The translations under genes and the position numbers were made by a program. 38,032 nucleotides of DNA, from positions 1 through 38,032 of IMG/VR virus record IMGVR_UViG_3300018432_000026, one strand, 5' to 3'. A model generated the notes under the pieces. The model did not search any database. It saw nothing but the letters and a program-made list of their open reading frames with translations, and was not told the origin of the DNA. Shown in pieces: positions 1 through 38,032 of this stretch (the first letter of the stretch is position 1; each line of letters starts with the position of its first letter). Source of the stretch: a virus.

Positions 1-35
1 ACTTCGTGCGTGCGGGCGAGCGTTTCCGCATCTGA
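1..35 (+). CDS. 3' end of an upstream gene (partial)
   Basis: The first bases read as an open frame ending FVRAGERFRI then TGA at 33-35. This would be the last ten residues of a gene that begins before the window. The fragment is too short to identify. It is suggested only because the next gene starts 34 bases later and the genome is otherwise tightly packed. Confidence 0.3.
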   Translation, partial: FVRAGERFRI

Positions 36-69
36 GTGACGCGCCGGCGCGGGCGGTACGATCTCGGGC

Positions 70-537
70 ATGGGGAAGCGCGGACCGTCGAAGACACCGA
101 CGACGCTTCGGCTGCTCCGCGGAGCTCCGGAGTCGTCCGTCAATCCGCGGGAGCCGATCGCGGTCGACGTCCTCCCGGTGTTTCCGGACGGCGAGCCGGA
201 GGATATCCGCGAGGTCTGGGACTACACGGTCGCTCACCTTGACCGGATGGGTATCGCGTCCGCTGCTGACCGCGACTCGCTCGTCTGCTACTGCTGGGCC
301 GTCATCAATCACCGGAACGCGTCGGAAGTCATCGCGAACAGTCCGGTTCTCGTCAAGGGGCTGCACGGCGGTCTGGTGAAGAATCCGGCGCTGCAGGTTC
401 AGCGCGACGCAGCCGTGACGATCCGAGCGTTCGCGCAAGAGTTCGGTCTGACGCCGTCAGCTCGCGCAAGTATCGAGACCGGAGGGGCCGGCGAGGATGG
501 GGCGAACCCGTTCGATCGCAAAACCTACGGCAGCTGA
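70..537 (+). CDS. Terminase small subunit, P27-like
   Basis: A 155-residue protein beginning MGKRGPSKTP, the opening usual for P27-family small terminase subunits. It has a basic N-terminus and a helical middle section, and ends in a region typical of the family. By family knowledge it recognises the packaging start site and delivers phage DNA to the large subunit. Its last 41 bases overlap the start of the large subunit gene in another frame, a common TerS-TerL arrangement. No strong ribosome-binding site is seen before the ATG, so the start rests on the conserved N-terminus. Confidence 0.85.
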   Translation: MGKRGPSKTPTTLRLLRGAPESSVNPREPIAVDVLPVFPDGEPEDIREVWDYTVAHLDRMGIASAADRDSLVCYCWAVINHRNASEVIANSPVLVKGLHGGLVKNPALQVQRDAAVTIRAFAQEFGLTPSARASIETGGAGEDGANPFDRKTYGS

Positions 538-2218
538 GCTCGGTCTCTCCGACGAGGTCTACTGGTATCTGCTCGACCGGGGGATCGGTCTGCCGGAGAT
601 CTGGCAGCGGCCGAAGATTCAGACTCCGGAGCCGTCCGACGTACCGGGCGCCGTCTTCGATCCGGAGCGCGTCGACGTCGTTCTCCGGTCCTACCGGATG
701 CTGCGTCACACACAAGGGCAGTGGGCCGGCCGGCCGCTCGTCCCGGACCGCTGGCAGATCGCATGGGTGCTCGCGCCGGTCTTCGGCTGGGTCCGCTGGG
801 ACGACGAAGCGGAAGGCTACGTCCGGATCATTTCGGATCTGTACGTCGACGTTCCGCGGAAGAACGGCAAGTCGACGATCTCGGGCGGTCTCGCGATCTA
901 TCTCACGTGCGCGGACGGCGAACCTGGCGCTCAGGTGATCGCAGCAGCGACGACGCGCGATCAGGCGTCGTTCGTCTTCGCTCCGGTGAAGCTGCTCGCG
1001 ACGAAGTCGCCGGGTCTGCGTCCGTTCGTCAAGGCGTACGCGCGGCGGATCGTCCACCCTGGCACCGGCAGCTACTTCGGAGTCGTCAGCTCGGCCGCCG
1101 ATGCGCAGCACGGCGCGAACATTCACGGCGCGATCATCGACGAGCTGCACATTCACAAGACGCCGGATCTCGTCGAGACGATCGAGACCGGCCGCGGCTC
1201 TCGCCGGCAGCCGCTGATCGTCATCATCACGACCGCCGACGAAGGCAAGCCGGAGACGATCTACGCTCGCCGGCGGGAGCGCGTCGAGCAGATCGCGCGC
1301 GGCGTCTTGCACGCGCCGCACATCTTCGGCGTCATCTGGGCCGCCGACAAGGACGCGGATCCGTTCGCCGAGAAGACGATCAAGTCGGCGAATCCGGGTT
1401 ACGGCGTCTCTCCGACGCGTAAGTATCTGACCGCGCGCGCTGACGAAGCGCGACAGTCGCCGGCGGAGCTCGCGAACTATCAGCGGCTCCACTTGGGCAT
1501 CCGGACGAAGCAGACGACGAAGTACGTCTCGCTCGAAGAGTGGGATCGGAACGCGTCGATCGTCGACGTCGACGCGCTGACGAAACAGCGCGCATGGGGC
1601 GGTCTCGACTTGGGCAACGTCGCCGATCTGACCGCTCTGTGCTGGATTTTCCCGGACTTCGGGGGCGGATACGACGCTCTCTGGCGGTTCTGGATGCCGG
1701 AGGACGGCGTCGAGAAGCTGTCACGGCGGACCGTCGGCGCCGTCGAGCGGTGGATCAGTACCGGTCTGATCGAAGTCACGCCCGGAGCGACGACCGACTA
1801 TGACTTCGTTCTCGCGAAGATTCACGCCGATAGGCAGCTGTTTGACGTCAAGGAGATCGGTTTCGACCCGTGGAACAGCAATCAGCTGACGAAGACACTC
1901 GATCAGGAGCGCGCTCCGCTCGTGGAGGTCCGCCAGGGCTACCGCACCATGTCGGCGCCCATGAAAGAATGCAAGCGGCTGCTCGCAGCCGGAACGGCAG
2001 AGTCTCCGCTGCTCCGTTCCGGCGGTAACCCGGTGATGCGGTGGATGACGGATAACCTGACGGTGGCGATGGATCCGGCTGGGAACGTGAAGCCGGACAA
2101 GTCGGCCGCAGCAGACAAGATCGACGGGTGGTCAGCCTTGGTGACAGCGATGAGTCGAGCGATGCTCGCTCGCCGGCGCCGTTCCGCGTACGCGTCCGAC
2201 GAAGCCAAGGAGGCCTAG
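497..2218 (+). CDS. Terminase large subunit (packaging ATPase and nuclease)
   Basis: A 573-residue HK97-type large terminase. Walker A is VPRKNGKST near residues 118-126. Walker B with the catalytic glutamate is AIIDELH near 212-218. The C-terminal half carries the RNase H-like nuclease acidic positions: GLDLGN near 369-374, FDPWN near 455-459, and an Asp in ADKIDGW near 540. It pumps DNA into the prohead and cuts the concatemer. The length is normal. The gene overlaps the small subunit gene upstream and ends directly before the portal start. Confidence 0.95.
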   Translation: MGRTRSIAKPTAAELGLSDEVYWYLLDRGIGLPEIWQRPKIQTPEPSDVPGAVFDPERVDVVLRSYRMLRHTQGQWAGRPLVPDRWQIAWVLAPVFGWVRWDDEAEGYVRIISDLYVDVPRKNGKSTISGGLAIYLTCADGEPGAQVIAAATTRDQASFVFAPVKLLATKSPGLRPFVKAYARRIVHPGTGSYFGVVSSAADAQHGANIHGAIIDELHIHKTPDLVETIETGRGSRRQPLIVIITTADEGKPETIYARRRERVEQIARGVLHAPHIFGVIWAADKDADPFAEKTIKSANPGYGVSPTRKYLTARADEARQSPAELANYQRLHLGIRTKQTTKYVSLEEWDRNASIVDVDALTKQRAWGGLDLGNVADLTALCWIFPDFGGGYDALWRFWMPEDGVEKLSRRTVGAVERWISTGLIEVTPGATTDYDFVLAKIHADRQLFDVKEIGFDPWNSNQLTKTLDQERAPLVEVRQGYRTMSAPMKECKRLLAAGTAESPLLRSGGNPVMRWMTDNLTVAMDPAGNVKPDKSAAADKIDGWSALVTAMSRAMLARRRRSAYASDEAKEA

Positions 2219-4324
2219 ATGCCGTTCCGCGAATGGTGGCGGCGAGCTGTCAGCGGACAGCCGACCGAGACGCAGAAATCGGTCGGTTCGCTTGTTCCGT
2301 CGCTCGGCGTCGTCTGGCCGGCGCCGCACGGCAACGGATGGGTCGATCTGCCGGTCGAGAATCCGGCTACGGGCGGCTGGACGACCGCATGGTCCGGTCA
2401 AGTGCCGGTTCTCGATCCGCCGCAGTCGTTGGAGTCGTTCGGACTCGGCGCGATCGACCCGCAGCAGATCTGGAAGTCGCAGCCGGCGGTCCGGAAGGTC
2501 GTCGATTTCATCGCGCGAGCTGTCGCGAGCACGCCGCTGAAGGCGTACAACCGGGTCTCGGACGACGTCCGGCGGCTCGAAGGCAACTCTCCGCTCGGTC
2601 AGCTGCTCCGCGAGCCGGCGCCGTACGTGACTCCGTTCCGGCTCTGGCACGCGACGATCTGCGACTGGCTGCTCTATGACCGGTGGGCGATCATGGTCGT
2701 CGACTCCGACTCTGCCGGCGGCTTCGATCTCGTCCGGATCCCAGCTCGCCGGCTCCGGTTCCGCTCGGACGGTCTCGGCCGCGTCACGAAGATCGGCGTC
2801 TACATCGGCGACCAGAACGGAACGCGCGAGCCGTACCGGTGGGACGATCCGGACGGCTACATCTTCGATTACGGCTACACGCCGCTCGGCGCCGGCGGTC
2901 TCACTCCGATGCAAACCCTGTCGGAGACGCTAGCGGAGCGCGCCGAAGCTCTGCGGTGGCGCCGGCAGACGTGGGCGAACGGCGCGCGGCTGTCCGGGTG
3001 GATCGAGCGGCCGCTCGAAGCGAACGAGCTCGAAGGCTGGGACGACGACGCGGAGCGCCGTTTCATGGCTGACTTCGAGAGCCGCTACCGCGGAGACGGT
3101 CCGGACGCCGGCGGCGCGCCGCTGCTGAAGGACGGTATGAAGTTCCACGAGGCGCGCGGATTCTCAGCGTCGGATATGTCAGACGTCGAGCAGCGGAAGC
3201 TGTCCGATATCGAAGTCACGTCCGCGTATCACATCGCGCCGGAGCTCGTCGGCGCCCGCGAAGGCAACTACAGCAACGTCCGCGAGTACCGCTCGCAGCT
3301 GTACCGCGACGCGCTCGGAGGCTATTTCTCGCCGATCAAGCAAGCGGTCAACCTGATGCTCGTTCCGCGGCTCGCCGGCCGGAAGCGGCTCTATGTCGAC
3401 TTCGATCTCGACTCGAAGCTCCGCGGCAGCTTCGAAGAGCGCGCCGCTCTGACGTCGACCGCTGTCGGCGCTCCGTGGCTGACGCGGAACGAAGCGCGCG
3501 CCGACGAGAACCGGCCGCCGATCGACGGCGGCGACGAGATCGTCACACCGCTGAACGTTCTCGTCGGAGAGCAGCCGTCGCCGCAGACTCCGACCGGTGA
3601 CGGCGGAGACGACAACGTCGAGCCGGCGGAAGAGCCGGAGCCGCCGAAGGCGCGGCTGCAGCTGAAGGCGACGACGATTCCGGACGGTACGCGCGACCGG
3701 CTGCTCGTCGACTTCACAGCGGAGCTCGACCGGTTCGTCGACCGTCAGCGCCGCTCGATCATCAGCGCGTTCGGCGGCAAGGCGGCGCTGCAGGACGCGT
3801 GGAACAGCGACCGGTGGAACGGCGAGCTCGCGGCGACGCTCGTCCGACATCTGGGCCGGCTCGCGGAGCTCCGCGCGTGGACTGTCGGTCAGAAACTCGA
3901 CGTCGAGCCGGATCTCGCGGCGCTCGCGCTGATCGTCAGCAAGCGCGCTGACGGGATCTCTGTCGCGTGGAACCGGAAGACGTACGACCGTCTCGCAGCT
4001 GTCGCCGGCTTGGACGACTGGAAGACAGCGTTCGCGACGGAGTTCGAAGGCGCGCGGATCCGCTCTCAGGGTCTCGCGGTCAGCAGCTCGACGGAAGTGT
4101 CGTCGCTGGCTGCGATGAAGGCGACGGAGCTCGCCGGTCCGGCGCTGAAACGGTGGGTGGTCCGGTCGAAGTCGCCGCGTCCGTCGCACGCGAGCATGGC
4201 CGGCGAAGTCGTCCCGGTCGGCGAGAGCTTCAGCAACGGCGGCCGGTGGCCCGGTGACAGTACGCTTCCGACAGCGGAGCGCGCGCGGTGCACGTGCGAT
4301 ATCGAGATCGAACGAGAGGGATAG
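2219..4324 (+). CDS. Portal protein fused to a MuF-like C-terminal region
   Basis: A 701-residue protein, clearly longer than a usual 400-500-residue portal. Residues about 50-440 look like an HK97/SPP1-type portal: a conserved hydrophobic and aromatic core, followed by NYSNVREYRSQLYRDAL, a segment typical of portals. After a proline- and glutamate-rich linker (about 450-480), the last 220 residues resemble the MuF/SPP1 gp7 head morphogenesis family, ending WVVRSKSPRPSHASMAGE...VGESFSNGG...CTCDIEI. The portal part forms the DNA entry ring; the MuF-like part probably sits on it inside the head. The normally separate downstream MuF gene is absent, which supports a true fusion. Confidence 0.9.
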   Translation: MPFREWWRRAVSGQPTETQKSVGSLVPSLGVVWPAPHGNGWVDLPVENPATGGWTTAWSGQVPVLDPPQSLESFGLGAIDPQQIWKSQPAVRKVVDFIARAVASTPLKAYNRVSDDVRRLEGNSPLGQLLREPAPYVTPFRLWHATICDWLLYDRWAIMVVDSDSAGGFDLVRIPARRLRFRSDGLGRVTKIGVYIGDQNGTREPYRWDDPDGYIFDYGYTPLGAGGLTPMQTLSETLAERAEALRWRRQTWANGARLSGWIERPLEANELEGWDDDAERRFMADFESRYRGDGPDAGGAPLLKDGMKFHEARGFSASDMSDVEQRKLSDIEVTSAYHIAPELVGAREGNYSNVREYRSQLYRDALGGYFSPIKQAVNLMLVPRLAGRKRLYVDFDLDSKLRGSFEERAALTSTAVGAPWLTRNEARADENRPPIDGGDEIVTPLNVLVGEQPSPQTPTGDGGDDNVEPAEEPEPPKARLQLKATTIPDGTRDRLLVDFTAELDRFVDRQRRSIISAFGGKAALQDAWNSDRWNGELAATLVRHLGRLAELRAWTVGQKLDVEPDLAALALIVSKRADGISVAWNRKTYDRLAAVAGLDDWKTAFATEFEGARIRSQGLAVSSSTEVSSLAAMKATELAGPALKRWVVRSKSPRPSHASMAGEVVPVGESFSNGGRWPGDSTLPTAERARCTCDIEIEREG

Positions 4325-4327
4325 GTC

Positions 4328-5137
4328 ATGGTGCTGATCCGCGACTACGGCGTGAAGATCAAGGCGGCCGGCAAGGACGACGGTCTCGACGACGGACAGT
4401 TCGAAGCGATCGTCTCCGTCTTCGGCAACGTCGACAGCTACGGCGACCGGGTCATGCCCGGAGCGTTCGCTGACGACGTCGCCGCGTGGAAGTCGGGCGA
4501 GCCGCTGCCGATCATCTGGTCGCACAAGTGGGAAGATCCGTTCGCGCATATCGGCTTCGCGCTCGACGTTAAGGAGACCGACGCCGGTCTGTACGTCAAG
4601 GGTCAGAACGACCTGGACTCGCCGTTCGCCGTGCAGGTGCAGCGGCTGCTGAAGTCGCGCCGCGTCAAGCAGTTCTCGTTCGCGTACGACGTGCTCGACG
4701 GCGGCATGGTCGACGAAGAGATCGAAGCGGACGGCGAGAAGATCCAGCGGTCCGTCTATGAGCTGCGGAAGCTGAAGACGCACGAGGTTGGTCCGTGTCT
4801 GCTCGGCGTCAATCAAGAGACGGAGCTGATCTCGGCGAAGGCGGCGAATCTCGCGATGAACGTCGTCGCCGGCCGCCGGCTGACGCAGCCAAGTCTTCGC
4901 TCGCTGAAGGCTGCCGTCGACGCGCTCCGCGAAGTGATCGTCTTGCAGTCCGCAGCAGATCCGCCGGCGCTAGAGACACCGCCGGCCGAGACCGGCTACC
5001 CTGTAGCCGTACCGGACGAGCAGAGCCAGACCGGTGAGCCGCCAGTCGAGGAAGATCCCAGCGGGGACAACTCAGACGACAAGGCCGCTCCCGTGATCGC
5101 GCGACGACGACTCGCCGTAGAAACCATGTTCCTCTGA
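4328..5137 (+). CDS. HK97-type prohead protease
   Basis: A 269-residue S78-family protease. The expected motifs are FGNVDSYGDRVMPGAF (residues 32-47), the catalytic His in WSHKWEDP (H66), and the nucleophile Ser in KQFSFAYDV (S117). It cleaves the scaffold part of the capsid protein during head maturation. The last 90 residues are a low-complexity acidic and proline-rich tail. It sits between portal and capsid genes in the standard order. A GTG three bases downstream is an alternative start. Confidence 0.9.
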   Translation: MVLIRDYGVKIKAAGKDDGLDDGQFEAIVSVFGNVDSYGDRVMPGAFADDVAAWKSGEPLPIIWSHKWEDPFAHIGFALDVKETDAGLYVKGQNDLDSPFAVQVQRLLKSRRVKQFSFAYDVLDGGMVDEEIEADGEKIQRSVYELRKLKTHEVGPCLLGVNQETELISAKAANLAMNVVAGRRLTQPSLRSLKAAVDALREVIVLQSAADPPALETPPAETGYPVAVPDEQSQTGEPPVEEDPSGDNSDDKAAPVIARRRLAVETMFL

Positions 5138-5151
5138 TCCGGGAGATCACA

Positions 5152-6447
5152 ATGCCTCAGCCACAGAACAGCTACCGCGTCGAGGCGGAGCAGCGGCGCG
5201 CGAACATTCTCAGCGTCGCGGAGCTCGCGAAGACGGAGAACCGCGACCTGACGGATGCGGAGTACCAGCAGATTCTCGACTGGAAGACGGACTTCGACGA
5301 GAAGGACGCGAAGGCGTCGCAGATCGAGAAGGCGAAGTCGGCGCTCGAAGAGCTCGCGAATCCGGACGCACTGAAGGCGCGCCGCGGTCTCGATCCGGAC
5401 GACTTCCAGATCGACCATGACGAGCTCGCCTACGGCAAGAACTTCGTCAACGGCGCCGCGTTCAAGTCGTTTCGGAAGGCGCACCCTCACGGGGTGACGA
5501 ACAGCTCCGGCGGCGCTCAGCCGATCTCGATCGACTCGACGCACGTCGGCGCGATGGACGGTCTGTTCTCGAAGGCGACGATCGGCTTGGAGACCGGCGG
5601 CTCGCCGGCGACCACCTTCCAGAACCCGCAGCGGCTCGCGACGATCGACTACCTCGGTCCAGAAGACACCGGGATCCTCGATCTGATCTCGCGTGCTCAG
5701 ATGAGCACGAACCTGATCGAGTACCTGCAGATCATCGGCGTCACCGAGGGCGCGGCGATCGTCGTCCCTGGCGCGCTGAAGCCGCTGTCGGACTTCGAGA
5801 CCGATATCGCGGACGCTCGCGCGTACACCTACGCGGACGGCTTCGCGGTGACGAATCAGTCGCTCGCTGACGAGCCGTTCCTGGCGTCCTACCTGCAGGC
5901 GCGGCTGCCGCGTCATCTGCGGAACGAACTGCAGCGCGTGCTGCTCGCCGGCTCCGGTACCGGCGGGGAGCCGGCCGGCATCTTGAACACGACCGGAACG
6001 CAGTCGCAGGCGTGGGTGCCGACGAGCGGCAACCCGGCAACCGATCTGCTCGAAACGATCAGCTACGCGTTCGAGAAGGTCGACAACGTCGACGGCGACA
6101 ATCAGGGTCTCGCGCTGTCGTCTACGGACTGGTGGCGGATCATGCGGCTGAAGGACGAGCAGGGCCGCTACTACTCGCAGGGTCCGTGGTCGACCGGACC
6201 GGGCACCGTGTGGGGTGTGCCGATGCGGAAGGTCAAGCGGCTCGCCGCCGGCACCGCGCTCGCCGGCGAGTTCTCGACGATCACGCTGCTCGACCGCGAA
6301 GGCGTCTCCGTCGCCGCGTTCAACCAGCACGAGGACTACGCGCGGCGCAACCTGACCTATGTCCGCGGCGAGCTCCGCGCCGGACTCGCGATCTTCGAGC
6401 CGACGAAGCTCATCGAGATCTCGCTGACCGTCGTCCCGTTCGCCTGA
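5152..6447 (+). CDS. Major capsid protein, HK97 fold
   Basis: A 431-residue capsid protein preceded by a GGGAG ribosome-binding site. The first ~110 residues are charged and helical (LTDAEYQQILDWKTDFDEKD), as expected for a scaffold delta domain removed by the protease. The rest matches the HK97 capsid pattern, including ELQRVLLAGSGTGGEPAGIL (about 261-280) and the C-terminal VYG-to-strand region. It forms the capsid shell. The cleavage point is inferred to lie near residue 105-115 and is not marked by a motif I can name. Confidence 0.92.
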   Translation: MPQPQNSYRVEAEQRRANILSVAELAKTENRDLTDAEYQQILDWKTDFDEKDAKASQIEKAKSALEELANPDALKARRGLDPDDFQIDHDELAYGKNFVNGAAFKSFRKAHPHGVTNSSGGAQPISIDSTHVGAMDGLFSKATIGLETGGSPATTFQNPQRLATIDYLGPEDTGILDLISRAQMSTNLIEYLQIIGVTEGAAIVVPGALKPLSDFETDIADARAYTYADGFAVTNQSLADEPFLASYLQARLPRHLRNELQRVLLAGSGTGGEPAGILNTTGTQSQAWVPTSGNPATDLLETISYAFEKVDNVDGDNQGLALSSTDWWRIMRLKDEQGRYYSQGPWSTGPGTVWGVPMRKVKRLAAGTALAGEFSTITLLDREGVSVAAFNQHEDYARRNLTYVRGELRAGLAIFEPTKLIEISLTVVPFA

Positions 6448-6482
6448 TCGGCGCGACCAGAACCGACTTGAAGGAGAACAGC

Positions 6483-6842
6483 ATGGTCAACGTCAACCCG
6501 CCGGAAGCGCCCGACATGGTCGTGATCGACGGAATCAAGGTCCGGCCGGAGGACGAGAAGCGCGTCCGTGCTCGCTTGGAGCGCCGGCAGGCTGTCGCGT
6601 CCGGCGCTCAGTCGCCGGTTCCGATCGGCGTCTCGCCTCCCGGCACGGAGAACCGCCGGCGGACCGACTCCGAGCTGTACGACGGCGAGCCGTTCGATCC
6701 GGCCGAGACCGTTCTCGGCCGCGAGGCTGCTCCCGGTGGTCTGCCGGAGACCGATCCGGCCGCTGTCGCCGACTCCGGGGACGAGAAGCCGAAGCGGTCC
6801 GCTCGGAAGACGGCCGCGGCGGGGGATGACGCCGGCAAGTGA
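6483..6842 (+). CDS. Small acidic/basic protein after the capsid gene, unknown
   Basis: A 119-residue protein preceded by AAGGAG six bases before the ATG. The first 45 residues are ordered and charged (MVVIDGIKVRPEDEKRVRARLERRQA). The remainder is proline-, glutamate- and lysine-rich and likely disordered. Proteins of this sort often lie between capsid and head-tail adaptor genes in actinophages. A virion or assembly role is inferred from position alone. Its stop overlaps the next start (GTGA). Confidence 0.75.
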   Translation: MVNVNPPEAPDMVVIDGIKVRPEDEKRVRARLERRQAVASGAQSPVPIGVSPPGTENRRRTDSELYDGEPFDPAETVLGREAAPGGLPETDPAAVADSGDEKPKRSARKTAAAGDDAGK

Positions 6843-7369
6843 CCGGCTACCCGTTGCTCGTCAGCCCTGGCGTCGTCCGGTCTCTACCGGGCGGCGCCAG
6901 GCTGCACGACGACACGCGTCTACTCGAAGCGATCGAGGCTGCGTCGAGTGACTTCCGACGCGAGACGCGGCAGTACATCAGCCGCGTCGTCAACGACGTC
7001 GTCACGCTCGATCCGGAAGGCCGGCGCGTCATTCTGCTGCCGGAGCTGCCGGTGATCTCCGTCTCGGCGCTGACCGTCGACGGAATCACCGTGGTCGGTC
7101 TCGACGGTCTCTGGTCCGAGACCGGCATCATCCGCTCGTCGACCGCATTTCCGCGCGAGTTCCGCTCCGTGAGCGTGACGTATACGCACGGCTTCGACCC
7201 GGTACCGCGTGATATCCAGCTCGCAGTCGCTCGCGCCGCGATCGCGCGCAGCACGCAGCCGGCCGGCGTCCGGAACGCGACCGTAGGACCGTTCACGGTC
7301 GGCTACGGCGGCGCCGGCGTCTCCGAAGAGTGGAACCGGATCACCCGCGCGTACAAGAGGCACAAGTGA
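6839..7369 (+). CDS. Head-to-tail adaptor
   Basis: A 176-residue protein starting at a GTG inside the previous stop codon. The pattern fits gp6/gp15-type head-tail adaptors: an N-terminal helical segment (LLEAIEAASSDFRRETRQYI), then a beta-rich middle, then VTYTHGFDPVPRDIQLAVARA, a very typical adaptor segment. These proteins form the ring below the portal. Position directly after the capsid block and before the stopper agrees. Confidence 0.82.
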   Translation: MTGYPLLVSPGVVRSLPGGARLHDDTRLLEAIEAASSDFRRETRQYISRVVNDVVTLDPEGRRVILLPELPVISVSALTVDGITVVGLDGLWSETGIIRSSTAFPREFRSVSVTYTHGFDPVPRDIQLAVARAAIARSTQPAGVRNATVGPFTVGYGGAGVSEEWNRITRAYKRHK

Positions 7370-7695
7370 GCGTCCTGCCGGCCGAATGGCTGACCGATGT
7401 GGTCGTGCTCCGCGGTGGCGGCCGCGATCCTCGAGGAAACCCGCGGCCGGAGCAGCGGCTCGACGTCGAAGGCGTCGCCGTGGGCTGGCGGTCGACAGCT
7501 GATCCGGTCGACCGCGACGACGTCACGTCCGATTTCGCGGTTCTGTACGACGAGACCGGCGAGATCGAATGGCTGAGCACGGACCGCGTCGAGATCCCTC
7601 AGGACAACAGGGGTCCGCGCGGCGTCTGGCAAGTCGATGGTCAGCCGAAAGCGTGGCCGGTCGGCTGGGAAGTTCCGCTCAGGCGGGCAACGTGA
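7366..7695 (+). CDS. Head-to-tail stopper
   Basis: A 109-residue protein starting at GTG and overlapping the previous gene by four bases. It is small and beta-rich. Length and order fit the head closure (stopper) family, which holds DNA in the filled head and connects to the tail. The family call rests mainly on position between adaptor and tail terminator. Confidence 0.68.
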   Translation: MSVLPAEWLTDVVVLRGGGRDPRGNPRPEQRLDVEGVAVGWRSTADPVDRDDVTSDFAVLYDETGEIEWLSTDRVEIPQDNRGPRGVWQVDGQPKAWPVGWEVPLRRAT

Positions 7696-7970
7696 GCAGC
7701 TACGTACCGGATCCGGCCGGTCTCCGCGAGCTCGGCCGCTCTCTAGAGCTGCAGGCGGCCGTTCTGGCGGCCGCAGAGCGCGGACGGACAGCAGCGGCCG
7801 CGATGGATCCGCGCGGACGCTACAGCGTCCGGCCAGCGCCCGTCACGGCCGGCTACCGGGACGAGACCCGCGCCGGCGCCGTGCTCGAAGACACCGGCTC
7901 GGACGCGCTCGGCCGCGAGCGGAAGAATCAGACGCTGCAGCGCGTCGTTCCGATCATCGAAGAGGGCTGA
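7692..7970 (+). CDS. Neck or tail-completion protein, HK97 gp10-like position
   Basis: A 92-residue protein starting at GTG in the previous stop. The N-terminal half is alanine-rich and helical (LRELGRSLELQAAVLAAAERGRTAAAAM); the second half is charged. In HK97-type gene order the slot between stopper and tail terminator holds a small neck protein that helps join the tail. I do not recognise a specific motif, so the function is inferred from place. Confidence 0.6.
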   Translation: MSSYVPDPAGLRELGRSLELQAAVLAAAERGRTAAAAMDPRGRYSVRPAPVTAGYRDETRAGAVLEDTGSDALGRERKNQTLQRVVPIIEEG

Positions 7971-7973
7971 CCG

Positions 7974-8357
7974 GTGGGCTATGAGTACCCGGACGCTCGC
8001 GAAGCCGTGTGGCGGCTCGCTGAGCAGCCGATCGACGGCGAAACCGTCGAGCGGTATCTCCGGCTCGAACCGGACTTCCCACTGCCGACCGTCGCGATTC
8101 ACGGCTTCCCCGGCACGGAGGGATTCCTGTCGCGCGTCGACCGGATCGGCGTCGACTTCTACGCGGAAGGCGAGCGCGCGCTGCAGCTCGCGGCCGCGTT
8201 CAAAGAGCTGATCGTCGGAACGAACATTCTCGTCGAAGACGTCGGACTGCTCGACGCGATCGACGTCGAAACGGCGCCGGCTGACGTGCCGTATCCTTCG
8301 GACAGGATCAACCTGGCGTCAGCCGTCTACCGGGTGACAACCCGGCCGAAACTGTAG
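7974..8357 (+). CDS. Tail terminator
   Basis: A 127-residue protein with a GTG start three bases after the previous stop. The beta-alpha-beta pattern (TVAIHGFPGTEGFLSRVDRIGVDFYAEGERALQLAAAFKELI) matches tail terminator proteins, which cap the growing tail tube and set where it joins the head. It lies directly before the major tail protein gene, the standard place. Confidence 0.78.
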   Translation: MGYEYPDAREAVWRLAEQPIDGETVERYLRLEPDFPLPTVAIHGFPGTEGFLSRVDRIGVDFYAEGERALQLAAAFKELIVGTNILVEDVGLLDAIDVETAPADVPYPSDRINLASAVYRVTTRPKL

Positions 8358-8380
8358 AGACCAGAGAAGGGGTCTAGATC

Positions 8381-9043
8381 ATGGTGGCATTTTCAGATCT
8401 GAAGGCGACGGCTGACAACCCGAACCTCGTCCGGAAGATCTTGGAGGCGGTCGCGTTTCTCGCGCCAGAGACTGCCGCCGAGATCGAGTCGATCACCGAC
8501 ACGAGCTCGGTCCTGACGGCGCTGCCGGCGGAGTACGTTCCGCTCGGCCTCGTCATCCCGGACGGCTACACGTTCGGCGGCGACACCAACACCGAAGCCG
8601 TCGAAGCGCTCGGCTACTCGGCGCCGGTCCGCGAGGACATCACGTCGCAGACGCGGACCGTCGCGACGACTCTCTTGGAGTCGTTCAAGCGGAACGTCTT
8701 GGAGCTTGTCTACGGTCTCGACTTGTCCGCGGTCGAGCAGGCGGTCAGCGGCGAGATCGTCTTCGATCATCCGGCGCGGCCGCTGCAGAAGTTCTACCGG
8801 CTGATCGTCATCGGCCGCGACGGCTCCGGCGCTCAGGAATGGTTCCGCGGCAAGTTCTTCCCGCGCGTCTCGCTGACCACGTTCCCGGAAGAGATCTGGT
8901 CGGCGGCGAACCCGATTCAGTACCCGATCACCCTCTCGACGTACGTCGACGACACGATCGGAACCGGCGAGCGCGACTTCATCGCCGGTCTCGGCGCGAA
9001 GGCTGCCGCGACCGCGATGGGCTTCGATCAGGCGACCCCGTAG
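8381..9043 (+). CDS. Major tail protein
   Basis: A 220-residue protein in the position of the tail tube subunit, after the terminator and before the chaperones. It is beta-rich with FYRLIVIGRDGSGAQEWFRGKFFPRVSL (about 149-176), a pattern common to tube proteins. A ribosome-binding site (GAAGGGG) precedes the ATG. The gene is followed by a hairpin terminator, which suits a product needed in high amount. Confidence 0.85.
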   Translation: MVAFSDLKATADNPNLVRKILEAVAFLAPETAAEIESITDTSSVLTALPAEYVPLGLVIPDGYTFGGDTNTEAVEALGYSAPVREDITSQTRTVATTLLESFKRNVLELVYGLDLSAVEQAVSGEIVFDHPARPLQKFYRLIVIGRDGSGAQEWFRGKFFPRVSLTTFPEEIWSAANPIQYPITLSTYVDDTIGTGERDFIAGLGAKAAATAMGFDQATP

Positions 9044-9056
9044 TCGTCTCTCAGAC

Positions 9057-9094
9057 AAGCGGGGCGCGGCTCGCCGGGTGTCCGCGTCCCGCTT
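9057..9094 (+). terminator. Hairpin terminator after the major tail gene
   Basis: Arms AAGCGGGGCGCGG (9057-9069) and CCGCGTCCCGCTT (9082-9094) pair over 13 bp with one G-T pair and a 12-base loop. There is no U-tract, as is common in high-GC phages. It probably lowers read-through into the chaperone and tape measure genes. Confidence 0.65.
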
Positions 9095-9124
9095 GGCTCT
9101 CACCCGGCAACCGAAGGAGCAGAC

Positions 9125-9352
9125 ATGCCGCGTTACACGATGGAGATCGACGGCGAAGAGGTGGTCCGCGAAGTGTCCAATCCGACCGAAGGCGCGCAGC
9201 TGCGAGCTCAGGGCTGGAAGGTCTCGAAGGCGCGGACGAAAGAGGTCCGTGAGCTCGACGCGAAGCGGCCGCAGCACAAGATGATCGAGCAGCCTGCCGG
9301 CCAGACGCCGGCGACAGCGCGAGCCGGCGATCCGCCGGTCGCTGCCGGCTGA
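9125..9352 (+). CDS. Small protein between tail tube and chaperone genes, unknown
   Basis: A 75-residue protein with a good AAGGAG site five bases before the ATG. The first 40 residues look like a small folded unit (MPRYTMEIDGEEVVREVSNPTEGAQLRAQGWKVS, split here only as a description). The rest is charged and proline-rich. It resembles small Lsr2-unrelated tail-region proteins found in actinophages. No function can be assigned. Confidence 0.7.
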   Translation: MPRYTMEIDGEEVVREVSNPTEGAQLRAQGWKVSKARTKEVRELDAKRPQHKMIEQPAGQTPATARAGDPPVAAG

Positions 9353-9384
9353 CCGAACAACACAACACCCGGAGGTAAGACAGC

Positions 9385-9768
9385 ATGGCCCAAGCACGCC
9401 GCAACAGCTCAGCGCCGCGAGATCTCGACTCGCCGACGATCCACCTGTCGGCAGCCGATCTCGACAAGGAAGCCGGCTCCGACCAAGCGCCGGAACCGTA
9501 CGTCTACCGGACGCGGACCGGTAAGCGCGTCACGTTCCCGGATCCCTATGAGATGGGCTTCGAAGAGGCGGAGAAGTTTCTCGACGAGATCCAAGCGTTC
9601 GGCAACAGCGCTGACTCTCTGAAGCGGTGGGTCGGACTGGACGGTCTCGACGCGATCCGGAAGGACAAGCTGACGCTGCGGCAGATGCTGCTGCTCGTCG
9701 AGCGTGTCCAGCAGCACTACCTGTCGTTCATGGGGACGCCGGGGGAAGGCGCACCCTCGTCGAGCTGA
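9385..9768 (+). CDS. Tail assembly chaperone, short form
   Basis: A 127-residue protein preceded by GGAGG. It has the small helical make-up of gpG-type chaperones (YEMGFEEAEKFLDEIQAF; LRQMLLLVERVQQHYLSF). By family knowledge it coats the tape measure during tail assembly and is not in the virion. Its end overlaps the slippery site at 9741-9747, from which a longer form is made. Confidence 0.85.
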   Translation: MAQARRNSSAPRDLDSPTIHLSAADLDKEAGSDQAPEPYVYRTRTGKRVTFPDPYEMGFEEAEKFLDEIQAFGNSADSLKRWVGLDGLDAIRKDKLTLRQMLLLVERVQQHYLSFMGTPGEGAPSSS

Positions 9769-10262
9769 TCGACCGGTACCGACCGGAGATCCGCGCCGAT
9801 CTGCTCCATGAGTACGGCGTGGATCTCGCGGTCTGGTTCCGAGCTCGGCGCTGGGTGGCGCTGCTAGAGCTGATCGGTCAGCTGCCGCAGTCATCGCGGC
9901 TCAACGAAGTGCAGCTCGACGATCCGGAGTTCGCGGCGGAGATCGCGGCCGCGGAACGGCGAGCGGAGCAGTCCGGCTCGACGCGCGAATGGCGTCCGAA
10001 GATCCGCGACTGGGATCTTCACGCGCAGCTGCTGCGGGAGATCCGCGAAGCTGTGATCGCGGTCCGGTCCGGTCTGTACGAAACGACGTATCTTCCGGTC
10101 GGTGACGGCAAGCTCCGAGCGCTCCGAGCGCCGCGGACGGAAGTTCTGCCAGGTCCGGAGACTGAGGCAGATAGAGTGAAGGCGCGACTCTCCCGGCAGT
10201 CGCAGCTAGAGATCATTGCCCTGTTCGCTCCGCACGCGCTGCAGGGGCTGCAGGTCCAGTAG
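9385..10262 (+). CDS. Tail assembly chaperone, long form by -1 frameshift
   Basis: The second frame has no suitable start of its own and continues from GGGGGAA at 9741-9747. A -1 slip after codon 9742-9744 joins residues 1-120 of the short form to a 172-residue extension ending at 10262, giving 292 residues. This is the lambda G/GT arrangement seen in almost all siphophages. The extension begins in the region RRTLVELIDRYRPEIRADLL and has helical character. The coordinates given span join(9385..9744, 9744..10262). Confidence 0.82.
9741..9747 (+). other. Slippery heptamer for -1 frameshifting
   Basis: GGGGGAA placed so that the short-form codons GGG and GAA can shift to GGG and GGA. The heptamer lies eight codons before the short-form stop and exactly where the two chaperone frames must join. 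Confidence 0.75.
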
Positions 10263-10280
10263 AGAGCCGGGAGGGGCAGC

Positions 10281-13200
10281 GTGGCGGTAGTCGGCTCCGC
10301 ACAGATCCTCGTCCGGCCGTCGTTCGCCGGCTTCCAGACCGCGAACCGCCGGCAGATGGCGGCAGCCGGTCAGTCCGGCGGAGTCGCGTACGGCTCCGGA
10401 TTCTCGCGGGAAGCGGCGAAGGCCCAAGGCTCGACGTTCGGCAGCAAAGCGGCCGGCGCGCTCAAGAAGACAGCAGCTGTCACCGGCGCCGCGGTCGGCG
10501 GAATTCTCGCGTTCTCGATCGCGAAGGGCTTCGGCCGGCTGAACGCGATCGAGCAAGCTCAGGCGAAGCTCCGCGGTCTCGGACACGATGCGAAGTCGAT
10601 CGAGACGATCATGGTCTCGGCGCTCGCTTCCGTGAAGGGGACAGCGTTCGGACTCGACGAAGCCGCTACGGCTGCCGCGTCCGCTGTCGCCGCCGGCATC
10701 AAGCCGGGGAAGGAGCTCACCCGGTATCTGAAGCTGACCGCTGACGCGGCGACGATCGCCGGCACGTCGTTCAACGACATGTCGCGGATCATCAATCAGG
10801 TCACGACCGCCGGCCGCGCTCAGACGGAAGATCTGAATCAGCTCGCGGAGCGCGGGATCCCGATCTATCAGTGGCTGGCGGAAGAGTACGGCGTCACGGC
10901 GCTGAAGCTCCGCGAAATGGTGACGAAGGGCAAGGTCGACTCTGCTGTCTTCCGGCGCGTCATCGAAGAGAACATCGGCGGCGCCGCGCTGTCCGCCGGC
11001 GATACGACACAGGGCGCGTTCCGGAACCTGCAGGCTTCGCTCGGCCGGATCGGCGCGAATCTGCTGTCCGGGATCTTCCCTCAGCTGCGGGGCGGCTTCC
11101 AAGCGATCACGACGGCGCTCGGTCCCTTCGAAGACAAGGCGAAGATCGCCGGCAACGCGATCGGTCAGATCATCGGCCGTGCCGGGACCGGTCTCGTCGG
11201 TCTCTACGATCTGCTCGTCAAGGGCGACTACACCGGCAAGCTCCGCGCCGCGTTCGGCTGGGCCGAAGACGACCGGGCGATCGACTTTCTCTTCGATCTC
11301 CGCGAGGGCGTGCTCGCCGTCTGGGCATCGTTCCGCAGCCGCGACGCCGGCTCGCTGGGGTCGAGCTTCGCTCAGCTCCGCGACGTGCTCCGCGAGCTGC
11401 TGCCGCCTCTCGATCAGCTGTCCGGCCGGCTGCCGTCCGTCGAGCGGATCTCGGCCGGCTTCGCGCGAACCGTCGATTTCCTAGCGGAACACTCGGGTTT
11501 GCTGAAGACGGCGCTGCTCGGCCTCGCGGTCGCGTTCGGCGTCTATAAGGCAGCTCAGGCTGCGAACGCGGTCGTCGGCCGGAACAGCGTCATCGGCTTC
11601 GGGCTGCAGATCGCCGCCACCCTGTCTCTGACCGCGAGCAACTTCGCTCTCGCGCGGAGCCAGACAGCAGTCGCGACGACGTCGACAGCGCAGGCGGTCG
11701 CGACGAGACGGTCCGCCGTCGCGACCGCAGCAGCCGCGGTAGCGTCCGGAGCTGCGAGAGCCGCGTCAGTGGCGTGGACGGTCGCTCAGTGGGCACTCAA
11801 CGCGGCGATGTTCGCGAATCCGATCGGTCTCGTCGTCCTCGCGATCGCTGCTCTCGTCGGCGGCATCATCCTCGCGTACAAGCACTCCGAGACGTTCCGC
11901 TCGATCGTGCAAGGCGCGTGGTCCGGAATCAAGGTCGCCGTCGACGCGACCTGGACGTTCCTCCGCGACACTGTCTGGCCCGGAATCGTCGGCGTGTTCT
12001 CCGCGATCGGCGGCGCCGCGACTGGACTCTGGACGAAGTACATCAAGCCGGCGTGGGATGGGATCTCGGCCGGCTTCCGGCTGGTCGGCGACGTCATCCG
12101 GTACGTCTGGGACGGCTGGATCTGGCCGATCCTCGATCTCGCCGGCGCGATCATCACATGGCTAGCGAAGACAGCGTTCCGGGTTGCGCTCAGTTTCATC
12201 ACGGCGCAGTGGCGGCTGATGGGCGCCGCGATCAAGCTCGGCTATGACAAGCTGCTGAAGCCGACGATCGACGGATTCTGGAAGGTCGTCAACACCGCTC
12301 GCGGGCTGATCTCGACCGCGCTCGGACTGATCCGGACCGGCTGGAATCTGACAGCGACGTGGGTCCGCGACAAGTACAACGTCTATGTCCGGCCGATCGT
12401 CAGTGCGTTCGGCTCCGTGATCTCGCTGCTCTGGTCGACGTACGTCAGTCCGAATCTGGTCAAGATCCGGAACCTGTGGACGACCATGTCGACCAAGATC
12501 AAGAGCGTCTATGACGTCACGATCAAGCCGACTATCGACAAGCTGAAGACGCTGATCGGCACCGTAGCTGGCGCGTTCTCGACCGCAGTAACGGCAGTCG
12601 GCAAGGCGTGGGACGGACTGAAGGCGAAAGCGAAGTCGCCGATCAACTTCGTGATCGACACCGTCGTCAACAAGGGTCTGATCGGCGGATTCAACAACAT
12701 TGCCCGCAAGATGGGCACGACCCAGATGAAGACGATCCCGTGGCCGCCGAAGGGGTGGCGCGAGGGCGGCTCGACTGGCGATCTGCCGGCGAACCGGATC
12801 GCCGGCTTCGTGCACGGCAACGAGCATGTCGTCGAAGATCCGGTCGTCCGGAAGACTCCGGGCGGACACAAGACGTGGGAGCGGCTGCGGGGTCTCGTCC
12901 GGAAGGGAAACGTCGACTGGATTCCCGGTCTCGCCGGCTACTGGCTCGGCGGTGGGGTTAAGCCGGTTCCCGGTGGCGGCAACCGTCACTCCGGCTACGG
13001 CTGGGCGCGTTGGGCCGGCGACTTCCCGAATCCGACCGGAACGGCGGTCAAGGCGTACAAGGCCGGTGTGGTCGCAGCCGTTCGGACGATGACCGGCAGC
13101 TACGGCAAGCACATTCGGATCAATCATCCGAGCAACGAGCAGACGCTGTATGCGCACCTGTCGCGGTTCCTGGTCAAGTCTGGACAGCGCGTCGGCTCCG

Positions 13201-14084
13201 GTCAGACGATCGCGCGCGTCGGCTCGACCGGTAAGAGCTCCGGGCCACATCTTCACTTCGAGCTGGCCGGCGGCGGCTCGAAGATCTCCGGCGGTGGCGG
13301 TGGTGGCGGGATCGTGACGCGAGTCATCAACTACGTCAAGCAGCTGCAGGACAAGCTGAAGTCGCCGCTCGCGAAGCTGAAGGAGCTCGGAACGTCGCCG
13401 TTCGCTGAGCTCGCGAAGGCGGCCGCGCGGAAGATCTCGGCCGGTCTGGTCGAGAAGATGCGGAAGACTCCCGGCTCGATCGTCCGGATCATCACCGGAA
13501 CGGACGGTGACGGCTCGACCGGAGGCGGATCCGTCAAGGGTGGCGGACTCGCCGGCATCAAGTCGGCGGCGCGGTCGCTCGGACTGAACAGCTGGAATAC
13601 TCACCGCGACCCGCAGGGCCGGTCGGCGATCGACATCACGGCGTCCGGCAGCAAGAACAGTCAGCTCGGCGAGCTGCTGCGGGACAATCACGGCAAGCTG
13701 GGACTGCGGTACGTCATCCGCCGGAAGCAGATCGCGTCGTCTAACGGCGGCTGGAAGTGGCGGTCCTACTACCGGCCGGCGGCGGGAGATCACACTCACT
13801 CGAATCACGTCCACGCGTCCTATGAGCGCGGAACGATGCACGCTCGCCGCGGTCTCGCGCTCGTCGGCGAACGGCAGCCGGAGCTGATTAACTTCCGCGG
13901 CGGCGAGCAGGTCGCGGCGAACCGGAAACAGGCTTCGGAGATCTTCGGCGGAACCGGTCCGACGCGGATCGAAGGGACGCTCGATCTCGGGAACGGACTG
14001 TCTGGATACGTGACCGGTATCCTCGTCGACGAGTCGGAGCGCCGCGACACAGCATCCGCGCACCGCGCGAATCTGCCGGTCTGA
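10281..14084 (+). CDS. Tape measure protein with M23 peptidase and C-terminal HxH hydrolase-like domains
   Basis: A 1267-residue protein with a GTG start after GGGAGGGG. Residues 1-400 are alanine-rich and helical with the typical tape measure opening. Hydrophobic stretches lie near 408-425 and 503-533. Residues about 895-1000 form an M23 peptidase-like domain: H903 and D914 replace the usual HxxxD spacing, and YAHLS (H959) and PHLHFEL (H990, H992) are intact. Residues about 1100-1190 form a second wall-active-type domain ending THSNHVHAS. It sets tail length and probably helps DNA pass the cell wall. The next gene starts 12 bases downstream. Confidence 0.93.
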   Translation: MAVVGSAQILVRPSFAGFQTANRRQMAAAGQSGGVAYGSGFSREAAKAQGSTFGSKAAGALKKTAAVTGAAVGGILAFSIAKGFGRLNAIEQAQAKLRGLGHDAKSIETIMVSALASVKGTAFGLDEAATAAASAVAAGIKPGKELTRYLKLTADAATIAGTSFNDMSRIINQVTTAGRAQTEDLNQLAERGIPIYQWLAEEYGVTALKLREMVTKGKVDSAVFRRVIEENIGGAALSAGDTTQGAFRNLQASLGRIGANLLSGIFPQLRGGFQAITTALGPFEDKAKIAGNAIGQIIGRAGTGLVGLYDLLVKGDYTGKLRAAFGWAEDDRAIDFLFDLREGVLAVWASFRSRDAGSLGSSFAQLRDVLRELLPPLDQLSGRLPSVERISAGFARTVDFLAEHSGLLKTALLGLAVAFGVYKAAQAANAVVGRNSVIGFGLQIAATLSLTASNFALARSQTAVATTSTAQAVATRRSAVATAAAAVASGAARAASVAWTVAQWALNAAMFANPIGLVVLAIAALVGGIILAYKHSETFRSIVQGAWSGIKVAVDATWTFLRDTVWPGIVGVFSAIGGAATGLWTKYIKPAWDGISAGFRLVGDVIRYVWDGWIWPILDLAGAIITWLAKTAFRVALSFITAQWRLMGAAIKLGYDKLLKPTIDGFWKVVNTARGLISTALGLIRTGWNLTATWVRDKYNVYVRPIVSAFGSVISLLWSTYVSPNLVKIRNLWTTMSTKIKSVYDVTIKPTIDKLKTLIGTVAGAFSTAVTAVGKAWDGLKAKAKSPINFVIDTVVNKGLIGGFNNIARKMGTTQMKTIPWPPKGWREGGSTGDLPANRIAGFVHGNEHVVEDPVVRKTPGGHKTWERLRGLVRKGNVDWIPGLAGYWLGGGVKPVPGGGNRHSGYGWARWAGDFPNPTGTAVKAYKAGVVAAVRTMTGSYGKHIRINHPSNEQTLYAHLSRFLVKSGQRVGSGQTIARVGSTGKSSGPHLHFELAGGGSKISGGGGGGGIVTRVINYVKQLQDKLKSPLAKLKELGTSPFAELAKAAARKISAGLVEKMRKTPGSIVRIITGTDGDGSTGGGSVKGGGLAGIKSAARSLGLNSWNTHRDPQGRSAIDITASGSKNSQLGELLRDNHGKLGLRYVIRRKQIASSNGGWKWRSYYRPAAGDHTHSNHVHASYERGTMHARRGLALVGERQPELINFRGGEQVAANRKQASEIFGGTGPTRIEGTLDLGNGLSGYVTGILVDESERRDTASAHRANLPV

Positions 14085-14096
14085 GGGAGGGTCTGA

Positions 14097-15020
14097 GTGT
14101 CTGCTGTCGTCTTCGCGGAGCAGCCGGTTCGGCCGGTCCCGCCGAACATGCTCGCCGGCTGGGAACGGTACGGGCTGCAGTGGACCGGCGCTGACGGCTC
14201 CGTCTGGGATCTCCGGAACTGGCGGACCGGCGTCTTCGTCACGACCGAAGGGCTGCTCGGTCTCGACGATCCGAACTTCGAGATCCAAGCTCAGGAGTCG
14301 CCGGCGGTCCACGGTCGGACGCGCGAGAACTACCGGATCGCGGCGCGGCCGGTCGAGATCCCGCTGTACGTCTACAACGACGACACGTCCCGCGAATGGC
14401 AGCAGTTGTACCGCGCGATCCGGAACAGCTTTCATCCGCTGAAGCCGGGGACGCTGCAGCTGACGTCGCCGCTCGGTGTCCGGACGATCGAGCTGTATCT
14501 CGACGGAAACGGCGACTTCAGCTACACGCGCGACCCGATCTTCGAAGGACACTCCCGCTACCGGATCCGCTGCACCGCGGAGTTTCCGCTGTGGCGCGGC
14601 GAGACGATCAGCCGCCGGTTCTCCGGCACCGTGCCGATTCTGCTGTTCAACCCGGACGGCTTCCTACACATCGGACCGCGGAACGTGACGAGCTCCGCGG
14701 CGATCGACAACACCGGCGAAGAGCCGGCATGGACGCGGATCACGGTCAACGCGACCGGCGCCGAACCGCTCGACGCTTCGATCACGATCGACGGAGGCGA
14801 GCTCGGCTTGCCGACGATCCCCGCCGGCTCGCAGCTCGTCGTCGACACAGATCCGACTGTCGGCTCCGCTGAGCTCGACGCCGTCGACGTCGACGCGGAC
14901 GTCGACCCGTGGGATCCGCGGCCGGTACCGCCAGGGACTGCCGTACCGCTCGATCTGTCACTCGACGGCGACGGCGAGGTCATCGTCGAGCTGACGCCGC
15001 TTCACTGGCGCGGCTTGTGA
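14097..15020 (+). CDS. Distal tail (Dit-like) protein
   Basis: A 307-residue protein with a GTG start after GAGGGAGGG. It follows the tape measure. The region WTGADGSVWDLRNWRTGVFV and later FSYTRDPIFEGHSRYRIRCTAEFPLW are typical of the distal tail proteins of actinophages that begin the baseplate. The last ~100 residues form a beta-rich, Asp-rich domain. It should form the ring at the tail tip joining tube and baseplate. Confidence 0.78.
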   Translation: MSAVVFAEQPVRPVPPNMLAGWERYGLQWTGADGSVWDLRNWRTGVFVTTEGLLGLDDPNFEIQAQESPAVHGRTRENYRIAARPVEIPLYVYNDDTSREWQQLYRAIRNSFHPLKPGTLQLTSPLGVRTIELYLDGNGDFSYTRDPIFEGHSRYRIRCTAEFPLWRGETISRRFSGTVPILLFNPDGFLHIGPRNVTSSAAIDNTGEEPAWTRITVNATGAEPLDASITIDGGELGLPTIPAGSQLVVDTDPTVGSAELDAVDVDADVDPWDPRPVPPGTAVPLDLSLDGDGEVIVELTPLHWRGL

Positions 15021-16168
15021 CGGCTCCCTTCCAGCTGACCGTCTTCGACAGCAGCTACAGCCGGCGCGGCATCGTGAACCGGCCGCTCTCGATCTCCGGC
15101 GCTGTCCGCGTCGGCGCACCGGGCGAACTGACGTTCTCGGCGCCGATGGACGACCGGCGGATGCCGGCGCTGCTCGCTGACGGCGCGCGCGTCCGGCTCG
15201 ACTACCGCTATGACGAAGACTCCGACTTCGAGCCGATCTACTCCGGTGTCGTCGAAGAGATCACCGGCGCCGCTCAGCTGAAGGGCGGCTCGCGCCGGTT
15301 CTCCGTCTATGACGACTGGGCGGCTGTCTTCAACGACTGGCTCGGGATTCCGAATCCGACCGGGACGCAGGATCAGCAAGGCGACGACGCCGCCTATCTG
15401 ACGTACACCGGGCCGGCGGAGACCGTGCTCAAACAGCACGTGGCAGCCGCCAGGACGCGGCTGGGAGACTCGCTGACGATTCCGGCTACCGCCGGCCGCG
15501 GTCCGTCCGTCTCGGTCGCTGTACGGATGCATCCGCTCGCTGACCGGCTGTTTCCGACGATCTCGTCTAACGATCTGATCGTCCGCGTGCTGCAGCTCGA
15601 CAACGTTCGGACGCTCGTCGTCGACGAGCCGACGATCCGGACGCGCGAGCTGACGCAAGAGTCCGGGATCGTGACAGCCGCGGAGCTGCTGATCGCGCCG
15701 CCGAAGATCACGCGCGCGATCCTCGGCGCCGGCGGCGAAGGCGAGGCGCGGCTGTTCCGCTTCAAGGTCCGGTCGGACTGGGAAACGCAGTTCAAGATCC
15801 GGCGCGAACGGTTCATCGACGCGCGCGACGTCGCGATCGCTGACGCAAACCGCGAGACGATCCTCGAGCAACGCTGGCAGGACGCGCTCGCGGAGAACGG
15901 TCCGCGCGCTTCGGTCTCGGCCGTGCTCGCGGAGACGAAGCGGTGGCGGTTCGGGAAGACGTACCGGCTTGGCGATCAGGTCGCGATCCGGCCGGCGAAC
16001 AGTGACGCTCTGGCAGACTACGTGCGAGAGGTCAGATTCGACTGGACGACGTCCGGGCGGTCGATCGTTCCGATCGTCGGCGAATGGTCGGAGTCCGCGA
16101 CCGACAAGCTCTGGCGGGCGGTCTCGCGGTCGATGAGAGCACAGCGGATCGAGCAGGGGAGCAGATAG
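15017..16168 (+). CDS. Baseplate/tail protein, Gp37-like
   Basis: A 383-residue protein starting at GTG within the previous stop. The sequence (FSAPMDDRRMPALLADGARVRLDYRY; GVVEEITG; a later LGDQVAIRP followed by VREVRFDW) matches the family annotated in actinophages as Siphovirus ReqiPepy6 Gp37-like, a tail-hub or Tal-related protein. It acts in the baseplate. The stop TAG shares its last base with the next start. Confidence 0.75.
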   Translation: MTAPFQLTVFDSSYSRRGIVNRPLSISGAVRVGAPGELTFSAPMDDRRMPALLADGARVRLDYRYDEDSDFEPIYSGVVEEITGAAQLKGGSRRFSVYDDWAAVFNDWLGIPNPTGTQDQQGDDAAYLTYTGPAETVLKQHVAAARTRLGDSLTIPATAGRGPSVSVAVRMHPLADRLFPTISSNDLIVRVLQLDNVRTLVVDEPTIRTRELTQESGIVTAAELLIAPPKITRAILGAGGEGEARLFRFKVRSDWETQFKIRRERFIDARDVAIADANRETILEQRWQDALAENGPRASVSAVLAETKRWRFGKTYRLGDQVAIRPANSDALADYVREVRFDWTTSGRSIVPIVGEWSESATDKLWRAVSRSMRAQRIEQGSR

Positions 16169-17217
16169 TGACGATCGAGTCTCTTGGGTACGAAGGGACG
16201 CTCGGCCACGGTCTGACGTGGGCCGATCTGCAGTTCGCGCTCGGCAACCGGTACTACGTGGAAGATCCGACCGCACTGCAGCCGACTCCGATCGTGGGCG
16301 GTCTGTCGCTGGGCGCTGGCCGGTTCGGCGGCTGGGGTATCGCCGACGAGATGACGGTCGCGGAGACTCTGACGTGGGCCGGTCCGGGCGCCGGCGAGAC
16401 CCGTTACTACCTCGTGGTGGCGCGCCGGACGTGGGCGGACTCCGAGACGGAGATCGTCGTGCTCAATCCGGGCTGGCTGTCGGCTCCGACGACGCTTCCC
16501 GCTCCGGGAACCGGTCCGACCGCGTTCAATCAGTCACCGGGCGACGTCGACGATCAGCCGCTGTTCGTCGTGCCGTGGAGCTTCGGCAACTCGCAGCCGT
16601 CCGCGCCGCTCGATATCCGTCTGATCGGCGGACACGAGTCGTTCGTCTCCGGTCACGCGCTCGTCCTGTCCTACGCGGACTGGGCCGGCTGCGTGATCCG
16701 GATCGGCGATCTGACCTACCGGCGCGTGCTGAACGTCGCCGGAGCGCTCGTGTGGGACGTCCAGCAGCCCGTAGGGACAGCTCGGACCCTGACGGTCTCT
16801 CAGGGATCCGCCGTCTTCACGCCGGCGGCCGGCTGGACGCTCGCCGGCAACACGACGGCGCTCAACAACGCGTACACCTACGCGACGAGAGACGGAAACC
16901 TCGTCGACATCAACGTCGATGTTCGGCGGACCGGAGCGGCGATCGCGACGGACGTCTACGGCAACATGGCGGACACTCAGGTTGGTACGGTCGCGAGCGC
17001 GTTCCGACCGATCCGGACGATCCGGATGGAGGGCAGATACTTCGGCGGACCGGCCGTGAACAACCGAGCGCCGGCAGTCGCGAAGCTGTATCTCACTCCG
17101 ACTGGTGTCGTCATGCTCGAAGCCGGCGAGCCGGCCGTCGATCTCTCGCAGCTGACGATCACGACCGCCGGCTCGCTGCAGTGGCACGACACCTACCTCC
17201 GACACACGAACGGATAG
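16168..17217 (+). CDS. Minor tail protein, unknown fold
   Basis: A 349-residue beta-rich protein with a GTG start overlapping the previous stop by one base. It contains GYEGTLGHGLTWADLQFALG near the start and repeated beta-type segments later (TYATRDGNLVDINVDVRRTG). The pattern is that of baseplate or fibre-associated proteins between the Gp37-like protein and the spike. No enzymatic motif is visible. Confidence 0.68.
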   Translation: MTIESLGYEGTLGHGLTWADLQFALGNRYYVEDPTALQPTPIVGGLSLGAGRFGGWGIADEMTVAETLTWAGPGAGETRYYLVVARRTWADSETEIVVLNPGWLSAPTTLPAPGTGPTAFNQSPGDVDDQPLFVVPWSFGNSQPSAPLDIRLIGGHESFVSGHALVLSYADWAGCVIRIGDLTYRRVLNVAGALVWDVQQPVGTARTLTVSQGSAVFTPAAGWTLAGNTTALNNAYTYATRDGNLVDINVDVRRTGAAIATDVYGNMADTQVGTVASAFRPIRTIRMEGRYFGGPAVNNRAPAVAKLYLTPTGVVMLEAGEPAVDLSQLTITTAGSLQWHDTYLRHTNG

Positions 17218-17221
17218 CGCG

Positions 17222-19495
17222 ATGGTCTCCTACCTGTACGGACCGTTTCCCGCGGTCGACGGACAGACCGGCGCTCCGGTACCGAACGCGACCGGCAAGG
17301 TCTACGCGCCGACTGACGTCGAGCTGACGACTCCGCTCGACGTGACTGATCTCGCCGGCGTCGTGACGACTGACGTCCGGTCGACTCCCAACTCGCTGGT
17401 GACAGCGTTCACGATCGAAGATCAGCCGGACGGGCTGATCTGGGCGTCCGGACCGTACCGGGTGCCGCTGATCCCATTTCAGTCGCTTGTGGACGCCGCG
17501 GAGGCTGCTCAGGCGGCCGCGGAAGAGGCGGCGAGCGTCTTTCCGGCCGGCGGTAGTCTCGGCCAGGTGCTGACGAAGATCTCGGCCGGCGACTTCGACG
17601 TCGCATGGGGAGATCCGGCGGCCGGTACCGGCGGCGGGATCAGCCGGCTCGACCAGGCCGCGGACGTCGCGATCACTACGCCGGCCGCCGGTCAGGGTCT
17701 GCTGTGGAACGGCGTCGCGTGGGTCAACGCTGCGGTCTCGTCCGTCTCGACGGAAGTGATGTTCTCGACGCTTGTCGGCGCAAACGACGACGCGAAGCTC
17801 GACGCGTTCATGGACGCGAACCGGAATCAGACCATGAAAGGCAAGATCCTCGTCCGAGACGAAGTCCGGGACTACACGTTCACGCAGCAGCATCTGCTGT
17901 ATCACGGCTTCGCGTGGCGCGGAGCTCTGCGGCCGCAGGATCAGCCGCGCTCGTCTCTGCCGATCGGCAACCGGCTCCGGCTCCGGATCGCCGGCGGAAC
18001 CCCGACAGCTCCGAAGGGTCTGTTCACGACCCCGGCCGGCAACCTCTTCGGAATCTCTATCTCGAACGACTCGATCGACGGCGATCCCAACTCGATCTAC
18101 GTCGAAGGCAACCCTGCCGGCATCTTCTGGACGAGCAACTTCCGCGATATCTCCTGCCAGAACGCGGCCGGCGTGCTCGGCACGCCGGAGAATCCGCTCC
18201 GGTTCACCGCTTCGTCGATCGACGGCTGGTGGAACGTCAACAACGTCCGGAACCGCGCGATCTGTATCCAAGGCTCGGACCACTGGTTCAACCCGACGAT
18301 GTTTCTGCTCGACTCGCCGCCGGAGCTGCTGCCGGACGACAAGTACCTGATGAGTCACGACTTCATGTCGAACAGCTGGACGCGCGGGATCTACTGCACA
18401 GCTGAGGGCCATTCCGCGTATCTCATCACCGGCAGCAACACGAGCTCGAACAGTAACTGGGTCTTCGACTCCGTCTTCGAAGGCCGGAACGCTGGTCAGC
18501 CGTGCAAGGGTGCGCTGATCCGGATGACCGGCGGACAGTACATGTTCGATCGGTGCCGGTTCGCGTTCGCGATGACGAATCCGGCGGCGACCGGCCGGAA
18601 CGACGCCGGCGTCTTCCACATCTCCGGCGGCAACCTGGTGCTCGACAAGTGCACCTATCAGCGCGCGACCGGCGTCGCGGAGACTGTTCCGCTGCTGTAC
18701 GCGACCGGTACCGCGAAGGTCCGGATCAGCCACATGATCGGAGTCGGCTCCGGCTGGACCGGGAAGCCGGTCGTTCGGCAGTCCGTCGAAGGTCTGATCG
18801 AAGCCGACGACTCCGTGATCGTCGTCACGGACACGACCGCCGAAGCTCTGACCGGCGCCGGTAACGTCGTCTCCGGCTTCACGAACGCTGGCACGTCGCT
18901 CGTCCTCGGCAAGCCGGCGAACACGGCAGACGGCGATCTGCTCGTCGCCGCGGTATGGAACCGGAACGGCTCCGCGCCGTTCACGACGCCGCCGGACGGC
19001 TTCAACCCGCTACCGCCGGCCGTCGACAACACAGCGTCTGGCGTGCTCCGGTTCTACGTCCACGCGGTAGCTGACGCGGATCTCGAACCGGCCGACTATA
19101 CGTGGGCCGGCGGAACGTCCGGCCGGAACGTCGGACTGATCTTCCGCGTCATCGACGCGGATCTCGGGACTCCGTCGCACGTCGCCGGCTCCGTCGCAAC
19201 GCTGATCTCCGGACCGGACCGTGTCATCCTGCCGGGACTGACGACGACCGCGGCGAACAAGCTGCTGCTCGGCGCCGCCGGCGGCAACAACACCGGCGGA
19301 ATCGTGCCGTCGTTTACGCAGTCTGCGATGACGCTCATCGGCTCCGCCGGCACGACGACCGGCGCTTCGGAGTCCGGTCTGACCGTCTTCGCGGAGAAGC
19401 TGGGCGCAGCTGGTGCGAGCGGTACTCGATCGGCGCCGGCAGTGCCGGCCGCGGCGTCCGGTCTCGGCTACATGGTCGCGCTGAATAGCGAATGA
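17222..19495 (+). CDS. Tail spike / receptor-binding protein with beta-helix region
   Basis: A 757-residue protein. Residues 1-90 are a baseplate-attachment-type start. An alanine-rich helix (about 97-108) and SLGQVLTKISAGDFDVAWGD follow, the kind of segment often seen before spike trunks. Residues about 190-530 carry repeated short beta strands with Asn and Gly turns (HDFMSNSWTRGIYC; NWVFDSVFEGRNAG; VFHISGGNLVLDKC), as in right-handed beta-helix pectate-lyase-like spikes. Residues about 570-757 are a Thr/Ala-rich jelly-roll-like domain. It likely binds the host surface and may cut a surface glycan; no catalytic residues can be assigned. Confidence 0.78.
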   Translation: MVSYLYGPFPAVDGQTGAPVPNATGKVYAPTDVELTTPLDVTDLAGVVTTDVRSTPNSLVTAFTIEDQPDGLIWASGPYRVPLIPFQSLVDAAEAAQAAAEEAASVFPAGGSLGQVLTKISAGDFDVAWGDPAAGTGGGISRLDQAADVAITTPAAGQGLLWNGVAWVNAAVSSVSTEVMFSTLVGANDDAKLDAFMDANRNQTMKGKILVRDEVRDYTFTQQHLLYHGFAWRGALRPQDQPRSSLPIGNRLRLRIAGGTPTAPKGLFTTPAGNLFGISISNDSIDGDPNSIYVEGNPAGIFWTSNFRDISCQNAAGVLGTPENPLRFTASSIDGWWNVNNVRNRAICIQGSDHWFNPTMFLLDSPPELLPDDKYLMSHDFMSNSWTRGIYCTAEGHSAYLITGSNTSSNSNWVFDSVFEGRNAGQPCKGALIRMTGGQYMFDRCRFAFAMTNPAATGRNDAGVFHISGGNLVLDKCTYQRATGVAETVPLLYATGTAKVRISHMIGVGSGWTGKPVVRQSVEGLIEADDSVIVVTDTTAEALTGAGNVVSGFTNAGTSLVLGKPANTADGDLLVAAVWNRNGSAPFTTPPDGFNPLPPAVDNTASGVLRFYVHAVADADLEPADYTWAGGTSGRNVGLIFRVIDADLGTPSHVAGSVATLISGPDRVILPGLTTTAANKLLLGAAGGNNTGGIVPSFTQSAMTLIGSAGTTTGASESGLTVFAEKLGAAGASGTRSAPAVPAAASGLGYMVALNSE

Positions 19496-19944
19496 TGGAC
19501 GGCTACCGCCGGCTGTACGAAGCGCCGATCGAATGGCTCGCGGTCGTCGGCGAGCATCACATTCCGCGGCTGCTCGTCATCACGATGGGCTGCGTCGGCT
19601 TCCTTGTCGGCGTGTTCTTCCTGCTGCTGCCGCCGGAAGCGATCGTCCGGTCGTGGGAGTTCTTGCTGTCCGGAGCTCCGCCCGTGTTCTGGGGCGTCGT
19701 CTTCGTCGGCGCCGGAGCCGCGCTCGCGACCGCTGGATTCATCGACCACCGGCGGAGCTGGTTCCTCTGTCTGCTCGAAGCGCTCGGATTCTTCGCGCTC
19801 GCGATCGCCAGCGTCGACACGATCGGTTACTGGGGAGCGCGGGCGATCTGTTTCGTCTGTATCGTCTGCGGCTGGATCTGCGTGCTCGGGCTGCTCGCGT
19901 CCGTCGCGCCGGAAGCGAAGGACGCTCTGCACCATGACCAATAA
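19492..19944 (+). CDS. Small integral membrane protein
   Basis: A 150-residue protein starting with ATGATG over the spike stop codon. Four hydrophobic segments are visible: about 23-44, 58-80, 88-106 and 116-136. It belongs to a run of three membrane proteins between the spike and the lysin. A lysis role, as a second holin or holin regulator, is possible from place and topology. No family was recognised. Confidence 0.72.
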   Translation: MMDGYRRLYEAPIEWLAVVGEHHIPRLLVITMGCVGFLVGVFFLLLPPEAIVRSWEFLLSGAPPVFWGVVFVGAGAALATAGFIDHRRSWFLCLLEALGFFALAIASVDTIGYWGARAICFVCIVCGWICVLGLLASVAPEAKDALHHDQ

Positions 19945-20437
19945 GCCGCTCTACATCACGTCGCCGACGCACGCGGTAGCGCTCTGGTCCTACGTGACGT
20001 CAGCGGCGATCGGCGCGAGCTTCGCGGCCGGTCTGCTCGACCGCGGCAGCTGGCTCTACGTACTGAAGTGGATGCCGCTCGTCGAGCTCGTCACGATCGC
20101 ATGGTGCTTCGCTGCGATCACCGGCTGGATCTCCGCGATGGGCGCGGCGCGTGTCCGTGGTGGCGGCGCCGCTCACCGGATCCGGTGGTGGCTGCTCGTC
20201 GAGTCCGGCGCGTGCGCCATGATCGCCGGCGCGATCGCGATCTATCTGGTCGGGATCGCCGGCTACCGCGGCTTCCCTGTCGCAGCCGTCACGACGATGC
20301 TGCTGTTCGGCAAGATGGCCGGACCGATCCACCGGATCGTCCAGATCTGGCGCGAGCTGCCGCTGCTCCAACGAGCTTCAGCGGATCCTCAGTCCGCTCA
20401 GGTACTTGCGGAGCCTGACGACGACGAAGAGACGTAA
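19934..20437 (+). CDS. Small integral membrane protein
   Basis: A 167-residue protein whose ATG lies 11 bases inside the previous gene. Hydrophobic segments lie near 16-35, 48-70, 88-112 and 120-136. The C-terminus is acidic (AEPDDDEET). It is co-transcribed with its neighbours and probably acts in the membrane at the end of infection, but no family was recognised. Confidence 0.72.
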   Translation: MTNKPLYITSPTHAVALWSYVTSAAIGASFAAGLLDRGSWLYVLKWMPLVELVTIAWCFAAITGWISAMGAARVRGGGAAHRIRWWLLVESGACAMIAGAIAIYLVGIAGYRGFPVAAVTTMLLFGKMAGPIHRIVQIWRELPLLQRASADPQSAQVLAEPDDDEET

Positions 20438-20440
20438 GCC

Positions 20441-20803
20441 GTGCTCTCGGATAGGACGATCGCGACGATCGTCGCGATCGCCGGCGTCGTCACTGGTCTG
20501 ATCGGCGCCACAGTGCCGGTAGTCGTCGCGCTCATCAACAAGCGGCGCGCAGCAGCCGAAGGAGACGACGACGTGCCAGCTCCGCAGCTCGGAATGCCGA
20601 TCCCGATCGACCACACCGAAGACGCGTATCAGCTGCAGCTAGAGCGGCTGACGGAAGCGCGCGAGAAGATCATCGCGCTAGAGGCGCAGAACGCGCTGCT
20701 GATACAGCAGCAGCTGACCGCCTATAGTGGCTGGCGTGCCGCGGAGGACCGGCTCGCGGCCGCGAACAGAGCGCTCGAAGCCGCCGGCCTCCCGACCGTC
20801 TAA
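20441..20803 (+). CDS. Single-pass membrane protein with coiled coil
   Basis: A 120-residue protein with a GTG start. One N-terminal membrane helix (about 7-32: IATIVAIAGVVTGLIGATVP) precedes a charged linker and a long helix (about 60-115) with heptad-like spacing (LQLERLTEAREKIIALEAQNALL). It resembles small membrane proteins in actinophage lysis cassettes. It is placed directly before the lysin gene. A spanin-like or holin-partner role is a guess. Confidence 0.7.
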   Translation: MLSDRTIATIVAIAGVVTGLIGATVPVVVALINKRRAAAEGDDDVPAPQLGMPIPIDHTEDAYQLQLERLTEAREKIIALEAQNALLIQQQLTAYSGWRAAEDRLAAANRALEAAGLPTV

Positions 20804-20813
20804 AGGACTCCCC

Positions 20814-22457
20814 GTGTCGATCCACCCAGACGTCAAGCTGACCGACTGGCTGCCGTACCCGCGTGGCGTAGTCGTCGAGCTCGATCAGCTGTTCCCTGGC
20901 TTCAGCTGGGGAACGTATCCCGGTCACGATCCGCACGAGAACCGCGCCGCGGACGCGATGGTTCCGAACTGGTCGACCGCAGCCGGCAACCGGAAAGGCT
21001 GGGAGCTCGCCCGGTGGATCTGGGAGAACCGCTACCGGTACAACGCCTGGTATGTGATCTTCGATGGGAAGATCATTTCGCAGACCGATCCCGGCAAGGG
21101 ATGGGCGCCGTACTTCGCGCGGAACGATCCGAACCCGTCGAAGTCGCACAAGAATCACGTCCACTTCGGCGTCTACCAGCCGGTTCCGTTCGTGACGGTC
21201 TGGCTCGACCGGCTGCAGCCGGGAGTCAAGGACTCCGAATCGGTCCGCGCGATCGAGCGCGCTCTCGGTCTGTCGCCGACCGGCAACTATGACGACCGGC
21301 TGACCGCGGCCGTCCGCGACTTCCAAGAGCACGTGCTGCAGGACGCTCCGCAGTACGTGACCGGCACACCGGGCAAGCTGCAGACTGCGGCGCTGCTCCG
21401 GACCGGCAAGCTCCGCGCCGTGCTCCGCGTCGACGACAGCGGACAAGCTCCGCCGGTCGAGCCGGATCCGCCGAAGATCGAAGAGCCGCCGCTGTCCGGC
21501 TACCCGGTCCGCGCCGGCGACACTCTGTCGGCGATCGCGAGCCGGTTCGGCTACAAGGATTGGCGCGAGCTCGCCGCGCTGAACCCGGATATCGACCCGG
21601 ACCGGCTCGCGGTCGGACAGCTGATCCGCGTCGACCGGCCGGAGCCGGACGAGCCGGCGCCGCAGCCTCCGCCACCGGTAACGAAGCCGGAGCCGTTCCT
21701 GATCGGAACGTGGAACGTCCAGGTCGACAACTCGGCCGCGAACATGCGCGCCGGCTTCAAGGAGCTCGTCGACGCCGGCGTGTGCGCGTGGGGAGCGAAC
21801 GAGCTCTCGAACGACACGCGGCAGAAAGAGCTGACCGCGTACGCGAAGACGCTCGGCTGGAAGGCGACGTCGCGCAACAGCGCTGTGACAACGTTCTGGG
21901 ATCCCGACGTACTCGAACTGCAGCGGCAGACGTACAAGCTCGTCCAGGACTCCGGGACGCCGTGGGAGGCTGGCACGGGCGGCGCCGACACGATCTACAA
22001 GATCGTCATGGTGACGGAGTTCGAGCGTCGCTCGGACGGCGAGCTGCTCGTCGTGCTGAACAATCACTTCGTGCCGGGGACGCACAAGGACGGAGTCCTC
22101 AACAAGCCGCGGCCGCCGAAGGGCGGGACCTCGCGGATGACGGTTCTCGTCAAGCAGATCTCGGCGCTGCAGCAGCTGCTCGGTCAGTACCGCGGGAAGC
22201 GTCTCGTCGCGATCACCGGCGATCTGAATCTTCCGTGGGGCACGCCGGCCGGCGACTACCTCGAACGGAAGATGGACGCCGCGCAAGCTACGTGCTGCTG
22301 GGACGAAGCGCCGGATCAGGACACGCACAAGAACGGTCCGATCGACTACGTCATCGCGTCCGACGACGGAGTCATCGTCTCCGTGAAGCGGCTCGGCCGG
22401 CACGGCTCCGACCACTACGCTCTGCTCTGCGGAATCCAACCGAAGGGGAAGCCATGA
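20814..22457 (+). CDS. Modular lysin: HxH wall-hydrolase-like domain, peptidoglycan-binding, LysM and EEP nuclease
   Basis: A 547-residue protein with a GTG start after AAAGGA. Residues 5-122 form an HxH domain (GHDPHENRAAD near 37-47; NHVHFGV at 114-120) shared with the tape measure and the minus-strand hydrolase. Residues 140-196 are a peptidoglycan-binding repeat and 229-274 a LysM (YPVRAGDTLSAIASRFG). Residues 295-542 are an endonuclease/exonuclease/phosphatase domain with an intact-looking active site: TWN (N301), E330, NNH (H418), GDLN (D470, N472) and SDH (D533, H534). It is followed by the holin gene. It should lyse the wall; the nuclease part is unusual for a lysin. No other endolysin gene is seen. 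Confidence 0.85.
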   Translation: MSIHPDVKLTDWLPYPRGVVVELDQLFPGFSWGTYPGHDPHENRAADAMVPNWSTAAGNRKGWELARWIWENRYRYNAWYVIFDGKIISQTDPGKGWAPYFARNDPNPSKSHKNHVHFGVYQPVPFVTVWLDRLQPGVKDSESVRAIERALGLSPTGNYDDRLTAAVRDFQEHVLQDAPQYVTGTPGKLQTAALLRTGKLRAVLRVDDSGQAPPVEPDPPKIEEPPLSGYPVRAGDTLSAIASRFGYKDWRELAALNPDIDPDRLAVGQLIRVDRPEPDEPAPQPPPPVTKPEPFLIGTWNVQVDNSAANMRAGFKELVDAGVCAWGANELSNDTRQKELTAYAKTLGWKATSRNSAVTTFWDPDVLELQRQTYKLVQDSGTPWEAGTGGADTIYKIVMVTEFERRSDGELLVVLNNHFVPGTHKDGVLNKPRPPKGGTSRMTVLVKQISALQQLLGQYRGKRLVAITGDLNLPWGTPAGDYLERKMDAAQATCCWDEAPDQDTHKNGPIDYVIASDDGVIVSVKRLGRHGSDHYALLCGIQPKGKP

Positions 22458-22759
22458 CCGAACCGGTCAACACGCGCGCGCTGTCCAGGGACGCGCTCAA
22501 CAGGGCTGCACGGACGCTCTGGCAGAACGTAGGGGTAGACGTCGCGGTCGCGGTCGTCACGCTGCTGCTGCCGCTTGTGACAGGCGCGGAGAGCTGGTCT
22601 GAGCTCGACTGGCAGTGGATCGGATTCTCGGTGACGAAGACGGTCGTTCTCGTCGTCTTCGCGTTCGTGATGCGCCGGTTCATCGACCAGTCGAAGGTGC
22701 CGACTCCGCTTCCGCCGGAGCCGGTCACGCCGCCGACCGAGCAGCGTCCGCTCGACTGA
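22454..22759 (+). CDS. Holin
   Basis: A 101-residue protein overlapping the lysin stop by four bases (ATGA). It has two membrane segments (about 26-45 and 55-74), a positively charged N-terminus and a proline-rich tail. Size, topology and place directly after the lysin fit a class II-type holin that opens the membrane for lysis. The region up to 22909 then holds no convincing gene. Confidence 0.78.
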   Translation: MTEPVNTRALSRDALNRAARTLWQNVGVDVAVAVVTLLLPLVTGAESWSELDWQWIGFSVTKTVVLVVFAFVMRRFIDQSKVPTPLPPEPVTPPTEQRPLD

Positions 22760-22833
22760 ATGCAATGGGGCTTCGTTCTGATCTGCGGCGTGCAGTCGAC
22801 GCTGCTGCGGATCCGCGCCGCGCTTAGACACGA

Positions 22834-22878
22834 CTCGACCCCGCCCAGCTGCTCGGGGGATCAGGGGGCGGGGTCGAG
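22834..22878. terminator. Strong bidirectional terminator between converging units
   Basis: Arms CTCGACCCCGCCC (22834-22846) and GGGCGGGGTCGAG (22866-22878) pair perfectly over 13 bp with a 19-base loop. The hairpin sits between the end of the plus-strand virion/lysis unit and the end of the minus-strand block, so it can stop transcription from both sides. Confidence 0.8.
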
Positions 22879-22909
22879 ACGGCGAGGTTCCCGGGGGACG
22901 AGAACCGCT

Positions 22910-23005
22910 CTAGATTAGCAGCCAGACGACCGCCATGACGGTAACGACGACCGCCCAGCAGCAGAACACTCCGAGCGGCGTCCGGAGCCGCCAGAGCAGC
23001 CTCAC
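22910..23005 (-). CDS. 31-residue membrane peptide
   Basis: A very short gene with a GTG start inside the previous stop (GTGA overlap). The product is a basic start (MRLLWRLRTPLG) followed by one hydrophobic helix (VFCCWAVVVTVMAVVWLLI). It is the last gene of the D-C-B-A run before the terminator at 22834-22878. The coupling and the clear helix support it as real. Function is unknown. Confidence 0.6.
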   Translation of the reverse strand: MRLLWRLRTPLGVFCCWAVVVTVMAVVWLLI

Positions 23006-23169
23006 AGCTTCGAGACCGGCAGCCGGAGCTCGCCGGCCGGCAGCTTGACGGACCGGGCGCGAGCGCCGGTCGAGACGTCGTCATAGAGCCGCCAGATCGC
23101 GCGCTTCCGGCGGCCGCGGATCGGCGGATGAATGATGACCTGCAGCGGCAGCCAGTCCGGCCGGATCAT
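23002..23169 (-). CDS. Small basic protein, unknown
   Basis: A 55-residue protein beginning MIRPDWLPLQVIIHPPIRGRR. Its ATG overlaps the stop of the upstream gene (ATGA) and its stop overlaps the next gene's GTG. It is basic and probably cytoplasmic. A longer upstream in-frame start exists but would overlap the previous gene widely, so the coupled start is preferred. Confidence 0.65.
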   Translation of the reverse strand: MIRPDWLPLQVIIHPPIRGRRKRAIWRLYDDVSTGARARSVKLPAGELRLPVSKL

Positions 23170-23423
23170 GGCTGCAGCTGCTCGACGCGGACCGACTTCC
23201 CTTCGGCTTCCCACCGCTCCGCGTACTGCTCCGGCGACGCGTGGAAGCACTGAGCTGACGGCTCGGACGGCAGCCAGAACCGACCGGGCCACCAGTACGC
23301 GAAGAACTGTGTCCGGCCGAAGCTGTCGCGGCGAGCTGTCCAGTCGGCTTCGATGACGATCTCGTCGTCCGTCTTCGGCAGCACTTCCGGCCGGATCAGC
23401 GGCAGATGCTCGGCGACGGTCAC
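23166..23423 (-). CDS. Small protein, unknown
   Basis: An 85-residue protein with a GTG start coupled to the previous stop (GTGA). It is rich in aromatic residues (FFAYWWPGRFWLPSE) and has a C-terminal charged helix. No domain was recognised. It belongs to the compact run of four small genes that ends the minus-strand block. Confidence 0.7.
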   Translation of the reverse strand: MTVAEHLPLIRPEVLPKTDDEIVIEADWTARRDSFGRTQFFAYWWPGRFWLPSEPSAQCFHASPEQYAERWEAEGKSVRVEQLQP

Positions 23424-23515
23424 CGGACGTCTCCGGTCACGAGAGCGATGACGCCGAAGACGAAGACGAGCAGCGACACGCCGACTACGGCGCCGGCTGC
23501 GATGAGAGCGACCAT
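23420..23515 (-). CDS. 31-residue membrane peptide
   Basis: A very short gene with a clear AGGAGA site six bases before its ATG. The product MVALIAAGAVVGVSLLVFVF and a short remainder form one hydrophobic helix with an acidic and basic end. Its stop overlaps the next start. It leads the last minus-strand run, just past a hairpin terminator. Confidence 0.65.
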   Translation of the reverse strand: MVALIAAGAVVGVSLLVFVFGVIALVTGDVR

Positions 23516-23542
23516 GAGAGATCTCCTGTCGTGGGATGGAGA

Positions 23543-23569
23543 GCGCCGGCCGGACGGTCCGGCCGGCGC
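23543..23569 (-). terminator. Hairpin terminator
   Basis: Arms GCGCCGGCCGGAC (23543-23555) and GTCCGGCCGGCGC (23557-23569) are perfectly complementary around one base; the inner pairs would open to form the loop. It lies just after the leaderless gene ending at 23580. No promoter is visible between it and the next gene, so some read-through is likely. Confidence 0.6.
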
Positions 23570-23579
23570 GAGAGCGGAA

Positions 23580-23813
23580 TCAGCGCGAGCAGCCGTTGCA
23601 GAGAATCCCGCGGATCGAGCTGCAGCGGTCCGGCTGATCGAGCTCGACCGGAACGAAGACGGCGGCTGGCATGATCTCGGCGAGAATCCGCTTCGTCGAG
23701 CTGTCGAGACCGTAGTCGGCGAAGACGGTCGGAACGCGACGGACGGCGGGGGTCGGAACGCGACGGACGGCGGGAGTGAAGACGATTCGGGAGAAGCCGT
23801 GGTATGTGGTCAT
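23580..23813 (-). CDS. Small protein with a duplicated octapeptide, leaderless
   Basis: A 77-residue protein beginning MTTYHGFSRIVF. The octapeptide PAVRRVPT occurs twice in tandem because of a perfect 24-bp duplication. The C-terminus carries several cysteines and ends CNGCSR, which may bind metal. The start codon lies six bases after the -10 of a repeated promoter, with no ribosome-binding site. No family was recognised. Confidence 0.65.
   Translation of the reverse strand: MTTYHGFSRIVFTPAVRRVPTPAVRRVPTVFADYGLDSSTKRILAEIMPAAVFVPVELDQPDRCSSIRGILCNGCSR
23727..23774. repeat. Perfect 24-bp tandem duplication
   Basis: Two identical 24-bp units (23727-23750 and 23751-23774) in frame within the leaderless gene at 23580-23813. 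They add eight residues to its product and look like a recent slippage or duplication event. Confidence 0.9.
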
Positions 23814-23848
23814 GGGAATACAGTAACGCTATGGCGCGACTGCGTCAA
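23814..23848 (-). promoter_or_regulatory. Leaderless promoter P1
   Basis: Minus strand: TTGACG (23848-23843), 17-bp spacer, TACTGT (23825-23820), ATTCCC, then ATG at 23813. The second operator half is degenerate here (GCCAT instead of GTCAA). The stop codon of the preceding gene (23831-23829) lies in the spacer. Confidence 0.75.
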
Positions 23849-24026
23849 GCGATTCGGCCGAGATCTCGCCGAAGATTTTCGCGACGAGCTCCGCGGTACC
23901 GGACGCCGGCACCAGCGTCTCTCCCGCTTCGATCCGCTGCAGCGCGCGCTCGTCCGTCAGATACTCCACGATCGCGGCGCCGCGGCCGCGCTGACCGGTC
24001 GAGTACGTCAGCCAAGCGCGCTCCAT
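23829..24026 (-). CDS. Small protein, unknown
   Basis: A 65-residue protein, MERAWLTYSTGQRGRGAAIV onward, whose ATG overlaps the upstream stop (TGATG). It has a mixed alpha/beta make-up (VEYLTDERALQRIEAGETLVPASG). Its last codons run through the -35 and spacer of promoter P1. An earlier GTG is possible but would overlap the upstream gene more. Function is unknown. Confidence 0.62.
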   Translation of the reverse strand: MERAWLTYSTGQRGRGAAIVEYLTDERALQRIEAGETLVPASGTAELVAKIFGEISAESLDAVAP

Positions 24027-24340
24027 CACCGGACGCTCTCTGACCACTTCGCGCCGGCGGCGCGCGTACGGATCGCGGAGCTCAGCGGCTGGCGGAGATC
24101 GACGGCGTCGAGCTCGCCGCAGCTCTCCGCGTGAAGGATCGAGTCGATCTGCTCGCGGCAGTCAACGCACCGGAGTTTCTGACGGTCGACGGTCTTCAGC
24201 GGTCCGCTGCTGTCGCCGTAGATGCCGACGACGATCGGAAAGTCGCGGCCGATCGTGTCGAGACGGACGAGACCGCCGGTGACTCCGCCGTCGATGATTA
24301 CGCGTGCCCACTCGGTGGGGAGAGCTGCTGTGCTGGTCAT
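24026..24340 (-). CDS. Small CxxC protein, leaderless
   Basis: A 104-residue protein beginning MTSTAALPTEWARVIIDGG. The middle is beta-rich (VTGGLVRLDTIGRDFPIVVGIYG) and is followed by LRCVDCREQIDSILHAESC, which may bind a metal ion. It is the first gene after promoter P2, with ATG six bases after the -10. It is coupled to the next gene. No family was recognised. Confidence 0.7.
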   Translation of the reverse strand: MTSTAALPTEWARVIIDGGVTGGLVRLDTIGRDFPIVVGIYGDSSGPLKTVDRQKLRCVDCREQIDSILHAESCGELDAVDLRQPLSSAIRTRAAGAKWSESVR

Positions 24341-24375
24341 GGGAATACAGTAGCAGTATGACCGGACCGCGTCAA
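24341..24375 (-). promoter_or_regulatory. Leaderless promoter P2 with operator-like palindrome
   Basis: Minus strand: TTGACG (24375-24370), 17-bp spacer, TACTGT (24352-24347), ATTCCC, then ATG at 24340. The -35 begins an imperfect palindrome TTGAC-N8-GTCAT. The TGA stop of the preceding gene (24374-24372) lies inside the -35 hexamer. Confidence 0.8.
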
Positions 24376-24686
24376 GCGTGCAGGCGAGCTCGCCGGAACT
24401 GATCGTGCGTCGCTCCGAGACCGGACAGCTCAGCCGGCGGAATGTCCGCGAGCAGATCGCAGACCTCGCGCGCGCCAGTCATCGACGACATGCCGAAGAC
24501 GGTCAGCTGCCGGTAGAGCGCGTCCCGACGCGCTCTCGCAGCCGCCAGATCCGCGAGAGCGCGCCGGACGTCCCGGACCGCTTCAGCGGCCGCCTGCAGC
24601 GTCTCTCGGACTTCCGGCGGATACTCCGGCGCCGTCGAGCCGAGATCGCCGACCAGACCGGCAGGAACGGCGTCCCAGTCGCTCAT
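24372..24686 (-). CDS. Small helical protein, unknown
   Basis: A 104-residue protein beginning MSDWDAVPAG, start coupled to the upstream stop (TGATG). The centre is a long alanine- and arginine-rich helix (VRETLQAAAEAVRDVRRALAD). It is the last gene of the translocase/hydrolase operon. No membrane segment is present. Function is unknown; an accessory role for its neighbours is possible. Confidence 0.68.
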   Translation of the reverse strand: MSDWDAVPAGLVGDLGSTAPEYPPEVRETLQAAAEAVRDVRRALADLAAARARRDALYRQLTVFGMSSMTGAREVCDLLADIPPAELSGLGATHDQFRRARLHA

Positions 24687-24916
24687 CAGCCGGCGTCCGT
24701 CGAGCCGTAGCCGTTGAGCGTCCACGCGAGCCGTACGCCCCAGTAGATCGCTTCGCCGCCGACGAACAGAACCGCCATGACGATCCCTGCCCAGAGCAGC
24801 CAGTCGAAGACGTCCGGCTCCGCTTTCCGGAACTGTGCGATCGACGCGATCACCACCGCGCCGACCAGCGAGAACAGCAGCCACGCGCCCGTCCCCAGAA
24901 TCTGAAGCTCACTCAT
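24686..24916 (-). CDS. Small membrane protein next to the wall hydrolase
   Basis: A 76-residue protein with two membrane helices (about 9-29 and 42-64) and a short loop between (QFRKAEPDVFDW). It starts 42 bases after the hydrolase stop and overlaps the following gene. A GAGAGAGAG stretch precedes the ATG. In a transfer-like module it could be a membrane partner, but no homologous family can be named. Confidence 0.7.
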   Translation of the reverse strand: MSELQILGTGAWLLFSLVGAVVIASIAQFRKAEPDVFDWLLWAGIVMAVLFVGGEAIYWGVRLAWTLNGYGSTDAG

Positions 24917-24958
24917 TGCCGGATCTCTCTCTCGTCGCGGAGCCGCGCTGATCGCTGC

Positions 24959-27394
24959 TCACACATTGCAAGCCTTGCCTGCTGTTGCCGTTCCCGAGCT
25001 GCCGGCGACGCTGACGTGAACGTGGTCACGGTGCATCGACGAATCCCCCGGACCGGCGATCGGCGAGTACGGACGCCACCCTTCGCCGTTCCGCTGAGCT
25101 GTCCAGATCTGCTCGTAATAGATCACCTGCGTGACTCCGAGAGCTGACGCGTTCGCCTGCAGCCACTTCGCGACCCGCCAGCCGTACGCTCGCGCGTCCG
25201 GAGCTTCGTAGTCGACGAAGACACCGGACAGCATCAGATCGACCGCCTGAGACCGCGACGGCAGATGACCGGGACGCGTACCCATCGACTTGATCCGCGG
25301 ATACCGGACCGCGACACAACGCATGACCGCCTGAGCGTCGACCGTCATCCCCGAGATCGGCAGCGCGCGAGCCGGAACCTTACCCTTGCTGATCCCGTCG
25401 ACCGAAGCGTCCGGATTCGACATCGTTCCGCCCAGATACAGCACGACCGGCGAATGGTCCGAGCCGAACTTCGGCAGCACGTCCTGACCGGTGAACGTCG
25501 CATTGACGAGCCAGCCGCCGTCGATCGTCCGCTTACCGTGAGTCGGAGCTTCGCCGGCTTGCCAGTTCGAGACGAGACCCGCGGCCGCCAGCGGCGACAG
25601 CAGACCGTTCTGCAGACCGGCGCCGAAGTCGGAGTTCCAATCGGCGATCGCGACCGCCGGCTGAGCTCCGGCAGCCTGAGCTTGCGTCGCCGCGATCACG
25701 CGCCGAATGTGCTCCTTGTAGACGGCGATCCGCTTCGGCTGATTCCGCGGCCGGCCGCCTTTCTCGACGCGGTACAGCAGATGCGTGTTCACGACCGAGA
25801 ACGTCTGACCGGATCCCAGATTCCGGAACTGTGCGACCTGGATCCACTTCGGGCCGACCGAGCCGCCCTCGACGCGGACAACCTGCCGGTCAGCTGTTCC
25901 GACACCGGGAGTCCGGTACTCGCGCAGCAGCTCGACACGCGACCGATCCCAGACGATCGGAACCGCGTTGTTGCCGTCCGTCATTCCCCAGCCGGCTCCG
26001 AGCGCTGTCTGCACGGCGCGCTTCGGACCGGATCCGCCGGCTTCTTGCAGGCCGATCACAGCAGCGCCGGCAGCAGCCATAGCGCGGACGCCGGAGCTGA
26101 TATCGGCCCGTCCGTTCCCGTACAGCACATTCCAGGTGCCGACCTTGACGTCGACGCCGCACGCCGTACCGTCCGGAGCTGCGTTCTCCGAGCTCGGAGA
26201 GTCCGACCGGATCGACGCCTGCAGATACTTCCGGTAGCTGCCGGACGTGTACGTCGTCCACGGCTCCCACGACCGGCCGGCCGCTTCCCAGACCTTCCAC
26301 GCCTGCCATGCGTTGTCGACCGGATTCCGCCAGTCCTTGCCGGCGAACAGCTGCGGGTGAGCTCCGTCGTTGATCTGCCACATTCCGCGCATCGTTCCGC
26401 GTCCGACAGTCGGACCGGTCACGTTCCGGAAGTCAGACTCTGCTCCGGCGACCGCGACAGCTGTTGCGACCTGGTCAGCGGGGAAGTACCGGCGAGCCGC
26501 ATCCTCCGCGACCCGCCGCCCCGTAGGGTCCGGCTGGGACGCCAGCGCCGGCATGGCACCAGGGCCGCCGTACGCACCTTGCGGCGCCCATTTCATCGGA
26601 TCAATCGCTGAGTAGACGTCGCGGTAGTTCACACCGGGCGGGTAGACCTCGAAGTGCAGATGCGGACCGAACGAGCGGCCGGTCGAGCCGACCTGGCCGA
26701 TCACCTTGCCGGCTTCGACCGGCTGACCCTTCGAGACGAGCAGCCGCGACAGATGCGAATAGGTCGTCGTGTGACCGTCCGCGTGCCGGATTGCGACGCG
26801 GTTCCCTGCCCAGTCGCCGTCGTCACGAGCAGCGAGGACCATTCCGCCCATCGCTGCTCGAACATCGGCGCCGGCTGCAGCTCGGAAGTCCTGCCCGGTG
26901 TGATACCGCGCCCACGAGCCGGTAGCGCCGAAGCTCGCCGCGAGCGGACCGGAGACCGGTACGCGGAACGAGTCGACCGGCGGACCGTCCGGGCGAGCCG
27001 GCGGAGCCGGCGCCGGCTGCTGATCGGCTTGCGGAGCACGGCACGGGTTGCACGCCGCATCGTGCGCAGCCTGAGCGTCCGCGTGCGCCTGTTCCTGCTG
27101 CTGGTAGTAGTCGGACGGCGGCAGACCGTCCGCGGCGCGGTCGCCGGCTTCCAGCCAATGACCGACCGTCGTCCACGTCGACTCGACAATGTCGCGGATC
27201 AGACCGTCCGGGATCGGCGAGTAGAAGACGCGGCTCCGGGTGCCGACGTCATTGAACAGCCGGAGACCCTTCAGCGTGACCGACGTCGGCAGGTTGCCGT
27301 AGCAGCCCATCGAAGCCGTCTTCCCAGTGTTGAGGACCGCCCACAGCGCGAGCAGCACGAGACAGATCGCGACGAACAGGATCTTCCGGAACAT
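24959..27394 (-). CDS. Membrane-anchored multidomain wall hydrolase: M23, lytic transglycosylase, EEP nuclease, HxH domain
   Basis: An 811-residue protein. Residues 4-21 are a membrane anchor or signal segment. Residues about 148-252 are an M23 peptidase (HTGQD: H165, D169; HLHFEV: H245, H247). Residues about 293-391 are a lysozyme-like transglycosylase (AGAESDF with E319; GMWQIN at 337-342). Residues about 415-655 are an EEP nuclease with N422, E451, H538, D585, N587 and SDH (645-647). Residues about 685-797 are the HxH domain, ending MHRDHVHVS. It overlaps the translocase gene (TGATG; a GTG one codon earlier is possible). The order resembles conjugative hydrolases such as CwlT in concept, but the combination is not one I know. 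Confidence 0.85.
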   Translation of the reverse strand: MFRKILFVAICLVLLALWAVLNTGKTASMGCYGNLPTSVTLKGLRLFNDVGTRSRVFYSPIPDGLIRDIVESTWTTVGHWLEAGDRAADGLPPSDYYQQQEQAHADAQAAHDAACNPCRAPQADQQPAPAPPARPDGPPVDSFRVPVSGPLAASFGATGSWARYHTGQDFRAAAGADVRAAMGGMVLAARDDGDWAGNRVAIRHADGHTTTYSHLSRLLVSKGQPVEAGKVIGQVGSTGRSFGPHLHFEVYPPGVNYRDVYSAIDPMKWAPQGAYGGPGAMPALASQPDPTGRRVAEDAARRYFPADQVATAVAVAGAESDFRNVTGPTVGRGTMRGMWQINDGAHPQLFAGKDWRNPVDNAWQAWKVWEAAGRSWEPWTTYTSGSYRKYLQASIRSDSPSSENAAPDGTACGVDVKVGTWNVLYGNGRADISSGVRAMAAAGAAVIGLQEAGGSGPKRAVQTALGAGWGMTDGNNAVPIVWDRSRVELLREYRTPGVGTADRQVVRVEGGSVGPKWIQVAQFRNLGSGQTFSVVNTHLLYRVEKGGRPRNQPKRIAVYKEHIRRVIAATQAQAAGAQPAVAIADWNSDFGAGLQNGLLSPLAAAGLVSNWQAGEAPTHGKRTIDGGWLVNATFTGQDVLPKFGSDHSPVVLYLGGTMSNPDASVDGISKGKVPARALPISGMTVDAQAVMRCVAVRYPRIKSMGTRPGHLPSRSQAVDLMLSGVFVDYEAPDARAYGWRVAKWLQANASALGVTQVIYYEQIWTAQRNGEGWRPYSPIAGPGDSSMHRDHVHVSVAGSSGTATAGKACNV

Positions 27395-29475
27395 CACTCG
27401 GCCCCGTATCCGACTCCGTCGAGCAGCGCCTGCCGCTCGACCGGAGACAGTTCCTCGAGCTCAGCGTCGGCGAGGTCGTCGTCGACCGCGGAGATCGGCG
27501 ACACCGGGTTGCTCTGCCGTCTCGGCAGCGCCCTCCACTTCCGCGCCGGCTTCTCGTCGTCTTCGAGCGCGAGCTTCGCAGCTTTCCGCCGGCCGAAGCC
27601 TCCGCGGACGATCGCGCGAGCTCGCCGCTGCAGCCGGTTTCCGCCATTGTGAACCTTGTTCATCACCGGCAGCTCGTCCTCGATCGCCGTCTGCTCGATC
27701 GACTTCGCCGTCTTCCGGTCCTTGTACTTCGTCGGATCCGGACAGCGCTCCGGATCAGCCATGAACGGAGTCACGTGGATGTTCCACCAGCGGCAAGGTC
27801 CGTGGTCCGGGCAGATCGGACAGTGCTCGACGTAGTCGCGCTTGTCGTGCTGAGCGAACCGCAGACCGGGCTTGTTCGAGATCCCGACGTAGTACAGCTT
27901 CAGTCCGGTCTGCTCCGGCATCGGACCGTAGACCTTGTACACGTAGACGGTCTCCGGGGCGACGTCGACGACCTTGTCTTCGTCGACCGGCTTCATTCCG
28001 AGCGGCAGCAGACCCTGAGCGATCCGGTCCATCGCTTCGTCGTCGACGTACGCAGCGCGGAAGCGCGTCGGGTTGTTGCCGTCGTCCGTCGAGTAGCCGA
28101 CGCCTTTCTGAGTCGCCAGATTCAGCGTGTGGCAGAGCGCGCCGTCCTTCGTCGCGTCGTCGCCGAGAATCATGTCCGTGTTGATCGCCGACTTCGTCTT
28201 CATCGCGAGCCGCTGCGGGACGAGATCGCGGAAGTCGCCGATCGCCGACTTCTGGCCGATCTGAGCATTCGCCCAGATCGAGACTCCGGACGCGCGACCC
28301 TCGAACGCGATCTGACCGAGCGGCGACTTCACGCCACCCTTGACGCCGGACAGCATGTCCTGCAGCGGCAGCAGCTCGTCCAGCACGACGATGATGTGCC
28401 GGCTGTCGAGCGTCGCCCTGTGCTTCCGGCCGCCTTGCTTCAGCTGACGGTCGCGCATCACCTTCAGCGCGTCCGTGACGAGCTTCACGGTCGCGTCGGC
28501 GGACGTCACGTACCGGGCGACGCGGAAGGACCGCGGCGAGTCCGGGTCGACATGCGGAGCGAACGCGCGCATCTCGACGCCACCCTTCGCGTCCGAGACC
28601 CACAGCTCGACCGGGATCCGCTGCCAGATGATCGAGCAGAACAGCGCCCACATCAGCGACGACTTCCCGGAGCCGGTGATGCCGCCGATCAGCAGCGACA
28701 GCGCCAGGTCAATCCATGCCGGCCGGCGGCCGGCGCGGACGCCGTAGACGAGCGGAGTCGCGTCGCCGATCTTCGGCGCGGCCGGCAGCTCTTGGATCGG
28801 CAGCAGCCGCTGCAGCGGATCCGTCCAATACATCTTGATGAGGCCGACACCGACCTTGTCGCCGCGGATCAGGACGAGCTCGGTAGCTCCGCAGATCTCC
28901 GCGATCCGCGGACCGTGCGCGGCGATATCGGACAGCGTCAGACCGATACGGCGCGGCTTGACGAACGCTTCGATATCGAGATCCGGAGTCGTCCGCGGCC
29001 GGCTGAGAAACGGAACCGCCTTCTCGCGGCCGGCGACGATCTTCTCCTGAGTCAGCGCCTTGTTCCAGTCGTGCCGGAGCCAGAAGATCCGCCAGATCGA
29101 GACGATCCGGTGACGGACGACTACGGCGACGATCAGCACGACCCGGACCGAATGGTTGTACGTCCAGCACGCGACGAGCTGCAGCAGCGTGCCAAGCCGC
29201 TCCCGGTCCTTCAGCGCGCGGAGACCGTCAGTCGCGTACGCAGACCGGAGCCGGTCCGGACCTTCGTCAGAGACGCGTGCACGGCGCGGAAGCCGGTCGA
29301 CGCGCGCGAGCTCGCGGCCGCGTCGAATACAGAACGGAACCGATCCGAGCAGATCCCAGGAAAGCGCGAGCAGCACAGCGACCGGACCGGGGACGTGCTG
29401 CCAGCACGCGAAGAAAATCAGAAACCGGATCCAGAATCCGGCGTACTGCTGACCGTGATTGATTACTTGACTCAT
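27394..29475 (-). CDS. FtsK/TraB-like membrane DNA translocase fused to a GIY-YIG nuclease-type domain
   Basis: A 693-residue protein. N-terminal hydrophobic segments lie near 14-26, 32-47 and 98-133. The RecA-like motor has Walker A GGITGSGKS (264-272), WVSDAKGGVEM (292-302) and Walker B IIVVLDE (361-367). Residues about 509-612 form a GIY-YIG-like domain: VYVYKVYG (510-517), YYVGIS (528-533), R539, H543, E594 and N606, with a Cys/His insert at 552-561. Motors of this kind pump double-stranded DNA across membranes in Streptomyces-type conjugation. The start after AAGGAAG is chosen over an upstream ATG that lies in the hairpin region. Confidence 0.85.
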   Translation of the reverse strand: MSQVINHGQQYAGFWIRFLIFFACWQHVPGPVAVLLALSWDLLGSVPFCIRRGRELARVDRLPRRARVSDEGPDRLRSAYATDGLRALKDRERLGTLLQLVACWTYNHSVRVVLIVAVVVRHRIVSIWRIFWLRHDWNKALTQEKIVAGREKAVPFLSRPRTTPDLDIEAFVKPRRIGLTLSDIAAHGPRIAEICGATELVLIRGDKVGVGLIKMYWTDPLQRLLPIQELPAAPKIGDATPLVYGVRAGRRPAWIDLALSLLIGGITGSGKSSLMWALFCSIIWQRIPVELWVSDAKGGVEMRAFAPHVDPDSPRSFRVARYVTSADATVKLVTDALKVMRDRQLKQGGRKHRATLDSRHIIVVLDELLPLQDMLSGVKGGVKSPLGQIAFEGRASGVSIWANAQIGQKSAIGDFRDLVPQRLAMKTKSAINTDMILGDDATKDGALCHTLNLATQKGVGYSTDDGNNPTRFRAAYVDDEAMDRIAQGLLPLGMKPVDEDKVVDVAPETVYVYKVYGPMPEQTGLKLYYVGISNKPGLRFAQHDKRDYVEHCPICPDHGPCRWWNIHVTPFMADPERCPDPTKYKDRKTAKSIEQTAIEDELPVMNKVHNGGNRLQRRARAIVRGGFGRRKAAKLALEDDEKPARKWRALPRRQSNPVSPISAVDDDLADAELEELSPVERQALLDGVGYGAE

Positions 29476-29502
29476 CGTGGGGAGTCGCTTCCTTCTAGGT
29501 GC

Positions 29503-29542
29503 GGTTCGGCGCCGCCGCGGAATGTTGCGACGGCGCCGAACC
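29503..29542 (-). terminator. Intercistronic hairpin (attenuator) before the translocase
   Basis: Arms GGTTCGGCGCCG (29503-29514) and CGGCGCCGAACC (29531-29542) pair perfectly over 12 bp. It lies between the small membrane protein gene and the translocase gene of one operon. It probably reduces translocase expression relative to the small proteins. Confidence 0.65.
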
Positions 29543-29565
29543 TGCCGGGTTTTCATCTAGAGCGG

Positions 29566-29817
29566 TCAGTTGCTGCTGCCGCCACCGCCACCGCCGGCGC
29601 CGCCGGTGGGATCAGCGTCCGGGACCTGAATAGCGCCGCCGGCGGACTTGAAGAAAACGATCGTGCCGACGACAGCCTTTCCGGCGACGTCGCCCGCGTT
29701 GTCGAGAGCTGCGTACGCCTTCGCCGGAGAGCTGCTGTTGACGACGACGAGCAGCACAGCGACGAAGAACACGACCTTGACGACACCGATCGCGAAACCG
29801 GTGATGCCACCTTTCAT
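29566..29817 (-). CDS. Small membrane protein with glycine-rich tail
   Basis: An 83-residue protein with an excellent GGAAGGAG site seven bases before the ATG. A membrane helix covers about 7-26 (GFAIGVVKVVFFVAVLLVVV). A second weakly hydrophobic region (about 41-63) and a Gly-rich C-terminus follow. Size and make-up recall small pilin-like or spread-type membrane proteins of transfer systems, but there is no specific motif. The strong ribosome-binding site and following hairpin suggest it is made in larger amount than the translocase. Confidence 0.75.
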   Translation of the reverse strand: MKGGITGFAIGVVKVVFFVAVLLVVVNSSSPAKAYAALDNAGDVAGKAVVGTIVFFKSAGGAIQVPDADPTGGAGGGGGGSSN

Positions 29818-30023
29818 GGGATTGCTCCTTCCAGGAACAAGGGGGTAGGGGGATTGGCTTGCAAGGTCTTCTCACACCGACTCGCAGCTCGTTCCGCTGC
29901 TGTCCGCGCCTGATCGTTGCTCGCCGCTCTGGTCGCTTCGCTGAGGTAGCTCCGCGACAGCGCGCCGCCGACTGCAGACAGCGCCGGTACGGCTCTGCTG
30001 CGTGTTCGGAAGACGGCGCGCAT
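29814..30023 (-). CDS. Small basic protein, first gene of the translocase operon
   Basis: A 69-residue basic protein (MRAVFRTRSRAVPALSAVGG onward) with AGGAAGGAG about ten bases before the ATG. Its stop overlaps the next start (ATGA). No membrane helix or domain is clear. It is accepted for its ribosome-binding site and coupling. Function is unknown. Confidence 0.65.
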   Translation of the reverse strand: MRAVFRTRSRAVPALSAVGGALSRSYLSEATRAASNDQARTAAERAASRCEKTLQANPPTPLFLEGAIP

Positions 30024-30057
30024 CGTGGGTGCGCTCCTTCCTGAGTCTCGCCGGGGA

Positions 30058-30074
30058 TTGACGCGATCAGGATA
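30058..30074 (-). promoter_or_regulatory. Possible promoter of the translocase operon with operator half-site
   Basis: Minus strand TATCCT (30074-30069) could serve as a -10 about 46 bases before the first ATG; no good -35 is seen. Directly downstream is the half-site GATCGCGTCAA, identical to one arm of the operator at 34418-34435. Weak evidence. Confidence 0.3.
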
Positions 30075-30200
30075 GCGTGAGCGGCCGCGTAACGGTAGGC
30101 GGCTGGCCGGCTCGTCTGTCGCTCGAAGTAGAAGAGCGAAGCTCCGATCGGCTCGTTTCGATCCGGTACTAGTCGAAATGCGTAGCAGCCTGCTAGGCTC

Positions 30201-30222
30201 AAAATCGCGCTAGCGCGATTTT
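30201..30222. terminator. Perfect 22-bp palindrome, probable bidirectional terminator
   Basis: Each arm reads AAAATCGCGCT and the sequence is its own reverse complement. The A-run and T-run flanking a GC stem make it a terminator in both directions. In a gene-free region with repeats it could instead be a protein-binding or origin site. Confidence 0.55.
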
Positions 30223-30303
30223 GCTCCCCCGGAGCGACACCTTCCGGTTCCGATTCGATCCGGCAGACGCAGCGGCTCCCCTACTCCGGTCGACACTCGA
30301 TCC

Positions 30304-30345
30304 GTCCGCCCCCGTCCGTTCCTCGTCCGCTTCGCTCCCTGTCCG
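30304..30345. repeat. Four phased GTCCG repeats
   Basis: GTCCG begins at 30304, 30314, 30325 and 30341, spaced 10, 11 and 16 bp. On the minus strand each copy is CGGAC followed by purines (CGGACGGA, CGGACGGG, CGGACGAG, CGGACAGG). The helical spacing and the gene-free location are what suggest an iteron-like site. Confidence 0.5.
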
Positions 30346-30403
30346 TCTATCCCCTTCCGAGACTCCGTCAGTCGCTCCCACGACCGCCCGTCTCCGAACA
30401 CGG

Positions 30404-30446
30404 CAGCAGCGCCGACCGTCGCTGTCTGCGTCGGTCGGCGCTGCTG
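30404..30446 (-). terminator. Hairpin terminator after the DUF2786-like gene
   Basis: Arms CAGCAGCGCCGACCG (30404-30418) and CGGTCGGCGCTGCTG (30432-30446) pair perfectly over 15 bp with a 13-base loop. It begins six bases after the stop codon of the minus-strand gene at 30453-31160. Confidence 0.75.
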
Positions 30447-30452
30447 TCCGAG

Positions 30453-31160
30453 CTACTTCGCGAGCGCTGCAGAGCGGCGGCTGAGATCGGCGCGGCTGCC
30501 AGCAGCCCAACCTGCCGTCGCCGCGTCCTCGCCGCCACCGCGGAGCGAACGCTTCGCCGTGCGGACTCCGCCGACGAGATCGCGGATCGCGAGCTGAGCG
30601 CGCTTGCCGGCGTCGACGAGAACGAGCTCGGATCCGACCGTCTCGGCTTCGGCTTCCTTCCGCTCTTCGGTCAGCCGCTGTCCGACGCGGACCGCGAACG
30701 ACAGCAGAAACTGCCGGCGGCGAGCGAAGCCCTGTCCGTTTCCGGTTCCGCGGAACGGCGCCCACCACGCTTTCATGGAGTTGTCTGCCTGAATCCGGAG
30801 AGACGTCCAGAGCATTTTGAACCGCTCGATATCGGCTTCGGTTCCGATGACGATTGTCGTCCACTTCGTTCCGTGCCCGCTCCGAATGACTTTCACGGTT
30901 CCGAGACCGGCCGAGATCTGAGCTGCGAGCTGCGACCATGCGTGATGGTAGGTTCCGCCGGATTCGAGATCTTCGCGGATGATCGCGGACGCGACGCCGG
31001 TTTTCTGAGCAGCGGCAGCTTCGGCCATTGCGTCGGTGACGCCCCATTTCATCATCAGCCGTTCGGCTGCAGCGGAGAACGCTTCGCGCTCCGCGTCGTT
31101 GTCGGTCCGCTCGGCCTTGGCGAGCAGGGCGGCGATCTTGTCGCTGTAGTTCGTGGTCAT
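30453..31160 (-). CDS. DUF2786-like protein, leaderless
   Basis: A 235-residue protein beginning MTTNYSDKIAALLAKAERTD. The N-terminal pattern KIAALLAKAERT...EREAFSAAAERLMMKWGV (about 8-41) is the DUF2786 signature found in phages and plasmids. The rest is helical with a basic stretch near 215-235. It has its own promoter (P3) and terminator, so it is a single-gene unit. The biochemical function of the family is not known. Confidence 0.82.
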   Translation of the reverse strand: MTTNYSDKIAALLAKAERTDNDAEREAFSAAAERLMMKWGVTDAMAEAAAAQKTGVASAIIREDLESGGTYHHAWSQLAAQISAGLGTVKVIRSGHGTKWTTIVIGTEADIERFKMLWTSLRIQADNSMKAWWAPFRGTGNGQGFARRRQFLLSFAVRVGQRLTEERKEAEAETVGSELVLVDAGKRAQLAIRDLVGGVRTAKRSLRGGGEDAATAGWAAGSRADLSRRSAALAK

Positions 31161-31195
31161 GGGAATACAGTAGCAGCCTGACGCGGTCGCGTCAA
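31161..31195 (-). promoter_or_regulatory. Leaderless promoter P3 with operator-like palindrome
   Basis: Minus strand: TTGACG (31195-31190), 17-bp spacer, TACTGT (31172-31167), ATTCCC, then ATG at 31160. The inner palindrome TGACGC-GACC-GCGTCA is perfect over 6-bp arms. It lies just after a terminator, so the gene it drives should depend on it alone. Confidence 0.82.
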
Positions 31196-31212
31196 CCCGT
31201 GACGACAAGAAA

Positions 31213-31242
31213 GAACCGGCCGCGACTTTTCGCGGCCGGTTC
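31213..31242 (-). terminator. Terminator with U-rich tail
   Basis: Arms GAACCGGCCGCGA (31213-31225) and TCGCGGCCGGTTC (31230-31242) pair perfectly over 13 bp around CTTT. On the minus strand the stem is followed by TTTCTT. It ends the short gene at 31255-31422 just before promoter P3. Confidence 0.85.
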
Positions 31243-31254
31243 CTTCAGCTCGGA

Positions 31255-31422
31255 TCAAATACGGGACGAGACGATCGAGTGATCGCCGCGGCAGACGATC
31301 TCGGAAGAGACCCAGCCGGCGCCGCGGAGCGTCCGGAGGATCAGTCGGCCCTGGACGTAGCCGAGCTCGACGGCGACGCGGGGGGAGTCGGAGAGGCGGG
31401 AGAGGATCTTCGTCGTGGTCAT
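31255..31422 (-). CDS. 55-residue winged-helix-like protein, leaderless
   Basis: A single-gene unit with its own promoter (P4) and terminator. The sequence MTTTKILSRLSDSPRVAVEL, then GYVQGRLILRTLRGAGWVSSEI and VCRGDHSIVSSRI, has the helix-helix-strand-strand rhythm of a small winged helix. It may be a DNA-binding regulator, possibly of the repeated operators. The call is from pattern only. Confidence 0.6.
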   Translation of the reverse strand: MTTTKILSRLSDSPRVAVELGYVQGRLILRTLRGAGWVSSEIVCRGDHSIVSSRI

Positions 31423-31458
31423 GGGAATACAGTAACAGCCTTGACGGAGTCGCGTCAA
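31423..31458 (-). promoter_or_regulatory. Leaderless promoter P4 with perfect operator palindrome
   Basis: Minus strand: TTGACG (31458-31453), 18-bp spacer, TACTGT (31434-31429), ATTCCC, then ATG at 31422. The palindrome TTGAC-N8-GTCAA is perfect. The TGA stop of the preceding gene (31457-31455) lies inside the -35 hexamer. Confidence 0.85.
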
Positions 31459-31733
31459 GCGTTCCGCGAGATCCGTCCGGACCGAAGCGCGTAGTTCGCC
31501 CGGTAACCCAGCGGACAATGCGGCTGATGACCCTGAGTCGGCTCGTGCGCGCCGCAGCCGGAGCAGCGGCGCACATCGGAGCAGAGCTCGCGGCCGAGAA
31601 ACGTCCGGCGCCACGCGAGCAGCTGACCGCACAGCGGACCGGCCGGTCGAGCCGGCCGCTGCACGTTCCGACGCTTCGCGGCGCTCCACGCCTCGCCTAT
31701 CGCTTCCGGCGTCCAGATATCGACCGGAGTCAT
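31455..31733 (-). CDS. Zinc-ribbon-like protein
   Basis: A 92-residue protein beginning MTPVDIWTPEAIGEAWSAAK. The C-terminal half has many Cys and His residues (CSDVRRCSGCGAHEPTQGHQ then PHCPLGY), consistent with a small zinc-binding domain. It is the last of eight coupled genes (34124 down to 31455). Its start overlaps the upstream stop (ATGA). A nucleic-acid-binding role is possible but not shown. Confidence 0.68.
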   Translation of the reverse strand: MTPVDIWTPEAIGEAWSAAKRRNVQRPARPAGPLCGQLLAWRRTFLGRELCSDVRRCSGCGAHEPTQGHQPHCPLGYRANYALRSGRISRNA

Positions 31734-31921
31734 GTCGGCTGCCGGTAGACGTAGACGAGCTCGCCGGCCGCGTTCGGTTCCGGCCGGCGATCGTAGAAGT
31801 ACGACGCTGCAGCGTCGAGCGGATCTCCGTCACCCATCCGCATGAACTCCATCGGATACGGCAGCTGCAGCCGGAGACCGTCCTGCGGACCGCCCAGCAG
31901 AACCGCGATAACCGGAGTCAT
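31730..31921 (-). CDS. Small protein, unknown
   Basis: A 63-residue protein beginning MTPVIAVLLGGPQDGLRLQL. The start overlaps the previous stop (ATGA) and its stop overlaps the next start. GGPxDG and the closing ELVYVYRQP are typical of a widespread family of tiny phage proteins of unknown role (the 'GGPxDG...Y..R' type). No enzyme motif. Confidence 0.7.
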   Translation of the reverse strand: MTPVIAVLLGGPQDGLRLQLPYPMEFMRMGDGDPLDAAASYFYDRRPEPNAAGELVYVYRQPT

Positions 31922-32268
31922 CGGCCGAGATCCTTCCGCTGTAGCTCCGCGAACGACTCTTCGCCCAGCAGTCCGTGCCGGTCGAGCAGCCACCAGCAGC
32001 GGAGCGGACCGAACGCGACGACGAAGCCACCGCGCCGGCCGCCGTCGACGTCCGGCAGCCGGCGGATCGAAGTCGACCATTGCCCGCGGAGAACGATCGC
32101 CATGAACCGCGGCGACTCGACGATCCGCAGCCCGAGCCACAGGAAGCCGCACGCGAGCCATGCTGCGCAGGCGAGCACGGCGGCGACTGTCGGACCGAAC
32201 GCGAGCAGCACGAGCAGCACGACGAGCGCGCCGGCGATCGCGCCGTAGTGCCGGCGGACCCAACTCAC
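31918..32268 (-). CDS. Small membrane protein
   Basis: A 116-residue protein with a GTG start in the previous stop (GTGA); another GTG lies one codon earlier. Two hydrophobic stretches lie near 10-27 and 29-47 (IAGALVVLLVLLAFGPTVAA; VLACAAWLACGFLWLGL). A basic cytoplasmic region follows. Function is unknown. Confidence 0.68.
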   Translation of the reverse strand: MSWVRRHYGAIAGALVVLLVLLAFGPTVAAVLACAAWLACGFLWLGLRIVESPRFMAIVLRGQWSTSIRRLPDVDGGRRGGFVVAFGPLRCWWLLDRHGLLGEESFAELQRKDLGR

Positions 32269-32612
32269 CACCGGACCGATCCCTGGCCGTGCTGCGAGCG
32301 CGGATCATGCTTCGCGAGCTTGCAGCGCCAGAGTCCGCGCGGATGCATGGCGCCGCAGACCGGCGACGCTTCCTGCAGGTCCAGCTGCCACTCCACGGCG
32401 CTCCGGATCCGGCGGCCGGCGGCGTAGTGCTCGACCGCTTCGAGCGCGCTGACGGACCGCCAGATGCCGTCCGAGCAGCGGACTTCGAGACCCTGAGCGG
32501 CCGGCTCCGGGAAGTCTCCGATAACGCGGACGGCTTCGACATGCCGGTTCCGAATGATGGTGTCGAGATCGGGCACCAGCGCGGCCGGCGCCCATGCGGC
32601 TCCGGCGCTCAC
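32265..32612 (-). CDS. Small Cys/His protein, unknown
   Basis: A 115-residue protein with a GTG start coupled to the previous stop. A C-terminal Cys/His cluster (CGAMHPRGLWRCKLAKHD then PRSQH) could bind zinc. The rest is mixed alpha/beta (TIIRNRHVEAVRVIGDFPE). It sits mid-operon. No family was recognised. Confidence 0.65.
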   Translation of the reverse strand: MSAGAAWAPAALVPDLDTIIRNRHVEAVRVIGDFPEPAAQGLEVRCSDGIWRSVSALEAVEHYAAGRRIRSAVEWQLDLQEASPVCGAMHPRGLWRCKLAKHDPRSQHGQGSVRW

Positions 32613-33061
32613 AGCGGAGCTCCGACCATGTGAGCGAAGACGAGCACGGCCATGATGAGCGCGGCCGCGATTCCGAACGCGAGAATCACGCCGCCGAGAG
32701 TGTTGCCCCACGGCGTCTTCCAGAGCTCCGGCGTCGAGCTGCCGCTGACGATCTCGCGCTGTTCGTCGGAGATCAGTCCTTGATTCCGCCAGCGCTCATA
32801 CGCGGCCGCTTCGATCGCGGCGATCTCCGGCGGTGTCGGTCCGACGCGCTCCGTTGACCAGACCCAATCGGAGCCGGTCCACTGTCGAAACGAACCGGCG
32901 CCGTTCGGCTGCAGCGACTGCTCGCCCTTCGGATCTCGCACGTACGGCTCTCCGGAGCCGTCGCACGAGTAGTCGGTTCCGCCGGCGGTCTGCCAGATGT
33001 GCGGCTCGTGCTCGTCGAGCGCAGCGCATTCGACAGCGCGCGGAGTCGTGGATTCGGTCAT
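32609..33061 (-). CDS. Protein with C-terminal membrane helix
   Basis: A 150-residue protein with AAGGAG five bases before its ATG, the best ribosome-binding site in this operon. The N-terminal half is soluble and rich in Trp and Gly (FRQWTGSDWVWSTERVG). A charged helix (RWRNQGLISDEQREIVSG) leads to one membrane helix near 121-146. It should be tail-anchored with most of its mass in the cytoplasm. Function is unknown. Confidence 0.7.
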   Translation of the reverse strand: MTESTTPRAVECAALDEHEPHIWQTAGGTDYSCDGSGEPYVRDPKGEQSLQPNGAGSFRQWTGSDWVWSTERVGPTPPEIAAIEAAAYERWRNQGLISDEQREIVSGSSTPELWKTPWGNTLGGVILAFGIAAALIMAVLVFAHMVGAPL

Positions 33062-33071
33062 GGTCGCTCCT

Positions 33072-33413
33072 TCAGTAGCGGTGAATGGTCGGCCGACTTC
33101 CGGTCAGCCAGCGGTACAGATTCATGGGCGGTCGAGCTGCGTACGCTTCCGCGTATTCGGTCGGATGCTGCTCGCGGCCGCCGGCTTCACGCTCGATCCG
33201 CTCGACGTCAGCCTGCCGCGCCGCGTGATACTCCGCGGTGTCGTTCCGATGCCAGTCGGTCCGCGACTTCGTTTTCTGAGCGGTTCGCTGTGAGATCTGA
33301 CGGTCGAGCCAGTCTTCGAACCGGAGCCGCGTCTTCCGGTCGTCGACGATCTCCGGCAGCTGCCGCCGCAGCCACATCAGCTCGTCGAGCGAGACCGGCG
33401 ACCGGTCAGCCAT
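33072..33413 (-). CDS. Charged helical protein, unknown
   Basis: A 113-residue protein beginning MADRSPVSLDELMWLRRQLP. It is highly charged and mostly helical (DRKTRLRFEDWLDRQISQRT; RQADVERIEREAGGREQH). The ATG lies just inside the end of the previous gene, after a GGAG. No family was recognised. A nucleic-acid or protein-binding role is possible. Confidence 0.65.
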   Translation of the reverse strand: MADRSPVSLDELMWLRRQLPEIVDDRKTRLRFEDWLDRQISQRTAQKTKSRTDWHRNDTAEYHAARQADVERIEREAGGREQHPTEYAEAYAARPPMNLYRWLTGSRPTIHRY

Positions 33414-33633
33414 TGTCCGGCTCCGGACAGACATGCCGGCGGTACCGGCGATATCCGCGAGCCGGCCGCTGCACAGCTGACAGCCGGTAGCCGTACAGCG
33501 CCGGCGCGATGTTCCGAGCTGCCACATCGCCGAACGGCGACGGCTGCGGATCGAGCGCAACCGAGACGCCGTCGACGGTCACCCATCGGACGCGCGCGCC
33601 GCAGCGGCCGCAGCCACCGAGAGCCGGCCTCAC
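33406..33633 (-). CDS. Small CxxC protein
   Basis: A 75-residue protein starting at GTG in the previous stop (GTGA). The start GGCGRCGARVRWVTVDGVSVAL has a CxxC knuckle and a beta strand pattern; another Cys lies near the C-terminus. It may be a small zinc-ribbon protein. It is accepted mainly for its coupling on both sides. Confidence 0.58.
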   Translation of the reverse strand: MRPALGGCGRCGARVRWVTVDGVSVALDPQPSPFGDVAARNIAPALYGYRLSAVQRPARGYRRYRRHVCPEPDNG

Positions 33634-34124
33634 GACCGGCCGCCCTTCGGATAGAAGTCGGCCGGATTCGGCAGCATGTCGCTCGTCACGCGCCGGCGGA
33701 CCAGTCCGTTCTCCGCGACCGTCTTCGAGACGCCATTCGCGAGCGTCACGGTCCGGTAGTAGTAGTGGATCCGGTTCGCTTCGTCGGATCCGGTCAGCGA
33801 CGATCCGCAGCGCCGCGGCGAGACTTCGATCCGCTCGACCGTCGTCCATTTCTGACCGGTCGCGTGATAGCTGAGATCGTCCAGGACGGTATCGCCGACG
33901 CGGAGATCGCCGGCGACGATCCGCTTCGCCGGTACCGCTTTCCGGTACGCGTCCCACGCCTTCGCCCAAGCGCCGCGCTTGATGACCCAGCCGGAGCCGC
34001 TGCAGCCGTAGCAGCGGTCGCCGTCCATCGCGTTCCAGGAGTACCAGCCGGAGCCGCCGCAGCGGTAGCACTCGGCGAGCTGAAAGCCTTGCGCGTTGAC
34101 TCGCGCCGTCGTGTTCGTGGTCAT
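33630..34124 (-). CDS. DnaJ-type zinc-finger protein, leaderless
   Basis: A 164-residue protein, first gene after promoter P5. Two CxxCxGxG motifs (C19-C22 in CYRCGGSGW; C38-C41 in CYGCSGSGW) match the DnaJ cysteine-rich zinc finger, here without a J domain. The rest is beta-rich (LRVGDTVLDDLSYHATGQKW). It may bind nucleic acid or partner proteins. The ATG follows the -10 by six bases, with no ribosome-binding site. Confidence 0.72.
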   Translation of the reverse strand: MTTNTTARVNAQGFQLAECYRCGGSGWYSWNAMDGDRCYGCSGSGWVIKRGAWAKAWDAYRKAVPAKRIVAGDLRVGDTVLDDLSYHATGQKWTTVERIEVSPRRCGSSLTGSDEANRIHYYYRTVTLANGVSKTVAENGLVRRRVTSDMLPNPADFYPKGGRS

Positions 34125-34160
34125 GGGAATACAGTAACAGACTTGACCGGACCGCGTCAA
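34125..34160 (-). promoter_or_regulatory. Leaderless promoter P5 with perfect operator palindrome
   Basis: Minus strand: TTGACG (34160-34155), 18-bp spacer, TACTGT (34136-34131), ATTCCC, then ATG at 34124. The palindrome TTGAC-N8-GTCAA is perfect. The TGA stop of the preceding gene (34159-34157) lies inside the -35 hexamer. It drives the eight-gene run down to 31455. Confidence 0.85.
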
Positions 34161-34399
34161 TCCTGCGGAAAGTCGACGCGATCCGAGAACGGCTCCGCGA
34201 CAGCGTCGACGAGCTCGCGCCGGAGATCGGCCGGCATCGCGTCCGCTTCCGGCGAGTCGAGCAGCGCCGCGACAGCGACGAGCGCTTCGAGCGGCCGCGC
34301 TTCCTTGGACCAGACGCGGGACGCTCCGAGCTCGTCTTCGAGACGAGACCGCGCGTAGGCGAGGCGGACGACGGACAGATCCGAGAGATTCGTTGTCAT
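34157..34399 (-). CDS. Small helical protein, first minus-strand gene
   Basis: An 80-residue acidic protein beginning MTTNLSDLSVVRLAYARSRL. It is mostly helical (LEALVAVAALLDSPEADAMP; LRRELVDAVAEPF). Unlike the five leaderless genes it has a GGGAGG eight bases before its ATG, although the ATTCCC-ATG sequence is kept. It is the gene nearest the divergent control region. Function is unknown. Confidence 0.7.
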   Translation of the reverse strand: MTTNLSDLSVVRLAYARSRLEDELGASRVWSKEARPLEALVAVAALLDSPEADAMPADLRRELVDAVAEPFSDRVDFPQD

Positions 34400-34454
34400 G
34401 GGAATATCCTCCCATAGTTGACGCGATCTGGTCAAGTGTGGAAGACTGGCAGGC
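34400..34454. promoter_or_regulatory. Divergent control region with perfect operator palindrome
   Basis: The palindrome TTGAC-N8-GTCAA lies at 34418-34435. Rightward, TTGACG (34418-34423), 18 bp and AAGACT (34442-34447) put the ATG of the helix-turn-helix gene seven bases after the -10, so that transcript may also be leaderless. Leftward, TTGACC (34435-34430) is followed, where TACTGT is expected, by GAGGAT, which forms a ribosome-binding site instead. One operator could thus control both arms. Confidence 0.68.
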
Positions 34455-34652
34455 ATGGCGAAACCCTCAACCCTCAGCAGCTCCGAAGCTGCCGAACGGC
34501 TCAAAGTGTCGGTCCGGACCGTGCATCGCATGGTCGCTGACGGACGACTCTCCGCGTATGACCGGAACCGCGCCGGCTACGTCTTCACCACCGCGGCAAT
34601 CGACAAGCTCGTCTCTCCGCTCGGAGCCGAGAACGACAGCGGGACCGGCTGA
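34455..34652 (+). CDS. Excisionase/MerR-type helix-turn-helix protein
   Basis: A 65-residue DNA-binding protein. LSSSEAAERLKVSVRTVHRM followed by VADGRLSAYDRNRAGYVFTTAAI is the winged helix-turn-helix of the excisionase/HTH_17 family. No integrase is seen in the window, so a regulator role is more likely than excision. It starts the plus-strand recombination unit and lies under the operator repeated at the minus-strand promoters, which makes it a candidate binder of that family. Confidence 0.82.
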   Translation: MAKPSTLSSSEAAERLKVSVRTVHRMVADGRLSAYDRNRAGYVFTTAAIDKLVSPLGAENDSGTG

Positions 34653-34667
34653 CATTCAGCCGATCCC
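34641..34667 (+). terminator. Hairpin over the stop codon of the helix-turn-helix gene
   Basis: GGGA-C-CGGCTGA (34641-34652), loop CAT, TCAGCCG-A-TCCC (34656-34667): 11 paired bases with one mismatch. It contains the stop codon and lies before the strong ribosome-binding site of the next gene. It may act as a partial terminator. Confidence 0.45.
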
Positions 34668-34698
34668 GCCGTCACCGAGAAGGAAGGAGCACCACGAC

Positions 34699-34929
34699 AT
34701 GCCCAGTCCCATTGCGACTGCCGAACAGGCTACCGCACCGTGCGCGAACTGCGCCGGCACGCGGCGAATGTTCTGGACTCACGTCTCCGAGAACGGCTCT
34801 GTCAGCGTCTCGCGGTACGGTAACTGTCCCGATTGCGCCACGACGCCGGTCTCGAAGCCGGCCGCAGTCAAGCCCGGATCCGCCGGACACGACCCGTGGG
34901 CGCCGCGACAGACCGGAGTCCGACCGTGA
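34699..34929 (+). CDS. Zinc-ribbon protein
   Basis: A 76-residue protein with AGGAAGGAG before its ATG. CANCAG (about 14-19) and NCPDCA (about 42-47) form a two-knuckle zinc ribbon. The C-terminus is proline-rich. Its stop overlaps the annealing protein's GTG start. A small nucleic-acid-binding helper is plausible. Confidence 0.72.
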   Translation: MPSPIATAEQATAPCANCAGTRRMFWTHVSENGSVSVSRYGNCPDCATTPVSKPAAVKPGSAGHDPWAPRQTGVRP

Positions 34930-35516
34930 CCGACACGAAGACTGTTCATCAAGTGCTGCTCGACGTCCGAGCGGCGATCGGAGTCGTCCGGAAGGACCGG
35001 CAAGCGACCGAAGGCGCGCGGTACAACTTCCGCGGAATCGACGCCGTCGTGAACGCGTTCGCGCCGGTCTCGATCGAGCACGGTCTCAACGTCTACCCGT
35101 CGAAGGTGTCGCACGTCGAGATCGGAACGACGACGTACGGCAAGAACAACGTCCTTGCGCAGACAGCCGGCGTCACGATCGAATACACGGTGGTCGGACC
35201 GGCCGGCGACAGCTTCACGATCGAAGCGGCCGGACACAGCTTCGACTCCGGAGACAAGGCGCTCGGAAAGGCGAACAGCTACGCATGGCGGACTGCGCTC
35301 GTGCAGCTGCTGAACCTGCCGACTGACGAGCCGGAGCCGGACGCGATCATCTACAGCGACGAGACGGCGGAGATCGACTGGCGGATGCGAGTCGGAGCGA
35401 AGATGACGCGCGACGACGCCGCAGCTCGGTTCGTCGCCGCCGGCCACACGGAGGCGGACATGAACGACTGGCGTCATCCGTTCTGGGAGCAGATCGCTCG
35501 CGTGATCGGCGCTTAA
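34926..35516 (+). CDS. ERF-family single-strand annealing protein
   Basis: A 196-residue protein. The N-terminal ~130 residues match the ERF family: GARYNFRGIDAVVNAFAPVS and later SFDSGDKALGKANSYAWRTA are its most typical segments. By family knowledge it pairs complementary single strands during phage recombination and replication. The last 50 residues are a separate helical part. It sits with SSB and a RusA-like resolvase, which supports this role. Confidence 0.9.
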   Translation: MTDTKTVHQVLLDVRAAIGVVRKDRQATEGARYNFRGIDAVVNAFAPVSIEHGLNVYPSKVSHVEIGTTTYGKNNVLAQTAGVTIEYTVVGPAGDSFTIEAAGHSFDSGDKALGKANSYAWRTALVQLLNLPTDEPEPDAIIYSDETAEIDWRMRVGAKMTRDDAAARFVAAGHTEADMNDWRHPFWEQIARVIGA

Positions 35517-35571
35517 CACACAGACCAGGACCGGCCGACCGGCCGATCCGAAACTCCCTGAAGGGGGAAGC

Positions 35572-35895
35572 ATGGCGAAGAAGAATCCCGGCATCTGGAT
35601 CAGCTACGACGGCGACCAGAACCTGCCGCAGCAGATCACCGTTCACGGCTCGGAGATCTCCGCGCTCCGGCAGGCGATCAAGATCGGCGGCGCGATCGTC
35701 TGGGTCGAGCACGGTCAGTCGCTCGACGACGCGATCGCCGGCAAGCCGACCGCGGAGTCCGGCGCCATTCCGGGCGAGGATCCGCTGCCGCTCGACGACG
35801 ACAAGCCGAAGCGGAACCGTCCGAGCCGCGCGAAGTCGAAGACGGAAGAGCCGGCCGGCGAGCTGCCGACCGTCGATCCGCCGGCGGAGAGCTGA
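35572..35895 (+). CDS. Small protein in the recombination unit, unknown
   Basis: A 107-residue protein with GAAGGGGG before its ATG. The first ~60 residues are folded-looking (PGIWISYDGDQNLPQQITVH; EISALRQAIKIGGAIVWVEH). The rest is charged and disordered. It is commonly adjacent to ERF genes in actinophages as far as I recall, but its role is unknown. Confidence 0.75.
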   Translation: MAKKNPGIWISYDGDQNLPQQITVHGSEISALRQAIKIGGAIVWVEHGQSLDDAIAGKPTAESGAIPGEDPLPLDDDKPKRNRPSRAKSKTEEPAGELPTVDPPAES

Positions 35896-35896
35896 C

Positions 35897-36337
35897 ATGA
35901 CGAGCGCGCGCGGAGAGCGGAGCTTCGACGACGTCGACGAGCGGGACGAGAACCCGGTCAAGGCGCGCGCTCGGGTGGTCCGTTACGGCTCGATGCTGAT
36001 CGAAGCGGAGCTCGATCTGAAGCGCGCTCGGCACGCGGAGCTGGAAGCGGAGAAAGCTTACCGGCGCGCGTACGCGGCCGCGATGCTGTCCGGCGAAGCT
36101 CCGACCGTCGAGCGCGGCGGCGCGACCGTCGCCGACAAGCAAGCATGGGTCGAAGTCAAGACGGACGGTCCGAAATGGGAGTGGGAAGGGGCGAAGGTGC
36201 AGCGGCAAGCGGCGTGGGACCACTATCAGCGCGTCGACAAGCAGGCCGGTCTCGCGCAGTCGATTCTGAAGTCGATCGACTCCGCGTTCGCGTGGGGTAC
36301 CGGCCGCGAGCAGCAGGATCCGTCTCGTGTCCGGTAG
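35897..36337 (+). CDS. Coiled-coil protein in the recombination unit
   Basis: A 146-residue highly charged protein. A long helix (about 25-65: YGSMLIEAELDLKRARHAEL and onward) and a second helical part near 95-135 are seen. It may work with the annealing protein or SSB. It overlaps the next gene by 11 bases. No domain was recognised with certainty. Confidence 0.72.
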   Translation: MTSARGERSFDDVDERDENPVKARARVVRYGSMLIEAELDLKRARHAELEAEKAYRRAYAAAMLSGEAPTVERGGATVADKQAWVEVKTDGPKWEWEGAKVQRQAAWDHYQRVDKQAGLAQSILKSIDSAFAWGTGREQQDPSRVR

Positions 36338-36680
36338 CGGTCCGTCGCCGGCGGTCGTCGCGATCGTCCGGCGCCGGTCCGGCGACAGCTGCGAGCGCTG
36401 TACCGGCCGCGGCGAGCAGATCCACCACCGCTGTCCGCGGCAGATGGGCGGCAGCAAACACACGTCTTGGATCAACGATCCGAGCAACCTCGTTCACCTG
36501 TGCGGCGACTGTCACAGAGTGGTCGAGTCCAACCGTCGCGAAGCGATCGCTGACGGCTGGCTGATTCCTCGAGCTCGCGCCGACCGCGAGCATCCGAGCA
36601 CGATTCCGATCGTCGACGTCTTCGGCCAGGTCTGGTCGATCGACGACGACGGCAACTTCACACCGAGAGGCAGGATCTAG
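36327..36680 (+). CDS. HNH endonuclease
   Basis: A 117-residue protein with a GTG start. It has the zinc-linked HNH pattern: C22-C25, HH (33-34), N54 and C59-C62-H63 (HLCGDCH). It cuts double-stranded DNA. It lies between the coiled-coil protein and SSB, away from the terminase genes, so a role in recombination or host DNA attack is as likely as packaging. Confidence 0.85.
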   Translation: MSGSGPSPAVVAIVRRRSGDSCERCTGRGEQIHHRCPRQMGGSKHTSWINDPSNLVHLCGDCHRVVESNRREAIADGWLIPRARADREHPSTIPIVDVFGQVWSIDDDGNFTPRGRI

Positions 36681-36682
36681 AC

Positions 36683-37345
36683 ATGGCTGGAGAGCCGCAA
36701 ATCACGATCACCGGAAACCTGACGGGGGATCCGGACTTCAAGTTCACGAACAGCGGGGCGCCGGTGGTGAACTTCAGCGTCGCCGTGACGCCGCGGAACA
36801 AGGTTCCGAACAGCGATCAGTGGGAGGACGGCGAGACGACGTTCTACCGTTGCGCAGCGTGGCGCCGGCTCGCGGAGAACGTCGCCGCGTCGCTGCAGAA
36901 AGGGCACCGGGTGATCGTCGTCGGCCGGCTGAAGACGCGGACCTGGCAGAACCGCGACAACGTCGATCAGCTGTCGTTGGAGATCGACGTCGACGAGGTT
37001 GGTCCGTCGCTGCAGTTCGGAGAGACGCAGTACCGGAAGACCGGGCAGGGACAGCAGGGCGGGCACCAGCAGCCGCAGCAGCAGCGCCGGCAGGGTCCGC
37101 CGGCCGGCGGCGATCCGTGGGCGCAGCAGCCGGCACAGCAGCCGGCACAGGGCGACCCGTGGCAGCAGCCGCAGCCGCTCGCGCCGAACCCGTGGCAGCA
37201 GCCGCAGTACGGTCCGCCACAGCAGCCGGCCGGACCGCCTCCGCAGCAGCGGCAGCAGCCGACTCCGGATCAGGCGTGGGGTCAGCCTCCGCAGCGGCAG
37301 CAGCCAGCACAGCAGCAGGTATGGCCGGACGAACCGCCGTTCTGA
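36683..37345 (+). CDS. Single-stranded DNA-binding protein
   Basis: A 220-residue SSB. Residues 1-115 form the OB fold (ITGNLTGDPDFKFTNSGAPV; FYRCAAWRRLAENVAASLQK; VIVVGRLKTRTW). Residues about 120-212 are a Gln/Pro/Gly-rich linker containing direct DNA repeats (a 19-bp unit at 37156 and 37189). The end, WPDEPPF, is the acidic tip that binds partner proteins. It protects single strands in replication and recombination. Its stop overlaps the resolvase start (TGATG). Confidence 0.93.
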   Translation: MAGEPQITITGNLTGDPDFKFTNSGAPVVNFSVAVTPRNKVPNSDQWEDGETTFYRCAAWRRLAENVAASLQKGHRVIVVGRLKTRTWQNRDNVDQLSLEIDVDEVGPSLQFGETQYRKTGQGQQGGHQQPQQQRRQGPPAGGDPWAQQPAQQPAQGDPWQQPQPLAPNPWQQPQYGPPQQPAGPPPQQRQQPTPDQAWGQPPQRQQPAQQQVWPDEPPF

Positions 37346-37917
37346 TGGACGAGCTGCAGGTCGCGAAGCATCTGCTGCCGCGCGAAGCGCTGCTCAACGC
37401 GAACGACCGGCTCGGCTTCCACGAGCGCGCGCGGAAGACTGCCGCGCTCGTGGAAGTCGGCAAGCTCGCGTTCGCTCGCCGGCTGCAGATCGTCTCTCAG
37501 CGGACGAACGTCTCGATCACCTACTGTTTCCCCGCGAAGGACCGCTCCGGACGCTCCGCGGCGAATCAGCGGCGAGACGGAGCGAACTACCAGCCGACGA
37601 GCAAAGCGCTGATCGACGGTCTGACGATCGGCCGGATCTGGCCGGACGACAACAAGCTCTGGGTCGAAGACGGCGGCAGCCATATCGGCGGACCGTCGCC
37701 GCATCCGCTGCAGGTTGAAGTCTGGATCTCGCTGACTCCGGTCGAGCCGTGGTCAGAGACAATCCGAGCTCAGCCGAAGGGACCGGCCGCGGAAATCCTG
37801 TGCATGACCCGTCACCGGCCGACCGAGATCGGCTTCGATGTGTTCTGTCACCTGAAGCCGCACGGCGCGGAGATCCAACACGCGGCGATCACAACGGGTC
37901 AGCTCTGGCGATGGTAG
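37345..37917 (+). CDS. RusA-like Holliday junction resolvase
   Basis: A 190-residue protein with its ATG in the SSB stop codon. RRDGANYQPTSKALIDGL (76-93) and WPDDNKLWV (99-107) supply the acidic residues typical of RusA (D78, D91, D102). The family cuts four-way junctions. The 80 residues beyond the core are longer than the short E. coli protein. It closes the recombination operon; a strong hairpin follows. Confidence 0.82.
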   Translation: MDELQVAKHLLPREALLNANDRLGFHERARKTAALVEVGKLAFARRLQIVSQRTNVSITYCFPAKDRSGRSAANQRRDGANYQPTSKALIDGLTIGRIWPDDNKLWVEDGGSHIGGPSPHPLQVEVWISLTPVEPWSETIRAQPKGPAAEILCMTRHRPTEIGFDVFCHLKPHGAEIQHAAITTGQLWRW

Positions 37918-37927
37918 AAAGACAGCA

Positions 37928-37959
37928 GAGAGCCGCCGGCTCGAAAACCGGCGGCTCTC
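37928..37959 (+). terminator. Hairpin terminator after the resolvase gene
   Basis: The 12-bp arms GAGAGCCGCCGG (37928-37939) and CCGGCGGCTCTC (37948-37959) pair perfectly around an 8-base loop CTCGAAAA. It lies ten bases after the stop codon. No U-tract follows. Confidence 0.82.
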
Positions 37960-38020
37960 GCTTCACCGCTGCTCCCCCACGAAGCACCCGATCGGCCAGT
38001 CACGACTGAAAGGTAAGTCA

Positions 38021-38032
38021 ATGATCGCACAA
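38021..38032 (+). CDS. Start of a further gene (partial)
   Basis: An ATG with AAAGG about nine bases upstream opens a frame reading MIAQ that runs off the end of the window. It follows the terminator at 37928-37959. Nothing more can be said. Confidence 0.5.

Follow-up and report, generated by a model that had tools for sequence, protein, structure and literature searches.

What does an endonuclease/exonuclease/phosphatase (EEP) domain do at the end of a phage lysin? The question is raised by a gene at positions 20,814 to 22,457 of a 38,032-base virus record, the whole of which is the window analysed here. The original prediction read its product as a lysin that carries an EEP nuclease domain with an intact active site and that might clear released DNA, lower viscosity at lysis or attack the DNA of competing phages. 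The analysis below supports the lysin identity, the presence of an EEP domain and its intact active site, whereas a DNA nuclease activity and the purposes suggested for it stay proposals. The link between EEP domains and lysis is stronger than had been claimed, given that the same phage has another such fusion and that EEPs turn up in unrelated lysis cassettes. The likeliest substrate is nucleic acid, with an envelope phosphodiester, in a lipid or a wall polymer, as a serious rival.

An endolysin with a C-terminal EEP domain

The gene order of the window is of the siphovirus type (TerL, portal, protease, capsid, tail tube and tape measure), and its portal shares 38% identity with the Andrew portal, Andrew being an Arthrobacter phage. 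The virus infects bacteria, probably soil-type actinobacteria. The lysin reading frame has a GTG start with a Shine-Dalgarno sequence (AAAGGA) upstream, encodes 547 amino acids and has a GC3 of 0.84-0.89 across every domain. The locus contains the following features:

20814..22457, +, lysin: LAS/VanY-like domain, PG-binding-like linker region, LysM and EEP
20904..21173, +, lysin residues 31-120: LAS/VanY-like (ARB-07466-like) putative peptidase
21273..21332, +, lysin residues 154-173: weak PG_binding_1-like stretch (PF01471, 16.8 bits against a cut-off of 23)
21501..21632, +, lysin residues 230-273: LysM (PF01476, 4.1e-8, 33.5 bits, above cut-off)
21690..22454, +, lysin residues 293-547: EEP domain (PF03372, AF2 model and structure matches)
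22454..22759, +, holin-like membrane protein of 101 amino acids: two hydrophobic stretches by hydropathy, overlapping the lysin stop by 4 nt

By position the product is an endolysin, encoded after the tail genes and right before a two-helix membrane protein. The locus is arranged like gp23-gp24 of Andrew, where an endolysin gene after the tail genes is followed, with a 4-base overlap, by a membrane protein gene. The membrane protein of the window weakly matches a PHROG holin (E 0.016), and hydropathy gave no signal or membrane segment in the lysin itself. The predicted lysin identity is supported by the LysM anchor, the position before a holin-like gene and the synteny with Andrew. The LysM was correctly called; the peptidoglycan-binding repeat claimed beside it remains a sub-threshold match. 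Nor is this the only lysin candidate, as had been proposed: the gene at 24959-27397 (-) specifies another wall-hydrolase protein that also has an EEP domain, and an M23 peptidase domain (3.8e-26) is embedded in the tape measure protein (10281-14084, +).

The N-terminal domain had been described as wall-hydrolase-like. It has a paralogue in the C-terminal domain of the 24959-27397 protein (32% identity over 94 amino acids, E 5e-11 in a two-protein comparison), and an HxxHVH motif is common to both window copies and to M23-family proteins of Rhodococcus conjugation loci. Candidate zinc ligands in the lysin are H38 or H41, D47 and H115/H117. Pfam gave no match to this domain, and the H-x6-D spacing usual for LAS enzymes is not kept in it. 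One plasmid copy has SDHTEGRAVD, near the LAS signature. LAS-type peptidase activity is therefore suggested rather than observed, because the first histidine is displaced in both window copies.

The EEP domain went undetected when the whole lysin was scanned with Pfam, and likewise in a genome search. The slice of residues 293-547 alone scores 25.4 bits against PF03372 (cut-off 24.5) over profile positions 2-225 of 225, in agreement with the prediction of a full-length domain. An AlphaFold (AF2) model, for which the input was a seven-sequence alignment of viral EEPs, has a pLDDT of 78.8 and a pTM of 0.82 and shows the four-layer alpha/beta EEP fold; the whole lysin folded from its single sequence gave a useless model (pLDDT 39.5). 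With the EEP model, Foldseek retrieved 245 solved chains at E <= 0.001, with bacterial EEPs and Tdp2 at the top (E 2.4e-13), and a two-EEP profile searched against the PDB gave a sub-threshold EEP match only (E 0.13). VIA-align Z scores were 23.6 for Tdp2, 22.9 for a Bacteroides EEP, 22.6 for a mannosyl-6-phosphatase and 21.6 for Bacillus cereus sphingomyelinase. The nearest structures, at Z 21-24, also include nocturnin and CNOT6L and are mostly nucleic-acid phosphodiesterases. Modelling of the active site had been suggested as a check, and the model confirms the EEP fold.

The active-site set comprises N301, E330, H418, D470, N472, D511, D533 and H534. The seven residues named by the original prediction, which are all of these but D511, lie at the positions given for them and are invariant in an alignment of seven viral EEPs. 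Among ten viral EEPs, with identities of only 14-30%, they and D511 are again invariant, except for N301, which is kept in 9 of the 10. The EEP fold family spans nucleases, sphingomyelinases and sugar or inositol phosphatases. Histidine 418 presumably places the domain on the DNase I/SMase/Tdp2 side of the family, and the ExoIII/APE1 type was rejected. We conclude that the lysin EEP is probably a catalytically competent, lysis-linked phosphodiesterase. The fold alone does not settle its substrate, given that sphingomyelinases (Z 21.6) and a sugar phosphatase (Z 22.6) are among the structural neighbours.

These same neighbours favour a second reading, to which we give rather less than an even chance, that the EEP is an envelope phosphodiesterase, so that the lysin would act on an envelope phosphate bond as well as on wall peptide. 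Candidate bonds are phospholipid or PIM head groups, wall teichoic acid and the phosphate linker of arabinogalactan. LysB esterases, which complement LysA in mycobacteriophages, offer an analogy. Against an envelope target, the closest solved structures are mostly nucleic-acid enzymes, and the comparison revealed no structural feature peculiar to EEPs that cleave lipids or polymers.

A second EEP wall enzyme beside a translocase gene

The second EEP protein is encoded on the reverse strand, and its gene overlaps that of a DNA translocase by 4 bases:

24959-27397, -, second EEP protein of 812 amino acids: signal anchor at residues 6-24, M23 at 165-254, SLT_3 at 305-382, EEP at about 415-660 and a LAS-like C-domain
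27394-29556, -, FtsK/TraB-like DNA translocase: N-terminal hydrophobic/membrane regions and a weak GIY-YIG-like C-domain

Pfam detects the M23 (5.5e-29) and the lysozyme-like SLT_3 (1.6e-9) of the larger wall enzyme. Its EEP slice scores 18.3 bits against PF03372, below cut-off, aligned over 195 of 225 profile positions, and is recovered by profile A3, in which it is itself a row. The two window EEPs align at 4e-9 in a two-protein blastp. Since both proteins carry the fusion, EEP has been joined to wall-cutting domains twice in one phage. A recent duplication was considered for the two domains and rejected, as they share 22-27% identity and are no closer to each other than to other EEPs.

The translocase matches a PHROG FtsK/SpoIIIE-like family (2.6e-20) and, by tblastn, FtsK/TraB proteins of actinobacterial plasmids. 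Plasmids of Rhodococcus and other actinobacteria carry relatives of the M23 and LAS parts of its neighbour, within transfer modules that contain FtsK, SCO6880 or TraM-type ATPases; no EEP was found in the M23 proteins of three Rhodococcus records. The FtsK/TraB-like and M23/SLT genes resemble part of a conjugation module, and neither a relaxase nor VirB4 was matched among the window genes scanned. We note that this plasmid-transfer-like gene lies on the reverse strand, in the region that holds integrase and repressor in Andrew, a related temperate phage. In the interval 23580-24360 (-), a short tandem repeat, RRVPTPAVRRVPT, lies within a small reverse-strand reading frame, and copies of catgggaatacagta, which may be shared regulatory elements, lie near 23813 and near 24341, each upstream of a reverse-strand start.

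This setting bears on the substrate in several ways. Both window EEPs are paired with a LAS-like domain and other wall enzymes, so the wall is the common denominator of the two settings, and the second protein is membrane-anchored and would face the wall; both points fit an envelope phosphodiesterase. A DNA translocase next to the second EEP protein is an odd setting for a DNase. Alternatively, the EEPs could be weapons or shields against other mobile elements, the second protein cutting superinfecting phage or plasmid DNA as it crosses the wall and the lysin cutting such DNA when it is released at lysis. The 812-amino-acid protein would sit at the envelope, its gene is grouped with the translocase gene, and tail-linked EEPs exist (at L035, and in the tail fibre of Citrobacter phage CR8). 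No immunity or specificity element was found, and the M23/LAS relatives in Rhodococcus plasmids sit in transfer modules without an EEP. We regard this role in conflict between mobile elements as improbable.

EEP domains in other viral genomes

The first DNA-pattern scan gave chance matches only. Two scans for C-terminal EEP motifs, blind to genomic context, covered 2.9 million viral contigs and gave seven other true EEPs, all of which match PF03372 (E 2e-6 or better on the scale of one genome). They are listed here with one from a cultured phage:

G001: Amidase_2-EEP fusion, followed by an r1t-family holin (3.7e-20)
G002: CHAP-GH25 lysin with an EEP directly behind it, then a two-helix protein
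G002 element, L047:6033-6090, viral contig IMGVR_UViG_3300034008_000022: GGGAAAA and a 46-nt hairpin
G003, L048:1435-2190: stand-alone EEP between an HNH endonuclease and the terminase
G004: Amidase_2 lysin, EEP gene (41.5 bits) and a small protein with a hydrophobic stretch
G005: EEP with a signal-like N-terminus, adjoining a serine integrase
G006, L035:3326-5014, -: tail-like protein with a C-terminal EEP, in a low-GC phage
G007: EEP gene overlapping a lysozyme-like SLT_3 gene, possibly a virion lysozyme
Streptomyces phage Yosif gp5, L056:1675-2373: stand-alone EEP between an HNH endonuclease and the terminase, annotated as a hypothetical protein

The EEP is fused or adjacent to a lysin in three of the seven, or in four counting G007. 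Assuming random placement with a 4-10% chance per genome, three such cases have P 0.002-0.03 and four have P 8e-5 to 0.003, in a sample that is small and biased towards GC-rich EEPs with the chosen motif spacing. A search of actinophage lysins for the same domain pairing had been suggested by the original prediction; the scans of viral contigs found EEPs in the lysis cassettes of unrelated viruses, in addition to the second fusion in the window phage. Most cassette EEPs are basic (pI 9.6-11.7), and the window lysin's own EEP is not (pI 6.6). The 'tail fiber' of phage CR8 also matches the EEP fold.

Close relatives of either window EEP protein were absent from the viral contigs, genome contigs, phages and plasmids searched, where only their M23, LAS-like and LysM parts had matches. 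No EEP was found in eight cultured actinophages that had not been selected for one; a PF03372 miss is weak evidence, because that search also missed Yosif gp5, which A3 found. PHROGs gave no confident match to the phage EEPs found, and the weak matches include no lysis family.

In G002 the EEP may be made as part of the lysin. Its frame is -1 relative to that of the lysin and lacks a start codon close to the domain. At its end the lysin frame reads CCG GGA AAA TAG, with the slippery GGGAAAA in the right phase directly before the stop. This is a classic -1 slippery heptamer, and it occurs just twice in 2,314 codons of the long genes of the contig. The hairpin right after it has a folding energy of -30.1 kcal/mol (z -4.7, equalled by no shuffle; z -5.0 for a longer stretch). 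It starts at the stop codon itself, and the usual spacer between slippery site and hairpin, 5-9 bases, is longer than in G002; the upper stem would persist once the lower stem melts. The element is thus a candidate for -1 programmed frameshifting, on one contig only, and the putative CHAP-GH25-EEP product would consist of the lysin, a proline-rich linker (GKIDPPAEPTPGPG) and the EEP. The EEP belongs to the lysin in either case, because a base missing from the sequence would also mean a direct fusion. If true, the frameshift product would add a new case of dosage control within lysis cassettes.

These contexts bear on two alternatives. The EEP could be a passenger in an actinophage lysis region that collects morons, fused by accident or acting only in lysogeny, with no role in lysis. 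Some viral EEPs do lie elsewhere, by a serine integrase (G005), before the terminase (G003 and Yosif gp5) or in a tail-like protein (G006), and the recurrence sample is small. Against a passenger stand the two in-frame wall-enzyme fusions of the window phage, a further one in another phage, the frameshift-type fusion of a third, and active sites conserved at 14-30% identity; we give this explanation little credence. The second alternative is the envelope phosphodiesterase. An EEP accompanies quite different lysins in these cassettes, and its target could therefore be something other than a wall bond, which weakens this alternative.

Substrate and comparison with known systems

We are evenly divided on whether the window protein is an endolysin whose EEP works as a nuclease on DNA spilled at the breached wall. 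On this reading, the holin would open the membrane and the lysin would leave through the holin-dependent route, its LAS-type N-domain would cut the peptidoglycan peptide, and the EEP at the breached wall would cut outspilling DNA, so that virions and cell contents could disperse instead of being trapped in a DNA gel. The EEP would then be an accessory catalytic module that recurs in phage lysis, either fused to the lysin or encoded alongside it. The nearest folds and the basic charge of most cassette EEPs support a nuclease, and the EEP of the window lysin, which is not basic, speaks against one. A cytoplasmic DNase would also endanger unpackaged phage DNA unless inactive or made late, a problem that an envelope phosphodiesterase avoids in a cell still packaging DNA. 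The actinobacterial PF03372 protein Rv0888 lends itself to both substrates: it has catalytic His and Asp residues and a measured nuclease activity outside the cell (PMC4733049), and was also reported as a sphingomyelinase (PMC4733049, PMC5893642).

In the literature covered, which leaves out most subscription journals, no description of an EEP-bearing endolysin was found, and a detailed study of Gordonia phage lysis cassettes does not mention a nuclease or phosphatase (PMC9671378). An EEP domain in a modular endolysin is probably new, and the extra lysis activity that it would bring may be general. We propose, tentatively and with more doubt than confidence, that EEP phosphodiesterases are a recurrent third lysis-cassette enzyme beside the holin and the peptidoglycan hydrolase, present as a fusion, a neighbour gene or a minor -1 frameshift product, and that by cutting a specific envelope phosphodiester (or released DNA) they remove a limit on virion release. 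Usual accounts of lysis in Gram-positive hosts name a holin and a peptidoglycan hydrolase, with LysB added in mycobacteriophages. If true, a phosphodiesterase built into lysins and kept across unrelated cassettes would add a catalytic step that is new for phage release, and in lysins used as antibacterials, a domain cutting DNA or an envelope phosphate would alter lysate viscosity or lysin action.

Several known systems share parts of this arrangement. Streptococcal prophages carry DNase genes next to lysin genes, comparable to an EEP beside a lysis cassette; those DNases have other nuclease folds, are separate secreted proteins and are thought to serve the lysogen. Tdp2 and DNase I-like EEP phosphodiesterases include the closest solved folds (Z up to 23.6), whereas identity is 14% and the lysin EEP is, by context, not a repair enzyme. 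In actinobacterial conjugation modules (those of Rhodococcus pBD2 and others), the M23-family wall hydrolases likewise combine M23 or SLT with the LAS-like domain seen here, but no EEP was found in the records examined. Extracellular actinobacterial EEPs of the Rv0888 type share the family, the catalytic His/Asp set and action outside the membrane, which is predicted for the lysin; unlike them, the window EEP is phage-encoded and physically joined to wall hydrolases. The closest parallel in organization is the modular LysA-type endolysin of Gram-positive phages, which the window lysin resembles in its lysis-cassette position, LysM, putative peptidoglycan hydrolase and holin-like neighbour. Where such endolysins combine a peptidase, amidase or muramidase with LysM or PG-binding domains, the window lysin adds an EEP phosphodiesterase domain.
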